Below are positions 1 through 64,000 of a stretch of 64,000 nt of DNA, in pieces (position 1 is the stretch's first letter; each line of letters opens with the position of its first letter). The notes beneath the pieces were generated by a model. It saw nothing but the letters and a program-made list of their open reading frames with translations, was not told the origin of the DNA and searched no databases. Both the position numbers and the translations under genes were made by a program. The DNA is taken from assembly GCA_001664505.1 (NCBI GenBank), contig CP011806.1, forward strand, positions 3,181,509-3,245,508, read 5' to 3'. Source of the DNA: Acidobacteria bacterium Mor1. GTDB lineage: Bacteria > Acidobacteriota > Polarisedimenticolia > Polarisedimenticolales > Polarisedimenticolaceae.

Positions 1-530
1 TCGCCGACGATCAGCACGTTGGAACGGGTCGGCGCCACCAGTTCCATCTGGCGGAACAGCGCTTCCATCGGTTTCGATTGGCCGATGATCGTGCCGAACT
101 TGGCGCTCAGCCGGGTCTCGAGTTCCTCGACCCGGGCGGACAGCCGGCGCTTCTCGATGATCGCGCCGGCGCGGCTGCGCAACTCGAACAGGTCGACCGG
201 TTTGGTCAGATAGTCGTCGGCGCCCTTCTTCATGGCGTCGACGGCGGACTCCACGGTGGCGTGGCCGGTGATCATCAGCACGCCGATACCGGGATCGACG
301 GCACGGGCCTCTTCCAGCACCTCGAAGCCGTTCTTTCCGGGAAGCACCAGATCGGTGATGATCAGCGCGACGTCGCCGGAGGCCTTGAGATGTTCGAGGG
401 CCGGGTCGGCCTCCTCGAAGACCTCGACGCGGTATCCGACCTTCCGCAGGGCCCGCTCGAGCCCCTTGCGGTTGGCCTCCTCGTCCTCGATGACAACGAT
501 GTGCGCGTCTTGATCCATCAGCCGAACCAT
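1..530 (-). CDS. NtrC-family sigma-54-dependent response regulator, partial (C-terminus beyond window)
   Basis: Translated from the minus strand. An N-terminal receiver domain has the acidic pair E15/D16, phospho-acceptor D60 (ITDLVLPGKNGFE), T88 and K110 (LTKP). It is followed by a linker helix and the start of an AAA+ module (GQSKPMEALFRQM, then NVLIVG at the window edge, where Walker A begins). This is the layout of NtrC-type activators, which drive sigma-54 promoters after phosphorylation. The DNA-binding domain lies outside the window. Start is ATG at 530 or 518, neither with a strong ribosome site. It follows ligA by 76 nt on the same strand, and the kinase gene upstream of ligA is its likely partner (inference). 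Confidence 0.88.
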   Translation of the reverse strand, partial: MVRLMDQDAHIVVIEDEEANRKGLERALRKVGYRVEVFEEADPALEHLKASGDVALIITDLVLPGKNGFEVLEEARAVDPGIGVLMITGHATVESAVDAMKKGADDYLTKPVDLFELRSRAGAIIEKRRLSARVEELETRLSAKFGTIIGQSKPMEALFRQMELVAPTRSNVLIVG

Positions 531-606
531 CTTAGCAGCCGTCGAGCCCCGGCCGGACCGGCCGAATCCGGGCGGTTCTGCTGGCCTCCGGGACGCGGCC
601 CGGGAC

Positions 607-4007
<3,401 letters not shown>

Positions 4008-4111
4008 TTATTCGCCTGCATTTCTTGGCCGCTCGCAAGGCCTTCGGTCGGTTCGTCCGCAAACTCTGCTGAGAATGTGCAGCAGCTACCTCGCCCGGGA
4101 TAACATGCTAA

Positions 4112-4140
4112 TTGACGCTGAACTAACAAAACGGTAATCA
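4112..4140 (+). promoter_or_regulatory. Candidate sigma70-type promoter for the HTH-TPR gene
   Basis: TTGACG (4112-4117), a 17-nt spacer and TAATCA (4135-4140), in an A/T-richer part of the 250-bp divergent intergenic region. The match is good at -35 and moderate at -10. It would give a leader of about 110 nt before the ATG at 4258. Confidence 0.45.
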
Positions 4141-4257
4141 ACGGGGTGCACACATGAATACCGGACCCTATGTTCGAGAGAAACCCAATTCTCGCATGGA
4201 GGGCCGAGACCATGATGCATTCGAGCAACCGAGGGGCGCCAGACGAGGGGAGGGGCG

Positions 4258-5451
4258 ATGAGATCTCAAGCATCGCAGGCCAGTCTCAAGGGGAGTCTGA
4301 GGCTGGGTAATTACCTGAAGCGACTCCGCCAGGGATATGGCTACTCGCTGCGAAGGGTCGAGGAACGGGCCCGGGCCGAAGGCGGCGAGATCGACAACTC
4401 TCAACTGAGCCGCTACGAGAAGGGCATCTGCTACCCGTCCTTCGACAAGCTCCGCGTTCTGGCCAGCGTGTTCAACGTCTCGGTCCAGGCATTCTCCGAC
4501 GTCGTCGACCTCGAGGAATTCGAGGACCTCAAACCGATCAGCACCGACGTCGAAGCCGTCCGTCAACAAGGCCGCGATGCTCTCAAGAGCGGAAGCATCG
4601 GCGAAGCGCTGGCCTGCTATGAACGGATGATCGACCTGCTCCACGAGCTTCCCGACAGTCAGGAGAACCGCGACCTGATGGTCAGCGCGCGGGCCAGCCA
4701 CTCGGCCGCCCTGGTTCGTCTCGGCAAGCTCTCCCTCGCCGAACAAGAACTGCGCCACGCGCTTCGCGAGCATGAAGGCATCAGCGTGCAGCGCAAGGCC
4801 CAGGCGATCTACGCCCTGGCCAAGATCCACGCCGAACAGGGCGACCTGTTCCTCGCCGAGATGGAAGCCGAGAAGGCCTGCGGCTACGCGATCGAAGCCG
4901 AAGACCGGCTGTTCGAAGGACGCGCGGTCCACTCCTTCGCCTACATCCTCGCCGAGCGCGGCAACTACGAGAAGGCGATCGAGCGCTACCAGGAAGCCGC
5001 CTCGATCTACGCCGAGTGCGAAGAATCCTTCGAAGCGACTCTCGTTCGCATCTGCATCGGCGACTGCTTCGCCGAAATGGGCAAGGTTCGCGAGGGTGTG
5101 CGTATCCTGCGCTCCGCCCTGCAAGAAGCCCGGCAGGCCGGCCATCAGCGGCTGGAAGCCCAGGCCTGGAGTAACCTCGGCGTCGCCTACTTCCGCCAGG
5201 GTGACCTGCGCCGCGCCCGGGGCTGCTTCCGCGAATCCGACGCACTGGCTCATCACAACAACCAACCCCACCCCGATCTGCTGTTCTTCAACTCGTTCTA
5301 CGAGTGGCGAATGGCGGCGGAAGAGAAGAACCCGACGCGCGAGAAGATCGCCTTCGGTCGGCTCAAGGCGCTGCGCTCCAACGTCGAGCGCCGCATGAAC
5401 GAGGTCGAGCAATTCGACGCCCACGTCGAAAGAGGTCGAAACCATGCGTAA
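4258..5451 (+). CDS. XRE-type HTH regulator with C-terminal TPR array
   Basis: 397 aa. The N-terminal helix-turn-helix (about residues 15-80; LRQGYGYSLRRVEERAR, SQLSRYEKGICYPSFDKL) is of the XRE/Cro type. The rest is helical tetratricopeptide repeats (for example AIYALAKIHAEQGDLFLAE and AWSNLGVAYFRQGDLRRAR). This HTH-TPR layout resembles the RRNPP-type regulators, which bind small ligands or peptides through the TPRs; that comparison is by architecture only. A strong ribosome site (GGGGAGGGG) precedes the ATG. The stop overlaps the next gene by 8 nt, so the two are coupled. DNA target and ligand are unknown. Confidence 0.88.
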   Translation: MRSQASQASLKGSLRLGNYLKRLRQGYGYSLRRVEERARAEGGEIDNSQLSRYEKGICYPSFDKLRVLASVFNVSVQAFSDVVDLEEFEDLKPISTDVEAVRQQGRDALKSGSIGEALACYERMIDLLHELPDSQENRDLMVSARASHSAALVRLGKLSLAEQELRHALREHEGISVQRKAQAIYALAKIHAEQGDLFLAEMEAEKACGYAIEAEDRLFEGRAVHSFAYILAERGNYEKAIERYQEAASIYAECEESFEATLVRICIGDCFAEMGKVREGVRILRSALQEARQAGHQRLEAQAWSNLGVAYFRQGDLRRARGCFRESDALAHHNNQPHPDLLFFNSFYEWRMAAEEKNPTREKIAFGRLKALRSNVERRMNEVEQFDAHVERGRNHA

Positions 5452-6109
5452 GTTCTGCGGTTTCCTGACCCTGGCCCTGCTGCTCACTTCCCTGCCCGCC
5501 ATGGGCGGTGAGCTGCGCCCCCATCGCTTCAACTCCAACAGCCTCGACGGTGCGCTGACCACCGTGGTGAACCGCGTCACCGGCGACACCTGGTCGGTCT
5601 GGGAGTACCGGACCGGAGCCGAGTACGACATCGCCATCTCGATGCGCGATGCCGAGGGCTTCTGGAGCGAGCCCCAGTTCATCGGCCAGGGTGACCGGCT
5701 CGATCAGGTTCAGCCGACGCTGACCGCCGATGCCGCCGGCAACCTGTACCTGGCCTGGGTCGATCGTGCCCGGGGCGCCGTCATGGTCAGCACCCGGCCG
5801 GTCAATGCCGCCCAGTGGACCAACGCCCTCGCGGTGACCACCGCCGGAGAACGGGGCAACCACCCGTCGATGCGAGTCGTCGGCGACCGCCTGGTCGTGG
5901 CCTTCCGCACCGGAGCCGGAATCGAGATCCGCGACCTGCCCCTGCTGCCCGCGCCGATCGGCACGGTGACCACCCGGGGCGTGCAGGACATGCCGGATCC
6001 GATCGACCCGGTCCGCATCCCGCGGGACGGCAACGAGAAGCCCGGATCGGGTGGCGGCAACGACGATACGCCGGTCACCACCATGGGCTACACGCCCAAG
6101 GACAAGTAA
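5444..6109 (+). CDS. Secreted protein of unknown function, coupled to the HTH-TPR regulator
   Basis: 221 aa with a clear signal peptide (LTLALLLTSLPAMGG), so exported. The body has short beta-strand repeats resembling sialidase or beta-propeller blades (QPTLTADAAGNLYLAWVD, HPSMRVVGDRLVVAFR), but at this length it is only part of a propeller. The C-terminus is a Gly/Pro/Asp-rich tail ending in PKDK. The ATG lies inside the end of the regulator gene with its own ribosome site (AGAGGT). I do not recognise a family. Position suggests that it works with, or is controlled by, the HTH-TPR protein (inference). Confidence 0.8.
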   Translation: MRKFCGFLTLALLLTSLPAMGGELRPHRFNSNSLDGALTTVVNRVTGDTWSVWEYRTGAEYDIAISMRDAEGFWSEPQFIGQGDRLDQVQPTLTADAAGNLYLAWVDRARGAVMVSTRPVNAAQWTNALAVTTAGERGNHPSMRVVGDRLVVAFRTGAGIEIRDLPLLPAPIGTVTTRGVQDMPDPIDPVRIPRDGNEKPGSGGGNDDTPVTTMGYTPKDK

Positions 6110-6120
6110 GTAAACCGAAA

Positions 6121-6152
6121 GCAATGGACCTCCCCTCGAGGAGGTCCATTGC
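6121..6152 (+). terminator. Perfect 13-bp hairpin, terminator-like
   Basis: GCAATGGACCTCC pairs perfectly with GGAGGTCCATTGC around a 6-nt loop (CCTCGA), 11 nt after the stop of the secreted-protein gene. No U-tract follows (GCTCCCCCC), so it is not a classic intrinsic terminator; it may act as a U-less terminator or an mRNA 3' end stabiliser. It separates this operon from the dcw cluster. Confidence 0.65.
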
Positions 6153-6222
6153 GCTCCCCCCACCCGGCGAATCCTCCCCGCCCGATTTCCTCCGAAAACC
6201 CTTTAGTTTCCTGCCGTTCGGG

Positions 6223-6251
6223 TTGACAGCCCCACACCCCTTCCATACACT
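6223..6251 (+). promoter_or_regulatory. Sigma70-type promoter of the dcw cluster
   Basis: Consensus TTGACA (6223-6228), an exact 17-nt spacer and TACACT (6246-6251). Transcription would start near 6258, giving a leader of about 130 nt to mraZ. It is one of the best-looking promoters in the window; the tRNA-Trp promoter has the same TACACT -10 box and spacer. Confidence 0.8.
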
Positions 6252-6257
6252 CCGACA

Positions 6258-6281
6258 GTGGTCTGAAGTGGACTAGAGTGG
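6258..6281 (+). promoter_or_regulatory. Three GTGG direct repeats at 10-bp spacing, probable MraZ operator
   Basis: GTGG occurs at 6258, 6268 and 6278, exactly one helical turn apart, right after the predicted -10 box. MraZ proteins are known to bind short direct repeats of about this period upstream of their own gene and repress the dcw operon. Placement at the likely transcription start fits autorepression by occlusion. Confidence 0.72.
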
Positions 6282-6390
6282 TCAAACTGACCCTAAATGT
6301 CGGCGCTTCACGAGGCTGGTACGTGAAGTGTCCGCGGGCGCCTCAGGCCCGGCCCTGTTTCGACGAGCCGGGTTCGAGGGAGGCGGTGAC

Positions 6391-6822
6391 ATGTTCCGGG
6401 GCAATGCGCTCGCAAAAATCGATGGCAAGGGCCGGCTGAAAATGCCGGCGGTCTATCGGTCCGCCCTGGAGGATACCGACTTCTACATCACGAGTCTGCG
6501 CGGGGAGTCGGTGCGGATCTATCCGATGCCCGCCTGGCGCAAGATCGAGGACCGGCTGGACAACGCCTCCTCCTTCGATCCTGCGGTGATGCGCTTCCGC
6601 AATTTCACCAGCTACTTCGGTCAGTCGGCGTCGATGGACGCCCAGGGGCGGGTGCTCTTGCATCCGCTCGTCCGGGAACGGGCCGCTCTCGACGGAGAGG
6701 TCGCCGTACTCGGACAGGGGGACTTCCTGGAAGTCTGGAACCGTGCCCAGTTCGAACGGCGGCTGCTCGACGAGCCGCTGACCGATGCCCACCTCAAGGA
6801 TCTTGCGGAGTTGGGTATCTGA
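6391..6822 (+). CDS. mraZ: Transcriptional regulator MraZ
   Basis: 143 aa from ATG 6391, which has a ribosome site (GGGAGGC); an upstream in-frame start at 6328 would add sequence foreign to the family. Two SpoVT/AbrB-like halves each carry the MraZ signature: AKIDGKGRLKMPAVYR in the first and SMDAQGRVLLHP in the second. MraZ forms ring-shaped oligomers that bind direct repeats and regulate the dcw genes. It is the first gene of the cluster, and the GTGG repeats upstream are its probable binding site. rsmH follows closely. Confidence 0.95.
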   Translation: MFRGNALAKIDGKGRLKMPAVYRSALEDTDFYITSLRGESVRIYPMPAWRKIEDRLDNASSFDPAVMRFRNFTSYFGQSASMDAQGRVLLHPLVRERAALDGEVAVLGQGDFLEVWNRAQFERRLLDEPLTDAHLKDLAELGI

Positions 6823-6834
6823 GGGGAGTAGCCG

Positions 6835-7809
6835 GTGGCCTGCACGGCGCGCAGCGAGGAAAACATGCCGACCCCGCACGCCGAACATCTGCCGGTCCTT
6901 GTCCCGGAAACGATGGATTTGCTCGCGGTCGAGCCGGGGATGACCTGCCTCGACCTGACCCTGGGAGCCGGAGGCCACAGCCGGGCGCTGCTCGAGGCCT
7001 CCGCACCCGACGGAATCGTCTACTCGATCGACCGTGACCCGCGGGCGCTCGAGATCGCAGGTGAACGGCTGGCGGGCTACGGCGACCGCTCGCGCCGCCT
7101 GCGTGGGAACTATCAGGACCTGCTGGCGCTGATGCAGGCGCAGGGGGTCGAACGGGTCGACCGCATCGTCGCGGATCTCGGAGTTTCGAGCATGCAGCTC
7201 GACGATCCCGAGCGGGGTTTCTCCTTCCGCCACGACGCGCGTTTGGACATGCGCATGGACCCGGATTCGGGGCAGAGCGCCGAGGAGTTGCTCGCCGAGG
7301 CGAGCGAATCGGAGCTGACCCGGATTCTACGGGACTACGGCGAGGAGAAGCGAGCGCGGGCGATCGCGCGAGCCATCGTCGCCGAACGTGAACGTGAACC
7401 GATCCGCACCACGAGCCGGCTGGCCGGCATCGTGGAAGAGGTTCAGGGGCCGCGGGCGCGGATGTATCGCATCCACCCGGCAACTCGAACCTTCATGGCC
7501 CTACGCGTCGCGATTAACTCCGAGGTGGATGGGCTGGAACAGGCGCTGCGCGACGCGGTGGACCTGCTCGCCCCGGGCGGCAGGATCGCCGTGATCGGCT
7601 TTCACTCGTTGGAGCTGAGGATCGTCAAGTCGGTGTTCCGCGATCTGGCCGATCGCTGCCGCTGCCCCCCGGGCCTTCCGGTCTGCGGTTGCGGCAACGA
7701 GGACGTGCTACGGCTTCTGACCCGTCGCGCCGTCAAGCCGGGCGAAGCGGAGATCGCCGCCAACCCCCGATCGCGAAGCGCCATGCTGCGGGCCGCGGAG
7801 AAGCGATGA
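6835..7809 (+). CDS. rsmH: 16S rRNA m4C1402 methyltransferase RsmH
   Basis: 324 aa. It methylates N4 of C1402 in the 16S rRNA decoding centre using S-adenosylmethionine. Family motifs are present: HLPVLVPETMDLL at the N-terminus, the SAM-binding DLTLGAGGHS, IDRDPRAL, FSFRHDARLDMRMDP, TRTFMALRVAINSE and VIGFHSLE. The GTG start at 6835 has a good ribosome site (GAGGGGAG, 6-nt spacing). ATG 6865 (MPTPHAEHLP) is an alternative that matches the usual family N-terminus. The stop overlaps the next gene (ATGA). Confidence 0.97.
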   Translation: MACTARSEENMPTPHAEHLPVLVPETMDLLAVEPGMTCLDLTLGAGGHSRALLEASAPDGIVYSIDRDPRALEIAGERLAGYGDRSRRLRGNYQDLLALMQAQGVERVDRIVADLGVSSMQLDDPERGFSFRHDARLDMRMDPDSGQSAEELLAEASESELTRILRDYGEEKRARAIARAIVAEREREPIRTTSRLAGIVEEVQGPRARMYRIHPATRTFMALRVAINSEVDGLEQALRDAVDLLAPGGRIAVIGFHSLELRIVKSVFRDLADRCRCPPGLPVCGCGNEDVLRLLTRRAVKPGEAEIAANPRSRSAMLRAAEKR

Positions 7810-8195
7810 AGTATCCGATCCGAGACGAGGCGGACCGGCGCTGGCGCAACGCCCCGGTGCGGGAGCCCGACCACGGAAAGGCCTGGCAGCTGCTGGGCTG
7901 GTTGGCGTTGATGCTGATCGCCTGCTCCCCCGTCGCCTTCTACCTGTTCCAACAGATGGAATACATCGAGACGATGTACCGCACCGAGGCGCTGCGCAAC
8001 GAGCGCGCCCGGCTGGTCGAGGCCGAGCGGCTGCTGCGGGTCGAGACCGCCTCTCTCGAGGCCTTGCCCCGGGTCGAGCGTGAGGCCGACCGGCTGGGAC
8101 TGGTGCCCGCGTCCCCTGAACAGATCATCGTCGTCGTGCCCTCCGGGCCGGTCGACGACAGCCTGGTAGCCGGCGTCACGCCGGCAGATCGGTGA
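7806..8195 (+). CDS. ftsL: FtsL-like cell division protein
   Basis: 129 aa starting at the ATGA overlap with rsmH. A short basic cytoplasmic N-terminus is followed by one transmembrane helix (LLGWLALMLIACSPVAFYLF, about residues 22-41) and a coiled-coil-prone periplasmic stretch (MYRTEALRNERARLVEAERL). Primary sequence is poorly conserved in FtsL, so the call rests on size, topology and the conserved position between rsmH and ftsI. FtsL joins FtsB and FtsQ to activate FtsWI septal synthesis. No FtsB gene is seen in this window. Confidence 0.8.
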   Translation: MKYPIRDEADRRWRNAPVREPDHGKAWQLLGWLALMLIACSPVAFYLFQQMEYIETMYRTEALRNERARLVEAERLLRVETASLEALPRVEREADRLGLVPASPEQIIVVVPSGPVDDSLVAGVTPADR

Positions 8196-8202
8196 GGTAG
8201 CC

Positions 8203-10170
8203 ATGGAGCAAAACCGCTTCCGTCATCGCATGTGGGGAGTCGTTCTCGGCGTACTCGCCGCGGCGACCTACGTGGGCTACACCCTCTACGATCTGCAGTA
8301 CGTGCGCGCCGCCGAGCTCAAGCAGCGCGCCGAGCGCCAGCAGCAGGACCAGGTCGAGATCGCCGGCGGCCGCGGTGCGATCCTCGATCGCAACGGGCGT
8401 GAACTCGCGGTCAGCGTCGAGACCGAATCGCTCTACGTGCACCCCTACCGGCTGACCGACGACGACGTGCGGCGCCGGGCGGCCCGGCAGATCGCCGAGG
8501 TGCTCGACGTGCCGACCAGCAAGGTCGCGAACAAGCTGAAGTCGGACAAGCCGTTCGTCTGGATTCAGCGCCGCCTCGACCCCAAGGTCGCCGAGAAGAT
8601 TCGCGAGCTTGACCTTCCGGTGGGCCCCGCCGGTGCGTTCCACTTCAAGCCCGAACCCAAGCGGGTCTACCCGCTGGGATCCACCGCCGCCCACGTGCTC
8701 GGTTTCGCCAACATCGACCAGAAAGGTGTCGAGGGCATCGAGCTGCTGTTCGACGATCTGCTGCAGGGCGATCCCGAAACGCACCTGGCGCTGCGCGACG
8801 GAGCCGGTGGCCGGGTGATGCAGCTGATCCAGGCGCCGACCCAGCAGCCGGAAGACCTGATCCTGACCCTGGACGTGGTGCTGCAGCACGCCGTCGAACG
8901 CGAACTCGAACGCGCCATGCGCGAGACCGGCGCCCGGGCGGCCTCGGCGGTTCTGCTCGATCCGACCACCGGCGAGGTGCTGGCCCTGGCCAACCGCCCG
9001 ACGGCCAACCCCAACCGCTACGGCAAGTCCACCGCGACGGACCGCCGCAACCGCGCCGTGGTCGACAGCTACGAACCGGGTTCGACGTTCAAGATCGTGA
9101 CCGCCGCCGCGGCTCTCGACCAGGGCACGATTCGCCCCGGGCAGCGCTTCGACTGCGAGAACGGCGGGATGCGTACCGGCGGCGACCTGGTTCGCGACCA
9201 CAAGAAGTTCGGCATCCTGACCGTCAGCGAGATCCTGCAGAACTCGAGCAACGTCGGCGTGATGAAGATCAGCCGCACCCTCGAGCCCGAGGTGTTTCAC
9301 GACTACGTGAAGCGCTTCGGCTTCGGCGAGCGCAGCGGCATCGAGCTACCCGGCGAACAGCGCGGCATCGTGCACCCGGTCGCCAACTGGTCCAGCCGCA
9401 CCGGCGACACCATGGCCTTCGGCCAGGAGGTCGGCGTGACGGTGCTCCAGATGGCCTCCGCCTTCGCCACGGTGGCCAACGACGGCGTGCGGGTCGCGCC
9501 GCGCATAGCCCTGGGCCGCCGGGACGCCGACGGGTTCGAGCGTTTCCCGGAACCGCCGAACAAACAGGTCATCGCGCCGGACATCGCCCGCCGCTTGAGC
9601 CACATGCTCGAACTCGTGGTCGCCGACGGCACCGGACACAACGCCGCCATCGACGGCTACTCCATCGCGGGCAAGACCGGTACGGCCCAGATCTTCGGAC
9701 CCGGCGGTTACTCCAAGACCGACTACATGGCCAGCTTCGGCGGCTTCGCGCCGGTGCACGCGCCGGCCATCGCCGGCATCGTGACCCTGGACACCCCCGA
9801 AGGGGAGCGCCACCAGGGCGGCCAGGTTGCCGCACCGGTGTTCCGGCGCATCCTCGCCACCGCCCTGCCCCACCTGCGGGCTGCCCGTGACGAAGGTGTG
9901 CTGGCGGTGGATCCGAACCGTCACGACGAACCGCTTCGGGCCAACTGGGTTCGCCAGCGCACGAAGCCGCGAAAGGTGCCGGCGGGTTCCGCCGACTCCC
10001 TGCCCGACGTGCGGGGGCTCCCGCTGCGTTCGGCAATCGCGCGGCTGGCGGCCAGCGGCTGCCGGCCGGAGGTCATCGGAAGCGGAACCGTCACCGCCCA
10101 GCAGCCGGCCCCCGGCGACGCCCTCGGCCCCGAGGGCCGCTGCGTCGTACGGGCGGAGAGGAGAAGCTAG
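8203..10170 (+). CDS. ftsI: Septal peptidoglycan transpeptidase FtsI (PBP3 class B) with one PASTA domain
   Basis: 655 aa. A single N-terminal membrane helix (residues about 11-29) is followed by the pedestal domain (GGRGAILDRNGRELAVS) and a transpeptidase domain. Catalytic motifs are S294 in GSTFK, S348-N350 (SSN) and K491 in KTG. It cross-links septal peptidoglycan together with FtsW. The C-terminus (about 590-650, LPDVRGLPLRSAIARLAASG) is one PASTA repeat, which the E. coli enzyme lacks but which occurs in many other phyla. It starts 7 nt after ftsL. Confidence 0.96.
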   Translation: MEQNRFRHRMWGVVLGVLAAATYVGYTLYDLQYVRAAELKQRAERQQQDQVEIAGGRGAILDRNGRELAVSVETESLYVHPYRLTDDDVRRRAARQIAEVLDVPTSKVANKLKSDKPFVWIQRRLDPKVAEKIRELDLPVGPAGAFHFKPEPKRVYPLGSTAAHVLGFANIDQKGVEGIELLFDDLLQGDPETHLALRDGAGGRVMQLIQAPTQQPEDLILTLDVVLQHAVERELERAMRETGARAASAVLLDPTTGEVLALANRPTANPNRYGKSTATDRRNRAVVDSYEPGSTFKIVTAAAALDQGTIRPGQRFDCENGGMRTGGDLVRDHKKFGILTVSEILQNSSNVGVMKISRTLEPEVFHDYVKRFGFGERSGIELPGEQRGIVHPVANWSSRTGDTMAFGQEVGVTVLQMASAFATVANDGVRVAPRIALGRRDADGFERFPEPPNKQVIAPDIARRLSHMLELVVADGTGHNAAIDGYSIAGKTGTAQIFGPGGYSKTDYMASFGGFAPVHAPAIAGIVTLDTPEGERHQGGQVAAPVFRRILATALPHLRAARDEGVLAVDPNRHDEPLRANWVRQRTKPRKVPAGSADSLPDVRGLPLRSAIARLAASGCRPEVIGSGTVTAQQPAPGDALGPEGRCVVRAERRS

Positions 10171-10171
10171 C

Positions 10172-11689
10172 TTGGTCGCCACCCAGGGAATCCGGCTGCA
10201 CGCCCTGCTCGAGCAGGCGGGGGTGCGCCCGATGCAGCCTCCGGGTGCCGATCCGGAGATTCGGGGCGTTCGTCTCGATTCCCGCCGGGTCGACCAGGGT
10301 GACCTCTTCTTCGCGCTCAAGGGATTCCGTACCGACGGCGAACGCTTCGTGCCCCAGGCGCTGGAGCGCGGCGCCGCCGCCATCGTCGCCGCCTCGCCGC
10401 GGCCGGAGAGCCTCTCCGACGACGTCGCCTGGGTCCGGGTCGAGGATCCCCGGCGGGTCGCCGGACGTCTCTCGCGGATCTGCTACGGCAAGCCCGACGA
10501 AGCGATGGTGCTGGTCGGCATCACCGGAACCAACGGCAAGACCACCGTGGTGTTCTTCCTCGAGTCGATCGCCGCCGCCGCCGGCCGCCCGGTGGGCCGC
10601 ATCGGGACCGTCAGCAACGCCATCGACGGCGTCGAGGTCCCCGCTGCGCTGACGACGCCGGAAGCTCCGGAGTTCTTCGCACTCCTGGCGGAGATGCGGG
10701 AACAGGCCATCGACGTGGTGGCGATGGAGGTTTCCTCCCACGCCCTGGAGCTGTCCCGGGTCGACGGCGCCCACTTCCGCGTCGCGGCCTTCCTGAACCT
10801 GGGGCGGGACCATCTGGACTTCCACGGCGACGTCGAGAGCTACTTCCGCGCCAAGGCCCGGTTGTTCGACGACCTCGGACCCGATGCCGTGGCGGTGCTG
10901 CCCGCCGATGACATGTACGGCCGCCGTCTGTCGGAACAGACCCGCGCCCAGGTGCTGACCTTCGGCCGCTCCCAGAGCGCCGACGTGCGCCTGACCGAGG
11001 AGCATCGCTCCCTGCGCGGCTCCACCGCCATCCTGACGACGCCGTCGGGCCCGGTCCCGATCGAGACGTCGCTGCTGGGTAGTTTCAACCTGGACAACGT
11101 CGCCGCGGCCGCCGCCTGCGCCCACGCCGTCGGCATCCCCGCCGAGGCGATCACCCGCGGCGTCCGCAACCTGCGCGGCATTCCCGGCCGGATGGAAGCG
11201 GTCGATTGCGGCCAGCCCTTCGGCGTGGTGGTCGACTACGCCCACACCGAAGCGGCCCTGAGCTTGTTGCTCAGCGCGGTGACCGACCTGGCCGAGGGAC
11301 GGGTCCTGCTGGTCTTCGGCTGCGGAGGCGGGCGGGACCGGGGCAAGCGGCCGGCAATGGGCCGGGCCGCGGCCCAGGGTGCCGACCTGCTGTTCCTGAC
11401 CTCGGACAACCCGCGCAACGAAGATCCGCTGGAGATTCTCGACGACGTCCGCCGGGGCATCGCCGAACTTCCCGGAGCGATCGAGCGGAGCAAGATCGAA
11501 CCCGAGCGGGAACGCGCCGTACGCGCGGCCATCGCCGAGGCCCGTGCAGGGGACGTGGTGATCCTCGCCGGCAAGGGACACGAGACGACTCAGACCGTGG
11601 GCAACCGGGAGATCCCGCTGGACGACCGGGAACTGGCGCGACAGGCGCTGGCCGAACGCGGTTGGGGTGGTGACCATGCCGATGCTTAG
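10172..11689 (+). CDS. murE: UDP-MurNAc-tripeptide synthetase MurE (meso-DAP type)
   Basis: 505 aa from a TTG start at 10172, one base after the ftsI stop, chosen because AGGAGA sits about 8 nt upstream and MurE homology begins there. The Mur ligase P-loop is GITGTNGKTT, with the central motif EVSSHAL and the C-terminal domain VVVDYAHTEAAL. The substrate-selecting motif is DNPRNEDP; DNPR is the signature for meso-diaminopimelate, so this cell wall should be DAP-type. It adds the third amino acid to the UDP-MurNAc-dipeptide in the cytoplasm. Confidence 0.95.
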   Translation: MVATQGIRLHALLEQAGVRPMQPPGADPEIRGVRLDSRRVDQGDLFFALKGFRTDGERFVPQALERGAAAIVAASPRPESLSDDVAWVRVEDPRRVAGRLSRICYGKPDEAMVLVGITGTNGKTTVVFFLESIAAAAGRPVGRIGTVSNAIDGVEVPAALTTPEAPEFFALLAEMREQAIDVVAMEVSSHALELSRVDGAHFRVAAFLNLGRDHLDFHGDVESYFRAKARLFDDLGPDAVAVLPADDMYGRRLSEQTRAQVLTFGRSQSADVRLTEEHRSLRGSTAILTTPSGPVPIETSLLGSFNLDNVAAAAACAHAVGIPAEAITRGVRNLRGIPGRMEAVDCGQPFGVVVDYAHTEAALSLLLSAVTDLAEGRVLLVFGCGGGRDRGKRPAMGRAAAQGADLLFLTSDNPRNEDPLEILDDVRRGIAELPGAIERSKIEPERERAVRAAIAEARAGDVVILAGKGHETTQTVGNREIPLDDRELARQALAERGWGGDHADA

Positions 11690-13073
11690 GCTCGACGACA
11701 TGGCCCGTGCCACCGGCGGCACGCTGGTGCGGGGTGACGGTTCCACCGCCGTGGGCAGCTTTGCCATCGACAGCCGCCGGCTCGAACCGGGCGGCATGTT
11801 CGTCGCCCTGCGGGGCAGCCGCACCGACGGACACACCTTCCTCGGCGAGGCCGCCGAACATGGCGCCGCCGCGGCGCTGGTCCAGTACGTCCCCGGCCCC
11901 GACGAACCGGCGCCGCCGGCCTTGTTGCGTGTGCCCGAGGCGGTCAAGGCGCTGGGACGCGCCGGCGCCCTGGCGCGCAACCAGTGCCGCGCCACGAAGT
12001 TCCTCGCGGTGACCGGCAGTTCCGGCAAGACCACGACCAAGGAATTCATCGCCGCCGGACTCGCCGAGGGACACCGGGTCCATCGCACCTCGGGCAACTT
12101 CAACAACCATCTCGGAGTGCCCCTGACCCTGCTCGCCTGCCCCGACGACGCCGAGATGGCGGTCATCGAGATGGGCATGAGTGCGCCGCTGGAGATCGCG
12201 GCGCTGGCCGAGATGGCCCGCCCCGACGTCGGCCTGGTGACCAACGTCAGCGCGGCTCACCTGGAGAACTTCCGCTCCATCGACGACATCGCCGCCGCCA
12301 AGGGCGAACTCTTCGCCATGCTCGGCGATGACGGCGTGTCGGTGGTGAACCTCGACGACGATCAGGTGCGCGTGCAGGCCCAGCGCCACAAGGGCAAGCA
12401 GGTCACCTTCGGCAGCGCCTCCCACGCCGACGTGCGCCTCGAGGAGATCGAAGATCGTTTCCTGCCCGGCGCCGCGCTGACCTTCCGTCACGACGGCAAA
12501 CGGCAGCGGCTCGAACTGGCGATCGGCGGGGCCCACGCGGCGCGCAACGCCCTGGCTGCCCTGGCCACGGTGGTCGCCGCAGGTGCCGACGTCGAGCAGG
12601 CGATGCAGGGCATGGCCAAGGTCGAGGCGAGTGCCGGCCGGGGCAAGACCCAGAAGCTGGACCAGGGCATGCTCCTGATCGACGACAGCTACAACAGCAA
12701 CCCGGCCGCCATGGCCTCGGTCATCGGCACCCTGGCCTCCACCCCGGTCGAGGGTCGCCGCATCCTGGTGATGGGCGACATGCTCGAGCTGGGCCCCGAG
12801 AGCCCGGCGATGCACCGGGAAGTCGGCAAGGCTGCCGCCCAGGCGGGCCTGGACGTGTTGTTCGCGGTGGGCAAGCTCTCGTTGCTCGCCGCCGAGACCG
12901 CCCGCCGGGCCGGCGTGCCCCAGGTGCACCATCAGCCCGACGCCCGGGACGCCGCCTCGGATCTGCCCGAGTGCGTGCGGCCCGGCGACGCGATCCTGGT
13001 CAAGGGTTCGCGTTCGATGAAGCTCGAGATGGTGGTCAAGGCGCTCCAGCGTGCCTACGGAGGAGCCGCCTGA
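11676..13073 (+). CDS. murF: UDP-MurNAc-pentapeptide synthetase MurF
   Basis: About 465 aa. It adds D-Ala-D-Ala to the UDP-MurNAc-tripeptide. P-loop AVTGSSGKTTTKEF; central domain VIEMGMSAPLEIAAL and NVSAAHLENF; C-terminal MLLIDDSYNSNPAAM and VMGDMLELG, all MurF signatures. Several starts are possible within the murE 3' end (GTG 11667, GTG 11670, ATG 11676, ATG 11682); 11676 gives the usual N-terminus. It overlaps murE by 14 nt and its stop overlaps the mraY start. Confidence 0.95.
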   Translation: MPMLRLDDMARATGGTLVRGDGSTAVGSFAIDSRRLEPGGMFVALRGSRTDGHTFLGEAAEHGAAAALVQYVPGPDEPAPPALLRVPEAVKALGRAGALARNQCRATKFLAVTGSSGKTTTKEFIAAGLAEGHRVHRTSGNFNNHLGVPLTLLACPDDAEMAVIEMGMSAPLEIAALAEMARPDVGLVTNVSAAHLENFRSIDDIAAAKGELFAMLGDDGVSVVNLDDDQVRVQAQRHKGKQVTFGSASHADVRLEEIEDRFLPGAALTFRHDGKRQRLELAIGGAHAARNALAALATVVAAGADVEQAMQGMAKVEASAGRGKTQKLDQGMLLIDDSYNSNPAAMASVIGTLASTPVEGRRILVMGDMLELGPESPAMHREVGKAAAQAGLDVLFAVGKLSLLAAETARRAGVPQVHHQPDARDAASDLPECVRPGDAILVKGSRSMKLEMVVKALQRAYGGAA

Positions 13074-14176
13074 TGTTCTACGAGCTGCTCTATCCGCTGC
13101 ACGAGCAGATCGGCGCGTTCAACGTGTTCCGCTACATCACCTTCCGCACGGCGATGGCGACGTTGACCGCGCTGCTGGTGGCGCTGATGCTGGGACCGAC
13201 GTTGATTCGCCAGCTGCGCCAGTTCCAGATCGGCCAGGAGATCCGCGAAGAAGGCCCGCAGTCGCATCAGTCCAAGCGCGGCACCCCGACCATGGGCGGC
13301 CTGCTGATCATCATCGCCGTGGTGCTGCCGACGCTGCTCTGGGCCAACCTGGAGAACCGGCTCCTGTGGATCGCCATCGGTTCCACGGTGGCCTTCGGCG
13401 CCATCGGCTTCATCGACGACTACCTCAAGGTCGCCAAGAAGCACAACCTCGGCCTGACCGCCCGGCGCAAGTTCGGCCTGCAGATCGTCGTGGCCGCAGC
13501 CCTCGGCGCCGCGCTGATGTGGCTGGAGGGCGAAGGGCTGTTCGCCCTGGGCGACAAGTCGGCGACCACCCTGACGGTGCCGTTCTTCAAGCAATTCTCC
13601 CCGGAGCTGGGCTGGTGGTTCCTGCCCTTCGTCATCCTGGTGATGACCGGCACGGTCAACGCCGTCAACTTCACCGACGGGCTCGACGGCCTGGCCATCG
13701 GCTCGGTGCTGATCGCGTCGGGCACCTTCGTGATCCTGACCTACGCCGCGGGCAACGCCATCGTCGCCGACTACCTGGGTATCGCCAACGTCAAGGGCTC
13801 CGGCGAACTGACGGTGTTCTGTGGCTCCCTCGTCGGCGCCAGCCTCGGCTTCCTCTGGTTCAACTGTCATCCCGCCGAGGTCTTCATGGGAGACGTCGGC
13901 TCGATGGCGCTGGGTGGCGCCCTGGGCACCATCGCGATCCTGATCAAGCAGGAGGTCCTGCTGATCCTGGTCGGCGGCCTGTTCGTGCTCGAGGCGCTCT
14001 CGGTCATCCTGCAGGTCGGATCGTTCAAGCTTCGCGGCGTGCGCATCTTCCGCATGTCGCCTCTACATCACCATTTCGAGCTGGCCGGCTGGAGCGAGAC
14101 CAAGGTCGTGATCCGTTTCTGGATCATCGCCCTGATCTTCGCGCTCCTGTCGCTGGCGACGTTGAAACTGCGATGA
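13073..14176 (+). CDS. mraY: Phospho-N-acetylmuramoyl-pentapeptide transferase MraY
   Basis: 367 aa, a polytopic membrane enzyme of about ten helices. It transfers phospho-MurNAc-pentapeptide to undecaprenyl phosphate to make lipid I. Conserved loops are visible: KRGTPTMGGLL, the aspartate pair FIDDYLKV, NAVNFTDGLDGLA, MGDVGSMALGG and the histidine motif PLHHHFE. Start ATG 13073 overlaps the murF stop (TGATG), with AGGAG upstream. Its own stop overlaps murD (ATGA). Confidence 0.97.
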   Translation: MFYELLYPLHEQIGAFNVFRYITFRTAMATLTALLVALMLGPTLIRQLRQFQIGQEIREEGPQSHQSKRGTPTMGGLLIIIAVVLPTLLWANLENRLLWIAIGSTVAFGAIGFIDDYLKVAKKHNLGLTARRKFGLQIVVAAALGAALMWLEGEGLFALGDKSATTLTVPFFKQFSPELGWWFLPFVILVMTGTVNAVNFTDGLDGLAIGSVLIASGTFVILTYAAGNAIVADYLGIANVKGSGELTVFCGSLVGASLGFLWFNCHPAEVFMGDVGSMALGGALGTIAILIKQEVLLILVGGLFVLEALSVILQVGSFKLRGVRIFRMSPLHHHFELAGWSETKVVIRFWIIALIFALLSLATLKLR

Positions 14177-15582
14177 GTGCCACGATGGAACGCTTCGCCG
14201 CCCGCAACCCGGAGCTCAAGGACCGGAACGTCCTCGTGGTCGGCCTCGGCCGTAGCGGCGAGGCCGCGGCATGGCTCGCGCTGTCCCGCGGAGCCCGGGT
14301 GCGGGTCACCGACCACCGCCCGCTGCACGAACTGGGCGATGCGGTCGAACGGCTGCGCGAGGCCGGCGCCGAGATCCAGAGCGGCGGTGACGCCGACGAG
14401 TTGGTGCAGCGCAGCGACCTGCTGGTGGTGAGCCCCGGCGTGCCCCTGACCCTGCCGCTGTTCTCGGCGGCCCGCGCCGCCGGCGTGCCGGTGTGGGGGG
14501 AGATCGAGCTGGCCGGACGCTTCACCCAGGGCCGGGTGATCGGCATCACCGGCTCCAACGGCAAGAGCACCACCACCTCGATGGTCGGCACCATCCTGCG
14601 CCGCGCCGGCATCCCCGGAGGCACCGGGGGCAACCTGGATATTCCGTTCAGCGATCTGCTGCACACCGACAGCGTCGACTCGGTTCACGCCATCGAGCTG
14701 TCCTCGTTCCAGCTGGAGAGCATCGAGCAGTTCCGTCCCGACGTGGCGATGGTGCTCAACCTGACGCCGGACCACCTCGACCGCTATCCCTCCTTCGACG
14801 CCTACGGCAGGGCCAAGGCGCGGTTGCTCGAGGTCCAGCGCTCCCGGGACTTCGCGATCCTCAACGCCGACGACCCCGAGGCACACCGCTTCGAGCAGGC
14901 GGCGCGGGGCCGTGTCCTGCGCTTCTCCACCCGTGGCGACGTGCCTGCAGGCGCGTTCGTCCGCGACGGCAAGTTGATCCTGCGCACCGATACCGGCGAC
15001 GAGGCGTTGATGCCCGTCGACGCCCTGCCGGTGCCCGGCGAACACAACGTGGCCAACGCCCTGGCCGCCGCCCTCGGCTGCCGACTGATCGGCTGCACCA
15101 AGGAGCAGATCGTCCAGGGTCTCGAGGCCTACCGCCCGCTGGCCCACCGGCTGGAACCGCTGGGTGAGATCGACGGCGTCAGCTACTTCAACGATTCCAA
15201 GGCGACCAATCTGGATTCCGCAGAGCGGGCGCTGACCTCGTTTCCACCTCACAGCGTCCACGTGATCCTGGGAGGCAAGGACAAGGGGGCCGACTGGCCG
15301 GCTCTGGCCACCGCCGTCGTACGGCACGCGCTGAGCGTGCTGCTGGTCGGCGAGGCGGCTCCCGCGATCCGCGACGCTCTGGGCATGCTCGATGTCGACG
15401 TGTTCGAAGCGGGCACCATCGAAGCCGCAGTGCGCGAAGGCGCCCAGCGAGCGGAACCGGGCGAGGTCGTGTTGCTCTCGCCGGGCTGCGCCTCCTTCGA
15501 CCAGTACCCGAACTTCATGGCCCGCGGAGACGCGTTCAAGCGCGCGGTGCGTGCCCTCAACGGGGAGGGCCTGAATGCCTAG
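14173..15582 (+). CDS. murD: UDP-MurNAc-L-alanine:D-glutamate ligase MurD
   Basis: 469 aa from the ATG in the ATGA overlap with mraY; a second ATG lies at 14185. The N-terminal Rossmann-like domain is VLVVGLGRSGEAAAWLAL, the P-loop GITGSNGKSTTTSM, with HAIELSSFQLE, LNLTPDHLDRY and the C-terminal YFNDSKATNLDSAERAL and GGKDKGADW. It adds D-glutamate to UDP-MurNAc-L-Ala. The order mraY-murD-ftsW-murG-murC is the classical dcw order. Confidence 0.96.
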   Translation: MSATMERFAARNPELKDRNVLVVGLGRSGEAAAWLALSRGARVRVTDHRPLHELGDAVERLREAGAEIQSGGDADELVQRSDLLVVSPGVPLTLPLFSAARAAGVPVWGEIELAGRFTQGRVIGITGSNGKSTTTSMVGTILRRAGIPGGTGGNLDIPFSDLLHTDSVDSVHAIELSSFQLESIEQFRPDVAMVLNLTPDHLDRYPSFDAYGRAKARLLEVQRSRDFAILNADDPEAHRFEQAARGRVLRFSTRGDVPAGAFVRDGKLILRTDTGDEALMPVDALPVPGEHNVANALAAALGCRLIGCTKEQIVQGLEAYRPLAHRLEPLGEIDGVSYFNDSKATNLDSAERALTSFPPHSVHVILGGKDKGADWPALATAVVRHALSVLLVGEAAPAIRDALGMLDVDVFEAGTIEAAVREGAQRAEPGEVVLLSPGCASFDQYPNFMARGDAFKRAVRALNGEGLNA

Positions 15583-16660
15583 GCGCATGGCCCACGACCC
15601 GTGGCTGTTCTTCACCGCCGCCTTCCTTGTGTTGGCCGGACTGTTCATGGTCGGCAGCGCCTCCCAGTACGAGGCGGTTCGCGGCAGCGGTGGACCGGCG
15701 TACCTGATGAAGCAGGCGGTCCATATCGCCATCGGCGGCATCGCGTTCCTGATCGGGCTGTTCGTGCCCTACAACCGCTGGAACCAGCGCTGGATCGCCC
15801 TGAGCGCGGTCGGCGTGAGCGCCGTGCTGCTGCTGCTGGTGTTGGCCATGCCGCCGATCGCCGGAGTCCATCGCTGGATCCGGTTCGGTCCGGTCTCGCT
15901 CCAGGTCTCGGAGTTGGCCAAACTCTCGGTGGTGATGTTCCTCGCGGTGGTGCTGTCCCGCAGGGACCACCGCCTCGACGAACCGCCGGTTGTGGTCAGC
16001 TGCCTGTCGGTGATCGGCGCGCTGTCGTTCTTGATCTACATCGAGCCCGATCTGGGCTCGGCGTGCGTGCTGGCCCTGATCGCCGGGCTGATGCTCTATG
16101 CCGCCGGCCTCAACTGGAAGGCGGTTACCGGACTGGTCGCCGCCGGCGCCGGCGCCTTTGCCGTCGCCGTGATGATCTCGCCCTACAAGCTGCAGCGGAT
16201 CAAGACCTTCCTCGACCCCGAGGCGGATACCCAGGGGTCGGGATTCCAGCTGATGCAGTCGCTGATCGCCGTGGGAAGCGGCGGTCTGACCGGCGTCGGA
16301 CCGGGACAGGGACAGCAGAAGGCGTTCTTCCTGCCCGAGGCCCACACCGACTTCATCTTCTCGGTCATCGGCGAAGAGCTGGGCCTGGTCGGCACCGGCG
16401 TGCTGCTGGGCGCGTTCATGCTGCTCTACTGGCGCGGGGTGCGCACGGCGCTTCGCGCCCCCGATCGTTTCGGTTTCTACCTGGCCTTCGGCATCACCCA
16501 CCTGCTGGTGATCCAGGCCTTGATGAACATGGGTGTCTGCCTCGGACTGTTGCCGACGACCGGACTGCCGCTGCCCTTGATCAGCTACGGCGGTTCCTCG
16601 GCGCTGATGTCGATGGCGGCACTGGGTTTGCTTCTGAATGTGTCCCAGTACTCGAACTGA
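15575..16660 (+). CDS. ftsW: SEDS peptidoglycan polymerase FtsW
   Basis: 361 aa with about ten membrane helices. SEDS signatures are GVHRWIRFGPVSLQVSELAK, YIEPDLGSACVL, the long periplasmic loop with the conserved aspartate in PEAHTDFIFSVIGEELG, and the C-terminal GLPLPLISYGGSSAL. FtsW polymerises glycan strands from lipid II at the septum together with FtsI. The ATG overlaps the murD stop by 8 nt and has a ribosome site (GGGGAGGG). Confidence 0.96.
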   Translation: MPRRMAHDPWLFFTAAFLVLAGLFMVGSASQYEAVRGSGGPAYLMKQAVHIAIGGIAFLIGLFVPYNRWNQRWIALSAVGVSAVLLLLVLAMPPIAGVHRWIRFGPVSLQVSELAKLSVVMFLAVVLSRRDHRLDEPPVVVSCLSVIGALSFLIYIEPDLGSACVLALIAGLMLYAAGLNWKAVTGLVAAGAGAFAVAVMISPYKLQRIKTFLDPEADTQGSGFQLMQSLIAVGSGGLTGVGPGQGQQKAFFLPEAHTDFIFSVIGEELGLVGTGVLLGAFMLLYWRGVRTALRAPDRFGFYLAFGITHLLVIQALMNMGVCLGLLPTTGLPLPLISYGGSSALMSMAALGLLLNVSQYSN

Positions 16661-16663
16661 GTC

Positions 16664-17794
16664 GTGAAGGGGAGGAAACGTAGGATCGTGTTTGCGGGTG
16701 GTGGAACCGGTGGGCATCTTTTTCCCGGCCTGGCGGTCGCGGCGGAGCTGCGTGAGCGGCACCCCGACGCTGGGATCGGATGGATCGGTGCGCGCCGCGG
16801 TATCGAGCAGCGCCTGGTGCCCGAGGCGGGCTATCCGCTGTGGTCGCTCTCACTGGGCGGTCTCAAGGGGCTCGGCCTGGTGACCCGGGTGCGCTCGGTG
16901 TTCGGAGCCGGCTGGGCGGTGTTGCGCTGCCTGGGCCGCATGGCGACCCGGCGCCCGGCGCTGGTGGTCGGTGTCGGCGGCTACGCCTCGGGCCCCGCGG
17001 TGCTCGCCGCCTCGACCCTGGGCGTCTCGACCCTGGTCCTCGAACAGAACCACTTCCCCGGCGCCACCAACCGCTGGCTGGCCCCGCGGGTCGACGGCGT
17101 CTGCGTCCCCTCTCAGGCGGCGGCGGACCGCATCGGCGGCCGGCGCTTCGTCACCGGCAACCCGGTGCGGCGCGAGATCGCCGCTCTCGGTGACCGGCCG
17201 CGTTCCATCGCCGAGGACGGCCGGCCCCGCCTGCTGGTCTTCGGCGGCAGCCGCGGCGCCCGTTCGGTCAACCGGGCGATGATCGCCGCCATGCCCGCCC
17301 TCGGGAAGCTGAGCCCGGCTCCGCGCATCGTGCATCAAACCGGCGATGCGGATGTCGACGAGGTTCGCGCCGCTCTGGGCGACCACGCCGGCCTGGACTA
17401 CGAAGTGCACCCGTTCCTCGACGACATGCCCGAGCGTCTGGCCTGGGCCGACCTGGTGATCGCCCGGGCCGGCGCCACGACCATCGCCGAACTCGCCGCC
17501 GCGGGGCTGCCCTCGGTGCTGGTGCCCTACCCCCACGCCGCCGACGACCATCAACGGCACAACGCCGAGGCGCTGGCCGACGCCGGCGCGGCCCGGGTTC
17601 TCCTCGACGGCGACGCCGCCGCGCAACTGCCGGCGCTCCTCGAAGAGCTGCTGGGCAACCCCGCAGGCCTGGCCTCGATGGGCCAGGCCGCCCGCGGCGT
17701 GGCCCGCACCGACGCCACCGGCGCCATCGCCGATCTGGCCGACCGGCTGCTGGCCGGCGAACCCCTGCCCCGGGAGGACGCGCATGTTTCGTAA
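16664..17794 (+). CDS. murG: UDP-GlcNAc:lipid I GlcNAc transferase MurG
   Basis: 376 aa from GTG 16664. This start keeps the first beta strand before the G-loop (RRIVFAGGGTGGHLFPGLAV); a GTG at 16688 would remove it, although the GGGGAGGA stretch lies between the two. Further GT28 motifs: GVGGYASGPAVLA, LEQNHFPGATNRWLA, LVFGGSRGARSVN, and the donor-site RAGATTIAELAAAGLPSVLVPYP. It converts lipid I to lipid II on the inner membrane face. It starts 3 nt after ftsW and overlaps murC by 11 nt. Confidence 0.95.
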   Translation: MKGRKRRIVFAGGGTGGHLFPGLAVAAELRERHPDAGIGWIGARRGIEQRLVPEAGYPLWSLSLGGLKGLGLVTRVRSVFGAGWAVLRCLGRMATRRPALVVGVGGYASGPAVLAASTLGVSTLVLEQNHFPGATNRWLAPRVDGVCVPSQAAADRIGGRRFVTGNPVRREIAALGDRPRSIAEDGRPRLLVFGGSRGARSVNRAMIAAMPALGKLSPAPRIVHQTGDADVDEVRAALGDHAGLDYEVHPFLDDMPERLAWADLVIARAGATTIAELAAAGLPSVLVPYPHAADDHQRHNAEALADAGAARVLLDGDAAAQLPALLEELLGNPAGLASMGQAARGVARTDATGAIADLADRLLAGEPLPREDAHVS

Positions 17795-19202
17795 GGCGCG
17801 ACAGCTCCACTTCGTGGGCATCGGCGGTTCGGGGATGAACGGCATCGCCGAGGTGCTGCTCAACCTCGGGTACCGGGTGACCGGTTCGGACCTGGTGTCC
17901 AGCGACGTCACCCGCCGGCTAAAGAAGCTCGGCGCCAAGATCTCCCGCGGCCACCGGGAGCGCAACGTCGGCGACGCCGACGTGGTGGTTATCTCCTCGG
18001 CGGTCAGCGAAGAGAACCCCGAGCTTGTGGAAGCCCGCCGGCGCAAGATCCCGGTCATTCCCCGGGCCGAGATGCTGGCCGAACTGATGCGCGTGAAGTA
18101 CAGCGTCGCCGTCGCCGGGGCCCACGGCAAGACCAGCACCACCGGCATGATCGCCGAGGTGATGGGCCGCGGAAAGCTCGACCCGACGGTGGTCATCGGC
18201 GGCCGCTTCGGACGCTTCGGCTCCAGCGCCAAGCTGGGCAAGGGGGACTTCATGGTCGCCGAGGCCGACGAGTCCGACGGTTCGTTCCTGCGGATGAACC
18301 CGACCATCGGCGTGGTGACCAACATCGACCGGGAGCACCTGGACCACTACGCCGATCTCGGCGCGATCCAGGACGCCTTCGTCAGGTTCCTCAAGCGCAT
18401 CCCGTTCTACGGAGCGGCGGTGGTCTGCGTCGACGAGCCGAACCTGCGCTCGATCCTGCCCCGCCTCGACCGCAAGGTGATCACCTACGGCTTGTCCGAC
18501 GAGGCGATCGTCGCCGCGCGGAACGTCGAGATCGAGGGCTTCGGCTCCCGCTACGAGCTCTATGTGAACGGCGAGCGCAAGGGGCGCATTCGCCTGCCCA
18601 CGCCGGGGCGCCACGCGGTCAGCAACAGCCTGGCGGCCGTCGCCGTCGGGCTCGAGATGGACCTTTCCTTCCGCACCATCGCCTCGGCGCTCAAGGAGTT
18701 CCACGGCATGGAGCGGCGGTTTCAGCCGCGGGGCGAAGCCTACGGCGCGACGGTGGTCGACGACTACGGCCACCACCCCACCGAGATCGAGGCGACCCTC
18801 ACCGCGGTGCGGGAAGGCTTCGGCGCCCGCACCCTGGTCGTGTTCCAGCCTCACCGCTACTCGCGGACCCAGGCGCTGCTCGAGGACTTCGGCCGCGCCT
18901 TCCCGCTGGCCGACCACGTGATCGTCACCGACATCTACGCTGCCGGTGAGGATCCGATCGACGGGCTGGACGGCGCTCAGGTCGCCGACGCCCTGGTGCG
19001 CCACGGACATCCCTCGGTGCACTACGAACCGAAACTGACCGACGTCCCCAAACGGCTGAAGGAGATGGTGCGCGAGGGGGATCTGATCCTGACCCTCGGC
19101 GCCGGGGATGTGTGGAAAGCCGGAGAGACCCTGGTGCGCAACGCCGCCCGCGGGGCGCGGCGCAAGAAGACGACGAAGAAGAAGACGCTGCGGAAGAAGT
19201 GA
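17784..19202 (+). CDS. murC: UDP-N-acetylmuramate:L-alanine ligase MurC
   Basis: 472 aa. N-terminal dinucleotide-like motif FVGIGGSGMNGIAEVL; P-loop VAGAHGKTSTTGM; DFMVAEADESDGSFL; TNIDREHLDHY; HGMERRFQPRGE and the C-terminal DDYGHHPTEI. It begins the Mur pathway by adding L-Ala to UDP-MurNAc. An unusual Lys/Arg-rich tail (residues about 455-472) follows the last domain; it is absent from typical MurC and may be a disordered nucleic-acid or membrane contact. The TGATG junction couples it to ftsQ directly; murB and ddl, often found here, are missing. Confidence 0.96.
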   Translation: MFRKARQLHFVGIGGSGMNGIAEVLLNLGYRVTGSDLVSSDVTRRLKKLGAKISRGHRERNVGDADVVVISSAVSEENPELVEARRRKIPVIPRAEMLAELMRVKYSVAVAGAHGKTSTTGMIAEVMGRGKLDPTVVIGGRFGRFGSSAKLGKGDFMVAEADESDGSFLRMNPTIGVVTNIDREHLDHYADLGAIQDAFVRFLKRIPFYGAAVVCVDEPNLRSILPRLDRKVITYGLSDEAIVAARNVEIEGFGSRYELYVNGERKGRIRLPTPGRHAVSNSLAAVAVGLEMDLSFRTIASALKEFHGMERRFQPRGEAYGATVVDDYGHHPTEIEATLTAVREGFGARTLVVFQPHRYSRTQALLEDFGRAFPLADHVIVTDIYAAGEDPIDGLDGAQVADALVRHGHPSVHYEPKLTDVPKRLKEMVREGDLILTLGAGDVWKAGETLVRNAARGARRKKTTKKKTLRKK

Positions 19203-20041
19203 TGGACGAGCGCGAGCAACATCCGGGCGAACAGGATCGCCGCTATTGGCGCCGCCGGTACAACCGGCGGGTGCGCAAGGCGCGGCGGGCCCGTTCGTTC
19301 CTGCACTACGCGATCATCGGCAGCGCCCAGCTGGTGCTGGCCACGATGTTCGTGCTGGCCGGCGTGCGCGCGGCGGACTTCGTCACTCAGACCGACTCCC
19401 TCGCCCTGCGGCAGTTGCGCTTCGAGGGGTTCCAGCGGGGCTCGGCCCAGACGGTGCGGGATTCGCTGGGGCATCTGGACGGCCGGAACCTGCTGTCGCT
19501 GGACCTGCGCGGCATCACCGGGATCGTCGCCTCCGACCGCTGGGTCCGCGACGCGTCGGTCCGCCGGGAACTGCCGCACACCCTGGTCGTGCGGGTGCAG
19601 GAGCGGGAGCCGGCGGCGATCGCCTTGATCGGCGGGATCGCGCACCTGGTCGACGACCAGGGGGTGGTGATCGGCGCCTGCGGACCGCGGATGGCCGAGG
19701 ACCTGCCGGTGCTGGTCGGTTTCGCGGAACTCGAGGGAGATGTATTGGCCGCGGCGATCGGCCGCGGGGTCGATGCGCTGGCCCGGCTGGCGCAGATCGA
19801 CCGGGATCTTGCGGAAGAGATTGCGGAACTGGATCTGGGGGGACGGGACCGGGTGGTCGCTCGACTGCTGCAGGGCCCGCCGCTGTTGCTGGACCCGCAG
19901 AAGGTCGAACGCAACGTGGAGGACTACCTCGCCTTGAGAACGGAGATCGGCGCGCGGGTCGCGACGGCGGAATACGTCGATCTTCGCTGGCGGGAACGAA
20001 TCACCGTGGGTGCGGTGCAGGAACTTTCGACCGGATCCTGA
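19202..20041 (+). CDS. ftsQ: FtsQ/DivIB-like cell division protein
   Basis: 279 aa. A strongly basic cytoplasmic N-terminus precedes one transmembrane helix (about residues 35-55, IGSAQLVLATMFVLAGVRA). A POTRA domain follows (LALRQLRFEGFQRGSAQTVR ... VRDASVRRELPHTLVVRVQE), then the FtsQ beta domain (HLVDDQGVVIG). FtsQ links FtsA/FtsZ-stage proteins to FtsWI through FtsLB. It starts at the TGATG overlap with murC and lies before ftsA, as expected for ftsQ. Confidence 0.92.
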   Translation: MDEREQHPGEQDRRYWRRRYNRRVRKARRARSFLHYAIIGSAQLVLATMFVLAGVRAADFVTQTDSLALRQLRFEGFQRGSAQTVRDSLGHLDGRNLLSLDLRGITGIVASDRWVRDASVRRELPHTLVVRVQEREPAAIALIGGIAHLVDDQGVVIGACGPRMAEDLPVLVGFAELEGDVLAAAIGRGVDALARLAQIDRDLAEEIAELDLGGRDRVVARLLQGPPLLLDPQKVERNVEDYLALRTEIGARVATAEYVDLRWRERITVGAVQELSTGS

Positions 20042-20067
20042 CGGGGCTCCGGAGGAACAGAGGGACC

Positions 20068-21309
20068 ATGGCGAAGAACGAACGCTATGTCGTGGGGTTG
20101 GACATCGGGACCACCAAGATCTCGTGCGTCGTCGCCGAACTGCGCGACGACGGTGCGGTGCACGTCGTCGGCCTGGGCGAATCCCCTTCCAAGGGGCTGC
20201 GCAAGGGGGTCGTCGTCAACCTCGAGGCCACGGCCGAGGCGGTGAAGTCCGCCATCGAGGAAGCCGAGCTGATGGCCGGAGTCAGCGTCGAGTCCGCGAT
20301 CACCGGGATCGCCGGGGGCCACATCCGGTCCTTCAACAGCCGCGGCGTGATCGCCGTCTCGGGCAAGGACCACACGGTCACCGACGAGGACGTGCGCCGG
20401 GTGATGGACGCGGCCAAGGCGGTCAGCATCCCTCAGGATCGGGAGATCCTGCACGTGCTGCCCCAGGAGTTCGTGCTGGACAACCAGGGCGGCATCATGT
20501 CGCCGGTGGGCCTCAACGGCTCGCGCCTCGAAGCCAACGTGCACATCGTCACCGCGGCCAGCACCTCGGTGCAGAACCTGGTCACCTGCGTCAACCGCGC
20601 CGGCGTCGAGGTTCGGGACACCGTGCTGGAACAGCTCGCCGTCGCCGAGTCGGCGCTCTCCGCCGACGAGAAGGAGCTGGGCGTCGTGCTGATCGACATC
20701 GGTGGCGGCACCACCGACCTGGCGATCTTCGAGCGCGGCTCGATCTGGCACACCGCGGTGCTGCCGGTAGGAGGCGACCACTTCACCAATGATCTTGCCG
20801 TCGGGTTGCGTACGCCGATCCCCGACGCCGAGAAACTCAAGGTGCGTCACGGCTGCGCCCTGGCCTCGATGGTCCAGGAGGGTGACGCCATCGAGGTGCC
20901 TTCGGTCGGCGGACGCAAGTCGCGGCTCTTGTCGCTGGAAGTGTTCGCCGAGATCCTTCAGCCGCGGGCCGAGGAGATCTTCACGCTGGTCCACGAAGAG
21001 GTCGTTCGCGCCCGCTTCGAGCGCCAGCTCAACGCGGGGGTGGTGCTGACCGGCGGCGGCAGCCTGCTTCCGGGCATGACCGACGTGGCCGAGCAGGTCT
21101 TCGACCTGCCGGTGCGCACCGGCGTCCCCCAGGGGGCCGACGGACTGGTCGAGCCCGCATCGGGTCCGCAACACGCCACGGCCATCGGCTTGGCGCTGTT
21201 CGGCGCCCGCAACCAGAACGCGCAGAGCCGGACCCAGGTGCCGGTCGGCGCGGGATTGATCGGCCGCATGGGCGGCCGGGTTAAAGCTTGGTTTTCGGAG
21301 ATGTTCTGA
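20068..21309 (+). CDS. ftsA: Cell division protein FtsA
   Basis: 413 aa, an actin-fold ATPase that anchors FtsZ to the membrane. Motifs: phosphate 1 VVGLDIGTTKISCVVAEL, the 1C SHS2 region with EFVLDNQGGIMSPVGL, phosphate 2 VVLIDIGGGTTDLAIF, adenosine loop VVLTGGGSLLPGM. The C-terminus (GLIGRMGGRVKAWFSEMF) is the amphipathic membrane-targeting helix. ATG 20068 is preceded by GGAGGAACAGAGGG. ftsZ follows after 93 nt that contain two hairpins. Confidence 0.97.
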   Translation: MAKNERYVVGLDIGTTKISCVVAELRDDGAVHVVGLGESPSKGLRKGVVVNLEATAEAVKSAIEEAELMAGVSVESAITGIAGGHIRSFNSRGVIAVSGKDHTVTDEDVRRVMDAAKAVSIPQDREILHVLPQEFVLDNQGGIMSPVGLNGSRLEANVHIVTAASTSVQNLVTCVNRAGVEVRDTVLEQLAVAESALSADEKELGVVLIDIGGGTTDLAIFERGSIWHTAVLPVGGDHFTNDLAVGLRTPIPDAEKLKVRHGCALASMVQEGDAIEVPSVGGRKSRLLSLEVFAEILQPRAEEIFTLVHEEVVRARFERQLNAGVVLTGGGSLLPGMTDVAEQVFDLPVRTGVPQGADGLVEPASGPQHATAIGLALFGARNQNAQSRTQVPVGAGLIGRMGGRVKAWFSEMF

Positions 21310-21315
21310 GCGCCG

Positions 21316-21359
21316 CGCTCGTGGAGCGTGGGGCGTGTTCCGGGGGGCTTGGAACACGC
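21316..21359 (+). other. Tandem hairpins between ftsA and ftsZ
   Basis: A small stem CGCTC/GAGCG (21316-21328) is followed by a perfect 9-bp stem GCGTGTTCC/GGAACACGC (21333-21341 with 21351-21359; loop GGGGGGCTT). No U-run follows. These are the only sizeable gap and structure inside an otherwise overlapping cluster. They could be an mRNA processing or stability element that sets FtsZ apart from FtsA (inference). Confidence 0.6.
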
Positions 21360-21402
21360 GATGGTTACGTGGGGCTTCTGAACCGGATACAAGGGGACTG
21401 AG

Positions 21403-22653
21403 ATGATCACGATGGACGATAACGACGATCGCGGCGCTCGAGATATGTCGTTCGAAGACGGCGTGATGTCGCCGGCCAACATTCGCGTCGTCGGCGTGGG
21501 TGGCGGCGGCGGCAACGCGGTCAACCGCATGATCGCGGCGGGCGTGCAGGGGGTCGAGTTTCTGGCGGCCAACACCGACTGCCAGGCGCTGACCTCGAAC
21601 CGCGCGCCGACCAAGCTCCAGCTGGGCAGCAAGCTGACCAAGGGGCTCGGTGTCGGCGGCAACCCGGAGATCGGCCGCAGCTCCGCCCTCGAGGACACCG
21701 AGATGGTGGTCGAGGCGTTGGGCGGCGCGGACATGGTCTTCGTCACCGCCGGCATGGGAGGCGGCACCGGTACCGGTGCGGCGCCGATCATCGCCAACCT
21801 CGCCCGGGAGATGGGTGCGCTGGTGGTCGCGGTGGTGACCCTGCCCTTCTCCTTCGAGGGACGGCGCCGGCAAAAGCAGGCCCAGCAGGGTCTGGCCCAG
21901 CTCAAGCAGATGGTCGACACCGTGATCACCATCCCCAACGACAAGCTGCTGCACACCGTCGGCCGCGACACGCCGCTGACCGAGGCCTTCGTGCTGGCCG
22001 ACGACATCCTGCGCCAGGCGGTCCAGGGCATCTCCGACCTGATCACCGTGCCCGGCGAGATCAACCTGGACTTCGCCGACGTCAAGACGGTGATGGCCGG
22101 CATGGGCATGGCGCTGATGGGCACCGGTTGCGCCGAGGGTGAGCACCGTTCGGTGGAAGCGGCCCAGCGGGCGATCTCCTCTCCGCTGCTCGAGGACGCT
22201 TCGATCCATGGCGCCCGGGGCGTCTTGATCAACGTCACCGGCGGCGAGGACATGACCCTGCACGAGGTCAGCGAAGCGGCGGATATCGTTCAGGAAGCCG
22301 CGGACCCCGACGCCAACATCATCTTCGGCACCGTGGTCGACCGGGCGCTCCAGGGCCAGATCAAGGTCACCGTGATCGCCACCGGATTCGTGCGGGAGGA
22401 GATCCGCGAGGACATCCGTCAGAACCACGAATTCGAAGAAAGCCCCGCTATCCCGGCGCCCCAAGAGGCCCCCGCGGCTGCCCCCGCCGCCAGTCCCGAG
22501 CCGGCCCGCACCGAGGAGCCCCAACCGGCCAACCCCTACTCCAGTTCGGAGAGCTTCGACTTCGACAGCTCCGACGAAGGGATGATGCCTAATTTTGGTA
22601 ACATGAAGGACGATCTCGACGTACCTGCTTTCTTACGGAAGCAAATGGACTGA
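21403..22653 (+). CDS. ftsZ: Cell division GTPase FtsZ
   Basis: 416 aa, the tubulin-like GTPase that forms the division ring. An acidic N-terminal extension of about 25 residues precedes [18 protein letters not shown]. The tubulin signature is [11 protein letters not shown]7 loop region [17 protein letters not shown] Pro/Ala-rich linker (about 350-385) leads to the C-terminal conserved peptide [12 protein letters not shown], which binds FtsA. The ATG has AAGGGGA upstream. The next gene starts 8 nt after the stop. Confidence 0.98.
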
Positions 22654-22661
22654 GGGCGCTC

Positions 22662-23696
22662 ATGAGCCACACCGCGCACCAGCGGGCGAGTTACAAGCTG
22701 CTGGTCGTCGACGACGACCCGCAAACCGCCCGACTGGTCCGCTCGTGGTACGAAGGGCGCCCCTACGAAATCTTCGAGGCCGCCGACGGCGCGGCGGGCC
22801 TCGAGATGGCCCGCAGTGTCGAGCCGGACCTGATGCTGCTCGACCTGCGCATGCCCAAGGTCGACGGGCTGACCGTGGCCCGCACCATCAAAACCGATCC
22901 CCGCCTTCGGACCATCCCGATCATCCTGCTGACCGCCTGCCGCGATGTCGACGACAAGGTCGAGGCCTTCTCCGCCGGCGCCGACGACTACGTGACCAAG
23001 CCCTTCGCTTTCGAAGAGGTCGACGCCCGCATCCAGGCGATGCTGCGCCGCCGGGAACAATGGGTCGGACTGGTCTCCACCGTCGCCGACCTCCGCGAGA
23101 GCAACGCCCGGCTCGAGCAGCTGCTGATCACCGACGAGAAGACCGGCCTGCACAACTTCCGCGAGTTCCAGCGCAAGCTGACCGAGGAGTTCCAGCGCGC
23201 CGAACGCTACGACATGCCCCTGGCGCTGGTGCTGTTCGACATCGACCACTTCAAGGTGCTCAACGACACCCTGGGACACGTGGCCGGCGACAAGGCGCTG
23301 CGTGAGTTCGCGACATTGGTTGCGGGAGGCGCCCGCAACACCGACACCGCGGCACGCTACGGCGGCGAGGAATTCGCCGTGATCCTGCCCCACACCGATT
23401 CCGAGATGGCCGCCCGAGTGGCCGAACGCATCCGCAAGGCGGTCGAGGCCTTCGTCTTTCTCGACGATGAGGTCCCGACGCGGATCACCGTGTCGGGCGG
23501 CGTCGCCGGGTACCCCGAATCCGACGACACCGACTCGGTGGACGCGCTGGTGCGGGCGGCGGACAAGGCGCTCTACCGCGCCAAGAGCGGCGGCCGCAAC
23601 CGGATCGTGATCGCCGACGAACGCCAGGAACCCCGCCGGCCCAAGAGCCACCGCCGGCGCACCGGCGTCAACCGCCCGATCGTCCCGCGGGACTAG
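22662..23696 (+). CDS. Response regulator with GGDEF domain (PleD-like diguanylate cyclase)
   Basis: 344 aa. The receiver domain has D17-D19, phospho-acceptor D61 (MLLDLRMPKVDGL) and K113 (VTKPF). After a short helical linker comes a GGDEF domain with an intact active site GGEEF (234-238). R225-x-x-D228 lies exactly five residues before GG, the position of the allosteric inhibitory I-site, so product inhibition is likely. The family makes cyclic di-GMP from two GTP when phosphorylated. It is only 8 nt behind ftsZ and probably co-transcribed with the division genes. No cognate kinase is adjacent. Confidence 0.93.
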   Translation: MSHTAHQRASYKLLVVDDDPQTARLVRSWYEGRPYEIFEAADGAAGLEMARSVEPDLMLLDLRMPKVDGLTVARTIKTDPRLRTIPIILLTACRDVDDKVEAFSAGADDYVTKPFAFEEVDARIQAMLRRREQWVGLVSTVADLRESNARLEQLLITDEKTGLHNFREFQRKLTEEFQRAERYDMPLALVLFDIDHFKVLNDTLGHVAGDKALREFATLVAGGARNTDTAARYGGEEFAVILPHTDSEMAARVAERIRKAVEAFVFLDDEVPTRITVSGGVAGYPESDDTDSVDALVRAADKALYRAKSGGRNRIVIADERQEPRRPKSHRRRTGVNRPIVPRD

Positions 23697-23699
23697 GGT

Positions 23700-25253
23700 T
23701 CACCCACGCCGAGCGCGGATCATCAGCGCCATCAAGCCGGCGATCGCGATCCAGGCGACCAGCTCACCCACCCGGTTGTAGAGCGTCCGCGCTTCCATGA
23801 GCGCGACGTCGTCGACCCCCGCGGTCTCGACGAATAGCGGCGTCCTACCCCGGTAGCGCCCCAGCGGATCGAGAAACCCGGAGATCCCGGTGTTGGCGAC
23901 GCGCACGTACGACGTGCGGTTCTCGATCGCCCGCAAACGCAGCACGTCGGCAAGGTAGGGCTGGAACAACGTGTCGCCGAACCAGGCGTCGTTGGTGATC
24001 ACCACCTGCAGGTTGGCGCCGGCGTTGCGCAGGCCGCGCGGAAGGTCCTGAAACAGCTGCTCGTAGCAAACGAGGGTGCCGATGCGGGCGTCGCCGACTT
24101 CCATGATCGCCGTCGCCGGACCGGGCGTGAACCCGCCGACGATCCAACGCCACTCGCCGCCGGACTTGCCCTCGAGCAACGGTCCGAGGAAGCGCCGGAA
24201 GGGCAACCCTTCGGTGAAAGGCACGAGATAAACCTTGGCGCCCCAGGTCTCGTCGAGAGTTCCGTCCTCGTGAACCAGGATCGCCGCGTTGTACAGCTCA
24301 TCGTTGGCCGGGTCGTCGTCGTGCCGCCAGTACTCGACGCCGACCAGCATGGCGACCTCGCGGGTGCGGGCCAACGCCTGGACCTCGGCCATGCGATAGG
24401 TATCGGGCTTCTCCAGATGGTGATAGAGCGGCCAGGGTCGCGAGCTCTCGGGCCAGATCACGAACTCCGCTCCCTGTTCGACCACCTCCTGGGTGCGGGT
24501 GCGCAGCGCTTCCCATTCACGCTGTTCGTGACCGTCGCCCCGCTTGACCTGAATCGGAATGTTGGGCTGCACGAAGCCGATGCGCATGGTCGGCGCCGCT
24601 TCCAACCGGGCCTGATGATGTTGCCAGGACCAGGCGTCGTAGCCGAGCACGGCGACCCACAGCAACGCGAACCCGATCCAACCGCGGCGTCGATCGGATC
24701 GATAGAACCCCTGAAGCCCCTGGAACACACAGCCGTTGATCATCAGCAGGAACGCCGTCACGCCGTAGAGCCCGAACAGGTCGGCAAACTGCACCAACCA
24801 CGGGAACTTGGCCAGCGAGTGCCCCAAATGATCGGCGGTCATGCGTAGGTCGCCCCAGGAGCCGGCCCACTCGAAGGGGATCCATGCCGCGGGGAGCAGC
24901 CAGACGTAGGACAACCCGGTTCGCCGGCGCAGCCAGCCGAGGAGCGCGAAGGTCAGCGCGAAGCGAATGCCGTACGCCATCACGATGCTGACGTACATGA
25001 CCCAGGCGAGCCATGAGATCTCCGCCATGGCGTAGTGGAAGTAGAGCGCGATGCCGTGACCGATGAAGCCGAAGAGGAACCCGGCCCACATGCGGCGCAG
25101 GCGCGGAGCTTCCGGCTCCCGCTCGAGCCAGATCAGCATCGGCAGGAACAGCACGAAGTTGGCCACCAGCGTCGACGAGTAGTACGCCAGCACCAGCAAG
25201 AGCCCCGAGGCTGCCGGCAGGCGCCACAGCGAATGGGGATCGCGGTTCAACAC
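23700..25253 (-). CDS. lnt: Apolipoprotein N-acyltransferase Lnt
   Basis: About 517 aa from GTG 25253, 7 nt after the fabF stop; GTG 25298 is an overlapping alternative. The N-terminal half has about six membrane helices (GLLLVLAYYSSTLVANFVLF, FGLYGVTAFLLMING). The C-terminal half is a periplasmic nitrilase domain with the catalytic triad E269 (VIWPESSRPW), K340 (AKVYLVPFTEGLPF) and C396 (GTLVCYEQLF). Lnt adds the third acyl chain to lipoproteins in the inner membrane, which fits the many lipoproteins in this window. It ends 3 nt from the convergent GGDEF gene. Confidence 0.94.
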   Translation of the reverse strand: MLNRDPHSLWRLPAASGLLLVLAYYSSTLVANFVLFLPMLIWLEREPEAPRLRRMWAGFLFGFIGHGIALYFHYAMAEISWLAWVMYVSIVMAYGIRFALTFALLGWLRRRTGLSYVWLLPAAWIPFEWAGSWGDLRMTADHLGHSLAKFPWLVQFADLFGLYGVTAFLLMINGCVFQGLQGFYRSDRRRGWIGFALLWVAVLGYDAWSWQHHQARLEAAPTMRIGFVQPNIPIQVKRGDGHEQREWEALRTRTQEVVEQGAEFVIWPESSRPWPLYHHLEKPDTYRMAEVQALARTREVAMLVGVEYWRHDDDPANDELYNAAILVHEDGTLDETWGAKVYLVPFTEGLPFRRFLGPLLEGKSGGEWRWIVGGFTPGPATAIMEVGDARIGTLVCYEQLFQDLPRGLRNAGANLQVVITNDAWFGDTLFQPYLADVLRLRAIENRTSYVRVANTGISGFLDPLGRYRGRTPLFVETAGVDDVALMEARTLYNRVGELVAWIAIAGLMALMIRARRG

Positions 25254-25260
25254 GGGAAGA

Positions 25261-26550
25261 TCAGACGGCGGAGAACACCAGGCAGGCGTTGTGTCCACCG
25301 AAACCGTAGGAGGTCTTGATCGCCAATTGCGGCCGCGACTCCAGCGGCGTGTTGGCTACCAGGTTGACCTCGGCGTCGGGATCGGGGGTTTCGTAGTTTA
25401 TCGTCGGCGTGATCACGCCGCGCTGCATCGAGAGCGACAGCGCCGCGCTTTCCATCGGACCGCTGGCGCCGATGCCGTGACCGGTCATCGACTTGACGGC
25501 GGTAACCGTCACCTCGCCGGCCCGCGCACCGAACAGTTCCCGGAAGACCTTCGCTTCCGTACGATCGTTGAGCAACGTCGAGGTGCCGTGTGCGTTGACG
25601 TGGTCGACATCGTCGACGCTCATCCCGGCGGTGGCCAGGGCGCTTTCGATCAGGCGGCGGATGGCCACCCCGGTGTCGTCGATCTGCATCATGGAATGGG
25701 CGTCGCAATTGCTGGCGTAGCCGCTGATCGCGCCGTAGATCCGCGCACCCCGGGCCCGGGCGAAGGACTCCCGCTCCAGCACCAGGATCGCGGAACCCTC
25801 ACCGATGACGAAGCCGTCCCGGTCCTTGTCGAAGGGCCGGCTGGCCCGGGTGGGATCGTCGTTGCGCACCGACATGGTCTTGAGCCGGTCGAAGCCCATC
25901 ATGCAGTAGCCGTCGTGGTCACCGGCGACCCCTTCGGCGCCCCCGGCGATCATCACGTCCGCTTCGCCGCGGGACAACGAGCGCCAGGCCTCGCCCAACG
26001 CCATGGTGCCCGCAGCGCAGGCGGTACTGAGCGCCTTGCATTCGGCCCGGGCACCGAAACGGATTGCGATCTGCCCCGCCACCGCGTTGGGGATCAACAT
26101 CGGCAGGGCGTAGCGCTTGACGTGAGTACGGTTGTGTTCGGCGATCCAGTTGGCGTGGGTCTGTTCGAGAGTGGTGATGCCGCCGATTCCGGAACCCAGC
26201 GAGCTACCCAGCCTCCAGGGATCCACCCCCTCGACCACGAGCTGGTCCCGGCGCTCGGCACTGGGCGTCAACTCGAAGCCGGCATCGGTCAACGCTTCGT
26301 GGGCAGCGGCGAGACCGAAATGGGTGGTGCGGTCGAGCAGCGAGACCTGCCGGGCAGGAACTCCTTGCTGCTTCGGTTCGAACCCCATGATCGGCGAGCC
26401 GATGCGTGAAGACAGTCCGGCAACCGCCGGGTTCTCCAGGGACACGGCCCCGGAGCGGCCTGCCAGACATGCTTGCCAGAAGGATTCGCGATCGGTCCCG
26501 ATCGGACTGACCACGCCGACGCCGGTAATGACGACGCGTTCCGATTCCAA
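25261..26550 (-). CDS. fabF: Beta-ketoacyl-ACP synthase II (FabF-like)
   Basis: 429 aa, a decarboxylating condensing enzyme of fatty-acid elongation. Cys-His-His active site: C178 (ALSTACAAGT), H321 (VNAHGTSTLLND) and H358 (KSMTGHGIGASG), with K353 of the same motif. The N-terminus VVITGVGVVSPIG and the C-terminal SYGFGGHNACLVF are typical. No acpP or other fab gene is adjacent, so a role outside bulk fatty-acid synthesis is possible. lnt follows on the same strand, which would pair fatty-acid elongation with lipoprotein acylation. Confidence 0.93.
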   Translation of the reverse strand: MESERVVITGVGVVSPIGTDRESFWQACLAGRSGAVSLENPAVAGLSSRIGSPIMGFEPKQQGVPARQVSLLDRTTHFGLAAAHEALTDAGFELTPSAERRDQLVVEGVDPWRLGSSLGSGIGGITTLEQTHANWIAEHNRTHVKRYALPMLIPNAVAGQIAIRFGARAECKALSTACAAGTMALGEAWRSLSRGEADVMIAGGAEGVAGDHDGYCMMGFDRLKTMSVRNDDPTRASRPFDKDRDGFVIGEGSAILVLERESFARARGARIYGAISGYASNCDAHSMMQIDDTGVAIRRLIESALATAGMSVDDVDHVNAHGTSTLLNDRTEAKVFRELFGARAGEVTVTAVKSMTGHGIGASGPMESAALSLSMQRGVITPTINYETPDPDAEVNLVANTPLESRPQLAIKTSYGFGGHNACLVFSAV

Positions 26551-26578
26551 CGAGGATGCTCCCGCCTGAAAACAGCAA

Positions 26579-26600
26579 CGTCCGGGTGCTGACCCGGACG
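26579..26600. other. Inverted repeat in the divergent fabF/CYTH intergenic region
   Basis: CGTCCGGGT and ACCCGGACG form a perfect 9-bp inverted repeat around a 4-nt centre (GCTG), 28 bp upstream of the fabF start and 46 bp upstream of the CYTH gene. It could be an operator serving either direction. No U-run flanks it. Confidence 0.5.
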
Positions 26601-26645
26601 ACCCAAGAACGTCTATCTCACTGAAAATAGAGGAAGAATGCTAAC

Positions 26646-27230
26646 ATGTGCCGAATGACGGTGTCCAGGAAAGAGATCGAGATCAAACTGCGCTACGACA
26701 CGGTCGACGAGGCTCGGCGAGCGATCGACGCCCTCGGCGCAACTCTGGTCGAAGACCGGGTGTTCGAAGATAACGTTCTGTGGGACACGCCCGAAGCGAC
26801 CCTGCGTGCGTCGCAGCAGATGCTGCGGCTCCGCCAACGGGGCCCACGGACGATCCTGACCCACAAATCGAATCCCTCGCGGGATACCGTGCACAAGGTC
26901 TGGGAAGAACACGAGACCGTCGTCGAGGATTTCGACGAAATGCGCCGCATCCTGGAGCTTCTGGGGTACCGGCCCAGCTGGCGCTATCAGAAGTACCGCT
27001 CCCGATTGAAGCTCGACGGGCTCGAGTTCTGCCTCGATGAAACCCCGCTCGGCTGCTTCGTGGAGCTCGAGGGCGCCGCGGAGGCAATCGATGCCGCCGC
27101 CGCCCGCATGGGAAAGACCGTGGACGACTACATCGCCCTGAGCTATCGCGAACTTTTCGACGAGGCCCGGGAGCGCGGCGAGATCGGCGCCGAAAACTTG
27201 ATGGTGGAAGACCACCCGGCTGACTCCTAG
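26646..27230 (+). CDS. CYTH-domain protein (class IV adenylate cyclase / thiamine triphosphatase superfamily)
   Basis: 194 aa. The N-terminal EIEIKLRY is the ExExK signature of the CYTH fold, followed by the beta-tunnel charged strands MLRLRQRG, TILTHKSNP, HETVVEDFDEM, RYQKYRSRLKL and CFVELEG. The superfamily binds triphosphate-containing ligands with divalent metal; members are adenylate cyclases, thiamine triphosphatases or polyphosphatases, and sequence alone does not decide here. A ribosome site (AGGAAG) precedes ATG 26646; ATG 26655 is an alternative. It is 13 nt upstream of the MurU-like gene and probably in one operon with it. Confidence 0.85.
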   Translation: MCRMTVSRKEIEIKLRYDTVDEARRAIDALGATLVEDRVFEDNVLWDTPEATLRASQQMLRLRQRGPRTILTHKSNPSRDTVHKVWEEHETVVEDFDEMRRILELLGYRPSWRYQKYRSRLKLDGLEFCLDETPLGCFVELEGAAEAIDAAAARMGKTVDDYIALSYRELFDEARERGEIGAENLMVEDHPADS

Positions 27231-27243
27231 GATCCTCCGACCG

Positions 27244-28314
27244 ATGAAAGCGATGCTGCTCGCGGCGGGGCTCGGCACGCGCATGCTGCCGCTGACCCTG
27301 ACCGCCCCCAAACCCTTGCTCCCGGTGCTCGGCCGGGCCATGGCGCGCCAGACCCTGCGGCGGTTGGCCCGTTTCGGCGTCGAGCGAGCGGTGCTCAACC
27401 TGCACCACATGCCCGACCGGGTGCGGGATGACCTGGGCGAAGGGGACGAGGACGGCCTCCCCGGTCTGAGCTACACCCACGAACCGCAACTGCTGGGCAC
27501 CGGCGGCGGAATCGGCAACGCCGCACCGCACCTGCGCGGTGATGGAGCGTTCCTCGTTTGCAACGGCGACTTCCTGGCCGATATCGATCTCGACGCGGCT
27601 CGGAGGCATCACCGGGAGAGCGGCATGTTGGCCACTCTCGTCGTCACCGCTTGCCGCCCCGGCTACTCGGTCGTCGAGATCGATGCCGGCGGCCGGATCG
27701 CCTCCCTGGCGGGGCTGCCGCGCCAGGTGGGTGCAGATGCCGCGCGCAGGGGCCTGTTCACCGGCGTCCACATCATGGAAGAGTCGGTGCTGGAACGCAT
27801 TCCCCGGGAAGGGCCGAGCAGCATCGTGCGGGACGTCTATCTGGATCTGATCGAAGAAGGCAAGCTGGGGAGCTTCGTCCATCCCGGATTCTGGTGGGAG
27901 TTCGGCTCCCCGGCGCTGTACCTCGACGGCTCGATGAAGCTGCTGCGGCTCAGCGCGGAACAACGGTCAGCCGTCGGCGACTTCGATCCCGTGCGCGAAC
28001 AGGGCGAGGCCCGGGTCGCTTTCGGTGCCGGCGCCAAGCTGGACGCCACGGCGAGCCTCCACGGCGGCGTGGCCCTCGGGTTTGCCGCCTTCGTCGGCCG
28101 CGGCGCCCGGATCCAGGATTCGATCGTGATGCCCGAGGCCTGGGTCGGTCCGGATGTACGGCTCAGCCGTTCGATCGTCGGCGGGGGCGTCGAGGTGCGT
28201 GAGGGTTTCGAGGGGGACGGGCTGGTCCTGGCCCAGGACCCCGGCGGGAAAACTCCGCTACCCCCGGGCTGCAGGCGACAGGACGGCATCCTGATCGCTC
28301 CGATCGAGGGCTAG
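27244..28314 (+). CDS. Sugar-1-phosphate nucleotidyltransferase, MurU-like
   Basis: 356 aa. The N-terminal nucleotidyltransferase signature is AMLLAAGLGTRMLPLTLTAP with KPLLPVLGR, then GTGGGIGNA and the metal-binding CNGDF. The C-terminal part (about 255-350) has hexapeptide-like repeats of a left-handed beta-helix. MurU of Pseudomonas converts MurNAc-1-phosphate to UDP-MurNAc in peptidoglycan recycling but lacks this extension. The immediately following AmgK-like kinase supports that role. A mannose-1-phosphate guanylyltransferase-like activity is the main alternative. Confidence 0.75.
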   Translation: MKAMLLAAGLGTRMLPLTLTAPKPLLPVLGRAMARQTLRRLARFGVERAVLNLHHMPDRVRDDLGEGDEDGLPGLSYTHEPQLLGTGGGIGNAAPHLRGDGAFLVCNGDFLADIDLDAARRHHRESGMLATLVVTACRPGYSVVEIDAGGRIASLAGLPRQVGADAARRGLFTGVHIMEESVLERIPREGPSSIVRDVYLDLIEEGKLGSFVHPGFWWEFGSPALYLDGSMKLLRLSAEQRSAVGDFDPVREQGEARVAFGAGAKLDATASLHGGVALGFAAFVGRGARIQDSIVMPEAWVGPDVRLSRSIVGGGVEVREGFEGDGLVLAQDPGGKTPLPPGCRRQDGILIAPIEG

Positions 28315-28319
28315 GCCCC

Positions 28320-29348
28320 ATGCGGGACGCACTGCAACGCGAACTCGAGGCGCGGCATCCCGCCGCGCGGATCGAACCGCTGGCCGGCGATGCCTCGACC
28401 CGGCGGTTCTACCGTCTCCGGCCGGCGCGGTCCGGCGACGGGCAGCATCGCTCCCTGGTCGTCATGGACTATGGCGAAGCGGTGGCCCCCGGCGATATCG
28501 CCAAGACGGCCCTTTTCCAACAGGCTGGGCTGCGGGTTCCGAGAATCGAGCATGTTTTCGACTGCGGCGGAGCGCTGCTGCTGGAAGACCTCGGCGACCG
28601 GACCCTCGAGCAAGAAGTCCTAGACGAGTTGCGGAGCGGCCCCGAAGCTGACGGACCGGCCCGGCGGCTTTACGACCTCGCCGTCGACCTGGCTGCCGAC
28701 ATTGCACGCCAGGGCAGCGAGGCCCTGGCCGCCGAGGCGGACGATCCCGGCCGCTCCCGACTCGACGCCGCCCGCTTCCGCTTCGAAATGGACTTCTTCC
28801 TCGAACACTACGCCAGCGCCCTGATGGGTTGCTCGCGGGCAGCGGGACTACGGGAAGCGCTTCACGATCTGGCCGACCGGGCGGCGTCCGGCCCTCAAGT
28901 GCTCTGCCACCGGGATTACCACAGCCGCAACCTGATGGTCCTGTCGGACTCGTCGAATGCCGACAGCCTGGCGCTGGCCATGGTGGATATCCAGGATGCC
29001 CAGCCCGGGCCGGACACCTACGATCTGGCTTCCCTGCTGCGGGATGCCTACGTCGACGTTCCCGAGGGTTGGGTCGACCCGTTCCTCGAGCGCTTCGCCC
29101 GCCGGGCCCGGCTCGAAGATGCCGGCCAGGAAAGCCTTCGGCGGCGTTTCGACCTGGTCGCGGCCGAGCGCATGATCAAGGCGTTGGGGACCTTCGGCTT
29201 TCAGGCGACGAGCCGCAGCCAGGACCGCTACCTGGAAGGAGTGCCCCGCACCCTGCGGCGGCTCACCTCGACGCTTCCCCGCCTTGACCAGGGCGCCACG
29301 CTCCTGGAACTCCTCGACCGGTCCGGCCTGCTCACCCCGCCGCGCTAG
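28320..29348 (+). CDS. AmgK-like sugar kinase (aminoglycoside phosphotransferase fold)
   Basis: 342 aa. The APH-fold kinase signature is CHRDYHSRNLM (catalytic Asp) with the metal-binding VDIQDAQPGPDTYDLASLLR. AmgK phosphorylates the anomeric hydroxyl of MurNAc/GlcNAc, feeding MurU, and the gene order murU-amgK is the recognised recycling pair. It starts 5 nt after the MurU-like gene. Its TAG stop lies in a CTAG that also supplies the stop of the convergent TldE-like gene. The recycling role is inferred from fold and partner. Confidence 0.8.
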   Translation: MRDALQRELEARHPAARIEPLAGDASTRRFYRLRPARSGDGQHRSLVVMDYGEAVAPGDIAKTALFQQAGLRVPRIEHVFDCGGALLLEDLGDRTLEQEVLDELRSGPEADGPARRLYDLAVDLAADIARQGSEALAAEADDPGRSRLDAARFRFEMDFFLEHYASALMGCSRAAGLREALHDLADRAASGPQVLCHRDYHSRNLMVLSDSSNADSLALAMVDIQDAQPGPDTYDLASLLRDAYVDVPEGWVDPFLERFARRARLEDAGQESLRRRFDLVAAERMIKALGTFGFQATSRSQDRYLEGVPRTLRRLTSTLPRLDQGATLLELLDRSGLLTPPR

Positions 29349-30610
29349 CCGCGGACCCGATCCAGCGGATCCAACAGCAGCCAGGGCACCTCGACCCCGA
29401 GGTGCGAGCGATAGGGAGTTCCCACCGCCGCCCGGCACGCGCGCACCAGCGTGTAGGGCGCGACCTCGACGGCGCAGCGCCGGGGCGCGCCGGCCGGCCC
29501 CCCTTCATCGAGGGCCTGCAGTTCCAGGTCCAGGAGCCAGCCCGCCTCGACCGGATCGATCCGCGCCGCGGTGACGACCCAGGCCGACGAGGGGAAACCC
29601 TCGCTACCCGCCTTCACGCGAAGGTGGGCCGGACGCGGCTCGGGCCGGTCGCGGAACGAGCCGCGACGCAGACTGCCGACCGGATGGACTGCCGCATCGA
29701 CGGTGCGGCCCGCGGCGAGGACACGGCGGGCAGTAGGGAACCCGGCGTCGTCGAACAGGCCGCCGAACGGGGCGCCCGGCTCTCGGGGTGCATCTTCGAT
29801 GAACCACCCGGGGCCGACAGGGGCGCCGAGCTGTGCCGCCCCACCGTGCACATCAGCCACCAGAGCGGCAACCCACTCCGAGGCCAGCACCGGCGGAACC
29901 AGCCAGGGCGCATCCGCCGACAGGAGGTGATCGGGCGCTCCGGCGTCTCCCCAGAGCGGAGTCGCCTCGACCCAGGGCCGGGCATCCAGCTCCTCGGCGC
30001 CCTCGGCCAGGAGGGCACATCGCAGGGCGGGGCGATCCCCGCTCTCGGGCTGGAGCCACACGTCGGCGGAGACGCGGCGGCGGCTGCGTGAAGCGGACAG
30101 ACCGTCGCCTGCCGCCAGCGCCTCGAACACATGGACCCCGTCGACCTGCCCGCTGATCACCCGCCAGCCTCGTCCCCGCCCACGGCCCGCTCCCTCCAGC
30201 GTGGCGCATACCCGGTCGAGAGCCGCCTCGAGTTGTGGCCGATCGAGGGGGGACCGGGCGGACTCGCGATGGTCCTCCAGACCGGAATCCTCACCCCACA
30301 GCGTGGCGTCATCGACGGGTGACCACTCCCCCTGCAGCGCCCGGTCGAGCACCCGATGGACCGAGAGCGGCCCCGACCCGGAGGCGGAGGCGAAGGCAGC
30401 GCGCTGATCGATGCTGAGCAGGCGGATGGCCACCCCCTGGTCGTGCCCCCGGGAGGATCTCGCCCGGCCGCCGAGCATCCGATCCCTTCGGACCGAGTGC
30501 ACCTCGGCCTCCCGGCGGTAGAGTTCGACCTGATGGCGAGGGACCCTTGTCAGGATCAGGGCAAGTTCTTCCCCCAGCCTGGTTCGTAGCTCGAGAGCGC
30601 GCTCGCTCAT
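29345..30610 (-). CDS. TldE/PmbA-like subunit of the TldD/TldE protease
   Basis: About 421 aa from ATG 30610 (a TTG at 30640 is also in frame). No HExxxH motif is present, as expected for the TldE/PmbA partner. N-terminal SERALELRTRLGEELALIL is similar in nature to TldD/PmbA domain 1. The C-terminal part is poorly conserved and I rely mainly on its position 88 nt after a clear TldD. In known systems TldD-TldE forms a heterodimer that cleaves unfolded peptides threaded through a narrow channel, including microcin and modified peptide precursors. Confidence 0.62.
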   Translation of the reverse strand: MSERALELRTRLGEELALILTRVPRHQVELYRREAEVHSVRRDRMLGGRARSSRGHDQGVAIRLLSIDQRAAFASASGSGPLSVHRVLDRALQGEWSPVDDATLWGEDSGLEDHRESARSPLDRPQLEAALDRVCATLEGAGRGRGRGWRVISGQVDGVHVFEALAAGDGLSASRSRRRVSADVWLQPESGDRPALRCALLAEGAEELDARPWVEATPLWGDAGAPDHLLSADAPWLVPPVLASEWVAALVADVHGGAAQLGAPVGPGWFIEDAPREPGAPFGGLFDDAGFPTARRVLAAGRTVDAAVHPVGSLRRGSFRDRPEPRPAHLRVKAGSEGFPSSAWVVTAARIDPVEAGWLLDLELQALDEGGPAGAPRRCAVEVAPYTLVRACRAAVGTPYRSHLGVEVPWLLLDPLDRVRG

Positions 30611-30698
30611 TGGTTTTCCCGGCTCCATGACCTTAACCAACCGCCGGTTGCACGACCTTGATCAAGCGACCAGCGAACCCTGATCAAGGCCCGCGCAA

Positions 30699-32093
30699 TC
30701 ACGGTTTTTTTGGGGTAACCACGCTGGCCACCCCTAGCCGAAATGTCGGCGCGCCGACGCTTGTGGCCAGGGGCTGACCATCGCGCACGCACGTTCCGAT
30801 ACAGGTGTCGAAGGCGAGGTCCGAGGCGATCTTGTCCACCCCGTTCACGAAGTCCTCCACTTTAACTTTTAGAAGGCACGTGGTAAGCGAGCGGCCGAGC
30901 CGCCCCTCGTGAATCTGGTCTGCATCGGTCACCCGCAGGGTCGCGGTCCCGGTTGCCGGGTCGGCGACGGCCGCCTCCGCACGCCGAACGAACAGACCCT
31001 GCTCAACACTGGTCACCCCTTCCTCGGGCCGATGGGTTCCGGCGGCCATGAAGGTGCAGCCGAGCCGCGGGAGCACCGGGTCGCGGTAGCCCGCACGGCG
31101 TCCATGGCCGGTGGAGGCCGCCCCGGCGAGGCGGGCGGTGCGCCGGTCGTGGATGCCGGATAGCAGGCGGCCACCTCGCAGCAGGGCGGTTGCCCGGCAG
31201 GGGGTGCCCTCGTCGTCGATCCGCCAGGGTGTCCGGCCACGGCGCGGATCTTCGATGACCACCATCGAACTGTCGAAGGGAGTGGAGAGCCGGGCGAGGC
31301 GGGACCGTCCCTCGAGAACCGCGTCCGCCTCCAGGGCGTGGCCGATCAACTCATGGACCAGTACCCCGCCGGTGCCCGGGGCGAACACCACAGGCATGTT
31401 GCCGGCGGTGGGTGCCACTGCATCGAGGCGGGTGGCGGCCCGCTCAACGGTTGCCGACGCCCAGCCCTCGAGGTCGTTGGTATCGGGGAGCCGGTCTCCG
31501 CGAAGGACACGGTCGAGCCGTGCCACGGACCGGCGGTTGCCTGCGGCCCCGCGAACCTCGAGATGTACCCGGCGGCCGACCCGGCGATCCCCGGCCGGGT
31601 CGGCTCCGTCCGCCACGATCAGGATGCGCTGGTCGAACTCCACCAGCCGCGCCCGGACACTGAAGCCGCGGGGAGCCTCCCGCCCCGCCGCGGCCGCCAG
31701 CCGGACCAACCAGTCGGCGACGGCCGAGGGGGGTGGCTCGTGATGCCGTGGGGAAGCGGCGCCCCGGGGCAACGGAGCGGTTCCGTCGACCGCCGCGGCA
31801 GCGACCGCTGCGACATCCTCGACGCGGGGCTCGGCGACGTAGGCGTAGCCGGGATCGGTCAGCCCGGCCCGGACCGAGAGCCCCGAAGTCCAGCCCCGGC
31901 TACCCGAGCGGACACCGTCGGGACCGGCGACCGTGGTGCGGTCGTCCCGCCACTCCATGAACAGCAGGTTGCCCGGGTCGGCTGGGAGGGCGCGCAACGC
32001 TGCGCTCAGCGCCTCTCGCAGGCGCTCGCGATCGCCGGTTTTCCCCTGAAAACGGGCAGTTTCCGCGTCTCTAGGCTCGCTTGAAAGGCCCAT
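30699..32093 (-). CDS. tldD: TldD-type metalloprotease
   Basis: 464 aa. The metal-binding HExxxH lies at H247-E248-H252 (VLVHELIGHALEADAVLEG), the TldD signature with the third ligand expected in the C-terminal CIGTCVRDGQ region. VVIEDPRRGRTPWRIDDEGTP and SVGAPTFRLG are also TldD-like. With the downstream partner it would form the TldDE heterodimer. Divergently transcribed from the receiver-TonB gene; its first codons overlap the -35 box of that gene. Confidence 0.88.
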   Translation of the reverse strand: MGLSSEPRDAETARFQGKTGDRERLREALSAALRALPADPGNLLFMEWRDDRTTVAGPDGVRSGSRGWTSGLSVRAGLTDPGYAYVAEPRVEDVAAVAAAAVDGTAPLPRGAASPRHHEPPPSAVADWLVRLAAAAGREAPRGFSVRARLVEFDQRILIVADGADPAGDRRVGRRVHLEVRGAAGNRRSVARLDRVLRGDRLPDTNDLEGWASATVERAATRLDAVAPTAGNMPVVFAPGTGGVLVHELIGHALEADAVLEGRSRLARLSTPFDSSMVVIEDPRRGRTPWRIDDEGTPCRATALLRGGRLLSGIHDRRTARLAGAASTGHGRRAGYRDPVLPRLGCTFMAAGTHRPEEGVTSVEQGLFVRRAEAAVADPATGTATLRVTDADQIHEGRLGRSLTTCLLKVKVEDFVNGVDKIASDLAFDTCIGTCVRDGQPLATSVGAPTFRLGVASVVTPKKP

Positions 32094-32109
32094 ACCCGGA
32101 CCCTATGTT
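32081..32109 (+). promoter_or_regulatory. Candidate promoter of the receiver-TonB gene
   Basis: TTGAAA (32081-32086), 17-nt spacer, TATGTT (32104-32109). The spacer and -10 contain CCGGACCCTATGTT (32096-32109), which also occurs at 4161-4174 upstream of the HTH-TPR regulator. Confidence 0.5.
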
Positions 32110-32184
32110 TGACGCGGGCGCACGGCAGTGGCCGCCGATTAAACAAGAAGAACTCGACAGTACACGGCGTACGGGAAGGTTGCA

Positions 32185-34719
32185 ATGGCGCAGAAGACCA
32201 TCCTCCTGATCGACTACGATCCTCGCAGCATCGAGAGCATCAAGGGCCCGCTGGAAGAGGTTGGCTACCAGGTGGCCGTGGCCGGAGACGGCGTCGCGGG
32301 CATGGAAGCCTTCGAACAGCTCCGCCCCGCGATGGTCTTCGTCGAGGCCATGATCCCCAAGAAGCACGGCTTCGAGGTCTGCCAGGACCTGAAGAAGACC
32401 GAGCTCGGCAAGCAAACCCCGATCGCCATCGTCACGGCGGTCTACCGGGGCCAGAAGTACCGCAGTCAGGCCTTCCACAACTACCACTGCGACGAGTACC
32501 TGGAGAAACCGGTGGACCGGGACACCCTGTTGGCGGTGACCAAGAAGTTCGTCGAGGACCGCGCCGCTGCCATGGAAGCGGTTCAGCGCCAGCGCGCCGA
32601 AGAAGCCGATCCGGTGGTGACCTCCTCCGAGCCGGCCGGTGCCCCGGCCGTTGCGGCGAGCACCGCTGCATCCCCGGCGGAACCCGCCGGGGCCCAGGCT
32701 CAGGCCGCCCCGCCGGCAGCAACTCCGGCGTCGCAGCCGTCTGCGGCATCCCCTGCCGCCGGCCCGGCTTCGGGCATGGGCCAGGTCGGGGTGACTCCGG
32801 GCAAGCCCGGTGTCGAGAGCCTGGCCTGGGATGACCTGCTGGAAGACCCTCCGGCCGCCGCGGTCAAGAAGAAGTCCTCGGACTCACCGGTGGCGGGGCT
32901 GAGTGACGACGAAATCATGGAACGGCTCGATTCGATTCTCCCCGGTGACGCCCTGGGCGAAGCTCCGGAGATCGTCGAAGCGGTCGATTCTTCGCCGGGA
33001 GACGTCGACGACGGCGAAGCGCCTCAGATGGTGGCGGTCGACCTGACCGAAGACGACTCGATGCCCGATCTCGACGCGGCGCTGGATGCCCTGGTTCCCG
33101 AGGATCTGCGCTCCTCCCCGGCCCCGGCCGAGGCGGAACCCGCTGCCCAGGCTCAGACGCCGCAGCCGAACGCCGACGCAGCCGAACCGGCGGCGGCGGA
33201 ACCGGCTGCTGAACCGGCCCAGGCCGCGGCCTCGGCTCAGCCGACCCCTCCGGCCGAGGCCGAAGGCGAAGATACGGCGCTAACCGACGAGCTGGACCGG
33301 GCGGTGGACACCCTGCACATGGGCGCCGACCCGCAGCCGGTGCAGAAAAAGCCGGCCCAGGCCGCCACCGTCCCGGGCCCTGCATCCGGGCAGGGTCAGC
33401 CGGCAACCGAGGCGCCGGCCGAGAACCTGATCTCCTTCGATCCCGATCGAAAGAAGAAAAAAGCCCAGGCCAACGCCGAGGACGCCGTCGCGGCGACGGC
33501 GGCTGCCGTTCAGGCCGCCATCGAGGCGGACGCCGCGCCCGTCGAACCCCAGAGCGACGGCAAGCGCTCGGGCATGCCCTGGATGATCGCCATCGCCGCG
33601 CTGGTCGTGCTGGGTGCCGGTGTCGGAGCCTACTTCATGCTCCAGGGAGGCTCCCCCTCCGGCGAATCCGCAGCCGCGACCCAACCGGCCGCCTCGAATC
33701 CGGCACCGGTCGAGAACGAGGCCACCCAGGTCCCGGCGGTCGGGGTCGGGACGCCTGCCGCCGAAGCCACCGACGATTCGCCACTGAAGCCCGAGACCCA
33801 GGCCACCGCCGACAACGACACTGCGGCTGCCGGCCAACCGGCCCGTGCGGAGGCTGAGCCCCAGACCCGGTCCCGGCCCACGCCGGCAGCGGCGAAGCCC
33901 TCGACCACGCCCTCGACCACGCCGACCCGCACCGCCGAGCGCCGCACAACCCCGCCGGTCAACGTGGAATCGAAACCGGCCCCTGCGAAGCCGGCACCCC
34001 GTCGCGAGGAAACCACCGCCGCCGCGAAAGAGCGCTGGGAGCGGACGCCCCCGGCCGAGAACAACACGCGTCAGGCCGCCTCGAAGTCGGCGGATCGCTC
34101 GGCCAACTCCGGCCAGGCCGCCCCTGTAAGAACCGCGCCATCCCGCCCCGCCACCGACGAGGCCCAACCCGCCTCGGGCACGGCGAACCCCGGCGCCGTC
34201 GATTCGAGCAACCCGGCCGACACGAAGCCGGCGGAGCAGTCGGCGACGCAAGGGTCGGCCGCTTCCAACGATCCGGCTCCGAGCCGGGTCGAGAGCCAGC
34301 CGACTCGCGAACCGGTCCGGCAACCGGAAACCCGGACGACCTCTCAGCCGGTCACCACGCCGGCGCCCACTCCGGCGGCCAAGGTCGCCGAGCCCGCACC
34401 GAAGCTCCCCGAGGTGCCCCGCACCACCCGCGGACAGCTGGTCGATCTGACGTCGGTCGATCGGGCGCCCGAGGCCCTGAGCAAGGTCGCACCGGTCTAC
34501 CCGCCCGCCGCGAAGCGCGCCCGGCGCCAGGGTGAGGTCGAGTTGATGCTGCTGATCAACGAGAACGGCCAGGTCGCCGACATCGAGGTGGTCCGCGGAG
34601 TCAAGATGTTCGAGAAATCGGCCATCGCCGCCGCGGAGCAGTGGACCTACCGCCCGGCTCAAAAGGACGGGGTCGATGTGAAGGTCTGGATCGCCGAGCG
34701 CATCGCCTTCACCCTCTAG
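32185..34719 (+). CDS. Fusion of degenerate receiver domain, membrane span and TonB C-terminal domain
   Basis: 844 aa. Residues 1-125 form a CheY-like receiver with D10 and D12 (ILLIDYDP), T84 (IVTA) and K108 (YLEKPV), but the phospho-acceptor position is E54 (VFVEAMIPKKHGFE). It may therefore be locked or phosphorylation-independent. An Ala/Pro/Glu-rich cytoplasmic linker leads to one membrane helix (about 463-485, MIAIAALVVLGAGVGAYFML), then about 275 residues of Pro/Ala/Thr-rich periplasmic linker and a TonB C-terminal domain (about 765-844; VYPPAAKRARRQGEVELMLL). TonB passes proton-motive energy to outer-membrane receptors. The next genes encode a BtuF/C/D-like importer. Ribosome site GGGAAGG. 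Confidence 0.88.
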   Translation: MAQKTILLIDYDPRSIESIKGPLEEVGYQVAVAGDGVAGMEAFEQLRPAMVFVEAMIPKKHGFEVCQDLKKTELGKQTPIAIVTAVYRGQKYRSQAFHNYHCDEYLEKPVDRDTLLAVTKKFVEDRAAAMEAVQRQRAEEADPVVTSSEPAGAPAVAASTAASPAEPAGAQAQAAPPAATPASQPSAASPAAGPASGMGQVGVTPGKPGVESLAWDDLLEDPPAAAVKKKSSDSPVAGLSDDEIMERLDSILPGDALGEAPEIVEAVDSSPGDVDDGEAPQMVAVDLTEDDSMPDLDAALDALVPEDLRSSPAPAEAEPAAQAQTPQPNADAAEPAAAEPAAEPAQAAASAQPTPPAEAEGEDTALTDELDRAVDTLHMGADPQPVQKKPAQAATVPGPASGQGQPATEAPAENLISFDPDRKKKKAQANAEDAVAATAAAVQAAIEADAAPVEPQSDGKRSGMPWMIAIAALVVLGAGVGAYFMLQGGSPSGESAAATQPAASNPAPVENEATQVPAVGVGTPAAEATDDSPLKPETQATADNDTAAAGQPARAEAEPQTRSRPTPAAAKPSTTPSTTPTRTAERRTTPPVNVESKPAPAKPAPRREETTAAAKERWERTPPAENNTRQAASKSADRSANSGQAAPVRTAPSRPATDEAQPASGTANPGAVDSSNPADTKPAEQSATQGSAASNDPAPSRVESQPTREPVRQPETRTTSQPVTTPAPTPAAKVAEPAPKLPEVPRTTRGQLVDLTSVDRAPEALSKVAPVYPPAAKRARRQGEVELMLLINENGQVADIEVVRGVKMFEKSAIAAAEQWTYRPAQKDGVDVKVWIAERIAFTL

Positions 34720-34793
34720 CCGGCACGGGTCACTAACCCGCACCCACGGGGCCGCTCGACGCGCTATTCTTGCGGGTCGAGGTGACGGCCCTG

Positions 34794-35702
34794 ATGAGAA
34801 AGACGAACGAGATCCCGCCCGCGGCCGGCCGGCTGTTGCCGATCCTCTGGATCGTGCTGCTTGCCTGTCTCGCATGTGGGTCGCCCCAGCAGGAATCCTC
34901 CGGCGATGCCTCGCAAGACGCCCCCCCCCGGCGCATCGTCTCGCTCACCCCTTCGATTACCGAGATCCTGTTCGCCCTCGGCCTCGGTGAGCGGATCGTC
35001 GGAGTGACCCAGTTCTGCGACTGGCCCGCGGAAGCCGCCGCCAAACCGCAGGTCGGCGGCTACTCCAACCCTTCGATCGAAAGCGTGCTGGCCCAACGCC
35101 CCGACCTGGTCCTGGTCAGCCCCAACACCGGCAACCGGGAAGCCGCTCTTGCCATCGAGCGAGCGGGGGTTCGCCTCGAAGTTATCGAGGGGGACAGCCT
35201 GGAAGAGACCTACCTGGCGGTTCGACAGGTCGCCGACGCCGCCGGGGTACCCGAGGAAGGCCAGCGCCTCGCCGCCGAGATCCGAGCACGGATCGATGAA
35301 GCGGGACGCCGGGTCGCCGGCCGCGAGCCGGTGCCCGCGCTGTTCTCGGTGCAGCTCGAGCCGATGATCGCGGCGGGCTCCGACACGTTGATCTCGGAGC
35401 TGCTCGAAGCCGCCGGCGGCCGCAACGTGGTTCAGGCCGAGGGCTACCCCCGGCTCGGGATCGAGACCGTGCTTCAGAGCGGCCCCGCGGTGGTGTTCCA
35501 GACCCGTATGGGCATGGAGGCCGAAGAAGAACGGGCGTTGACCGATGCCTTCTGGCAACGCTGGCCGGCGCTGCCGGCGGTACGCGACGGCAGGGTCGCC
35601 CTGATCGATGCCTCGATCGCGACTCGACCGGGGCCGCGGATCGCCGACGCCGTCGATGAGCTCGCCCGCCGGCTACACCCCGAGGCATTCGAAACCCCGT
35701 GA
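34794..35702 (+). CDS. BtuF-like periplasmic substrate-binding lipoprotein of a metal-chelate/cobalamin ABC importer
   Basis: About 302 aa from ATG 34794, which has GAGGTGA 8 nt upstream; a TTG at 34770 is also in frame. A hydrophobic signal sequence ends in the lipobox region ACLACGS. The mature part is a helical-backbone binding protein (RRIVSLTPSITEILFALGLG, GGYSNPSIESVLAQRPDLVL), matching the BtuF/FhuD class. Cobalamin is the likely cargo given the riboswitch, BtuB-like receptor and adenosyltransferase in the same 18 kb, but haem or a siderophore is not excluded. It overlaps the permease start. Confidence 0.85.
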   Translation: MRKTNEIPPAAGRLLPILWIVLLACLACGSPQQESSGDASQDAPPRRIVSLTPSITEILFALGLGERIVGVTQFCDWPAEAAAKPQVGGYSNPSIESVLAQRPDLVLVSPNTGNREAALAIERAGVRLEVIEGDSLEETYLAVRQVADAAGVPEEGQRLAAEIRARIDEAGRRVAGREPVPALFSVQLEPMIAAGSDTLISELLEAAGGRNVVQAEGYPRLGIETVLQSGPAVVFQTRMGMEAEEERALTDAFWQRWPALPAVRDGRVALIDASIATRPGPRIADAVDELARRLHPEAFETP

Positions 35703-36712
35703 GGCCCAGGGCGCTCATGGCGCTGCCGTTGCTGCTGGCGCTGCTACCGATCTCCCTGTTGCTGGGTCTCGGCATCGGCACCAGCGGCGCGGGTTGGTCG
35801 GACTTACCCGGATTGTGGAACGACGACGCCGACCCGGTCGTGCGTCAGATCCTGATCGACGTGCGCCTGCCCCGGGTGTTGCTCGCCGCACTGGTCGGCG
35901 CCGCCCTCGCCGCCGCCGGCGTGGCCTACCAGGGCGTGTTGCGTAACCCGCTGGCCGACCCGTTCATCCTGGGTGTCTCCGGCGGCTCCGCACTCGGTGC
36001 CGTGCTGTTCGGCGCGGCGGCGGGCGCCACCTCCCTCGGCGTGCTCGGCCGGCCGGCAGCAGGATTCGGCGGCGCGCTGGTCACGCTCTTTCTACTGTTC
36101 CGGCTGGCCCGGCTCGGCGGCCGCACCGGGCCCACCACGTTGCTGCTGGTCGGTGTCGTACTCAACGCCATCGCTTCGGCATTGATCCTGTTCGTGATCA
36201 CCGCCGGTGATCCGGCGCGCTTCCAGGGTGAGTTCTTCTATCTGATCGGCCGCATCCCGCCGCAACCGCTCTCGACCCTGCTGGCCATCGCGATCTGGCT
36301 GGCCCTGGGCCTCGCGGTGCTGGCGACCCAGAGCCATCGACTCAACCTGCTGGCTCTCGGTGAAGATGCCGCGGGACAGCTCGGCGTCGATCCCGAGCGT
36401 TCGATGTGGATCACGGTGCTCGCCGCGTCACTGGTTACCGCGGCGGCTGTAGCCTTCACCGGACTGGTCGGGTTCGTCGGCCTGATCGTGCCCCACATCG
36501 TGCGCACGCTGCTCGGGCCGGACCACCGCATTCTGTTGCCCTGCGCGACCCTCGCCGGCGCCTCCTTTCTCGTGTTGGCCGATTCGGCCGCGCGAGTCGT
36601 TGCCGCTCCGGTGGAAATTCCCGTCGGGGTACTGACGACCCTGATCGGCGGCCCCTTCTTCCTGGTGCTGTTCCTGCGTCACCTGCGAGAGGAGGGCGGC
36701 GCCGTGGGGTAG
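35699..36712 (+). CDS. BtuC-like permease (FecCD family)
   Basis: 337 aa with about ten membrane helices. FecCD signatures: RLPRVLLAALVGAALAAAGV, YQGVLRNPLADPFILGVSGG, FTGLVGFVGLIVPHIVRTLL (with the coupling helix), LLGPDHRILLP and PVEIPVGVLTTLIGGPFFL. It forms the membrane channel of the importer with the neighbouring binding protein and ATPase. The GTG start overlaps the btuF-like stop (GTGA). The stop TAG at 36710-36712 sits in GTGGGGTAG, which may allow frameshifting into the ATPase frame. Confidence 0.93.
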   Translation: MRPRALMALPLLLALLPISLLLGLGIGTSGAGWSDLPGLWNDDADPVVRQILIDVRLPRVLLAALVGAALAAAGVAYQGVLRNPLADPFILGVSGGSALGAVLFGAAAGATSLGVLGRPAAGFGGALVTLFLLFRLARLGGRTGPTTLLLVGVVLNAIASALILFVITAGDPARFQGEFFYLIGRIPPQPLSTLLAIAIWLALGLAVLATQSHRLNLLALGEDAAGQLGVDPERSMWITVLAASLVTAAAVAFTGLVGFVGLIVPHIVRTLLGPDHRILLPCATLAGASFLVLADSAARVVAAPVEIPVGVLTTLIGGPFFLVLFLRHLREEGGAVG

Positions 36713-36714
36713 CT

Positions 36715-37506
36715 CTGGAACTGCAGCAGGTCGACTTCGACTACGGGCGCGGACCGCTGCTGCAGGATGTCACCTTCCGCATCGACGCCGGCGAGATGAC
36801 CGGCCTGCTCGGCGCCAACGGTGCCGGCAAGACGACACTGGTGCGTCTGGCCTCCGGTCAACTCCAGTGCCGCCGGGGTACCGTGCGCCTCGACGGCGAC
36901 GATGTATCCCGCCTGACGCCGCGGGACCGCGCCCGGCGCATCGCCGTGGTGCCCCAGGAAACCCGGCTGACCTTCGGCTTCGATGTCGAACAGGTGGTCG
37001 CCATGGGACGCGCCCCTCACCAGGGACGCCTGGGGCTGGAACGCCCCGAAGACCGCAGGGTCATCGAGGAGTCGATGGAGCTCACCGGCGTCGCCGATCT
37101 CCGGCGGCGTCCGTTCCAGCAGTTGTCGGGAGGAGAACGGCAACGTGTGGTGATCGCCCGGGCGTTGGCGCAACAGGCGTCGCTCCTGCTCCTCGACGAA
37201 CCGACGGCCTTTCTCGATCTGCGGCACCGGGTCGAGACCTATGAACTGTTGCGGCGGCTGCATCGTGACGACGGGCCGGCGATCCTGCTGGTGAGCCACG
37301 ACCTGAACATGACCGCGCGCTACTGTTCCCGCTTGCTGCTCCTCGGCGAAGGCCGGCTTCTGGCCGACGGCGCTCCGGGCGAGGTGTTGAACCGGGAGCT
37401 GATCCGTCAGGCCTACGGCGTGGACAACCAGGTATTGCAGGATCCGCTCTACGGTCATCCCTACGTCGTGCCTCTCGGCGGCGATGACCGGGAGCCCGCA
37501 TCGTGA
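36715..37506 (+). CDS. BtuD-like ABC transporter ATPase, start codon uncertain
   Basis: About 263 aa. Family homology begins at LELQQVDFDYGRGPLLQDV. Walker A GANGAGKTTL, signature LSGGERQRVVIARAL, Walker B SLLLLDEPTAFLDL, and the H-loop VSHDLNMTARYC are all intact. No ATG, GTG or TTG lies in frame near the expected N-terminus: the nearest upstream is ATG 36406, deep in the permease gene. I place the start at CTG 36715 as a working choice. A -1 slip at GTGGGGTAG before the permease stop, giving a fused protein, or a missed base in the G run would also explain it. The next gene overlaps by 4 nt. Confidence 0.82.
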   Translation: MELQQVDFDYGRGPLLQDVTFRIDAGEMTGLLGANGAGKTTLVRLASGQLQCRRGTVRLDGDDVSRLTPRDRARRIAVVPQETRLTFGFDVEQVVAMGRAPHQGRLGLERPEDRRVIEESMELTGVADLRRRPFQQLSGGERQRVVIARALAQQASLLLLDEPTAFLDLRHRVETYELLRRLHRDDGPAILLVSHDLNMTARYCSRLLLLGEGRLLADGAPGEVLNRELIRQAYGVDNQVLQDPLYGHPYVVPLGGDDREPAS

Positions 37507-38696
37507 ACCGACCGAGCCCTTTCGGCGAAGTGTCCGTCGACACCTTCCTGAGCCGCTACTGGCAGCGCGAACCGCTGATGGTTCGCCGGGCGATCGAACC
37601 CGCGGACTACCCGGCGCCCGGCCGGGATCAACTGATCGCCGCCGCCGTCGACGGCGCACCGGCACGGTTGGTCGTGATACCGGGCCCCGAACAGGTCTGG
37701 TCGGTGCACCGCGAGCCCTTTCGGAGGGAGGACTTCGAACGGCTGCCCCGAGAGGGTTGGACGCTGTTGGTTCAGGAGAGCGACCGGCTGTTCGCCGGCT
37801 GCCGCCGGCTGCAAGAGCGTTTCCGCTTCATTCCCAACTGGCGGACCGACGACGTGATGACCAGCTACGCCGGCGACGGCGCCGGTGTCGGCCCACACGT
37901 CGATCGCTACGACGTGGTGCTCTATCAGGCCGCCGGCCGGCGGCGGTGGCGCATCGAATCGAAGCCGCGGAGGAATCCCGCACTGCGCAACGACACGGCG
38001 CTGCCGCTACTGGATCGTTTCGAACCGGACCGGGAGTGGATCCTCGAGGCGGGCGATCTGCTCTATCTCCCGGCGGGGATTCCTCACGACGGCGTCGCGC
38101 TCGGCGAGTCGACCACCTGCTCCGTCGGCTTTCGCACGCCCGACCTGCGGGAGCTGGTCTCCGGCTTCGTCCGCGAACTTCCCCCGAGCGAGCTATCGCA
38201 GATCGCGCAGGCGGCGGAAGCCGAGCCCGGCACCCATGGAGTCATGGATCGCTCGCGGCCGGGCGAACTCTCCGACGCCGACCGTGCAGGTCTGCGAGCG
38301 ACCATGCGACGGGTGTTCGCCGACGACGATCGTCTCGACCGTTGGATCGCCCGCTTCGTGACCCAACCCCGGCGCGGACTACGCGCTTCGGGACAACGGC
38401 CCCGCGACATCGACCATCTGCGCCGCCTGCTCGACCAGGGGCATGAGCTGCAGCGCAGCGCCACCGCCCACTTCAGCTGGTACGAGGACGGCGAGGGCAA
38501 CACACAGTTGTTCGTCGGAGGGGAGCGCTATGAGCTGGGGCAGGCGGGCCGCGGAACCGCCGAATTGCTCTGCGGCGAGCAAGCGCTCGATCGAATCACC
38601 CTGGCCCCGCTGCTCTCCGATGCCCTCGGAGCCTTCGTGCTGCTGGATCTGATGGCCCGCGGCTATCTGCGGGCGGCAGCTCCGGCCGAAGGCTGA
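37503..38696 (+). CDS. RoxA-like ribosomal oxygenase (JmjC/cupin-type, probable uL16 arginine hydroxylase)
   Basis: 397 aa. The Fe(II)/2-oxoglutarate oxygenase core has the metal triad H132-x-D134 (GVGPHVDRYDVVLYQ) and H195 (GDLLYLPAGIPHDGV). The surrounding GRRRWRIES and the N-terminal FLSRYWQREPLMVRRA match the YcfD/RoxA class, which hydroxylates an arginine of ribosomal protein uL16. A C-terminal winged-helix-like region follows. ATG 37503 overlaps the ATPase stop. The end overlaps the convergent gene by 34 nt. Why it sits in an importer operon is unclear. Confidence 0.85.
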   Translation: MNRPSPFGEVSVDTFLSRYWQREPLMVRRAIEPADYPAPGRDQLIAAAVDGAPARLVVIPGPEQVWSVHREPFRREDFERLPREGWTLLVQESDRLFAGCRRLQERFRFIPNWRTDDVMTSYAGDGAGVGPHVDRYDVVLYQAAGRRRWRIESKPRRNPALRNDTALPLLDRFEPDREWILEAGDLLYLPAGIPHDGVALGESTTCSVGFRTPDLRELVSGFVRELPPSELSQIAQAAEAEPGTHGVMDRSRPGELSDADRAGLRATMRRVFADDDRLDRWIARFVTQPRRGLRASGQRPRDIDHLRRLLDQGHELQRSATAHFSWYEDGEGNTQLFVGGERYELGQAGRGTAELLCGEQALDRITLAPLLSDALGAFVLLDLMARGYLRAAAPAEG

Positions 38697-39229
38697 CCCG
38701 GCCGGCGAAGGGCCAGACCGAACTCCAGGACCAGTCTCTCGTCGTCGACCCGCACCTCCTGGACGAACAGCGAGACCTGGGTCTCCTCGCCGAGGGCCGG
38801 AAGCGACCCGCGTAGCGACCGGGGCAAGGCCACCACCGGCATCCACGCCGCCACGTCGACGGCAGCGGGCAACCCGACGTCGGCCGAAGCCTGCTCGGCA
38901 ACCAGCCGCACCGTTCCATCGAGACGATCGACCTGCGGGACGTAGCGTGCCGCCAGGTTGCCGGACAGCGGCCCGGCGTGGAACGGCACGTCGACCTCGA
39001 CGCCCCCTTCGGTGAAGCGCGGCGGGCGAGACCGCTCGAAGCGCAGCGGGATCGAACCGGCGCCGGGAAGCTCCACGGTGCGCGGCTGTGCCAGGGCGGC
39101 CTCGAACACCGCGTGAATCGCGCCGCGGTCCAACGAGAGCTCACCGGCACCGCCGGCGAGGCAGGGAACGATCGATGCCCACGCGAACACCGCGAGAGCG
39201 GCACACCATCGCAGCGATTGTCGACCCAT
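38663..39229 (-). CDS. Small secreted protein, last gene of the cobalamin-riboswitch operon
   Basis: 188 aa. The N-terminal signal peptide (LRWCAALAVFAWASIVPCLA) predicts export. The mature protein alternates short beta strands (VEVDVPFHAGPLSGNLAARY, LDGTVRLVAE) without motifs I recognise. It starts 9 nt after the propeller lipoprotein stop, so it probably shares the riboswitch-controlled transcript, and a role at the cell envelope in corrinoid uptake is possible. Its 3' end overlaps the RoxA-like gene tail to tail by 34 nt. Confidence 0.75.
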   Translation of the reverse strand: MGRQSLRWCAALAVFAWASIVPCLAGGAGELSLDRGAIHAVFEAALAQPRTVELPGAGSIPLRFERSRPPRFTEGGVEVDVPFHAGPLSGNLAARYVPQVDRLDGTVRLVAEQASADVGLPAAVDVAAWMPVVALPRSLRGSLPALGEETQVSLFVQEVRVDDERLVLEFGLALRRPGQPSAGAAARR

Positions 39230-39238
39230 CGGGAACTC

Positions 39239-40789
39239 CTAGTCGAGGGCTTCGATTGCGAACGGGGGCAATCCGAGGTTCACGCAGCCCAGCGCGGTCT
39301 CGGCATCCTGGGGATCGGCAGGTATCCGATAGAGGCAGACCTTCGGCTCGACGAAGGAACGCTCGGGCACCGCCAAGAGGCCGCTGCCGCCGAGCGCAAT
39401 CTCGGGCAAGAAGTCGGGAGTGCTGCGCACCGTGCGCAAGGGCCTGGCGGCGACCGGATCGAAGGCCACCACCGAGCTACGGAACTGCTCGTCGACGACG
39501 ATGGTGTAGCCGAGCCCCGGCGAGACCATCGCCAACCCACCGATGTTGCCGCCGGCGTCGTCGTCATCCAGGGCCCAGGACTCCACCGCCCAGTCCACCG
39601 GATCCACGACCACCACGCCGCCGGAGAGTTCCCGGGGCACGAGCCCGGGGAAGATGCCGGCCAACGCCACGTACAGCCGCTCCCCGTCGGGTGTCTCCAC
39701 GACCTCGATCACCCCCGGGTTCTTGCCGCCGAGTGCCACCACACCGGCCACGCTGTCCGTGTCGGGATCGATCACCGCCAGCTTTCCCTCGGCGTAGCGG
39801 GTGAAGGTGCGATCGATATCCTGCATGCCGGCGAAGACGTAGCCGCCGGCATAGGCCAGGCGATCGAGCCGTGGAGTGCCGTCCCGGTTCTCCGCCTCTT
39901 CCTCCAGCGGAATCGAGGCGCGGACAGTGCCCCCCTTGGGCGTGAACCGGGCCACGTCATCGAAGGGCGGCTCGTAACGGCTGACGAAGGCGCGCTCGTC
40001 GTCGAGCATCAGCACGTCATGGGGATTGGAGCCGGCCCCGGTCCCCGCTTGCCACGCCGTTCGGAACCCGTCGTCGGGATCGAGACGCTGCAGGTTGTCG
40101 AAGGTGAAGCGGTTGATCACGAACACCGCGCCGCCGGTGACCCGCAACTCGGGATCGGAGCTGACCAGTTCCAAACCGTCGGTCAGGCGCAGCTCCCGTT
40201 GCTTGACCCAGGCGACCTCGGCGACCTGGCCGCTGGCGAAGAAGTCGGTGGTGGTCAGGAGAAAGCGCTGGCGGCGCCAGCCGGCGAACGTACCCGGCAG
40301 GCCGCTCTGGCTCTCCCATGATTCGCCGGCAACCGACCAGCCGCCGTCGATGCTGTCGCCACGCACCGTCAGTTCGAAAACCGTGTCGGCGACCCGCAGC
40401 GGCCCGATGCGGCCGGTGGTCCACGACGTAGGCGAGGCAAACACCGTCGTACCGCCGTTGACCGAAAGATCCTCCACCGTGCCGCTGGCCTGGTCCCAGC
40501 GGGCGAGACCGGGCTCGACCTTCGCGAACCGTTCGCCGAAGCCACCGGCCTCGACGTGCAGCGTCAATTCGAGTTCGACGCCACGCTGCACCGCGCCCTG
40601 GATCAAGAGCTGAGGCAAGGTCACTTCCAGATCGATCACCTGCCCCAGCGCGGCGGCCGGTGCGCCGGTGGTCGGCAGGTCCGGCGGCGAGTAGTCACTG
40701 CCGCACCCGCAGACGGCGACGAGCGACAGCGACAGCGCCGCCGACAGGCCCAGGCCCTTGAAGCGCCGGAGCATCGCGGTCCCGATCAT
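39239..40789 (-). CDS. Beta-propeller-like lipoprotein next to BtuB (BtuG-like by position)
   Basis: About 516 aa from ATG 40789, which overlaps the receptor stop (ATGA); starts at 40807 and 40774 are alternatives. The signal sequence ends near VCGCGS, a likely lipidation site. The body has repeated strand motifs such as GKLAVIDPDTDSVAGVVALG and GGVVVVDPVDWAVESWALDD, typical of YVTN/SMP30-like propeller blades. In Bacteroides, BtuG is a surface beta-propeller lipoprotein that captures cobalamin and caps BtuB; this gene has the same architecture and neighbour. Orthology is not shown by sequence here. Confidence 0.8.
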   Translation of the reverse strand: MIGTAMLRRFKGLGLSAALSLSLVAVCGCGSDYSPPDLPTTGAPAAALGQVIDLEVTLPQLLIQGAVQRGVELELTLHVEAGGFGERFAKVEPGLARWDQASGTVEDLSVNGGTTVFASPTSWTTGRIGPLRVADTVFELTVRGDSIDGGWSVAGESWESQSGLPGTFAGWRRQRFLLTTTDFFASGQVAEVAWVKQRELRLTDGLELVSSDPELRVTGGAVFVINRFTFDNLQRLDPDDGFRTAWQAGTGAGSNPHDVLMLDDERAFVSRYEPPFDDVARFTPKGGTVRASIPLEEEAENRDGTPRLDRLAYAGGYVFAGMQDIDRTFTRYAEGKLAVIDPDTDSVAGVVALGGKNPGVIEVVETPDGERLYVALAGIFPGLVPRELSGGVVVVDPVDWAVESWALDDDDAGGNIGGLAMVSPGLGYTIVVDEQFRSSVVAFDPVAARPLRTVRSTPDFLPEIALGGSGLLAVPERSFVEPKVCLYRIPADPQDAETALGCVNLGLPPFAIEALD

Positions 40790-42816
40790 CGCGCGGCCCT
40801 CTGCCAACCGACGTGCAGCAACACGACCCGGGAGGGCAACGGGTAGCGGGCAACGTCGCGGACCTGCCGGTCGAACAGGTTGCGGATATCGAGACCGAGT
40901 CGTGCGCCGCCGCGCAGGCGCACCCCGAAGCGCACGTCGTGGAGCAACCGGGAACTCATGCGCAGCTCCGGCGTATCCGCCCGGTCGGTGCTGTTGGCGC
41001 CGACGTAGGTCGCATCCCAGCGGCCGTCGACCCGGCCCTGGGTCCAGCTCAGCCCCAGATAACCGAGGCGCTCGGGCTCGTAGACCAACGGCTTGCCGTC
41101 GAACACGATCGCCGAGCTCTCCTCGGGACGCTGCAACGTGCCGCCGGCGCTCAGCGCGATCCCTCCCTCGAACCTGAGATCGACCGAGGCCTCCAGCCCG
41201 GACACCCGGGCGCCACCGAGGTTCTGAAAGCGGGCGATTCCCTGGGCGTTGTTCAACAGCCAGATCAGGTCGTCCACATCCCGGTGGAAGCCGAGCAGCT
41301 CGACGCTCAGTCGATGTCCCTCGCCGTCGAAGCGGCGCTGCACGCCGAACTCACCGCTCCACCCGCTCTCCGAGCGCAGCTCCGGGTTGCCGACGATGGC
41401 GCCGCGGTTGCCGAACAGCTCGGTCAGGTTCGGCGCGCGGAAGAAACGGCCGACGGAACCTCGAAGCTGGGTGCGGGGTCCCAGGGTCCAGGCCAGCCCG
41501 AACTTGCCCGAGACTCCGGTCTCTCCCACATCCCCCGACGGCGGCGGCAGCGTGCCCTGCCCTCCGGCGAGAAAACGATCTTCACGGCGCTCGACCCGCA
41601 ACGCCGGCGCCAGGGTCAGGCGTCCACGGGTCACGACGTCTTCGACGGTCCAGGCCCAGGAGACACGTTCGGCGCCACCCCGGTCGACGATGTCGAGGGC
41701 CTGGTCATCGACCTCCGCACGCTCGAAGCGCCCGTCGAAGCGCAATCGCACACTGTGGGAGCCCCGCCGCAGCGCTCCCTGGGCCGCGAAACCACCGCCG
41801 CGAATCTGCGTGGTTTGATCGATGAGGAACACCGGTCCCTCGAGATCCCGGAATCCCCCGCGCTGATCGACCAGATCGATCTGAGTCTCGACGGCGTCGA
41901 AGACGCCGAAGTCCTCCCTGCGATGGGACAGCACCAGGTTGACGTTGCGATCGGTGGCGGTGGCACTGGGGGAGGGCGTGAAATTTTCGATGCCGGGCAC
42001 GCCCTGCTCGCGATCCTGTCCACGCAGCGACAGCCGGTAGCTGCCCCGCCCCGGCGGCGCCCAGACCCCGGACACCGAGACCGAGCGATGTTCGAGGCCA
42101 TTGTTCTCCCGGCGCCGCACCACGTCGTCGCCGGAGTTGAACGGGGTCGCTCCGGTATCGAGGTAGCGATAGTCCCCTTCGCTCTCCAACGACTCGACGC
42201 CGAAACGGAGGTGACCGTGCTCCCCGGCGGGCACCACGGCACCGCCGGAAACCCGGGTGGTACCCAGCTCGCCGGCGAGCAGGTCGAAGCGGCCTTCCGC
42301 CGCTTCCGGTTCGCGGGTGCGAATGTCGATCAGGCCACCGAGCCCGCCGAGGCCGAGATGCGCCGGACCGAAGCCGCGGAAGACGGTGACCTCGGCGATG
42401 TCCGACGCGGGGATGGCAGCCAGGTTGACCGGGCCACCCAGAGCGCGGTTCTGGGGCACGCCGTCCACCAGCACCGTGACCTGTTCGGCGGTCGAGCCGC
42501 GCAGGGAAACCGTCGCGTACTGGCCGAGCCCGCCGTAGTCCCGTACCCGGGCACCGGGCACCTGACGCAACAGGTCGGAAAGGTCTGCGCCCTGGGCCGC
42601 CAGATCCCGGGCATCGAGGGTCGTGACGAAGGCCGCCACGTCCTCGGTCTCGGGAGTTTCTCCCTCGACCCGCACCGATTCACGCACGCCCGACGGCCGC
42701 GCCGTTTCGGCAGCGGCTTCGTCGCTGCTCTCGCCGGAGGCCCAGAGCGGGAGCCCGGCGAGCAGCGTCAGGGACAGTCCGAGGACGTGTCCCGCGGCTC
42801 GAGGTCCGAAGACCAT
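40786..42816 (-). CDS. btuB: TonB-dependent outer-membrane receptor, BtuB-like
   Basis: 676 aa from ATG 42816, which gives a proper signal peptide (GHVLGLSLTLLAGLPLWASG); it lies 49 nt inside the upstream gene. A TonB-box-like stretch (VRESVRVEGET) precedes a complete plug domain (LSDLLRQVPGARVRDYG, VTVLVDGVPQNRALGG, IAEVTVFRGFGPAHLG). The rest is a beta-barrel with many aromatic strands and late motifs FFRAPNLTELFG and LDIRNLFDRQV. Substrate is inferred as cobalamin from the riboswitch upstream and neighbours. It would draw energy from a TonB such as the receiver-TonB fusion. Confidence 0.9.
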   Translation of the reverse strand: MVFGPRAAGHVLGLSLTLLAGLPLWASGESSDEAAAETARPSGVRESVRVEGETPETEDVAAFVTTLDARDLAAQGADLSDLLRQVPGARVRDYGGLGQYATVSLRGSTAEQVTVLVDGVPQNRALGGPVNLAAIPASDIAEVTVFRGFGPAHLGLGGLGGLIDIRTREPEAAEGRFDLLAGELGTTRVSGGAVVPAGEHGHLRFGVESLESEGDYRYLDTGATPFNSGDDVVRRRENNGLEHRSVSVSGVWAPPGRGSYRLSLRGQDREQGVPGIENFTPSPSATATDRNVNLVLSHRREDFGVFDAVETQIDLVDQRGGFRDLEGPVFLIDQTTQIRGGGFAAQGALRRGSHSVRLRFDGRFERAEVDDQALDIVDRGGAERVSWAWTVEDVVTRGRLTLAPALRVERREDRFLAGGQGTLPPPSGDVGETGVSGKFGLAWTLGPRTQLRGSVGRFFRAPNLTELFGNRGAIVGNPELRSESGWSGEFGVQRRFDGEGHRLSVELLGFHRDVDDLIWLLNNAQGIARFQNLGGARVSGLEASVDLRFEGGIALSAGGTLQRPEESSAIVFDGKPLVYEPERLGYLGLSWTQGRVDGRWDATYVGANSTDRADTPELRMSSRLLHDVRFGVRLRGGARLGLDIRNLFDRQVRDVARYPLPSRVVLLHVGWQRAAR

Positions 42817-43985
42817 CCGTACTGCTCCCGGTTCGCCGTGCGAACCACGTAGAAGAAACCCTCGCCGGCCGCGGGCTGATCCGCGTCGCAGCTGTAGCGC
42901 ACCGCGGCCGGCCCCTGGTACAGGCAGGTCGTATTGCCGAGGTCGACCCCGCCGGCGTCGGCGAAGAGCATCGACAGGTCTCCACGCAGAAGCGCGTAGG
43001 ACTCGGTGCTCCCCAGGAAGGTCCAGCGGGCCTCGGTGCACGCCGCGCCGCTCAGCCACAAGCGCGGCTCCGCGAGATGCGCGGGACCGGCCAGGGCGGA
43101 GTTGGCATCGCGACAGGCCGCCACCTCGCGGCCGTCGTCGACGCCGTCGAGGTCGCTGTCGCTCAACGCCGGGTCGGTGCCGTAGAGCTCGACCTCGGCG
43201 GCATCGCTCAGGCCGTCTCCGTCGCTATCGGATGCAGCCGGCTGGGTCGGCCGTCCGTTGAGCACCACGACGGCGTCGAGATCGAAACCGTCGCCGGCGC
43301 CGGGGAAGCCGTTCCTGCTGTCGGCATCGATGATGCGGACGTAGCGCGCCTCGCTCAATCCCACCGTCGCCAGATCGAACGCGTCACCGCCGGCGCCGGA
43401 TATGCCGTTGGTTCCGGCGGGATCCCAGACGTCAGGATCGTCGGGCACCGTCCAGTCGCCGGTGAGCGTCGGCGTCAGCCCGGCCAGCCCTCGCAGATCG
43501 AGATACAGCGCCCGGTCGACTCCGCTGACGCCGCTGGCCGCGGCCAGGGCGCCGGCATCGTAGGGGAAAGCGACCCACTGAACGCCGTCGGCGGAGACCT
43601 CGACGATCCCCGGCTCGACGAAAACGACGAAGTCGTCGGCGGGATCCGTCGGACCGGCGCCGGAAAAGAACGCGTTCTCGAACACGATGAAATCGGGACC
43701 GGGACCGTCCTCCAGGATCACGTCCGCCCAGCTGAAGACTGCGCTGCCGCCATGACCCAACGATGCCACGCTGGTCGAACCGATCACCGGCGCCGAATCA
43801 CCGGGAGGGCCGAGCACGATGCCCGGAAGGTTCGCCGCGCCGAAGCGCACCGATGGATCCGGTCCGGCCGCGGACCACTCGAGGCGGTCGGGAAGGCAGT
43901 CCACCGGCTGCGACCGCTCACCGGCGAACGGCGTGGCCGCGATGAGCCACGCCGCCGCCAGCATCACGAGGACGCGACGATTCAT
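42768..43985 (-). CDS. Secreted protein with calcium-binding TSP3-like repeats
   Basis: 405 aa from ATG 43985, which overlaps the upstream stop (ATGA). A signal peptide (LVMLAAAWLIAATPFAG) is followed by a beta-rich domain (DFIVFENAFFSGAG, VEVSADGVQWVAFPYD, GDAFDLATVGLSEARYVRI). Near residue 280 are Asp-rich repeats (DSDGDGLSDAAEVELYGTDP, DSDLDGVDDGREVA) like thrombospondin type 3 calcium sites. Proteins of this general kind are found near BtuB genes, but I cannot name a family with confidence. Its position in the riboswitch operon suggests a surface role in corrinoid capture. Confidence 0.75.
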   Translation of the reverse strand: MNRRVLVMLAAAWLIAATPFAGERSQPVDCLPDRLEWSAAGPDPSVRFGAANLPGIVLGPPGDSAPVIGSTSVASLGHGGSAVFSWADVILEDGPGPDFIVFENAFFSGAGPTDPADDFVVFVEPGIVEVSADGVQWVAFPYDAGALAAASGVSGVDRALYLDLRGLAGLTPTLTGDWTVPDDPDVWDPAGTNGISGAGGDAFDLATVGLSEARYVRIIDADSRNGFPGAGDGFDLDAVVVLNGRPTQPAASDSDGDGLSDAAEVELYGTDPALSDSDLDGVDDGREVAACRDANSALAGPAHLAEPRLWLSGAACTEARWTFLGSTESYALLRGDLSMLFADAGGVDLGNTTCLYQGPAAVRYSCDADQPAAGEGFFYVVRTANREQYGWSSDLEPRDTSSDCP

Positions 43986-44872
43986 TCGCCCGCCTGGGGA
44001 ATCGCCACGCCGGGGCGGACTTCCAACCGGTGGTAGTGAACCCGGGCGAAGACCGTCGGCGTCTCGCCGCTGAAGCCGTCGCGCCACAGGGTCAAGCCGA
44101 CGGTGTCCAGTTCGTATCGGCGCAGCCCCATGCCATCCAGCGGGGCGGCGCTGACCGAACCCGGAATCAGAACCGGCACTCCGCTCTCGTCGAAACGGTA
44201 GACGCTGGAGGTCACGCGATCGGCCGCCGGGTCGTGCTCCAGCACAGCGATCAGCGGTTCATCCAGGGGAAGCTCCAGTTCGACGCTGGCGAAGCCGGCG
44301 TTGATGAACGAGCCGAGAAAGTCGAACAGCGGGTTGTCCGGATCGGCCACCCCGAACGCCGAGGGTCCGACGAAGGGGCCCCCGAAGAACGGCGACACGT
44401 TGGGAAAGTAGTCGAACTCGACCAGTTCGAAGGTGTCGCCGGCGAAGTTCTCGAGGGTGCCGGTGCGCTCGAGACCGGTGGTCTCGGAGTTCCACAGCCC
44501 CCAGGAGATCTGGAAAAAGCCGAAGGGGTCGGCCTGGAACTCGTCGGAGTCGATGACGAAGACCGAGGTCGCCGTGAACGGCTGGGTCTCGTCGAAATAC
44601 CGCGGCAGGGTCCAGCCGGCGAGGCCGCTCGGCATCCGCGCGTCGTAGACGGCGGTCCAGGAACCGGCGCTGTCGCCGGGGAAGGCGGGCGCGTCGTCGT
44701 TCCAGCTCAGGCGATCGAGGGCGGCGCCGCGTAAAACCAGCGCGGCGTCCTCCACCGGGTTGTTGTCGAAGGTCTCGACGAAGACCGGAAGTTGCCGTGC
44801 CTCTTGCTGGGCCACAGCCGAACCGGAGAGAAGGACAAGGGTGAGCAGCGAGACGAAAACAAACAAACGCAT
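43982..44872 (-). CDS. Secreted protein, first gene after the cobalamin riboswitch
   Basis: 296 aa from ATG 44872 with GGAGA upstream. The signal peptide is clear (LFVFVSLLTLVLLSGSAVAQ). The mature part is beta-rich and aromatic (QPFTATSVFVIDSDEFQ, FGFFQISWGLWNSETTGLE), without a domain I can name. Being the first gene behind the riboswitch and terminator, its expression should fall when cobalamin is plentiful. It overlaps the TSP3-like gene by 4 nt. Confidence 0.75.
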   Translation of the reverse strand: MRLFVFVSLLTLVLLSGSAVAQQEARQLPVFVETFDNNPVEDAALVLRGAALDRLSWNDDAPAFPGDSAGSWTAVYDARMPSGLAGWTLPRYFDETQPFTATSVFVIDSDEFQADPFGFFQISWGLWNSETTGLERTGTLENFAGDTFELVEFDYFPNVSPFFGGPFVGPSAFGVADPDNPLFDFLGSFINAGFASVELELPLDEPLIAVLEHDPAADRVTSSVYRFDESGVPVLIPGSVSAAPLDGMGLRRYELDTVGLTLWRDGFSGETPTVFARVHYHRLEVRPGVAIPQAGE

Positions 44873-44986
44873 ACAACGATCTCCGCGAAGGAGAGCCGGC
44901 GCGGTTTCGCTCAGGGGCTCGGACGAAAAAGCGGCCGAGGGAGCGAACCCACGGACCGGGTCTCCGCCGCAAACGTCCGATAAACG

Positions 44987-45022
44987 AAAAAACCCCGCCG
45001 AAGCGTGCAACGCTCCGCGGGG
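44987..45022 (-). terminator. Intrinsic terminator of the cobalamin riboswitch
   Basis: On the minus strand CCCCGCGGAGCG pairs with CGCTTCGGCGGGG (one bulged G) around the loop TTGCA, followed by TTTTTT. It lies about 85 nt downstream of the B12 box and 115 nt before the first gene, the layout of a transcription-terminating riboswitch. Confidence 0.85.
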
Positions 45023-45104
45023 CATTTCCTCCGATAGACCGGTCAAGCCGGCAATCGGCGGCGCTCGGCGGTCGAACCTGCCCCTGGTCGGTTCAACACC
45101 ATCG

Positions 45105-45275
45105 GCATGCGTCGGTCTCCTGGCTTGCGGGTCAACCGGCTAGCCGCGCCTTCCCAGGGTTTCCCCCAGTGGCAGGTCCTGAAGCAGGACCCCGCGGTTG
45201 CCGTCGCCGCTCACAGTCGCCGGGCGGCATGGGATTCACACCCAATTTCCCGTTACGCCTGCCGTGCTCTGACCG
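45105..45275 (-). promoter_or_regulatory. Cobalamin (B12) riboswitch
   Basis: Read on the minus strand. Conserved elements appear in order: GAGCACGGCAGGCGTAACGG, GGGAAATTGGGTGTGAATCCC, CGACTGTGAGCGG, GGTCCTGC...GCAGG-type internal stem, CCACTGGGGGAAACC, GGGAAGGCGCGG, and the B12 box AAGCCAGGAGACCGACG (45110-45126). This matches the AdoCbl-class riboswitch family. Bound cobalamin should favour the downstream terminator and shut off the five-gene uptake operon. Confidence 0.95.
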
Positions 45276-45279
45276 ACGG

Positions 45280-45309
45280 AGAGTACCAGAGGCCACCGCG
45301 GCCGGGCAA
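45280..45309 (-). promoter_or_regulatory. Candidate promoter of the riboswitch operon
   Basis: On the minus strand TTGCCC (45309-45304), an 18-nt spacer and TACTCT (45285-45280). Transcription would begin near 45273, just before the riboswitch core. The match is moderate. Confidence 0.4.
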
Positions 45310-45389
45310 GGGCTGAAAAGTCAGGCCCCTCGCGCGTTTCCGCCGCCGGCCGGCGTTACTTCCCGGCCCCGATCCGTGTTCTGATGGAC

Positions 45390-46025
45390 ATGAACGCGGA
45401 AACAAACATGATTGAAGGAACGACGGCCAAGGCCGCAACCCGCGGATTCGCCCGAACCTGGCTCGTCGGCAACACCCTGGCGCTGATGGCCGGATACCTG
45501 CTCTACACGCCGATCGGCCACGGTTTCACCGGCGGCCACGGGCGGGAACTGAACGGCGCCCAGCTGGTCTCCCACACCCTGGCGCTGTCGGTGGTCGCCC
45601 TGTTCGTCGCCCTCGCCCAGCGCCGCATGCTGGCCCCCCACGCCCGGGTCCCGGCGTCGCGCATTCCGCTGGCGATCCTGTTGTTCGTCGGGTTGTTCTG
45701 GGCCGGCTACTACCTGCCGCTCCCCTTCGGCCTCGACTGGGACATCCTGTTCGGCTTCACCGCACTGGGCGCGAGCATCTGGATCGGCCACCTGCGGGTT
45801 GGGGGTCATCCGATCGCTGCGCTGGTGGCCTTTCTGGCGTTCCCGGCGGCCAGCTTTCTCGGCGAGGTGATCATCTACCTGGTCGTGATCAACCTGGGTC
45901 TCGAGCCGAAAATCGGCACCGACCCGATCATGCACAGCGTGTTCTTTCTCACCGTCGCGCTGACCACCGGCCTGGTCGGCGGCGGCCTCTCGGGGAAGGC
46001 GTTGGAGCGCATGCTGCCGGCGTAG
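45390..46025 (+). CDS. Polytopic membrane protein of unknown function
   Basis: About 211 aa from ATG 45390 (ATG 45384 and ATG 45408 are alternatives). About six hydrophobic helices are visible (LVGNTLALMAGYLLYTPIGH, LVSHTLALSVVALFVALAQ, IPLAILLFVGLFWAGYYLPL, AFLAFPAASFLGEVIIYLVV, SVFFLTVALTTGLVGGGLSG). No family is recognised. It is transcribed away from the cobalamin-riboswitch operon, about 110 bp from its likely start site, so a link to corrinoid metabolism is possible but unsupported by the sequence itself. Confidence 0.72.
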   Translation: MNAETNMIEGTTAKAATRGFARTWLVGNTLALMAGYLLYTPIGHGFTGGHGRELNGAQLVSHTLALSVVALFVALAQRRMLAPHARVPASRIPLAILLFVGLFWAGYYLPLPFGLDWDILFGFTALGASIWIGHLRVGGHPIAALVAFLAFPAASFLGEVIIYLVVINLGLEPKIGTDPIMHSVFFLTVALTTGLVGGGLSGKALERMLPA

Positions 46026-46073
46026 CAGCGGCCCCTCGCACCCGCGGGGCCCTGCATTCACCGGTCCCGGCCG

Positions 46074-48230
46074 CTACATCGAGGCAGGGACGCCCAACTC
46101 CACCAACAGATGGTGCGCGTTGTCGACGTGCTCCATGACCCACAGCATGTAGCGCACATCGACGTGGATCGCGCGGGTCGTCCGCTCGTCGAAATCCCAG
46201 TCGGAGTTGATGCTGTCGTAGGTGCCGTCGAACAGGAGCCCGATCAACTCCGCCTTGCTGTTGAGGGTCGGCGAACCGGAGTTGCCTCCGGTGGTGTCGA
46301 CGGTGCTGAGGAAGTTGACCGGCACCGACTCGATGCTGTCCAGGGAGAAGCGGCCGTGGTGCCCCTCGTCGATCAGTTCCATTTGCTTGGCCGGCGGGGC
46401 GAAGGGCTCCTCGCCGGTGAACTTCTCGGCGATGCCCTCGAGCCGGGTGAACGGCTCGTAGACGATGCCGTCCCGGGGGGAGTAACCCTTGACGGTACCG
46501 TAGGTCACCCGCAGGCTGCTGTTTGCGTCAGGGTAGACCGCCCGCCCCTTGCTGCGCAGGAACTCCAGCATCGTTTCCATGTACGCGGGCCGCAGGGCGT
46601 TGAACTCACCGGAGATCGCCTCTTGCTTTGCTTCCCGCGCCCGGCGGAAATCGTAGAGCGCCACCGCGAGCTGGATGAACGGATCTTCGCTGGCCTCGAG
46701 CTGCTTCGGCGTGGCCTCGAGCAACTCCAGGCGGTGGTCCTGCTCGTCCAGGCGGGTCTTCTCGTACATCTTCTCGAGACGCGCCTCGAGGCCGTCGACA
46801 CCCTTGCCGAGCTTGAGGAACTTGTCGAACTCGGGCACTCGTTGATCGGCGGGTAGCTCCATGTACTGGACGATGGCGTCATGCCACAGCGCCCGGTCGA
46901 CCCGGGGGTCGAAGCGTCGATCCATCCGCTGCATCCGCGCCTTGATCCGCGGCCAGTTGCGCTCCTGGTAGGAAGGCTCGCGATCGATGTCGTCGAGCTC
47001 CTTCTCCCGGCTCATGCGGTAGAGCGTGCCGGCGGTGGAGGCCAGGGTGCTGCGGCTCAGCGCGACCAGCAGGCGGTCCCGCTCCCGGGTGGACTGCTGC
47101 TCCTTGATCAACGCTTCGAGATCGCGCAGGGACGATTCGTGCTTCTTGCGGATTTCGGGGCTGCTCTCGATCCAGGCCTGGAGTTCCTTCTCCAACGCCC
47201 GGCGCCGCTCCAGCATGTTGCTGCGTGCATAGCCGTCGAGCATGCCCTGGGTGTTCTTGTTGGCGTTCTGGATGCCGCCGACCATCGACGCGTACTTGAT
47301 CTTGGCGTCGGGGCGATCCTTGGTGTGCTCCTCGATGATCTCAAGACGGCGGTCGAAGGACTTGCGCCGCATGGGGTAGCTCCAGGTGAAGGTGTTCTCC
47401 ACCTCGGCGGCCAGACGGTAGCGCCCGGTGCTTCCGGGGTAGCCGGTGACCATCACGAAGCCGCCGTCCTCGACTCCCTCGGGCGACGTCTTGAGGAAGT
47501 GCTTCGGCTTGTAGGGAACGTTGCTCTCCGCGTGATCGGCGGGCTTGCCGTCGGCACCGACGTAGGCGCGGTAGAAGGAGAAGTCGCCGGTGTGCCGAGG
47601 CCACATCCAGTTGTCGATGTCCCCGCCGAAGCGGCCGATCCAGAGCGCCGGAGCGTAGACCATGCGCACGTCCCGCAACTCGAGCTGTTTGACCAGGTAG
47701 TACTGCAGGCCGCCGTAGAAGCTGAACAGCCGGCAGCGGTGTCCGTCGTCTTCCTCGCAGGCAGCGACCATCTCCTTGCGCCGCCGTTCGATCCGGTCGT
47801 AGCGTTCGGCGCCGTCGAGTTCGTCGAGCCCCTTGCGCACCTTCTTGGTCACGTCGGTCACATCGACGGTGACCCGCACCCGGGAGCCGGGGCCGATGGG
47901 CAGCTCCTCGTCCAGGTCACCCGCCAGGAAACCGTCCTGGAGCAGATTCTTCTCGGGGGTCGAGAGGTACTGCAGGGAACCGTAGACACAGTGATGGTTG
48001 GTCACGATCAGACCGTTGGGCGAGACGAAGGAGGCGCTGCAGCCCCCAAGGTCGACGACCGCCGCCATCGGATGTTCGGTCAGCTTGCTCAGGCTGGCCG
48101 GATCGATCTCGAGCCCCGTGGCCCGCAACTCATCCTCGATCTCCGGCAATTGGATGGGCATCCACATGCCCTCATCCGACATGGCGGGTAGACAGACGAA
48201 GATCGACAGCAGCAACAACCAGCGTTTCAT
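46074..48230 (-). CDS. S46-family dipeptidyl peptidase, DPP7-like
   Basis: About 718 aa from ATG 48230 with a signal peptide (KRWLLLLSIFVCLPAMSDEG). Catalytic triad motifs of S46 exopeptidases: TNHHCVYG (His near residue 80), DNWMWPRHTGDFSF (Asp) and TTGGNSGSPTLNSK (Ser). The N-terminal DEGMWMP is the substrate N-anchor region typical of the family. The residue 18 after the catalytic Ser is Gly (GLLFDG). In the known enzymes Gly at this place marks DPP7 (hydrophobic P1) and Arg marks DPP11 (acidic P1). It removes dipeptides in the periplasm for peptide nutrition. Confidence 0.93.
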   Translation of the reverse strand: MKRWLLLLSIFVCLPAMSDEGMWMPIQLPEIEDELRATGLEIDPASLSKLTEHPMAAVVDLGGCSASFVSPNGLIVTNHHCVYGSLQYLSTPEKNLLQDGFLAGDLDEELPIGPGSRVRVTVDVTDVTKKVRKGLDELDGAERYDRIERRRKEMVAACEEDDGHRCRLFSFYGGLQYYLVKQLELRDVRMVYAPALWIGRFGGDIDNWMWPRHTGDFSFYRAYVGADGKPADHAESNVPYKPKHFLKTSPEGVEDGGFVMVTGYPGSTGRYRLAAEVENTFTWSYPMRRKSFDRRLEIIEEHTKDRPDAKIKYASMVGGIQNANKNTQGMLDGYARSNMLERRRALEKELQAWIESSPEIRKKHESSLRDLEALIKEQQSTRERDRLLVALSRSTLASTAGTLYRMSREKELDDIDREPSYQERNWPRIKARMQRMDRRFDPRVDRALWHDAIVQYMELPADQRVPEFDKFLKLGKGVDGLEARLEKMYEKTRLDEQDHRLELLEATPKQLEASEDPFIQLAVALYDFRRAREAKQEAISGEFNALRPAYMETMLEFLRSKGRAVYPDANSSLRVTYGTVKGYSPRDGIVYEPFTRLEGIAEKFTGEEPFAPPAKQMELIDEGHHGRFSLDSIESVPVNFLSTVDTTGGNSGSPTLNSKAELIGLLFDGTYDSINSDWDFDERTTRAIHVDVRYMLWVMEHVDNAHHLLVELGVPASM

Positions 48231-48302
48231 TGGGACCCCTCCCCCTCGGAATGACGGAATGACCGGGATTCTATCCAACCCCTGCGAGGGGTGCGAACGG
48301 CG

Positions 48303-49073
48303 TCAACGAACCCGGCCTTCCAGGTATTCCCGGCGGCGGGACTCGGGTAGCTTCTCGATGGCGTAGCGCAGCATGGTGCGGGGCATGGTGTGGTGGCGCG
48401 GCTTGAGGAAGGTCTCCATCGCCTCCCGGTCCCGGTTCCCCACCTCCCGCAGCATCCAGCCCACCGCCTTGTGAATCAGATCGTGAGGATGCAACAGCAG
48501 CATCTCGGCCAGTTCGAAGGTGTCCTCGAACTCTTCCTGCTTGATGAAGGTCAGCGTGGCGATGATCGCGATCCGCTGCTCCCAGAGGCTTTTTGAGCGA
48601 GCCAGCCGCCGCAGAGGCCCACGGCCTCGCTCGAGCAGATAGCCGCCGACGATCTGGTGGGCCGAACCGTCGACCAGATCCCAGTTGTTGATCCGCTCGG
48701 TGTTGGCCAGGTACAGGTCGTAGATCTGCTTCTGGAGCGCCGCGTCCCCCCGCTGGAACTGGATCACCAGGATGAACAGCGCCAACTGGCGCTCCTCGTG
48801 GAACTTGGAGCGCAACAGCGACTGCAGGTCGACGAGGGAAAGATCCCGGTGGGCCCGGGCCACCTTGCGGACGTTGGGGACCCGCACCCCGAGGAAGACG
48901 TCCCCCTCGCCGTACTGGCCCTCACCGGTCTGGAAAAACCGCTGAAGTACCTCGACCCGGTCCGGCTCGGCCACCCCGCCCAGGTCCGAACGGGCACGCT
49001 GGAGCGGAGAAAGGGGCGACGACGACACGCTTTTGGATCCCTCCCGGCGACCCAGGCGCCCATCTGGCACCAT
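48303..49073 (-). CDS. AlkD-like DNA alkylation repair glycosylase
   Basis: About 256 aa from ATG 49073. The all-helical HEAT-like repeat fold is visible ([81 protein letters not shown]). The aromatic and acidic residues in NNWDLVD and RIAIIAT match the AlkC/AlkD class, which excises N3- and N7-alkylpurines. It is transcribed divergently from the adenosyltransferase, with starts only 40 nt apart. Confidence 0.88.
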
Positions 49074-49113
49074 TCCCCGACTTACGGAACAATGCCCGGG
49101 GAAGGAGTCGCGA

Positions 49114-49677
49114 ATGCCGAAGATTACCAAGGTTTATACCCGAGCTGGAGACGAAGGGACCACTTCTCTCGGCGGCGGGCAACGGGTGGACAAGCACTCC
49201 CTTCGGATCGAGTCCTACGGGACCGTCGACGAGCTCAACTCCGCCATCGGCGTGGCCCTGGCCGGCGGCTTGGATCCCCGGCTCGAAAAAGAGCTGGGGC
49301 GGGTCCAGAACGAGCTGTTTCACCTGGGTTCCGACCTGTGCGTGCTCGAGGAGGACAAGCACAAGTTCAAGGTGCCCTGCGTCGAACAGCGCCACATCGA
49401 CACCCTCGAGGCGACCATCGACGAGCTCAACGAGCAGCTGGGCCCCCTCGAGAACTTCATCCTGCCGGGAGGCTCCGCCGGCGCCGCCTCGCTGCACCTG
49501 GCCCGCACCATCGCCCGCCGGGCCGAGAGGCTGCTGGTCGCCCTATCCCGGGAACAGACCATCGGGCCCCACACGCTGGCCTACCTGAACCGGCTTTCCG
49601 ACGCCCTTTTCGTCATGGCCCGCTTCGAAAACCACCGCCAGGGCGTCGAGGACGTCTGCTGGGACAGCAGGGCCTGA
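49114..49677 (+). CDS. PduO-type ATP:cob(I)alamin adenosyltransferase
   Basis: 187 aa from ATG 49114 with GAAGGA upstream. Signatures: [20 protein letters not shown] (ATP-binding N-terminus), [16 protein letters not shown], and the C-terminal [16 protein letters not shown] and [14 protein letters not shown]. It transfers the adenosyl group of ATP to cob(I)alamin, making coenzyme B12. This is the intracellular step after the uptake functions encoded at 32-45 kb; no B12-dependent mutase is seen in the window. Confidence 0.95.
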
Positions 49678-49761
49678 GCGCAGCGAAGGCCCGGCCCCGC
49701 CCTGCCCCGAGCGAGGGGAGCGAGCCGAGGGGCCCTTCACCGCGCCGAAACTAAAAATCCG

Positions 49762-49790
49762 GTGACGATCGGTCGGTTTCGAGTTATATA
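49762..49790 (+). promoter_or_regulatory. Candidate promoter of the structured RNA region
   Basis: GTGACG (49762-49767), a 17-nt spacer and TATATA (49785-49790) in an A/T-rich island. It would start transcription near 49797, just before three consecutive hairpins. Confidence 0.5.
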
Positions 49791-49796
49791 GGGGAG

Positions 49797-49988
49797 TACA
49801 AAAGAAGCGCCCCCGGAGTAGGAGGAGGGGTTCTAGCTCCGGAAGCGCCTCAGGGGTTCGGTAACGTCTCACGCTTACTTGCTTGCAAGTAAGTACGCCG
49901 CAACCCCTCGTTTGGTTGCGCACCGACCGAGCGTTTTGTCGAAATTCGGGGCCGGAAGCTCTCACGGGTTTCCGGCCCCGTGCTTTTT
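49797..49988 (+). ncRNA. Candidate structured non-coding RNA
   Basis: This occupies most of the 358-bp gap between the adenosyltransferase and accD genes. Hairpin 1: GCGC and CCGGAG (49807-49818) pair with CTCCGG and GCGC (49837-49848). Hairpin 2: AGGGGTT/AACCCCT (49852-49858 with 49902-49908) enclosing CTTACTTG/CAAGTAAG (49874-49893, 4-nt loop). Hairpin 3 is the terminator at 49948-49988. No open reading frame of size fits it. I do not recognise an RNA family; 6S RNA, tmRNA and known riboswitches were considered and not matched. A long 3' UTR is the alternative. Confidence 0.5.
49948..49988 (+). terminator. Intrinsic terminator
   Basis: GGGGCCGGAA pairs with TTCCGGCCCC (10 bp, 12-nt loop), then GTGC and TTTTT (49984-49988). 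The U-run lies on the plus-strand side, so it ends plus-strand transcription; the stem may also limit read-through from accD in the other direction. Confidence 0.82.
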
Positions 49989-50035
49989 CAGGGCACTTCC
50001 CCGGCGAGATTCAAGTCTGGAGAGCGCTGCGGCGC

Positions 50036-50884
50036 CTAGTTCGGCATCAGGAAGCGCAGGCTGGAGATCAGCTTGTCGCGCATCTTGTTCCGCTCGACGA
50101 TGTAGTCGAGCATCCCGTGCTCGACCAGGAACTCCGAGCGCTGGAAGCCGGCAGGCAGCTTCTGGCGGATGGTCTGTTCGATGACCCGGGGTCCGGCGAA
50201 ACCGATCAGCGCCTTGGGCTCGGCGATATTCAGATCGCCCAGCATGGCGAAGGATGCGGTGACTCCACCGGTGGTCGGGTCGGTCAGCACCGAGATGAAA
50301 GGCAGCCCGGCGACGTCGAGTTGCGCCAGCGCCGACGAGATCTTGGCCATCTGCATCAGCGACAGGGCGCCTTCCTGCATGCGGGCGCCGCCGGAACAGG
50401 CGATCACGATCAGCGCACGCTGATCCTTCAGGGCCTGCTCGGCCGCCCGGGTGACCTTCTCACCCACGACGCTTCCCATCGAGCCGCCCATGAAGCCGTA
50501 CTCCATCACCGCCATCGATACCGGGTGGCCACCGATGGTGCCGGTGCAGGTGATCACGGCGTCTTTCAGGCCGGTGCGCTTCTGGTAGTCGACCAGGCGC
50601 TTCTCGTAGGACTTGGAATCGACGAACTGGAGCGGGTCCAGCGGCGCTACTTCAGTGGCGAACTCCTGGTAGCGGCCCATGTCGAACAGCTGGTCGAGCC
50701 GCTCACGGGACCCGATGCGGAAGTGGTAGTCGCACTTGGTGCAGACGTTGGTGTTACGCAGGACCTCTTTCTTGTAGACGATCTCCTTGCAGTCCGGGCA
50801 CTTGACCCACAGCCCTTCGGGCACTGTGAATCGGCGTTCCGCCTGTGGCTGCTTGGGTGTCTTCTCTTTCTTGAACCAGGCCAT
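50036..50884 (-). CDS. accD: Acetyl-CoA carboxylase carboxyltransferase subunit beta AccD
   Basis: About 282 aa from ATG 50884 (MAWFKKEKTPKQP, the usual AccD N-terminus; the reading frame is open further upstream). The N-terminal zinc ribbon is CPDCKEIVYKKEVLRNTNVC with TKC following. The crotonase-like core has YGFMGGSMGSVVGEK, IVIACSGGARMQEGALSLMQ and ISVLTDPTTGGVTASFAM. With AccA it transfers CO2 from carboxybiotin to acetyl-CoA, giving malonyl-CoA for fatty acids. The minus-strand glycosyltransferase gene ends 79 nt upstream. Confidence 0.96.
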   Translation of the reverse strand: MAWFKKEKTPKQPQAERRFTVPEGLWVKCPDCKEIVYKKEVLRNTNVCTKCDYHFRIGSRERLDQLFDMGRYQEFATEVAPLDPLQFVDSKSYEKRLVDYQKRTGLKDAVITCTGTIGGHPVSMAVMEYGFMGGSMGSVVGEKVTRAAEQALKDQRALIVIACSGGARMQEGALSLMQMAKISSALAQLDVAGLPFISVLTDPTTGGVTASFAMLGDLNIAEPKALIGFAGPRVIEQTIRQKLPAGFQRSEFLVEHGMLDYIVERNKMRDKLISSLRFLMPN

Positions 50885-50963
50885 GCGTCCGCTCATCGCC
50901 ATCCTGTTTGTTGGATTGATCGGCTCAAATCCCTGCGAGACAAGGGCTTTCGCCGCTCCAAAA

Positions 50964-52574
50964 CTAACCTGAGCCCTGTTTGCCGTCAAGGACGCCCCCG
51001 GCGGGAGCCTCCCCGGCCCTGCGGCAGATCCGGTACTTGCCCGCCGCGGCGACCTCGATGATGCGTTCCCGCACCTCGGGTTCCAGCCGCTCCAGGTCGT
51101 CGGGGTCGAAGACCAGCACGAGGTCTCCGGAGCGATCCAGCCGAGCGGGCAGATCCCGGAGATCGACCTCCTCCACCGGGCGATCCAGGTAGAACAGGAG
51201 ACTGGGCACCTTCATATCCACCACAGCCACCGGCACTTGCGGGTACGACGCCTCGATCTCCAGGGCGACGCCTCGAGAGCTGCGCACGGTGGACATCCCA
51301 GGGAGCAACACCGTGGTCAACAGCAGCAGAAACCCCGCGGCCGCCCCGACGGCGGCTCCGTAGGCCAGCCTGGGCCGCAGGCGCATGGCGCCGAGGAGCG
51401 CCACCAACGCCGCAGCGATCCAGAGCCCGCCGCCGAGCCAACCGACCAGCTCCACATGGGGCACCTCGGGATAGCGCCGGGCCGCCAGCGGCAGGATCAC
51501 ACCGAAGGCAGCCAGACTGGCGGCGAGCAGGGTCGAAACCAGGGCACCCGGTTTCTCCCGTCCGGCGTCCCGGGCCAACTCCCAGGTGGTCAGCCACGCG
51601 GCAAGGGGCATCAGGGGCACCAGATAGTTAGGCAACTTTCCCTGGCCGAGAGAGAAGAACAGGATCCCGGCGACCAGGGCTCCGGCGCAGTAGGGCGCCG
51701 TCGGACCGGCCTGCTTGCGCCCCAGCCAGAACGCCCGCAGCGTGCCGGTCAAGAGCGGCACGACGAAGGGAAAGGCTCCGACCAGCAGCACCGGAACGTA
51801 GAACCAGAGCGGCTTCACGTGGTCGGTCCCGCTGACGTAGCGATCCAGTGCTTCGCGGCGCAACAGCTCGGTGACCCCGTCGATACCGATCCGGCCGATC
51901 AACGCCAGGCCCCAGGGAGCGATCACCGCCAGACAGGCTCCGGCGGCGGTGGCCGCCACCCGCCACCCGGGCACCAGGGAAAGCCCGGCCGCCGTGCGGC
52001 CGGCGAGCAGGATCAACAGCGGCAGCAACAGCGCCACCGGCCCCTTGACCAGAAAGCCGAGCCCGAGCAGCGCCCCGAAGGCGCCGCCACGCCGGGCGCT
52101 CCAGCCGTCGGGGGCCAGCAGGTCCAGCGCTACCGCCGCGGTGATGTGTACCGAGAGCAGCGCGTCGTAGGTCCCCACCCGGCCGGGAACGACCACCAGC
52201 GGAAAACAGATGAAGATCGCCGCCGCCCAGACCGCCCCCTCATCGCCGAACCGGCGGCGGGCCACGGCGCCGACCAACCACAGAGAGATCAGGGTGGCCA
52301 GAGCCGCCGGCAGCCTAGCGGTCCACTCCCGGGCGCCGAAGGTGGCGTAGAGCGGGACCTGCAGCCAGTGGACCAGCGGCGGCTTGACCAGCCTCGGCTG
52401 CCCGTCGAACAGGGGCACCACCGGATCGCCGCTGCGCAGCATCTCGACGCTGGTGCGGGCGACCCGGGGTTCATCGGGATCGATCAGGGGCACGTCGCCG
52501 GTGCGCAGGAGCAGGATTGCCGCCGCCAGCAGCACGACCCCGACAAACAGGCGCTGTGCCAGTCGTTCATCCAC
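50964..52574 (-). CDS. Membrane glycosyltransferase, ArnT/GT39-like
   Basis: 536 aa, polytopic. A GT-C-type first periplasmic loop follows helix 1 with the catalytic acidic motif LIDPDEPRVARTS, then GQPRLVKPPLVHWLQVPLY, both typical of ArnT-like lipid A aminoarabinose transferases and related GT39/GT83 enzymes. Around twelve hydrophobic segments follow, with a small soluble C-terminal domain (SYPQVPVAVVDMKVPSLLFY). It uses a polyprenyl-linked sugar donor; acceptor (lipid A or protein) is not determined by sequence. Its start is 20 bp from the divergent folC start. Confidence 0.85.
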   Translation of the reverse strand: MDERLAQRLFVGVVLLAAAILLLRTGDVPLIDPDEPRVARTSVEMLRSGDPVVPLFDGQPRLVKPPLVHWLQVPLYATFGAREWTARLPAALATLISLWLVGAVARRRFGDEGAVWAAAIFICFPLVVVPGRVGTYDALLSVHITAAVALDLLAPDGWSARRGGAFGALLGLGFLVKGPVALLLPLLILLAGRTAAGLSLVPGWRVAATAAGACLAVIAPWGLALIGRIGIDGVTELLRREALDRYVSGTDHVKPLWFYVPVLLVGAFPFVVPLLTGTLRAFWLGRKQAGPTAPYCAGALVAGILFFSLGQGKLPNYLVPLMPLAAWLTTWELARDAGREKPGALVSTLLAASLAAFGVILPLAARRYPEVPHVELVGWLGGGLWIAAALVALLGAMRLRPRLAYGAAVGAAAGFLLLLTTVLLPGMSTVRSSRGVALEIEASYPQVPVAVVDMKVPSLLFYLDRPVEEVDLRDLPARLDRSGDLVLVFDPDDLERLEPEVRERIIEVAAAGKYRICRRAGEAPAGGVLDGKQGSG

Positions 52575-52594
52575 CGCGCGCTATCATAGCGAGC

Positions 52595-53920
52595 ATGGCG
52601 CAGGACCCGGTCCGCTGGCTTTACGACCTCCAGCATTTCGGCATCAAGCTCGGACTGGAAAACATCCGGACGTTGCTGGAATGGTGCGGCTCGCCCCAGC
52701 GGGCCTTCCGTACCGTGCTGGTCGGCGGCACCAACGGCAAGGGCTCGGTGGCCTCGATGCTGGCCTCTATGCTCGAGGCCCACGGCATCAAGAGCGGGCT
52801 GTTCACCTCCCCTCACCTGGTGCGCCCCAACGAACGGATCCGTATCGGCGGCGAGGACATCTCGACCGAGGCGCTTCACGAACGCTTGAACGGCATGCGC
52901 CGGATGATCGAGGAGGCCTGCGCCGACGGCCGGATGGAGTTCCACCCCTCGTTCTTCGAGGTCATGACCGCCACCGCGCTGACCGCCTTCCGGGACGCCG
53001 AGGTTCAGGCAGGGATTCTGGAAGTCGGGCTCGGCGGCCGGCTGGACGCGACCAACGCCGTGGAGGCGGACCTCTCGGTGATCGTCTCCGTCGACTTCGA
53101 CCACATGAAGACCCTGGGGCGCAGCCTGCTGCTGATCGCCGCCGAGAAGGCGGGGATCATCAAGCAGGGCCGGCCGGTGCTGAGCGGCATCGAACGCCTC
53201 GACGCCCTGGGGGTGATTCGCGGGGTAGCCCGGCGGCGCGGAGCGCCGGTGCTCGAATCCCGGGAGTCGGTCCAGCTCCACGAAGAGCCGGGCGGCACCT
53301 TCGCCCTCGAGACCTCGGCGGCCCGCTACGACAGGTTGAGCCTGGGACTCGACGGCAGGCACCAACGGCAGAACGCCCGGCTGGCGCTGTTGGCGCTGGA
53401 GACGTTGCTGGAACGAATGGGCCGCGGCGCCGATCCCGAACAGGTGCGCCATGGACTGGCGTCGGTTCGCTGGGCCGGCCGGCTGCAGTGGCTCGAACCC
53501 GAGGGCGGTCCCGAGATGCTGTTCGACGGCGCTCACAACGTCGCCGGGGTGGAAGCCCTCGGCGAATATCTCGATGGACTCCAACGGCCGCGGCCGGTGA
53601 TGTTGTTCGGCGCCATGCGGGGCAAGAAGATCCCCGAGATCCTCGAACGCCTGCGTCCGAGGATCTCGAAACTGGTGATCACCCGGCCCGGCGTCAACCG
53701 ATCGCTGGAACCCGAGGAGATCGCCGAGGTCGCCCGCCGGGTCGGGATCCCCTGCGAATGCGTCGAAGAACCGGCGCGGGCCTTCGAACGTGCCCGCGGT
53801 CTCGCCGCCGAGGGTTCGGAGCCAGGAGGCTATCTGCTGGTTGCCGGCTCGCTCTATCTGGTCGGCCAGGTCCTGGCGATGCTGGAACCGGAAGAAGCGC
53901 CGGGACCGGTTTCGATGTAG
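52595..53920 (+). CDS. folC: Folylpolyglutamate/dihydrofolate synthase FolC
   Basis: 441 aa from ATG 52595. P-loop VGGTNGKGSVASML, SPHLVRPNERIRI, ILEVGLGGRLDATNAVE and AEKAGIIKQGRPVLSG are FolC signatures of the Mur-ligase superfamily; the C-terminal domain has WLEPEGGPEMLFDGAHN. It adds glutamate to dihydropteroate and/or to reduced folates. The start has only 20 bp before the divergent glycosyltransferase, so promoters must overlap the coding 5' ends or transcripts are nearly leaderless. Confidence 0.95.
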   Translation: MAQDPVRWLYDLQHFGIKLGLENIRTLLEWCGSPQRAFRTVLVGGTNGKGSVASMLASMLEAHGIKSGLFTSPHLVRPNERIRIGGEDISTEALHERLNGMRRMIEEACADGRMEFHPSFFEVMTATALTAFRDAEVQAGILEVGLGGRLDATNAVEADLSVIVSVDFDHMKTLGRSLLLIAAEKAGIIKQGRPVLSGIERLDALGVIRGVARRRGAPVLESRESVQLHEEPGGTFALETSAARYDRLSLGLDGRHQRQNARLALLALETLLERMGRGADPEQVRHGLASVRWAGRLQWLEPEGGPEMLFDGAHNVAGVEALGEYLDGLQRPRPVMLFGAMRGKKIPEILERLRPRISKLVITRPGVNRSLEPEEIAEVARRVGIPCECVEEPARAFERARGLAAEGSEPGGYLLVAGSLYLVGQVLAMLEPEEAPGPVSM

Positions 53921-53972
53921 CCGTATCGATGTCACCCTCCCGATCGCATCTCCCCCAAGGCAAGGAACCTCG

Positions 53973-54761
53973 ATGAGCACGCTGTTTCAGATCGACGCAT
54001 TCACCGCGGAACCCTTCAAGGGCAACCCCGCCGCCGTCTGCCTGCTGACCCAGCCCAAGGATCCGGCGTGGATGCAGCAGGTCGCCGCCGAGATGAACCT
54101 GTCGGAGACCGCTTTCGTCCATCGAGACGGCGAGGGCTTCGGGCTGCGCTGGTTCACCCCGGCCTGCGAGGTCGACCTCTGCGGCCACGCGACGTTGGCC
54201 GCGGCCCACGCGCTCTGGGAACATCGCTGGCTCAAGCCCTTCGACGTGGCGCACTTCTCGACGCGCAGCGGCACGTTGACCGCCGAGCAGGGTGAGCACT
54301 GGATCCATCTGGACTTCCCCAAGGAAGCCGCGGAAGAAAGCGGCTTCCCCGACGAACTGTTGCGCGGTCTTGGGGCGGTCAATCCGCGCTGGGTCGGACG
54401 CAACCGACTGGACTATCTGGTCGAGCTGGAGTCCGAAGCGACGGTACGGGCATTCAGTCCGAACCTGGCGGCGCTGGCGGGTCTCGAGAGTCGCGGCGTG
54501 ATCGTCACCGCCGCGGCCGATCCCGGAGAGTTCGATTTCGTCTCCCGCTACTTCGCCCCGTCGTGCGGCATCGGCGAGGATCCGGTCACCGGCTCGGCAC
54601 ACTGCGCGCTGGCGCCCTACTGGAGCAAGAAGCTGGGCAAGACCCGGATGACCGGCTACCAGGCATCCCAACGGGGCGGCACCGTCCGGGTCGAGGTCGG
54701 CGCCGACCGGGTCAAACTGAGCGGCCAGGCGGTCACCATCTTCCGCGGCCAGCTCGCTTGA
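53973..54761 (+). CDS. PhzF-family isomerase/epimerase-like protein
   Basis: 262 aa from ATG 53973. Family motifs: LFQIDAFTAEPFKGNPAAVC, the catalytic glutamate in MNLSETAFV, FTPACEVDLCGHATLAAAH, and SCGIGEDPVTGSAHCALAPY. The two-domain diaminopimelate-epimerase-like fold is complete. PhzF acts in phenazine synthesis, but most relatives, including this one without phenazine genes nearby, have unknown substrates. It follows folC by 52 nt. Confidence 0.9.
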   Translation: MSTLFQIDAFTAEPFKGNPAAVCLLTQPKDPAWMQQVAAEMNLSETAFVHRDGEGFGLRWFTPACEVDLCGHATLAAAHALWEHRWLKPFDVAHFSTRSGTLTAEQGEHWIHLDFPKEAAEESGFPDELLRGLGAVNPRWVGRNRLDYLVELESEATVRAFSPNLAALAGLESRGVIVTAAADPGEFDFVSRYFAPSCGIGEDPVTGSAHCALAPYWSKKLGKTRMTGYQASQRGGTVRVEVGADRVKLSGQAVTIFRGQLA

Positions 54762-54793
54762 CGAAGCCGGTGCCTTCGACACCTGGAGGAGCC

Positions 54794-55363
54794 ATGTCTG
54801 ATTCGCGGGTTCAAGTCTACGTCGCCTGCTCGCTGGACGGCTTTATCGCCGGCCCCGATCACGATCTGTCCTGGCTTCCCGGTAGCGGCGGAGAACATGA
54901 CCGCTCCCATCCCGACAAGGACGCGGGTGCGCTGGAATGGGAGGACTTCATCCAGGACGTCGGTGCGATGCTGATGGGGCGCAGCACCTACGATGTGGTC
55001 CGCGGTTTCGACGTGCCCTGGCCCTACGGCGAGATGCCCGTTTGCGTCGCGACCCATCGCGACCTGGATGCCGGCGCCCCCGCCACGGTGAAGCCGGTCG
55101 CCGGCGGAATTCGAGAAGTGGTCGACATGGCCAAGGAGACCGCCGGAGGCAAGGACGTTTATCTTGACGGCGGCAACCTGATCCGCCAGGCAGCCGAGGC
55201 GGACCTGGTCGACCGCTGGATCATCACCTACGCGCCGGTGGTCCTGGGAAAGGGGATCTCACTCTTTTCCGGTCTCGAGAACTACTACGAGCTGGAGATC
55301 ACGGGCCACCACCGCTACGCCTTCGGCATGGTGCAGATCCACGCACGGCCCTCGCGCCGCTAG
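54794..55363 (+). CDS. RibD C-terminal/DHFR-like reductase
   Basis: 189 aa from ATG 54794 with CTGGAGGA upstream. RibD_C-family motifs: VYVACSLDGFIAGPD, LMGRSTYDVV, YLDGGNLIRQA, and LVDRWIITYAPVVLGKGISL. These proteins resemble dihydrofolate reductase and usually bind NADPH; physiological substrate is unknown for the YyaP-like branch. Placement downstream of folC may hint at pterin metabolism. Its TAG stop shares a CTAG with the stop of the convergent YiiX-like gene. Confidence 0.88.
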   Translation: MSDSRVQVYVACSLDGFIAGPDHDLSWLPGSGGEHDRSHPDKDAGALEWEDFIQDVGAMLMGRSTYDVVRGFDVPWPYGEMPVCVATHRDLDAGAPATVKPVAGGIREVVDMAKETAGGKDVYLDGGNLIRQAAEADLVDRWIITYAPVVLGKGISLFSGLENYYELEITGHHRYAFGMVQIHARPSRR

Positions 55364-55965
55364 TTGCGGAAGACCGTTTCCAGTTGGGGCGCGTCGAACA
55401 TGGCCGCAGGTGAGATGACCGGCTCCTCCAGCGGAAGCGCATCGCCGAAACGCTCACGAACCTTGGCCGCCACCGCGGGGTGGGACACATCGAAATCGGC
55501 AAAGGTCGCGAGTTCGCCGATCTCGATACCGGCGCCACGTTTGTAGACCTTCCAGACCAACTCCGAACAGTAGATCCGCTCGTCGGACCACTCGAAGGTC
55601 AGGTCGTAGTCCAGGCCGGCCATCTCCTCACCGACGGCACGCATGCGGGCAAGCACCGGATCGGTCAGCGCCGCGACGTCCCGCAATCGCTTGGCCACGA
55701 AGTGTCCGTCCTTGCCCCGGGCGATCCACTGGTCGAGAGGGGTCAACTTGACCGGTTGCACCGCCTCGTAGACGAAGGGTTCGCCCTCTTGCAAATAGAC
55801 GATACCCATGTGGCTGTAGCGGGAGTCGGTCGCCTGCTGGATCGCCTCGCTCTGGGACGAGCGGGACTCGTGAAAGACCACGTCGCCGTTCTGCGGCTGG
55901 TAGCCGCCGGCCCCGCAGCCGGTGGCGAGACAGATCAGGCCGATCAGCAGGATCCCGTGTTTCAT
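55360..55965 (-). CDS. YiiX-like lipoprotein, permuted NlpC/P60 hydrolase
   Basis: 201 aa with a lipoprotein signal ending LATGCGAG. The mature domain has the circularly permuted papain-like motifs of YiiX/YebB proteins: GDVVFHESRSSQSEAI, the histidine in YSHMGIVYL and the later cysteine in IYCSELVWKVYKRG. Members are thought to cleave peptidoglycan peptides or act on lipids; substrate is unknown. Lipidation places it at the periplasmic face of a membrane. Confidence 0.85.
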   Translation of the reverse strand: MKHGILLIGLICLATGCGAGGYQPQNGDVVFHESRSSQSEAIQQATDSRYSHMGIVYLQEGEPFVYEAVQPVKLTPLDQWIARGKDGHFVAKRLRDVAALTDPVLARMRAVGEEMAGLDYDLTFEWSDERIYCSELVWKVYKRGAGIEIGELATFADFDVSHPAVAAKVRERFGDALPLEEPVISPAAMFDAPQLETVFRN

Positions 55966-56043
55966 CGAACCAGCCTAGTCCCGGGCCCGAGGCCGGGCAA
56001 GCAGGGCTGGAAGGGACTCGCCCCCCGGTTCTACACTGTCGGG

Positions 56044-56673
56044 ATGCGTGAACTGAAAGTAGTCGCCCCGGAACTCCGACTGGACCCGGAACGAGCCCTG
56101 GATGGGCTGGACTGGACCGAAGTCTTCGGCGAGCCCGGCCGGGTGGAAATCGAGATCGGGCCGGGCAAGGGCAAGTTCCTGGTGGAGGCCGCCTCGACCC
56201 GCCCCGACGTGCACATGCTCGGGGTCGACTGGGCCAACAAGTACCTGCGGATGGTCGAGGGCAAGGCGCTGCGCGCCGAGCTGAAGAACGTGCGTTTCAT
56301 CCGGATCGACGCCAAGGAGTTCGTCCACCGGGCGGTGCCCGAGCATTCGGTTTCGGCCTACTACGTCTTCTATCCGGACCCCTGGCCCAAGAAGCGGCAC
56401 CACAAGCGGCGTTTCTTCCAACCGCCGACCATCGACGATCTTTCGCGAACCCTGATCCACGGCGCCTACCTTCACGTGGCCACCGACTTCCGCGGCTACT
56501 GGGAGCACCTTGAGCCGCTGCTCGACGCCCACGCGGATTTCGAGCGCCAGGCGGCCTTCGGCAGCCCCGAGTTTCCGGTTCCGACCGATCAGCCCCTGAC
56601 CAACTTCGAGGCCAAGTACCTGGTCCAGGGACGCGACCGCTTCCGCGGTTCCTGGCGGCGCAAGGACGCCTAG
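56044..56673 (+). CDS. trmB: tRNA (guanine-N7-)-methyltransferase TrmB
   Basis: 209 aa from ATG 56044. SAM-binding VEIEIGPGKGKFLVEAA, the acidic loop MLGVDWANKYL, and the diagnostic catalytic stretch VFYPDPWPKKRHHKRRFFQP. The C-terminal TNFEAKYLVQGRDRF is also conserved. It makes m7G46 in the tRNA variable loop. The next gene downstream is tRNA-Trp, with its own promoter. Confidence 0.96.
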   Translation: MRELKVVAPELRLDPERALDGLDWTEVFGEPGRVEIEIGPGKGKFLVEAASTRPDVHMLGVDWANKYLRMVEGKALRAELKNVRFIRIDAKEFVHRAVPEHSVSAYYVFYPDPWPKKRHHKRRFFQPPTIDDLSRTLIHGAYLHVATDFRGYWEHLEPLLDAHADFERQAAFGSPEFPVPTDQPLTNFEAKYLVQGRDRFRGSWRRKDA

Positions 56674-56691
56674 CGCTCCCGGCAGGCCAAG

Positions 56692-56720
56692 TTGAATTCC
56701 CCCGGGGGCGGTTGTACACT
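56692..56720 (+). promoter_or_regulatory. Promoter of tRNA-Trp
   Basis: TTGAAT (56692-56697), 17-nt spacer and TACACT (56715-56720), 29 nt before the tRNA. Same spacing and -10 sequence as the mraZ promoter, which supports both. Confidence 0.7.
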
Positions 56721-56748
56721 GCGCCGGTTCGACGGGTCGCCCCGGTAC

Positions 56749-56824
56749 AGGGGAGTAGCTCAATTGGCAGAGCACCGGTCTCCAAAACCGGGGGTTGCAG
56801 GTTCGATTCCTGTCTCCCCTGCCA
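56749..56824 (+). tRNA. tRNA-Trp (anticodon CCA)
   Basis: 76 nt including an encoded 3' CCA. Acceptor stem AGGGGAG/CTCCCCT with discriminator G; D arm GCTC/GAGC; anticodon stem CCGGT/ACCGG with loop CTCCAAA, anticodon CCA; T arm GCAGG/CCTGT with TTCGATT loop. All stems are complete, so it is a functional-looking tRNA. Confidence 0.97.
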
Positions 56825-56853
56825 ACCGGGCGGTTCGTTAACGGAGCCCACCC

Positions 56854-57408
56854 TTGGCTTATCCGCACGCGGAAGTGCTCGACAGCCTGCCGCTGGCCAT
56901 CGCCGTCGTCGACCGGCAGGGTCTGATCCTCGGCGTCAACGCCGAATGGGCCGAAGCCTTCGGCCACGATCGCGATGCGCTTCACGGCAGTTCCCTGGCC
57001 GAAACCGTCGGCCTGACCCTGGACGACGGCGGGTTTGCCGGCCTGTTCGAAGCCGCGCCGGCGGACCCCGTCGGCCTACGCGCCCTGGTTCACGACCGGG
57101 ACGGCACGCCGATCATGCAGACCCTCTGGCTTCGACCCACCGCTGCCGACGGCCCCATCCTGGCGGTGTTCGAGGACATGCACCCGGGCATGCGCAACGT
57201 GGTGCGCACCGCGCGCTCGACCCGCCACTCGATCAACAACGTGCTGATGGGACTGGTGGGCTACGCCGAGATCCTGCGGGACCAGCCGGGCCTCGACGCG
57301 GGTGCCCGCTCCAAGGTGGTCAAGATCATGGAGCGAGTGCAGCAGATCCGGACGGAGGTGAATCGCCTCGGTGCGCTTGGTCGCGAAGCTGAAGGCGATA
57401 GCGAATAG
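56854..57408 (+). CDS. PAS domain plus histidine-kinase DHp helix, no catalytic domain
   Basis: 184 aa from TTG 56854 with GGAG 8 nt upstream, 29 nt after tRNA-Trp. Residues about 8-105 form a PAS domain (LPLAIAVVDRQGLILGVNAE). Residues about 120-175 are a HisKA-like two-helix region with the H-box RSTRHSINNVLMGLVGYAEI. No ATP-binding N, G1 or G2 box follows, and the protein ends there. It may be a phosphotransfer or dimerisation partner, or a truncated kinase. Its last 83 nt overlap the convergent cytochrome gene. Confidence 0.78.
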   Translation: MAYPHAEVLDSLPLAIAVVDRQGLILGVNAEWAEAFGHDRDALHGSSLAETVGLTLDDGGFAGLFEAAPADPVGLRALVHDRDGTPIMQTLWLRPTAADGPILAVFEDMHPGMRNVVRTARSTRHSINNVLMGLVGYAEILRDQPGLDAGARSKVVKIMERVQQIRTEVNRLGALGREAEGDSE

Positions 57409-59317
57409 CCGCATCCTTGAGCGAAGCCATCATGCGCCGCGCCTGCGACACACCCGCCCGGTCACCTCGAGCCTGCATCACCTTCAGATAGAAGTCCCAG
57501 CTTTCCTCGGAGTCGGGATCCAACCGGGTCGCCATCGCCGCGTCCTCGGCGGCGGTCTCCAGCTGCCCGCTCGCCGCCCGGGCCCGGCCGCGGTTGAGGT
57601 AGTTGGTCACGACCTCGGGTTCAAGCGCGATGGCGCGATCGAACAGCTCGATCGCCTCGGCGGTCTGGCCGGCCAGCAGACGGAACCGCCCGTACTCGGC
57701 GAGCACTCCAGCGTGTTCAGGGGATCGCTGGGCCTGCGCCGCCAGTAGGTTCAGCGCGTCGGCACCGGCACCCCGCTTCTCGAGCAACAGTCCGAGGGCG
57801 ATCGCGGCGTCGTCGTACCCGGGCGAGAGCTCCAGCGACTCCCGGTAGGCCTGCTCCGCCTCGGCGTCCTTCTCCTGATAGCCGAGCACCTTGCCCAGGA
57901 AGAAGCGGGCGCGGCCGTCGGACCAACCCTTGTCGATCGCCTCGCGGAAACCCGCCTCGGCCGCCTCCCACATCGCGCGGCGCTCACCGGGGATGCTGAG
58001 CGACATCAGCATGTTGGCGCGGGCGGCGTAGTACGCCTGCTCGGCCTGCTCCAGCTGGGCATACTCCTCGGGAAAGACCGGCTTGATCTCGAGGCTCGCC
58101 CGGGTGTCGTGCTCCGGTGTCGGCGTGATGTCCCGGCGAATCCAGTGATCGGTGAAGGTGGTGTGGCGCTGATCGTCGGGTTCGGCCACCCGCATGTGAC
58201 AGGAGACGCAGTCGTCGGGCATGCCGTCGGTGCCGGAACGGGCGCCATGTTCCTCGCTGCAATCTTCGACCGTGTGGCAGCCCGTACACTTGCGCTTGAA
58301 GTAGTCCGCCGGCCGGTTCTCGGCATAGACGGTGCTATGGGGGTTGTGGCAGGTCAGGCACTCCAGGCGCCCTTCGCTCTCCTGGTAACAGGCGCTCAGG
58401 ATCAGGCGATCCGCCTGGGCCGACAGCCCGAACTCGTCGGGCGTCTGATGCACGTAGTGGAACGGCACGATGATGTCCTGAAGAGGCCGCCCCGGGCGGA
58501 AATCGTTGAGCGCCACGTCGACCCGCCCGACCCGGTCGGTGGCCTTGGAGTCTCCGAGATGGCACTGGAGGCAGACGTCGAGGCGACGTTCCCGGGACAG
58601 GCGCCGCGGATTGACGATGGTCGGGTCGGCGCTGCCGTCGGGCTCGCGCTGACCGTCGCTCCACTTGGCCACGTGCAGTTCACCCGGGCCGTGACAGCTC
58701 TCGCAACCGATGCCCTCGGGGATCGGCTCGACGAAGGCGTTGTGGGTGCCCGGCGCCAGCTCCATCCTGCCGTTGTGGCAGAAAACGCAGCTCTCCCGCA
58801 CCTGACGCGCGAAGTGCGCGCTGTCGTGTTCGAAGCCGGGACAGAGGTCCCACAAGGTCTCGTTGGGGTACCAACAGACCGGCGCCTGGAAGAAGCGCCC
58901 CTCCTCGATGACGATGTAGCCCCGGTTGTGATTGTTGGAACCCACCGCCCAGATCAGTTCCCGCTCATCCCGGGCCACCTGGCTCCCGTCGTTGGGATCG
59001 ACCAGAAACTGCTCCATGAAGTAGCGGCCGTCCCGCTCGAACATGCGATAGCTCACGCCGGTCTTCGGATCGGCGAAGGTGTTGTCGGCGGTGAAGTCCG
59101 CCTCGATCATCTCCGGCGCCATGCGGTGCCAGGCCCGGCCCATACCGGTGTGCATGTAGGTCGAGGCCACGTCGAGATGACACTGGCTGCACTCGGCAGC
59201 GCCGACGAAGGCGACATCCGCCTGGGTATTGAGCAGCCCCGCGCCGTCGTCCTTGCCGCCACCGCAGCCCAAAGCGGTCACGGTGAGCACGAACAGGATC
59301 GCGAGGCGGCGGATCAT
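57326..59317 (-). CDS. Heptaheme cytochrome c-like lipoprotein with C-terminal TPR repeats
   Basis: 663 aa from ATG 59317, which overlaps the upstream stop (ATGA). The signal sequence ends LGCGGG (lipobox). Seven CXXCH haem-attachment motifs are visible: CSQCH, CVFCH, CESCH, CLQCH, CLTCH, CTGCH and CVSCH. Several have flanking GPGELH and NPHSTVY as in multiheme nitrite-reductase-like or electron-transfer cytochromes. The C-terminal third (from about residue 415) is TPR-like (ARFFLGKVLGYQEKDAEAEQ). Proposed role: periplasmic electron transfer or enzymatic chemistry anchored to a membrane; partner unknown. Confidence 0.9.
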   Translation of the reverse strand: MIRRLAILFVLTVTALGCGGGKDDGAGLLNTQADVAFVGAAECSQCHLDVASTYMHTGMGRAWHRMAPEMIEADFTADNTFADPKTGVSYRMFERDGRYFMEQFLVDPNDGSQVARDERELIWAVGSNNHNRGYIVIEEGRFFQAPVCWYPNETLWDLCPGFEHDSAHFARQVRESCVFCHNGRMELAPGTHNAFVEPIPEGIGCESCHGPGELHVAKWSDGQREPDGSADPTIVNPRRLSRERRLDVCLQCHLGDSKATDRVGRVDVALNDFRPGRPLQDIIVPFHYVHQTPDEFGLSAQADRLILSACYQESEGRLECLTCHNPHSTVYAENRPADYFKRKCTGCHTVEDCSEEHGARSGTDGMPDDCVSCHMRVAEPDDQRHTTFTDHWIRRDITPTPEHDTRASLEIKPVFPEEYAQLEQAEQAYYAARANMLMSLSIPGERRAMWEAAEAGFREAIDKGWSDGRARFFLGKVLGYQEKDAEAEQAYRESLELSPGYDDAAIALGLLLEKRGAGADALNLLAAQAQRSPEHAGVLAEYGRFRLLAGQTAEAIELFDRAIALEPEVVTNYLNRGRARAASGQLETAAEDAAMATRLDPDSEESWDFYLKVMQARGDRAGVSQARRMMASLKDAAIRYRLQLRDQAHRGDSPPSGSAALAP

Positions 59318-60765
59318 TCGACGCTCTCCAGGCCGTAGATCCAGCCTTCGACGCGCACCCGCTCGGGGTCGTCGGGACACAGGTCTTCGGGGGTTTTGGC
59401 CGCTTCACCGCTCAAGACCGCCCGCGCCGCACAGCGCGCCGCGATGACCGCATCCAGCGCGTCCCGGCGCTTGGCGCACTGCGCCTGTTGCTCGTCGTTC
59501 AGCTCCAGCGGCAGCTTCGAGAGCTTGCCCAGAGCGTCGATGATCGCCCGTCGCCGGGCGGTGGCGTCTCCGTTGCCGGAGATCCGCAGACTGCGCACCA
59601 GCTGGCCCGGGTAGGCCTCGAGCAACAAGCGGCCGGTGGCGCTCTCGAAGGGGCGCACGGTGTAGCGGGAGCGTTCTTCGGCGATGGTGCGGATGCCGTG
59701 GTAGGTCATCGGCCCGAGGTCCGGATTGACCCGGTGGAGCGGCGAGAAGGCTCCCGCCCGTTCGTCGGTCAGGCGCTTGACCTCACCTTCGGCGTCGCGG
59801 AACTCCTGCAGCGCGACCAGGTATTCCGGCCGGGAGATCTGCTCGAAACGCTGCGCGAGATTCCACCAGCCCTCTTCACCGTCGCCGGAAAGGCGCGCCG
59901 CAAACCCGCGGGGCAGGCTGAACGGAAAGTCGAGACCGATCGCCTCCGCCCGCATCAGGAGCGCATCGGGGTCGCGCAGACGGGCCTGGAGCCCCTGGCG
60001 TCCGGTAGCCTCCAGGCGCAGCACCCGCAGACGGTCCCCCCGCTGCTCCAGCAGGCAGAGCCAGGTCGCCTGGCGGGGATCCCGCATGTCGCCGCTGAAG
60101 TCGACGCCGCCGAACACCCGGCCGGCGGGTTCGGCTTCTGCGGCGGAGGCCTCGTCGTCGTTCTTCTTCTCGGGAGCCGCAGCCTCGGCAACGACGTCCG
60201 GTTTCGTGTCGGCCGGCTTCGTGCTCTCTGGTTTGCTGCCGTCCGGTTTCGTTGACGCCTTTCCCCGCGCCTTCGAAGGGGACTCCGCCTTCGCCGGCGC
60301 CGGACCGGGCTCCGCCGGTCCCTCGAGATCGGCGGGAGCGGGACGGAACCCGTCGGACACCGCGGCGTCGAACACCGCGCGGAACAGGGTCACGTCGGGC
60401 CCCGGCCAGGCCGGGTCGCAACACATGAACACCCGCCGGGGCGCCATGCCGAGATCGAGGCCCGGAGAAAATCGGTGAGCGATGGCGAGATCGATCCAGC
60501 AGAAACCTTCGTCGTCGGCTTCGCGCAGCCCGACCACCCGGCTGAGGCCGAGGAATCGGTTGGCCCGCTCCTGGTGCTTCTTGCTCTCGGGGTGGTAGAT
60601 CGCGATCAGGTCGCCGAGACGCAGGCGATGAGCCACGGTGTCGTAGGCCAACACGTGGCGAGGCATGCCGTCCTGCCAGATGTTGGGGTAGCGGGCCCGG
60701 GGATCGTTCCATTCCAGGGCCCGCATCATCCAACGCGAGCGGTGCCGCACCTGCTCTGCTGCCAT
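59314..60765 (-). CDS. DUF429-type RNase H-like protein with N-terminal PUA/EVE-like region
   Basis: 483 aa. Residues about 1-110 (LRLGDLIAIYHPESKKHQE, NRFLGLSRVVGLREADDEGF) look like a PUA/EVE-type small beta-barrel domain. A Lys/Pro/Ala-rich linker (about 145-215) follows. The C-terminal half (GRVFGGVDFSGDMRDPRQA, AIGLDFPFSLPRGFA, TGRLLLEAYPGQLVRSL) resembles DUF429 proteins, predicted RNase H-fold nucleases. Function is unknown. It overlaps the heptaheme gene by 4 nt, an odd pairing. Start could be ATG at residue 13 or 14. Confidence 0.72.
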   Translation of the reverse strand: MAAEQVRHRSRWMMRALEWNDPRARYPNIWQDGMPRHVLAYDTVAHRLRLGDLIAIYHPESKKHQERANRFLGLSRVVGLREADDEGFCWIDLAIAHRFSPGLDLGMAPRRVFMCCDPAWPGPDVTLFRAVFDAAVSDGFRPAPADLEGPAEPGPAPAKAESPSKARGKASTKPDGSKPESTKPADTKPDVVAEAAAPEKKNDDEASAAEAEPAGRVFGGVDFSGDMRDPRQATWLCLLEQRGDRLRVLRLEATGRQGLQARLRDPDALLMRAEAIGLDFPFSLPRGFAARLSGDGEEGWWNLAQRFEQISRPEYLVALQEFRDAEGEVKRLTDERAGAFSPLHRVNPDLGPMTYHGIRTIAEERSRYTVRPFESATGRLLLEAYPGQLVRSLRISGNGDATARRRAIIDALGKLSKLPLELNDEQQAQCAKRRDALDAVIAARCAARAVLSGEAAKTPEDLCPDDPERVRVEGWIYGLESVE

Positions 60766-60808
60766 CGTCTATGCCTCGAATCGATTGAGACTAGGGACTA
60801 TGCGGCGA

Positions 60809-61237
60809 TCAGTCCCACTTGTCCAGCATCAGCTTGAGTTCGTCGTGATGCTTGGCTTCGTCGGCGATCAGGGTATCCAGTTCGATGGCCAGTCCGAACT
60901 GCTCCAGGTCCTCGGCCTGCCTGCGGCGTTGGACGTAGCGGGTGATGGTGTCCCGTTCGGCAACCAGCGCCTGCTCCAGCATCTGCTTGGCATCGTCGAC
61001 CATCTCGACCGGCGCGACCCGGGTGGTCGGAACCCCGCCCAGGGCGACGATCTTGTCGGTCAGCAGGCCGGCGTGGGTCAGCTCCTCGGGAATCTCCGCC
61101 TCGAAGAACTCCCGAAGTTCCTTGCGGTAGGGGCCCTTCACCATGCTGGCGTAGCTGCGGTACATCTGGATAGCGGCCCATTCGTTGGCCAGGTCCTCGT
61201 TCAGGCCGTCCAGCAGTTCTTGTCTCTTGTCACTCAT
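60809..61237 (-). CDS. Ferritin-like di-iron protein (bacterioferritin/DUF2202-like)
   Basis: 142 aa from ATG 61237. A four-helix bundle with di-iron ligands E19 (LANEWAAIQMYRSY), E52-x-x-H55 (IPEELTHAGLL), E94 (ALVAERDT) and E127-x-x-H130 (IADEAKHHDEL). This is the ferritin superfamily, which stores or detoxifies iron using O2 or peroxide. It lies 11 nt after the Fur-family gene, so both are probably one operon controlled by that regulator. Confidence 0.88.
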   Translation of the reverse strand: MSDKRQELLDGLNEDLANEWAAIQMYRSYASMVKGPYRKELREFFEAEIPEELTHAGLLTDKIVALGGVPTTRVAPVEMVDDAKQMLEQALVAERDTITRYVQRRRQAEDLEQFGLAIELDTLIADEAKHHDELKLMLDKWD

Positions 61238-61248
61238 CTTCTCGATCC

Positions 61249-61692
61249 TCAGCGCGTTTGGGGGGAACACTCGCGGCAGATCACCTCGTACTCGAGGCGT
61301 ATCGCCGTCAACTGCATTCCGTCGGGGAGCGGCGGGTCCGCGGAGACCGCCTCGGCCTGACGGGGGATGTCGTAGATCGCGCCGCACTTGCGGCAGATTG
61401 CGTGATCGTGGGCTCCGGCGTGAAGCGTGCCGTCGACTCGGAGGCGGCCGTCGCCACCTCGCATGCGCACGCACAGACCGGCCTGGATGAAGGACTCCAG
61501 GGTTTGATAGACCGTCGAGAGAGAGAGGGTCGGGTAGCCCGGGCGCAGCGCCTCCCAGACCTCTTCGGCGGCGGGATGCCCCCAATGGCCGGTGACCGCT
61601 CCCAGGATCGCCACCCGGTTCGCCGTGGCCCGCAGCCCCGCTTCACGGAGCCTGCCCGCCAGGTCCTCGGTGCTGGGTTTCTCCTCGCTCAT
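61249..61692 (-). CDS. Fur-family regulator, PerR-like
   Basis: About 147 aa from ATG 61692 (ATG 61701 and an upstream start at 61728 are in frame). N-terminal winged helix (LREAGLRATANRVAILGAV, LSTVYQTLESFIQAGL), then the metal-binding domain HAGAHDHAICRKCGAIYDI with CxxC, and a second CxxC near the C-terminus (VICRECS), the structural zinc site of PerR/Fur proteins. It probably senses iron or peroxide and controls the ferritin-like gene downstream. A perfect 12-nt inverted repeat lies just upstream. Confidence 0.93.
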   Translation of the reverse strand: MSEEKPSTEDLAGRLREAGLRATANRVAILGAVTGHWGHPAAEEVWEALRPGYPTLSLSTVYQTLESFIQAGLCVRMRGGDGRLRVDGTLHAGAHDHAICRKCGAIYDIPRQAEAVSADPPLPDGMQLTAIRLEYEVICRECSPQTR

Positions 61693-61708
61693 GCCTCTCA
61701 TGGTAGTG

Positions 61709-61720
61709 AGAACAAGTTCT
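61709..61720. promoter_or_regulatory. Inverted repeat upstream of the Fur/PerR gene, candidate operator
   Basis: AGAAC-AA-GTTCT, perfect palindrome, 17 bp upstream of ATG 61692. Position fits autoregulation; the sequence differs from the classical Fur and PerR boxes, so the binding protein is uncertain. Confidence 0.45.
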
Positions 61721-61791
61721 TCCTGCAAATCATTCCGATGTAGAAAAGAATACCAACTAGGTCGTTTTCCACCGACAAAAACAGTTGCTTT

Positions 61792-61828
61792 CGGGGCCCG
61801 GGCCCCGCCGCCGGGCGACTGCTAGAAT
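61792..61828 (+). promoter_or_regulatory. Palindrome and extended -10 promoter of the thiolase gene
   Basis: A perfect 16-nt palindrome CGGGGCCCGGGCCCCG (61792-61807) lies where a -35 box would be. TGCTAGAAT (61820-61828) is an extended -10 element. The palindrome may be an operator for a dimeric regulator or an activator site replacing -35. Confidence 0.45.
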
Positions 61829-61873
61829 CGAGGGTCTTACCCCTTGAAAGCCCGCAGACGGAGGTTTCCCGGC

Positions 61874-63076
61874 ATGAAGTTCGACAACGCGTTCATCCCC
61901 TACGGCGGCTACTGGAGCACCCCTTTCACCAAGTGGCAGGGCAGCCTCTCCAACAGCCACGCCGTCGAACTGGCCGCCCAGGCGGGCCGCAAGTGGATGG
62001 CCACCCGGGACCTCTCCCCCGAGCACTTCGACAGCGTGCTGCTGGGCATGACCGTGCCCCAGAAGAGCACCCTCTACGGCGCCCCCTGGCTGGCCGCGAT
62101 GCTGGGCAACGACAAGGTGACCGGCACCGCCATCGCCCAGGCCTGCGCCACCGGCGCCCGCACCCTGGCGGTCTCCGGCGCCGAGGTCACCCTCGGAAAC
62201 AGCCACACCTCCCTGGCCGTGACCGCCGATCGTTGTTCCAACGGACCGCACATCTACTACCCGAACCCGGCGGGTCCCGGTGGTACCGGCAGCAAGGAAG
62301 ACTGGGTCATGGACAGCTTCGGCTTCGACCCCTACGCCAGGAACTCGATGCTGCAGACCGCCGAGAACGTGGCTGCCGAGGCGGGCATCAGCCGCGAGGA
62401 ACAGGACCACTGCGCGCTGGTGCGTTTCAACCAGTACCAGGAAGCCCTGGCCGACGACCGCGCCTTCCAGAAGCGCTACATGCTGACCCCCTTCGAGGTG
62501 ATGGATCGCAAGGGCCGCAAGGTGCTGGCCTCGGTCGAAACCGACGAGGGTGTGTTCCCCACCACCGCCGAGGGATTGGCCAAGCTCCGTCCGGTGATGC
62601 CCGAAGGCACCGTGACCTTCGGCAGCCAGACCCACCCCGCCGACGGCAACTGCGGCATGATCGTGACCGGCAAGGACAAGGCCGCCGAGCTCTCCCGGGA
62701 TGCTTCGGTGCCGGTGCAGCTTTTGTCCTACGCCGAGGCGCGCACCCAGAAGGGCTACATGGCCAAGGCCACGGTGCCCGCCGCCCGGCTGGCCCTCGAA
62801 CGGGCCGGCATCGAGGTCGGCGACGCCAAGGCGATCAAGACCCACAACCCCTTCGCCGTCAACGACGTGTTCATGGCCAAGGAAATGGGCCTCGAGATCG
62901 AGAGCTTCAACAACTACGGCTCGTCGCTGGTCTTCGGCCATCCCCAGGGACCGACCGGCATGCGCCTGATCATCGAGTTGATCGAGGAGCTGGCGATCAA
63001 GGGTGGCGGACACGGCCTGTTCGTCGGCTGCGCCGCCGGCGACACCTCGGCTGCCGTGGTGGTCAAGGTCGGCTGA
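61874..63076 (+). CDS. Thiolase (acetyl-CoA acetyltransferase family)
   Basis: About 400 aa from ATG 61874 with GGAGG upstream; an in-frame start at 61844 is less likely. Nucleophilic C91 (AIAQACATGARTL), the conserved THNPFAVND, GHPQGPTGMR and C-terminal GCAAGDTSAAVVV supply the thiolase active-site motifs. It catalyses reversible acyl-CoA plus acetyl-CoA condensation or thiolysis. No partner beta-oxidation gene is adjacent in the window, so direction and substrate are open. Confidence 0.92.
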   Translation: MKFDNAFIPYGGYWSTPFTKWQGSLSNSHAVELAAQAGRKWMATRDLSPEHFDSVLLGMTVPQKSTLYGAPWLAAMLGNDKVTGTAIAQACATGARTLAVSGAEVTLGNSHTSLAVTADRCSNGPHIYYPNPAGPGGTGSKEDWVMDSFGFDPYARNSMLQTAENVAAEAGISREEQDHCALVRFNQYQEALADDRAFQKRYMLTPFEVMDRKGRKVLASVETDEGVFPTTAEGLAKLRPVMPEGTVTFGSQTHPADGNCGMIVTGKDKAAELSRDASVPVQLLSYAEARTQKGYMAKATVPAARLALERAGIEVGDAKAIKTHNPFAVNDVFMAKEMGLEIESFNNYGSSLVFGHPQGPTGMRLIIELIEELAIKGGGHGLFVGCAAGDTSAAVVVKVG

Positions 63077-63148
63077 CGATCGGGCCGGGCCTGCCCGGCG
63101 GCTCCTTCAGCAAAACCGAACCGGCCGCTAACCGGCGGTAGACCCGTT

Positions 63149-63180
63149 CGTTTGAGACTCGGCAAGACGATGCTCAAACG
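63149..63180 (+). other. Hairpin between the thiolase and beta-lactamase-like genes
   Basis: CGTTTGAG pairs with CTCAAACG (8 bp, 16-nt loop), ending just before the ribosome site GAGGGGG and 12 nt before the next ATG. No U-run follows. It could affect translation start of the downstream lipoprotein. Confidence 0.45.
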
Positions 63181-63192
63181 AGGGGGTTCGGT

Positions 63193-64000
63193 ATGTGCGA
63201 AGTGTCCCGTCGAGCGGTCCACGCCGCTGTTTGCCTGGCGTTCCTGCTGTCCTCGGTTGCCTGCGGAGTCCAGACCGAGCCGCAACAACCTGAAGCCCCG
63301 TCGGCATCTTCCCGGCCGGTCGACACCGAGCGGCTGGCTCAGCGGATCGACGAGACGGTCGAACGGATCATGGGCGAGCGCAACCTGCCCGGCGCCGCCG
63401 TGGTCGTGGTTCAGCGCGGCCGCACCATCTTCAGCCGCGGCTACGGCATGGCCGACGTCGAAGCCGGGCGTGTGGTGGACGTCGACCGCACCCTGTTCCG
63501 TATCGGCTCGATCACCAAGGCGTTGACGGCGCTGGCGGTCACCCGGCTGGTCGACCAGGGCCGCTTGAACTTCGATGACGACGTCTCGACGCTGATCGAC
63601 GGCCTCGAACTGCAGGGCTCCTTCGACGAACCGGTGCGGGTGCGGCACCTGGTGACCCACACCGCCGCCTTCGATCAGATCGGGGTCGGGCGGCAGCTCG
63701 GCGGCTTCGAATATCCGCTGCCCACCCGGCAAGCCGCGCGCCCACCCCTGGCGGAGTTCCTTCGCGGCAACCTGCGGCGCACCGACGAACCGGGCCGCTT
63801 CATGCGCTACGACACCTACGGCATCGTGCTCGCAGGCCTCCTGTTGGAGCAGGTCACCGGCAAGACCTACGCACAGGCGATGAACGAACTGGTGTTCGAG
63901 CCGGCGGGAATGAGCCGCAGCTCCGTCGAGGTGACTCCGGAGCTGGAGCCCGACCTGGCGTTGGGGTACGGGTTCGACGACGGCAACTTCGAGCCGCAAC
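63193..64000 (+). CDS. Class C beta-lactamase-like serine hydrolase lipoprotein, partial
   Basis: At least 269 residues; the frame is open to the window edge. A lipoprotein signal (VCLAFLLSSVACGVQ) precedes a beta-lactamase/PBP-like fold. The nucleophile motif is S106-I-T-K109 (RIGSITKALTAL). LVTHTAAF is the usual strand after it. The second motif reads YDTYGIVLAGLLLEQVTG, with Thr in place of the Asn of the Tyr-x-Asn motif. Family members are esterases, D-peptidases or beta-lactamases. The C-terminal third motif lies outside the window. Confidence 0.87.
   Translation, partial: MCEVSRRAVHAAVCLAFLLSSVACGVQTEPQQPEAPSASSRPVDTERLAQRIDETVERIMGERNLPGAAVVVVQRGRTIFSRGYGMADVEAGRVVDVDRTLFRIGSITKALTALAVTRLVDQGRLNFDDDVSTLIDGLELQGSFDEPVRVRHLVTHTAAFDQIGVGRQLGGFEYPLPTRQAARPPLAEFLRGNLRRTDEPGRFMRYDTYGIVLAGLLLEQVTGKTYAQAMNELVFEPAGMSRSSVEVTPELEPDLALGYGFDDGNFEPQ

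Follow-up and report, generated by a model that had tools for sequence, protein, structure and literature searches.

TonB energy transducers commonly, though not universally, have ExbB and ExbD encoded nearby, and transmembrane Ser/Thr kinases of the Hanks type carry an extracytoplasmic sensor domain. TonB and TolA contact ExbB and TolQ through a Ser-x3-His (SHLS) motif in the transmembrane (TM) helix, the His of which is essential for Ton and Tol activity (PMC12215075). One known protein already links a signalling domain in the cytoplasm to the C-terminal domain of TonB (TonB_C): GltG of the Myxococcus xanthus gliding machinery consists of an FHA domain, a TM helix and TonB_C (PMC3169522, PMC5349195), and it binds the TolQ homologue AglR (PMC3169522). 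Pseudo-receivers are defined by the loss of any of five active-site residues of the receiver (REC) domain (PMC12632262), and one of them, FrzS of M. xanthus, retains the receiver fold without a phospho-acceptor and is regulated by protein binding (PMC1974792, PMC12632262), contacting its partner SgmX through its alpha3-beta4-alpha4 surface (PMC12632262).

We analysed a 64,000-nucleotide stretch of the genome of Acidobacteria bacterium Mor1 (the window), which encodes an 844-residue protein on the forward strand (32185-34719) whose ATG is preceded, after a gap of 5 bases, by the ribosome site GGGAAGG (32173-32179). Pfam detected two domains in it, and neither an FHA domain nor a kinase: a receiver (Response_reg, residues 6-118, 32200-32538; 2.8e-15, 56.9 bits, far over the cut-off) and TonB_C at the C terminus (residues 769-844, 34489-34716; 1.3e-18, 67.7 bits against a cut-off of 24.6), which TIGR01352 also matched at 47.9 bits. 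AlphaFold2 modelled the N-terminal domain as a receiver fold (pLDDT 96), and Foldseek matched this model to solved receivers, including the FrzS pseudo-receiver (E 1.8e-9, 28% identity). Hydropathy gave a single hydrophobic helix (residues 468-486, 33586-33642), separated from the receiver by about 345 disordered residues on the predicted cytoplasmic side and followed by a predicted periplasmic linker of about 280 residues (33643-34488), which is rich in Pro, Ala and Thr and consists to 77% of P, A, E, K, T, S, G and Q. The receiver would thus lie inside and TonB_C outside. Orthologues in the same order have receivers that are 55-63% identical. Pfam, AlphaFold2, Foldseek and hydropathy therefore agree that the receiver-membrane helix-TonB protein proposed in a preliminary description of this DNA is real, with a receiver fold within residues 1-125.

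Escherichia coli TonB shares the single TM helix, the Pro-rich periplasmic linker and TonB_C with the window protein, and its short cytoplasmic tail sets it apart. It further differs in having the SHLS motif and ExbB/D partners (PMC12215075). The nearest described design is GltG: it and GltJ similarly place a cytoplasmic signalling or interaction domain, a single TM helix and a periplasmic TonB_C in line, but GltG carries FHA rather than a pseudo-receiver, belongs to a motility cluster with the TolQR-like AglRQS, and appears with no kinase versions in these papers (PMC3169522, PMC5349195). Among characterised pseudo-receivers, FrzS comes closest; unlike the proteins described here, it is a polar-localised social-motility protein without TonB_C, and the Y11/E54 signature discussed below is known here from the REC-TonB family.

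The active site of the window receiver is broken twice. The metal-binding pair reads D10-Y11 (Y11 codon at 32215-32217) and the acceptor position holds E54 (codon at 32344-32346), while T84 and K108 are kept; of the DD, D, T and K residues, the loss of at least one of which marks a pseudo-receiver, Y11 and E54 thus remove two. The preliminary description had read E54, T84 and K108 correctly, but its "D12 kept" was a register slip of one residue because the acidic pair comprises the neighbouring residues 10 and 11. From relatives we gathered 80 related receivers, 50 of which have TonB_C in the same frame. Across these 50 REC-TonB proteins the acceptor site is Glu in 21, Ser in 12, Arg in nine, Asp in four, Tyr in two, and Gln and Ala in one each, so that 46 of the 50 lack Asp. 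Residue 11 is Tyr, Phe, His or Asn in all 50, which breaks the metal-binding pair throughout and makes even the four Asp-bearing members pseudo-receivers; among ordinary receivers with a residue at that position, it is Asp in 79 of 80. We also considered E54 as a chance substitution and rejected this, Glu being fixed in the lineage of the window protein and the few homologues with Asp all lacking the second metal-binding acid.

Conserved residues specific to the family and absent from ordinary receivers include Y11, F43, E54, H61, G75, Y87, Y92, R93, A96 and E107, of which Y87, Y92, R93 and A96 cluster on beta4-alpha4, inside the surface with which FrzS contacts SgmX (PMC12632262). The window receiver bears this family signature (D-Y-[DE]-P, the beta4-alpha4 residues and E107) fused to a TM helix and TonB_C. 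Since the receiver is unable to use the normal Asp/Mg chemistry, control would operate by protein binding rather than phosphorylation, a proposal of the preliminary description that the broken site supports.

The membrane helix also departs from that of energy-transducing TonBs. In the window protein it contains neither Ser nor His, and a TM His is present in none of the 50 REC-TonB proteins and in 16 of 16 TonBs adjoining ExbD in the same genomes, one of them borderline (L017, with His at the helix edge). We found no ExbD in the window, in agreement with the preliminary description, nor near any REC-TonB locus tested; the window genome has 16 TonB_C and eight ExbD matches, with separate ExbD-TonB loci. 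The lack of the TM His throughout the family and of ExbD near the loci tested is the strongest argument, not proof, against an energy-transducing role. Because GltG binds the TolQ-like AglR, TolQ-type motor coupling may not need the His; the helices compared were those of REC-TonB and of ExbD-linked TonBs. We infer that the REC-TonB family is not coupled to the PMF. It had been suggested earlier that the receiver controls energy coupling to uptake; the His-less helices, the absence of ExbD nearby and the kinase-bearing relatives described below speak against this. Six other TonB_C proteins of the window genome (L021, L023, L024, L025, L026 and L027) have a signal-peptide-like start and lack a neighbouring ExbD gene; this genome thus seems to employ TonB_C generally as a module for export.

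All 50 REC-TonB proteins recovered by our search for other proteins of this architecture come from Acidobacteriota, across several classes. None was found among REC loci of other phyla, and 15 genomes of other groups gave no sign of one: the best receivers there reached 101.7 bits, whereas family members score 109-181; this cut-off is approximate and the survey incomplete because three ordinary Acidobacteriota receivers score 106-123 bits. In 27 of the 50, a Pkinase domain lies between the receiver and the TM helix (REC-Pkinase-TM-TonB_C; seen at L081, L082, L084, L088, L093, L096, L211-L217, L221-L225, L227, L230, L239, L247, L248 and L250). The six kinase-bearing relatives submitted to Pfam scored 133-154 bits, HRDxSPxN and DFG motifs occur in all 27, and most also matched the catalytic Lys motif; judged by these motifs, which are intact, the domains are Ser/Thr kinases. 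They resemble Hanks-type kinases in combining a cytoplasmic kinase, a single TM helix and an external globular domain, but have TonB_C as the outer domain and a pseudo-receiver at the N terminus, and the window protein, with its whole class, is kinase-less. These relatives are the more surprising part of the finding. The presence of a kinase in half of the family points to signalling, and the role of TonB_C here is probably that of a sensor or tether and not of a power source for nutrient uptake. Among the papers searched we found no report of REC-TonB or kinase-TonB_C fusions, and this REC-(Pkinase)-TM-TonB_C family, which is widespread in Acidobacteriota, is apparently undescribed.

The preliminary description had asked whether Glu is conserved at the acceptor site across such proteins. 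It is conserved in only part of the family, and Ser and Arg dominate the kinase-bearing part: Glu occurs in 20 of 23 kinase-less and one of 27 kinase-bearing members, an association that is strong by counts (Fisher p 7e-10) but corresponds to only 2-4 independent pairs on the tree, too few for a test. The tree is midpoint-rooted and built from few columns.

Between the receiver and the TM helix, the window protein carries a short helix motif (residues 235-259, 32887-32961; PVAGLSDDEIMERLDSILPGDALGE) for which profile scores reached 40 bits among orthologues and no more than 3.7 bits in linkers shuffled 20 times each. In the six genomes searched, strong scores were confined to family members, which ruled out a general docking motif used genome-wide. 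The motif is kept even in orthologues consisting of the receiver alone, where it forms the extreme C terminus (L062, L068, L069, L071 and L072 end in it). We considered docking of this helix on its own receiver, and AlphaFold2, run on the receiver together with the linker, predicted the helix weakly (mean pLDDT of the block about 55) and did not dock it, so that an outside partner is more likely to be what the helix binds. Outside the class of the window protein, REC-TonB is followed directly and on the same strand by a gene for a coiled-coil protein of 80-90 residues with no significant Pfam family (examples are L082:3039-3308 and L235:5012-5263 on the minus strand and L084:9898-10119 on the plus strand). 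This gene was found in 15 of 37 genomes searched, once in each, and adjoined REC-TonB in all 15; it is absent from the window genome, from its class and from three further control genomes.

On its other side, the window gene has a divergent PmbA/TldD peptidase gene (30699-32093, minus strand; Pfam PmbA_TldD_3rd), a neighbour kept in the class. Downstream, beginning after 75 bp and on the same strand, are genes for a btuF-like periplasmic binding protein (34794-35702; Pfam Peripla_BP_2, with BtuF among the best NCBIfam hits, under cut-off), a btuC-like permease (35699-36712; Pfam FecCD, 283 bits, best NCBIfam BtuC, under cut-off) and a btuD-like ATPase (36709-37506; Pfam ABC_tran, best NCBIfam corrinoid ATPase, under cut-off). 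A BtuB-like TonB-dependent receptor of uncertain true start (40786-43059, minus strand; plug and barrel, best NCBIfam TonB-B12, under cut-off) lies 6 kb from the REC-TonB gene, behind a cobalamin riboswitch (45093-45286, minus strand; RF00174, 81.9 bits). On the minus strand between 45286 and 43060, the riboswitch is followed by two exported-looking proteins and then by the receptor, which together probably make up a B12 uptake unit extended by further parts.

The same btuF/C/D order follows on the same strand in six relatives of the class besides the window, for one of which a contig break had to be bridged by inference, and in eight loci of the kinase-bearing R-type clade, and btuB also follows on the same strand in several genomes. 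In nine of the btu-linked loci a cobalamin riboswitch separates REC-TonB from btuF, which places REC-TonB outside the B12 regulon there. Most relatives outside these two lineages have no adjoining btu genes; in other lineages REC-TonB or its receiver-only form adjoins accD and folC. This points to an older locus that either received the btu genes by insertion or lost them. Judging from gene position only, the neighbouring cobalamin receptor is the likely outer-membrane client in the lineage of the window protein.

We favour, at a little better than even odds (about 0.55), the interpretation that the window protein belongs, as a member without kinase, to a family of Acidobacteriota proteins that pass the membrane once and serve in signalling or tethering at the envelope, with TonB_C as a periplasmic contact domain that is not energised by ExbB/ExbD. 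The layout of such a protein would be a pseudo-receiver, a kinase in about half of the members, a disordered linker, a His-less TM helix, a disordered periplasmic linker and TonB_C. TonB_C would probably contact a partner in the outer membrane, for instance the Ton box of a TonB-dependent receptor, and the His-less helix would join the inner and outer parts without ExbB/D coupling, so that the cytoplasmic side could read or hold the contact. In kinase-bearing members the kinase would do the reading and be regulated by the TonB_C contact. In the window protein, the conserved beta4-alpha4 surface of the pseudo-receiver and the RLDxxLPGD-type linker helix may together form a docking platform that takes this part by binding cytoplasmic partners, and the protein would then be an adaptor or a tether, plausibly in the vicinity of BtuB. 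Points against this interpretation are that the window protein itself has neither a kinase nor the coiled-coil partner, and that, as the receiver-only orthologues show, TonB_C is not needed for the receiver to work. TonB_C is usually taken as proof of energy-coupled import, and here it is joined to a pseudo-receiver or kinase without the ExbB-coupling His. If TonB_C can sense or tether outer-membrane state, the automatic annotation "energy transducer TonB" of such genes is misleading, and a signalling route across the whole envelope becomes testable in Acidobacteriota.

A related reading, which we hold only tentatively, takes TonB_C as the periplasmic input of a class of pseudo-receiver transmembrane Ser/Thr kinases that sense the outer membrane; the window protein would be a kinase-less branch and Glu54 a fixed mimic of phosphorylation. 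The reading of the preliminary description, in which the pseudo-receiver controls the activity or position of a TonB energy transducer, seems unlikely to us in the form of a true transducer dedicated to B12 uptake through BtuB. The intact TonB_C, the btu genes downstream on the same strand and a 280-residue linker whose length suffices to cross the periplasm all fit it, but it would have to accommodate a TM His missing family-wide, the lack of ExbD near the loci tested, the separate ExbD-TonB loci that the window genome already has, the kinases of relatives, the nine loci where the riboswitch excludes the gene and the relatives outside the two btu-linked lineages, most of which do not stand beside btu genes.

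Signalling may also be absent altogether, with the pseudo-receiver anchoring a cytoplasmic structure and TonB_C anchoring the outer membrane or peptidoglycan in positioning of the GltG/GltJ kind. The likeness to GltG in joining a cytoplasmic interaction domain to TonB_C (PMC3169522), the long disordered linkers on both sides of the membrane, the small coiled-coil partner in sister lineages and the lack of an enzyme in the window protein fit such a passive tether; we nevertheless consider it improbable, because the intact-motif kinases in 27 relatives argue for signalling and no motility genes were seen among the conserved neighbours of REC-TonB, those of the window gene being PmbA/TldD and btu genes rather than a Glt/Agl cluster.

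There is very little chance, in our estimate, that function resides in the receiver, with TonB_C an easily lost accessory, in which case the fusion would say little about TonB. Such a loss would account for the receiver-only orthologues, with E54 kept, that occupy the same place in seven genomes (G001-G005, G017 and G020) and for further receiver-only forms in other families. Yet REC-TonB persists as 50 proteins in several classes; of the five same-family genomes that have a receiver-only copy, four keep a separate REC-TonB as well; and in G001-G005, where the receiver-only form takes the position of the window gene, btuC lies elsewhere with no TonB_C beside it. A frame error or truncated assembly is unlikely to underlie the receiver-only forms, since several genomes are consistent and C-terminal motifs are shared: beside those ending in the helix motif of the window protein, forms of other families end in a different common tail, DExDIxEELPDPxSV. 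E54 is kept in receiver-only relatives at L062, L068, L069, L071, L072 and L226-L246. Receiver alone, REC-TonB and REC-kinase-TonB form a natural series for asking what the pseudo-receiver does. Tandem arrangements were seen as well: one genome of the class of the window protein has two successive REC-TonB genes (L175:4451-6610 and 6681-9059, plus strand), and about nine TonB_C matches within 3.5 kb (G007:C10:169503-173052) suggest tandem TonB_C-domain proteins.
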